From: Thermoplasmata archaeon
Lineage (GTDB): Archaea; Thermoplasmatota; Thermoplasmata; Thermoplasmatales; Thermoplasmataceae
Direction: 5' to 3'
Assembly: GCA_021790415.1 (NCBI GenBank)
Contig: JAJYDZ010000140.1
Coordinates: 1 to 5,628 of the forward strand
DNA length: 5,628 nt
This document shows, one piece after another, positions 1 through 5,628 of this stretch; within the stretch, counting starts at the first letter, position 1; each line of letters opens with the position of its first letter. Below the pieces are notes generated by a model that was not told the DNA's origin, searched no databases, and saw only the letters and a program-made list of their open reading frames with translations. The translations under genes and the position numbers were made by a program.

Positions 1-1
1 A

Positions 2-321
2 AATGAGCCATATGGATATTTCAACTATGGATGTTATTTAATTTTAAACGCATTTAACCAAATCGTATGCACTTCCATAAATGAAAAAGGATCGCAGGTT
101 GAACAGGTTGATCACTTCACATAAAATGGGGGATTTACTCTGTTTAATACAACACTTACAGGAAACTTGGGTAAGGAAGGAGAAACTTATAGTGCAAGTT
201 TATCCAGTCCTGTATATTTAATATTCGGGTGATATGTTTATGAAAATGGACAAAAGGTATGATCTACGGATCAATTCCAATAATAGACTCCAAGAGGAAG
301 GAGATATGTGTAAAAACGTGA
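2..321 (+). pseudogene. Decayed gene of unidentified protein (open to the left)
   Basis: I do not recognise this protein. Frame 2 is open from the left edge to a TAA at 122–124. The same frame then resumes with protein-like sequence (GGFTLFNTTLTGNLG, then YSASLSSPVYLIFG) to a TGA at 230–232, continues as YVYENGQKV to a TGA at 260–262, and the sense appears to move to another frame at about 259 (IYGSIPIIDSKRKE), ending at TGA 319–321. The Ser/Thr/Gly/Asn/Tyr-rich composition with alternating hydrophobics resembles a beta-rich, perhaps extracellular, archaeal protein; this is inference. The simplest reading is the 3' part of a gene inactivated by at least two stops and one frame change. A real gene ending at 122 followed by chance coding-like sequence is the alternative. 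It lies beside a transposon graveyard, in keeping with a region under weak selection. Confidence 0.4.
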
Positions 322-325
322 TAAA

Positions 326-336
326 TTAAAATATAT
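326..336 (+). promoter_or_regulatory. TATA-like box for the small membrane protein gene
   Basis: An A/T-only stretch (TTAAAATATAT) is centred about 27 bases before the ATG at 358. That distance would place the transcription start at or very near the start codon, giving a leaderless mRNA as is common in Thermoplasmatales. No SD sequence stands directly before this ATG, which agrees. The background is AT-rich, so a chance match is possible. Confidence 0.4.
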
Positions 337-357
337 GAAAAGCAATGGTGAATTAAT

Positions 358-744
358 ATGAGTAATGTTGATCTTAATGCTGTATTTACCCTTATACTAG
401 TTTTATTACTTTTCGGAGTAATTGTTTATTATAGTAGACAGGAAAAACAATCATATAAGAAGAGTTCTATTAAGAAATTTTCTATGAGAAGGTCGTTGTT
501 CGGATTTACTAATATTGCCATAACCAAATCTCTCTCAATAGTGGTTATGCTCATTGTATATTTTGTTCTTACCGATTTAGAATTGAGATCGACAGGTGCT
601 ATAGGGTATGCAGAATTTATTGAATTCTTAATCTCTTTAATCGGTTTTATTTATGCATTATCAAATATAGTACGATCTGAAAAGGAAATTAAGAAAATTA
701 CAGGTCACTATTATTTGGTCCCCCCTTCCTGGGTTTATGACTAA
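358..744 (+). CDS. Small three-helix membrane protein, function unknown
   Basis: This is a 128-residue protein with three likely membrane helices: residues 8–26 (FTLILVLLLFGVIVYY), about 55–72 (SLSIVVMLIVYFVL) and about 84–104 (FIEFLISLIGFIYALSNIV). A strongly basic loop (residues 28–46, rich in Lys, Arg and Ser) follows helix 1 and should face the cytoplasm by the positive-inside rule, so the N-terminus is probably outside. I see no catalytic motif or family signature. The start at 358 is chosen for the TATA-like box about 27 bases upstream, fitting leaderless translation. The stop falls only 6 bases before the left end of the IS21 remnant at about 751, so the last residues (after KKITGHYYL) might have been altered by that insertion or by an older rearrangement; only an uninterrupted relative would show this. 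The frame is intact. It could be a lineage-specific orphan. Confidence 0.6.
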   Translation: MSNVDLNAVFTLILVLLLFGVIVYYSRQEKQSYKKSSIKKFSMRRSLFGFTNIAITKSLSIVVMLIVYFVLTDLELRSTGAIGYAEFIEFLISLIGFIYALSNIVRSEKEIKKITGHYYLVPPSWVYD

Positions 745-756
745 AAACACTGTAAA

Positions 757-828
757 CGCCGGTTGATTTTTGTGCATTTTCGCCGGAATAAAATTGATCC
801 ATATCGCCGGTTTAATTTTGACCCATGT
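757..828 (+). repeat. Three tandem 24-bp repeats at the IS21 left end
   Basis: CGCCGG occurs at 757, 781 and 805, exactly 24 bases apart each time. The 18 bases after each copy are related (GATTTTTGTGCATTTT, AAAATTGATCCATAT, AATTTTGACCCATGT). Copies 2 and 3 agree better with each other than with copy 1. Such spaced repeats at the termini are typical of IS21-family elements, where they are thought to be transposase-binding sites; that role here is inferred. Confidence 0.75.
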
Positions 829-862
829 CTTTCACCAGACGGTGGTCAAAGTTGTATGGTCT

Positions 863-869
863 GGAGGTG
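863..869 (+). promoter_or_regulatory. Ribosome binding site of the istA remnant
   Basis: GGAGGTG stands 6 bases before the ATG at 876 and is a near-perfect match to the archaeal 16S rRNA 3' end. It fixes the istA start. Its first two G residues lie in the 3' arm of a 6-bp inverted repeat, CCAGAC (835–840) with GTCTGG (859–864), which might partly hide the site. Confidence 0.5.
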
Positions 870-875
870 TGAAGA

Positions 876-1180
876 ATGATTCGTAATATGAGGCATAATG
901 GAATGAGTATAAGATCGATAGCAAAGGAGATGGGGAATCAAGGAACAGTGGCAGGATGTATCTTAAGAATGAACCTGTGAAGAAAAACAGGCAGAAAAGA
1001 GGATCAAAACTTGATCCTTACAGGGATACAGTTAGGACACTCATTGAAAAGAACAATCTTTCTGCTGTAAGAATAATGGAAGAGATAAAAAAGAAATGAT
1101 ATGATGGTGGATACACAATATTGAAGCGGAAGTTCCATTAAAAATTTGAAGAGAATCTTCACATAAATAGTGTGTTTTAC
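876..1180 (+). pseudogene. istA-like transposase, N-terminal fragment, frameshifted
   Basis: From the ATG at 876 the frame reads IRNMRHNGMSIRSIAKEMG, the N-terminal helix-turn-helix region seen in IstA transposases of IS21 elements. The match breaks at about 953, where one base appears lost. Shifting frame restores it: RMYLKNEPVKK, then SKLDPYRDTVRTLIEKN and SAVRIMEEIKKK. A TGA at 1097–1099 follows, then YDGGYTILKRKFH, a TAA at 1139–1141, and a last piece, KFEENLHINSVFY. Only about 100 codons of a protein usually about 400–500 residues long remain; the integrase-type DDE core is absent. The end of this remnant meets the stop codon of the minus-strand transposase at 1177–1179, so its 3' part was probably replaced or deleted when that element arrived. 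It is clearly non-functional. Confidence 0.7.
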
Positions 1181-2340
1181 TGATTCTTCCGCTTAGGTTC
1201 CAGTTTTTTTCTGGTGGATACATATATACCCTTACTTTGTAAGGCCTTTGGCAGTGTGACCGAAAGCGCTTTGAGGAGGCTTGAACCGATCTCCCTTGGT
1301 TCAGGTACCTGGTTGTATGTCACTGCACCTGCGTTTACGGTGATGCAGTTTATTGATGATAATTCATGTATACCTTCCTCAACGGTTATATTGAGATCAA
1401 TCCATCTCTCCATGAGGTGTTTCTCAATGATGTATGAGAGCATGGCAATGAACACATGAGCTCTGGTGCGAGGTTTCTTCCCCACGTATACTGGACGTAA
1501 TTCTATTGTATCTGATTTCATTGTTCTGAATGCCCATTCCACGTTTGCAAGATCCTTGTATCTTTTGTGTATGGTATCCATGCTTCCCTGATCTACTGGA
1601 AGATTCGATCTGATCACATAACAACCGTCAAGATGCGATTCCTTCTTCAGAACTTCTTCATCGACTCTTACTGTCAGTATCCGTTATTTTGCTTCAACGA
1701 CAGTGAATCCTGACACCTTCAGTTTTTCTATCCTTTCATTGACAACATCAGTGGCTGTCTTGAGATCAGCTTTTTGATGTTCTGACAGGTATTTATTTCT
1801 ATCATCCACAGTGTTCCTGATCTTTTCGATCTTTCTGTTTCTGCTGTCCTGTATTTCCTTTGCCCTTACGGGGTTTCTTCTCAGTATGTGCCTTACGTTT
1901 TCATTGACGATCTCACATAATTTCTCAGTGAATAATTGCATCTGTATCACTTTCTATTTCAGGAGTGTTTCCATCTGTGATTTTGTTGTTGCTGTTATGT
2001 AAAAGAACTTCTCATTATCCAGATCGGCAATCTGTTCAGTTTTGATCATACCACGATCACCAACCATGGTTACCGATTCACATTCGAATTCATCTGCAAG
2101 CTTCCTTTCCTGTGACGTGAATATTTTCACATCATTTGTATTTCCCTGGAATACCTCGATGGATATTGGTCATCCATTATCATCTGTGAGGAGACCGATT
2201 ACTATCTGCATCTTTCCTTTCTTTCCGTCACGGTTCTATCCGAAATCTGCATATTCATTCTTCATACCCTCAAGGTATGGTGAGGAGACATAATACAGGT
2301 AGAGTGATATGAATCCGGATCACAGAACTACCAGTATATC
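1177..2340 (-). pseudogene. IS1634/IS4-type DDE transposase, N-terminally truncated, five premature stops
   Basis: Read on the minus strand from 2340 down to the stop at 1177–1179, one frame stays continuous for about 388 codons with no frameshift, but is broken by stops at 2320–2322 (TGA), 2236–2238 (TAG), 2170–2172 (TGA), 1954–1956 (TAG) and 1684–1686 (TAA). The family is seen in order: SSPYLEG and NEYADFG-stop-NRDGKKGK with MQIVIGLLTDDNG; then PISIEVFQGNT; VTMVGDRGMI, bearing the second catalytic Asp; a long charged, helix-rich insertion; LDGCYVIRSNLP; and YKDLANVEWAFRTMKS, bearing the catalytic Glu, with LRPVYVGKKPRTRAHVFIAM. This is the DDE/RNase H-fold layout of IS1634-like transposases, which cut and rejoin element ends. 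The first catalytic Asp, normally in a YDV(S/T) motif, seems to be Tyr here (codon 2290–2292). Roughly 120–150 N-terminal residues are missing. All three stop codons occur, so recoding is unlikely. Confidence 0.8.
1177..2340 (-). mobile_element. IS1634-like insertion sequence remnant
   Basis: This marks the span of the recognisable transposase. The true element ends are uncertain. Near the left, CATAAAT occurs just outside the gene (at about 1162), and a similar inverted block, ATTTATG, lies at about 2414 on the far side. A 7-base match in AT-rich DNA is too weak to call terminal inverted repeats. No target duplication is visible. Positions 2341–2490, between the recognisable transposase and the next promoter, hold no gene I can support and are probably more decayed element sequence. 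Confidence 0.6.
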
Positions 2341-2490
2341 ACATCATTGCTGTCAACATGGAGGTAAAAAGGAAAAAGCATGTTCGTTGATATGGATAAA
2401 ATTCTGAGGAAAAATTTATGCGGATTAGGCTGAGCGATACAAGTACATAAATTTTTTTGCTTTGAAATTATTTGTTTAAGAGAATAAATC

Positions 2491-2501
2491 AGTATAAAAA
2501 C
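2491..2501 (+). promoter_or_regulatory. TATA-like box of the riboswitch-controlled transporter
   Basis: AGTATAAAAAC is a good archaeal TATA-box match. Its centre (about 2496) predicts transcription starting around 2520–2525, just before the first paired bases of the TPP aptamer at about 2532. The whole riboswitch would then lie in the 5' leader. A second A/T-rich candidate at 2509–2518 would start transcription inside the aptamer, so it is less likely. Confidence 0.5.
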
Positions 2502-2531
2502 AAAATGGTTTAATAATTTGATAAAATTAAG

Positions 2532-2619
2532 TTATGTTCAGGGGAGCCATTGGCTGAGAGGATCAGAAGATCGACCCTTTGAACCTGACCCGGGTAATGC
2601 CGGCGGAGGGAGAAGATGG
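2532..2619 (+). promoter_or_regulatory. TPP riboswitch (THI element)
   Basis: All conserved blocks of the thiamine pyrophosphate aptamer are present in order: AGGGGAGCC (2540–2548), CTGAGAGG (2554–2561), GACCCTTTGAACCTGA (2573–2588) and GGGTAATGCCGGCGGAGGGA (2592–2611). Stems I can draw are: P1, 2532–2539 with 2612–2619 (eight pairs with one mismatch and two wobbles); P2, GGG 2541–2543 with CCC 2575–2577; P3, AGCC 2545–2548 with GGCT 2552–2555; a variable hairpin, GATC 2561–2564 with 2569–2572; P4, CCT 2584–2586 with AGG 2607–2609; P5, CCGG 2590–2593 with 2600–2603. CTGAGA and the P4/P5 internal loop are the TPP pyrimidine- and diphosphate-binding parts in known structures. No terminator hairpin with a T tract follows, which favours control of translation. 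The 3' strands of P4 and P1 contain GGAGGG and an ATG, which start a small leader frame. Confidence 0.95.
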
Positions 2620-2693
2620 ATACAACATACGATATCGTAAAAAGAAGTTTGTCTGTAATAGGTTTATTTTATGGAGGTATTCTATATGAATAA
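2616..2693 (+). CDS. Putative 25-codon leader peptide inside and after the TPP riboswitch
   Basis: An ATG at 2616 lies 5 bases after GGAGGG (2605–2610), a strong SD that is also the conserved 3' strand of the TPP aptamer (P4). The ATG itself sits in the 3' strand of P1. The frame runs 25 codons and ends with TAA at 2691–2693, overlapping the permease start ATG (2686–2688) by 8 bases. The peptide begins MDTTYDIVKRS and has a hydrophobic second half (LSVIGLFYGGIL). I recognise no family. The placement suggests regulatory translation: with TPP bound, both SD and start would be hidden; without it, ribosomes would translate the leader, pass over the permease SD and restart at the overlapping ATG. 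This is inference from layout. The frame may instead be accidental, with GGAGGG conserved only for aptamer folding. Confidence 0.45.
   Translation: MDTTYDIVKRSLSVIGLFYGGILYE
2628..2639 (+). repeat. 12-bp perfect palindrome between aptamer and permease
   Basis: TACGATATCGTA is fully self-complementary. It lies between the aptamer and the permease SD, inside the leader frame. As RNA it could only form a small 4-bp hairpin with a 4-base loop; as DNA it could be a binding site for a dimeric protein. Either role is speculative, and a 12-bp palindrome can occur by chance. Confidence 0.3.
2673..2678 (+). promoter_or_regulatory. Ribosome binding site deciding the permease start
   Basis: GGAGGT stands 7 bases before the ATG at 2686. 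An in-frame ATG at 2671 overlaps the SD itself and has no SD of its own, so 2686 is preferred. No clear anti-SD (ACCTCC) occurs in the aptamer or linker, so direct masking of this site by the riboswitch is not apparent. Confidence 0.75.
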
Positions 2694-3909
2694 ATATAGA
2701 ACATCCCTCCTTGCATCAACATCCTTTGCATTTATTTTCTGGGGGATAGTTGGCACAATTGGGCCACTTGCTGCGTCTGGGTCCATAATAGGAAATCTCA
2801 ATCACACAGGAAAACTAATATTTCTTTTAATCGGCCCACTGGTTGTTCCGGCAGGTAATCTCTCCATGGGATTTCTTGCCGATGTCATTGGCAGAAAGAA
2901 GGTTTTTCTTATTACCATGTCATTTTATACCATAGGCATTATCGTTATAAGCCTGAGTTATAACGTTCTTCCTTTGCTGCTAGGTCTCATACTGGCAGAG
3001 TTTGGAGTTGGTGGAGAAGAACCATCGTCACTTTCTTTAGTTGCTGAGAACACAGATGCAAATAAAAGACCATTCTGGTTAACTATATTGACTAATATGG
3101 ATAACATAGGAAGCGCCCTCATGGCAGGTCTCTTTTTCATAGTGGTTAACAATCTTCAGGATAGAATTGTGCTACTGATCGGGTCATTGTTACTGATTTT
3201 ATTTATTGTTCTTCTAAGACGAGTCATTCCCGAATCTCAGATGTGGCTTAAGGAAACAGGAAACGCAGATGAAAGCCAAATAGAGAGAGAAAAGATTGAC
3301 CTGAAAGATGACGGCGAAAGCATTTCGCAGCCAAGGCTTATTTCTTCTTTTATTTTTCTTGGAGTGATTGCAGTATCACAGTATCTCACATTTGGACTTA
3401 TGGCCTATGTTCTGGCACCAATAGAGTTTCCTAGTAGCTCGGAGGATGATGTGATTATATTTGTGGCACTGTTAGGTTCTTCAGTTGCAGGCTTTATTGC
3501 TGCTCCACTTATTTCCAGAGGTAGGAAGAACTATACATTGCTTTCATTCCTATTTGGAACAGTTACAATGGTTGCGATTTTCATAATGGTACCATATCTA
3601 ACTAACATGCTTATATTTCTACCACTACTTTTCGCAAACATGTTCATGAGTGAATTTGCCTATGCTTCAAGATCTGTTCTTGAACCAGAACTTTACGGTA
3701 CAAGAAGCAGATCATCACTTATTGGCCTTACCAGACTATGGCCAATGATAGCCTACCCAATATTTACCTTTTACACCAGCAGCCTTAATTTATCTGACTT
3801 TTTACTCATCAATGTTATACTCTGGGCTATGGGATTGTGTGCATCTGTTTACTGGTTCTACTTCGGAATAGAGACAAAGAATGCCAATATAGATTATAAT
3901 ACCATTTAA
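2686..3909 (+). CDS. MFS permease under TPP riboswitch control, probable thiamine (precursor) transporter
   Basis: This 407-residue protein of the major facilitator superfamily has twelve predicted helices, about 9–30, 44–66, 73–91, 95–117, 138–156, 161–180, 219–243, 255–276, 283–302, 307–327, 345–365 and 370–394, with the usual long charged central loop (181–218). MFS motif A is in the helix 2–3 loop (GFLADVIGRKK, residues 62–72, with Asp66, Gly69 and Arg70). Helix 4 has GVGGEEPSS, and helix 6 is followed by IPESQMWL (181–188), like the PESPRWL motif of the sugar/organic-ion porter branch. Family alone does not fix the substrate. The TPP riboswitch upstream strongly suggests uptake of thiamine, a phosphate ester or a precursor; MFS proteins beside TPP riboswitches in Thermoplasmatales have been proposed as thiamine transporters. 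The start at 2686 is chosen over 2671 because GGAGGT lies 7 bases before it. The frame is intact and of normal length. Confidence 0.9.
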   Translation: MNKYRTSLLASTSFAFIFWGIVGTIGPLAASGSIIGNLNHTGKLIFLLIGPLVVPAGNLSMGFLADVIGRKKVFLITMSFYTIGIIVISLSYNVLPLLLGLILAEFGVGGEEPSSLSLVAENTDANKRPFWLTILTNMDNIGSALMAGLFFIVVNNLQDRIVLLIGSLLLILFIVLLRRVIPESQMWLKETGNADESQIEREKIDLKDDGESISQPRLISSFIFLGVIAVSQYLTFGLMAYVLAPIEFPSSSEDDVIIFVALLGSSVAGFIAAPLISRGRKNYTLLSFLFGTVTMVAIFIMVPYLTNMLIFLPLLFANMFMSEFAYASRSVLEPELYGTRSRSSLIGLTRLWPMIAYPIFTFYTSSLNLSDFLLINVILWAMGLCASVYWFYFGIETKNANIDYNTI

Positions 3910-4004
3910 AGGAATGAGATTGACAATAGATAAAATCTTAATTTTCTAAATACTATTTAAAATCCTTAATAATTTCATATATAATATGTGTAAACAATCC
4001 AAAT

Positions 4005-4013
4005 TTTATAATA
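4005..4013 (+). promoter_or_regulatory. TATA-like box of the SHMT-like gene
   Basis: TTTATAATA is centred about 25 bases before the ATG at 4033. It suggests transcription beginning at or beside the start codon, so the gene has its own leaderless promoter rather than relying on the permease transcript, 123 bases upstream. Another A/T-rich run (CATATATAATATG, about 3977–3989) is a less well placed candidate. I see no clear terminator in 3910–4004. Confidence 0.45.
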
Positions 4014-4032
4014 ACCGCTTGCTAATTACCAT

Positions 4033-5214
4033 ATGGGAGAATTAATGGCATCGATCGTAGAAATGGTGGACAATTATGGGAGGTACAGGAGAGATGTCCT
4101 GAATCTTCAGGCATCGGAGAATTTTCTCTGCTCTCACGTGAAGATGGCATTGGGAACAGATTTAGGTGGGAGATATTCCCATGTTATGCCAGATGGGAGA
4201 AATGCCTATGGCGGAACTGAGATGATAGAGAATATTTTCAACGAAACAGAGAGAAACATAAAAACATTATATGGTTCTAAGTTTGCGGAAATAAGACCAC
4301 TGGGTGGACATATTGCAGCGGAGATCAGTTTACTGAGCACAATTCAAAAAAATGATACAATAATGGCTATAAGTGAAGAATACGGTGGATACACAGGATA
4401 CATGGAAAACTATCTTCCGAATATGCTGGGCTTCAAGACTGAATTCATCCCTTACAGTGAGGAAAAACAGGAAATTGACTACGAATCTTTTGAAAAGAAG
4501 GCAACGGAGATTAAACCCAAGGCAGTTGTGCTTGGTCAATCTTTTTTTGTAAAGCATTATGATCTCGGTCGAATAAGAGAAATTTGCGATAAAACAGGTT
4601 CAAAGCTCCTTTATGACGGATCACATGTAATGGGACTCGTAGCTGGTAAGAAATTTCAGCCAGACGCACTTAAATATTCAGACATTTTATTCGGTTCAAC
4701 TCACAAGACATTCTTTGGCCCGCAGGGAGGAATTGTTCTCACAAACAATGAAGAATTAGCTGAAAAAATAAACGAAAATGTTGTTTGGAAAACAATGGAT
4801 AACTATCATCCGAATAGGATTGCCGCTCTTGGCATTGCTGCCCAGGACCTCATAACATTCGGAGAAAGTTATGCAGGATGGATTGTTTCAAACACATATA
4901 CTCTTGCCAGAACGCTAAACGATTCAGGTATTGCAGTAAAATATGCGCCATGGTATTCTGAAAGTCACCAGATAATTCTCTCAAAGGAAAATTTTCCGAA
5001 ATATGGTGATTTCAAAACAATAAGCAAGAGACTAGAAAATAATAGAATAATCGCAGATACGGAAGGGAGACTCGGTACAGCGGAAATTACAAGAATTGGG
5101 CTAACAGACATGGTTACCCTGGGAGAGGTAGTCTCCGATGCCATAAAGGGAAAAGATGTAAGAAGCAGGATCACTGAAGTCCTGAGAAATTCAAGTATAA
5201 AATTTTGCAGGTGA
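4033..5214 (+). CDS. Serine hydroxymethyltransferase-like PLP enzyme with altered catalytic residues
   Basis: This 393-residue protein has the fold-type I PLP layout of serine hydroxymethyltransferase (SHMT, GlyA family), which moves a one-carbon unit between serine and glycine using a pterin cofactor. Landmarks are LQASENF (25–31), RYS–YGGTE (47–63), RPLGGHIAAE (88–97), LYDGSHVMGLVAG (193–205, with Asp195 and His198 against the cofactor), STHKTFFGPQGG (222–233, Lys225 as the PLP lysine) and TRIG (353–356, Arg354 likely for the substrate carboxylate). Several SHMT signatures differ. The catalytic Glu of the YAEGYPG–RYYGG motif is His50 with a one-residue insertion, the first Tyr of YYGG is Ala58, the Ser of the SGS/SGH loop is Gly91, and GPRGG is GPQGG. 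It is shorter than bacterial SHMT (about 415–420). It may be a divergent archaeal SHMT, an aldolase or another amino-acid enzyme. The start at 4033 fits a TATA-like box 25 bases upstream; an ATG at 4045 is the alternative. Confidence 0.85.
   Translation: MGELMASIVEMVDNYGRYRRDVLNLQASENFLCSHVKMALGTDLGGRYSHVMPDGRNAYGGTEMIENIFNETERNIKTLYGSKFAEIRPLGGHIAAEISLLSTIQKNDTIMAISEEYGGYTGYMENYLPNMLGFKTEFIPYSEEKQEIDYESFEKKATEIKPKAVVLGQSFFVKHYDLGRIREICDKTGSKLLYDGSHVMGLVAGKKFQPDALKYSDILFGSTHKTFFGPQGGIVLTNNEELAEKINENVVWKTMDNYHPNRIAALGIAAQDLITFGESYAGWIVSNTYTLARTLNDSGIAVKYAPWYSESHQIILSKENFPKYGDFKTISKRLENNRIIADTEGRLGTAEITRIGLTDMVTLGEVVSDAIKGKDVRSRITEVLRNSSIKFCR
5209..5214 (+). promoter_or_regulatory. Ribosome binding site of the CBS gene overlapping the upstream stop
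   Basis: AGGTGA contains the TGA stop of the SHMT-like gene and lies 4 bases before the ATG at 5219. It matches the archaeal anti-SD. A ribosome ending on the upstream gene would sit on this site, so the two genes are probably translationally coupled. Confidence 0.65.
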
Positions 5215-5218
5215 GATT

Positions 5219-5628
5219 ATGAAGACAGTTGAAGATATAATGACAGAGAATCCATTGACAATTGATGAGGAAACAACAGTATCTCTAGCACTGAACAGAA
5301 TGAGGGATAACAAAATTGCTCAGCTACCAGTGGAATCCGAAAGAAAATATATGGGAATGATCAGCTATAGAGATATATTGAGAAGGAGGAGCATTCATCT
5401 GAATTCCAAAATAAAGAATTTTGTGACGAAATCTCCAGAACTCAAAAGAAGAGATACCCTTGAAAGGGCAGTAAATCTACTTAGAGACAGTGCAATGGGA
5501 GCCCTACCTGTGGTAGAAAATGGAAAGATTGCAGGTGTAGTTTCCAGAACAGACATAATAAAGAACATTGAGGAATTCGATGAACTCAAGGGTGTTCAGA
5601 CTTTTGATCTAATGCAGGATGCTTATTT
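5219..5628 (+). CDS. CBS-domain protein, C-terminus beyond the window
   Basis: The first 136 codons are present and the frame is open at the right edge. Two CBS motifs can be read. The first (residues about 1–58) has VEDIMTENPLTIDEETTV, ALNRMRDNKIAQLPV and MGMISYRDIL. The second (about 61–120) has VTKSPELKRRDTLERAVNLL, MGALPVV, and GKIAGVVSRTDIIK. A third may start at FDLMQDAY, since VxDLM-like words open such domains. CBS pairs bind adenine nucleotides (AMP, ATP, S-adenosylmethionine) and usually act as regulatory sensors; stand-alone CBS proteins of two to four repeats are common in archaea and their targets are mostly unknown. The gene starts 4 bases after the SHMT-like stop, with its SD over that stop, so it is co-transcribed and may regulate, or respond to, that enzyme. 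A catalytic or DNA-binding domain after the window end cannot be excluded. Confidence 0.85.
   Translation, partial: MKTVEDIMTENPLTIDEETTVSLALNRMRDNKIAQLPVESERKYMGMISYRDILRRRSIHLNSKIKNFVTKSPELKRRDTLERAVNLLRDSAMGALPVVENGKIAGVVSRTDIIKNIEEFDELKGVQTFDLMQDAY

Follow-up and report, generated by a model that had tools for sequence, protein, structure and literature searches.

A TPP riboswitch aptamer of Thermoplasmata carries the Shine-Dalgarno sequence of a short leader ORF that overlaps the start of a predicted transporter gene

How might a TPP riboswitch act on a transporter gene when the first start codon after its aptamer belongs to a different and far shorter reading frame? The question is raised by a contig of a Thermoplasmata archaeon, from a group of archaea that favour acid, analysed here over its whole 5,628 nucleotides (the window), in which a 25-codon leader ORF stands between a TPP aptamer and a permease gene. 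A 2002 survey of THI elements reportedly included Thermoplasma elements. Among the literature matches listed, no title or abstract dealt with an archaeal TPP riboswitch with a leader ORF, or with the way in which an archaeal TPP riboswitch acts on expression.

The sole Rfam match in the window is the TPP aptamer (THI element, RF00059) at 2530-2628 on the forward strand, which spans model positions 1-105 and passes the family threshold (72.5 bits against a gathering score of 54.3; E = 2.1e-13). Its core contains the Shine-Dalgarno (SD) sequence GGAGGG at 2605-2610 (+), termed SD1, and an ATG follows within about 15 nt, at 2616. This ATG opens a frame of 25 codons and a TAA stop (2616-2693, +; stop at 2691-2693), which encodes the peptide MDTTYDIVKRSLSVIGLFYGGILYE in another frame than that of the permease. 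The leader stop overlaps the permease start over 8 nt, ATGAATAA (2686-2693, +), and the permease has an SD of its own, GGAGGT (SD2, 2673-2678, +), 7 nt ahead of its ATG at 2686 and inside the leader frame. A preliminary description made from the DNA letters had named all of these elements, and all are present. Two of its structural statements are narrowed by mapping the Rfam structure on the window. GGAGGG had been assigned as a whole to the 3' strand of stem P4; AGG at 2607-2609 is paired there, with 2584-2586, and G2606 faces G2587 in a non-standard pair. The leader ATG had been placed in the 3' strand of P1; this strand is GAAGA at 2612-2616 (+), paired with 2535-2539 with a single G-G mismatch (2536/2615), and of the ATG only the A at 2616 lies inside the modelled stem.

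G2606 stands where the RF00059 consensus has u, and the G-U pair that the consensus places at the inner end of P4 (2587/2606) is a G-G in the window and, by a scripted count, in 87 of the 90 MFS-linked elements introduced below. The aptamer appears to trade this pair for a full SD. The 16S rRNA 3' end of genome G059 (presumed C. divulgatum) reads ATCACCTCCT; GGAGG is complementary to its core CACCTCCT and is thus able to serve as an SD.

The gene behind the leader (2686-3909, +) encodes an MFS permease of 407 aa (PF07690 and PF00083) that is 97% identical to an MFS transporter of Cuniculiplasma divulgatum (P0001). The window itself most likely stems from Cuniculiplasma. Since the ten closest database proteins (P0001-P0010) begin with MNKYR or MNRYR, as encoded from 2686, we take this ATG as the permease start; a further in-frame ATG is found at 2671. 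Solely from the riboswitch we infer a thiamine-type substrate. Downstream of the permease the window holds an SHMT-like gene (4033-5214, +) and a gene for a CBS-domain protein (5219-5626, +). Upstream of the riboswitch lies a piece of an IS1634-type transposase (1177-1617, -; NF033559 at 77.5 bits, below the cut-off of 100), and open frames on the same strand (1684-1950 and 1954-2130, -) may be further pieces that extend it perhaps to 2130.

A TATA-like stretch, TTTAATAAT (2509-2517, +), is found 13-21 nt upstream of the aptamer as a candidate promoter and differs from the exact motif YTTAWA. Within the order-wide set described below, YTTAWA occurs at -60 to -15 from the aptamer in 46 of 102 non-redundant elements, compared with 21.5 +/- 3.3 in shuffled sequences, and peaks 16-25 nt upstream. 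A transcript start is expected near the 5' edge of the aptamer, and the peak just upstream argues for aptamer-containing transcripts. The same motif is present 18-40 nt ahead of the transporter start in none of 30 leader elements, which says little alone against a transcript start downstream of the aptamer, since the shuffles predict only 1.3.

Relatives of the locus were gathered at several levels. One scan of genome contigs returned 49 loci encoding relatives of the permease, and a TPP element scored above threshold in 44 of the 48 such loci scanned. An order-wide search located elements in 86 of 117 genomes, at 123 places, all of which were analysed with 17 class-level places; together with the window these form the main set of 141 TPP elements. 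A class-wide search detected elements in 192 of 400 genomes, at no fewer than the places listed, and 40 further places were taken up from it. In the main set an MFS transporter is the downstream gene in 90 cases (89 from the order, the window included, and one from the class), and a second gene cluster follows in 43; one element (L111) has no gene in reach. For two members of the second cluster the score against TIGR01254, the thiamine ABC substrate-binding family, exceeds the cut-off. In the window itself a thiamine linkage would lie in an MFS permease with a predicted substrate.

The preliminary description had noted that a G in place of the consensus T/U completes the SD. This G is found before nearly all MFS transporters: GGAGG is present in 88 of the 90 MFS-linked elements. 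In an actinobacterial class, by comparison, the second position is G in 3 of the 30 elements that were scored (31 elements examined among the places listed, one lacking a core match, with only the start codons after the core tabulated). An ATG stands 3-10 nt past the aptamer's GNAGG in 79 of the 90, against 23.8 +/- 4.2 in shuffles. Two architectures share this arrangement. In 39 of the 90 the start codon served by the aptamer SD is the regulated transporter's own (the direct architecture), and in 49, as in the window, it opens a leader ORF of 12-42 codons, the exception being L153 with 6. The remaining two (L084 and L100) have T at the core and unsure frames and were omitted by hand from the leader test, as was L091, whose TTG lies in the transporter frame and is therefore direct; L193, on the contig of L042, was counted as a leader element after its core had been identified with a stricter pattern. 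On a tree of the transporter proteins (88 rows, built by a quick method and with some long branches) the leader state needs six changes, at least three of which are forced by starred branches. Direct transporters have a median of 36 residues ahead of an anchor Trp, against 19 in transporters behind a leader, in two sets that differ in paralogue mix. The leader is kept perhaps because it frees the transporter N-terminus from codons fixed by the P1 and P4 strands of the aptamer.

The position of the leader stop was compared with chance after the 49 leader elements had been reduced to 30 representatives at 80% identity, with the transporter start picked by SD and codon, blind to the leader. The stop falls at -9 to +21 nt of the transporter start in 25 of the 30, compared with 5.1 +/- 2.0 in dinucleotide shuffles and a maximum of 12 in 2000 shuffles. 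Read in its two remaining frames, the same DNA has a stop there in 1 and 3 of the 30. Four other window sizes gave 20-28 of 30 against 4.0-7.9, so that an excess was obtained with each of the five window sizes. Overlaps of exactly -4 or -1, described as the distances most often found between adjacent genes in archaea and bacteria (PMC10666635), make up 10 of the 30, and overlaps of 7-17 nt, the window's type included, make up 14; the 8-nt overlap recurs at identical length in L104 and L108. Among the five misses, L153 is a true exception, with a 6-codon GTG leader that ends 19 nt upstream of the transporter start, and its group mates L187 and L193 comply. For L085 and L097 an alternative transporter start does overlap the leader stop, and for the Ferroplasma-type elements L177 and L191 the assignment of the transporter start is unsure. 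Five Ferroplasma-type elements (L009, L191, L196, L200 and L201, the last from the genome of Ferroplasma acidarmanus Fer1) have ACG at the position of their relatives' ATG with the leader stop adjoining, and their true start is either a GTG upstream or this ACG.

This anatomy is real and far from chance. Since both the leader ATG and its overlap with the transporter start are found repeatedly within the order, the idea of an aptamer-borne SD with a coupled leader passes the comparative test that the preliminary description had proposed. The locus is probably an OFF switch of translation in which a relay ORF transmits the control, a reading based on the anatomy, its conservation, the non-random stop, the neutral-looking peptide discussed below and the interchange with the direct architecture; TPP binding, masking, leader translation and coupling are the biochemical steps that it would entail. 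The transcript would begin near the aptamer. When TPP is scarce or absent, SD1 (2605-2610) and the ATG at 2616 would be open and ribosomes would translate the 25-codon leader. Termination at 2691-2693 would leave them on the permease ATG and next to SD2, which they would also keep accessible, and they would reinitiate at 2686. With TPP bound, P4 and P1 would form and bury SD1 together with the initial A of the leader ATG; the leader would stay untranslated and few ribosomes would reach the permease. The leader peptide would be devoid of function, with only its start, open frame and stop place being kept.

Some observations run counter to this relay. With a strong SD2 of its own, the permease might not need the leader for initiation, 5 of the 30 representatives miss the stop placement, and overlaps of 7-17 nt are less canonical than -4 or -1. 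If the permease were initiated independently from SD2, a good SD at good spacing, the leader would be a matter of chance or a mildly inhibitory uORF. We regard this as quite unlikely, because the stop placement and the open frame lie far above both the shuffles and the other frames, the ATG placement after the aptamer SD is far above chance, and an inhibitory uORF would have no need of a stop at the transporter start. A further point against the relay is the sequence TCCCTCC at 2704-2710 (+, codons 7-9 of the permease gene), which in predicted folds offers a candidate classical SD/anti-SD switch in this genus; the preliminary description had seen no apparent anti-SD, a statement that does not hold. 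TCCCTCC is complementary to SD1 over exactly 7 nt (GGAGGGA) and to SD2 over 5 nt (GGAGG). In the free minimum-energy fold it pairs with the aptamer strand 2605-2611. With the aptamer enforced, CCUCC at 2706-2710 pairs with SD2, and AGG 2607-2609 and A2616 are paired as well. A three-way switch could therefore be proposed in which TCCCTCC, with TPP, sits on SD2 and blocks the permease and, without TPP, sits on the freed aptamer strand and releases SD2, the leader ORF being incidental. The 7-mer is present also in L104 and L095. Against such a switch, which we hold to be unlikely, it occurs in only 2 of the 30 representatives and is absent from the close relative L108, and SD2 is mostly paired in the unconstrained fold anyway; the open leader frame and its end at the transporter start would be left unexplained. 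Across the 30 leader representatives the longest complement to the aptamer strand averages 3.9 nt against 3.83 nt in shuffles, and that to SD2 4.63 against 4.45 nt, with 2 of 30 at p <= 0.05, so that neither a conserved antisequestor nor a conserved sequestration of SD2 was retained for the leader group. SD2 accessibility in the MFS leaders is 0.29 against 0.34 shuffled, and 6 of the 30 fall in the lowest tenth. E. coli thiM exemplifies the classical SD/anti-SD TPP riboswitches, which exert translational OFF control through a separate expression platform. The switch proposed here is alike in its OFF control and unlike them in that no conserved alternative pairing, and hence no separate platform, rises above chance across the leader group, the candidate being confined to the window and two representatives. 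The earlier statement that there is no separate expression platform agrees with the group result and is uncertain for this species. The SD2-anti-SD hairpin may add to the relay, as a ribosome that has reached the leader stop (2691-2693) would sit on SD2 and melt the hairpin.

The leader peptide itself separates the relay from two further explanations. Codon changes in 16 equal-length close pairs out of 20 (the other four pairs and L193 were left out, and pairs within a group are not independent) amount to 98 nonsynonymous and 31 synonymous, a nonsynonymous share of 76% against 77.5% expected without constraint. The synonymous bias that had been predicted is thus absent. The window and L104 differ by two leader changes, both nonsynonymous, and the peptides of close relatives can be dissimilar, beginning with MDTTYDIVKRSL in the window and with MEISYTEIEVVI in L001 and L108, at equal length and with an equal stop. 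The changes in the peptide look neutral, and frame, stop and mostly length appear to be kept. A functional or sensing peptide, which an open frame with an SD might have encoded, is rejected on these counts as highly improbable. We likewise reject a programmed frameshift at the overlap that would fuse the leader to the permease and so produce an N-terminal extension as in the direct relatives. Their longer N-termini (subject to the difference in paralogue mix) and a minor fusion product described for M. tuberculosis ppe2 (PMC11260477) would speak for it; yet among the 25 coupled leaders the frame relative to the transporter is one of the two shifted frames in 14, the other in 10 and the same in one, so that no single shift serves, and with the unconstrained look of the peptide a fusion is very hard to credit. 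A neutral-looking peptide in either relative frame fits a ribosome relay. Overall, the interpretation given in the preliminary description is supported in part: the leader-coupled aptamer switch passes the comparative test, with its predicted synonymous bias lacking and an anti-SD candidate added, and binding, masking and reinitiation would be the steps that make it work.

A second group of leaders is found at class level, in largely G+C-rich genomes (L204-L262), where the core has A or C and the start stands mostly 7 nt past GNAGG. Eleven of the genes belong to the thiamine-binding-protein cluster, in a clustering that covered the first 141 elements, before the 40 were added. The leaders are mostly of 12-15 codons, end in an exact NTGA in 15 of 29 representatives, and often fold into a hairpin near the gene start; SD2 accessibility is 0.42, above the 0.34 of shuffles. 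The overlap was observed in 27 of the 29 against 21.9 +/- 2.1 in shuffles, in a test that skipped 22 of 57 elements (17 with T at the core, two without a start, two without a long gene and one without a core). These leaders were considered as equal proof and set lower, because in G+C-rich DNA a short leader often runs into the following gene even after shuffling; we regard the group as suggestive. Among the T-at-core elements (L208, L209, L223, L229, L236, L239 and similar), a start codon after the aptamer is lacking in 10 of 18. L208, the one member scanned, precedes a protein with weak HypE, ThiL and SelD matches, all below cut-off, and these elements perhaps serve another thiamine gene with another platform. 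Six other elements (L124, L174, L175, L188, L195 and L214) have A at the second core position. Their SD resembles GGCAGGAG or GGTAGGA, and their start codon is directly followed by ATCCTGC or ATCCTAC, which makes a classical SD/anti-SD platform a candidate here.

The closest described parallel is the B12 riboswitch of M. tuberculosis ppe2 with its uPPE2 uORF (Kipkorir et al. 2024, PMC11260477), where the downstream gene needs uORF translation and receives its ribosomes mainly through termination-reinitiation where the uORF stop and its start overlap. Both loci place a riboswitch over a short uORF with such an overlap. The ppe2 case concerns another riboswitch class in a bacterium and was demonstrated by experiment, whereas the present TPP aptamer is archaeal and known from sequence alone; here the aptamer's own conserved strand is the SD of the uORF, and the overlap recurs in 25 of 30 non-redundant relatives. 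Our 39 direct elements are of the kind known as TPP aptamers that mask the RBS directly, the purine-rich 3' part of the aptamer core being the RBS and a start codon following within 15 nt (Barrick and Breaker 2007, PMC2258182). They differ from the window, where the codon that follows opens a leader ORF instead of the regulated gene, so that a rule based on the distance to the annotated gene would not score the window as direct and would misfile such switches. Short overlaps are described as coupling translation in an archaeon, and in E. coli the last 15 nt of the upstream gene suffice (Huber et al. 2019, PMC6728339; Huber et al. 2023, PMC10666635); coupling is reported to require short overlaps in gene pairs of H. 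volcanii and E. coli (PMC10666635). Those studies, in the parts available, treat native gene pairs, unlike the present locus, where a riboswitch is involved and the upstream member looks like a peptide-neutral relay. Short ORFs as suppliers of ribosomes are mentioned in a 2025 review on translational coupling, in which the word riboswitch does not occur (PMC12548453).

We lean slightly towards a general strategy of Thermoplasmata in which ribosomes land on the aptamer itself and are handed on to the transporter by a relay ORF whose peptide is neutral. Such a strategy would be old, would have switched back and forth with direct initiation, and would have arisen or spread in two families, namely MFS permeases, with leaders of mostly 12-42 codons, and thiamine ABC binding proteins, whose leaders mostly have 12-15 codons and frequently overlap the gene as NTGA. 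If true, it would extend riboswitch-uORF relays from the bacterial case to an archaeal order. The mechanism is concrete and testable, and the sister elements, in which the aptamer SD serves either the transporter or a relay ORF, supply a natural control set.

Beyond these genomes, two scans of viral contigs returned no relative, and a plasmid search with 2500-2720 was uninformative: all of its 126 records fell short of 80% coverage of the query, and the five of them listed matched only a short aptamer stretch. Permease relatives with TPP elements were also found in contigs titled archaeon, Nitrososphaerota and Thaumarchaeota (L037, L038 and L043), and L043 looks direct, with an ATG immediately after GGAGGGA.
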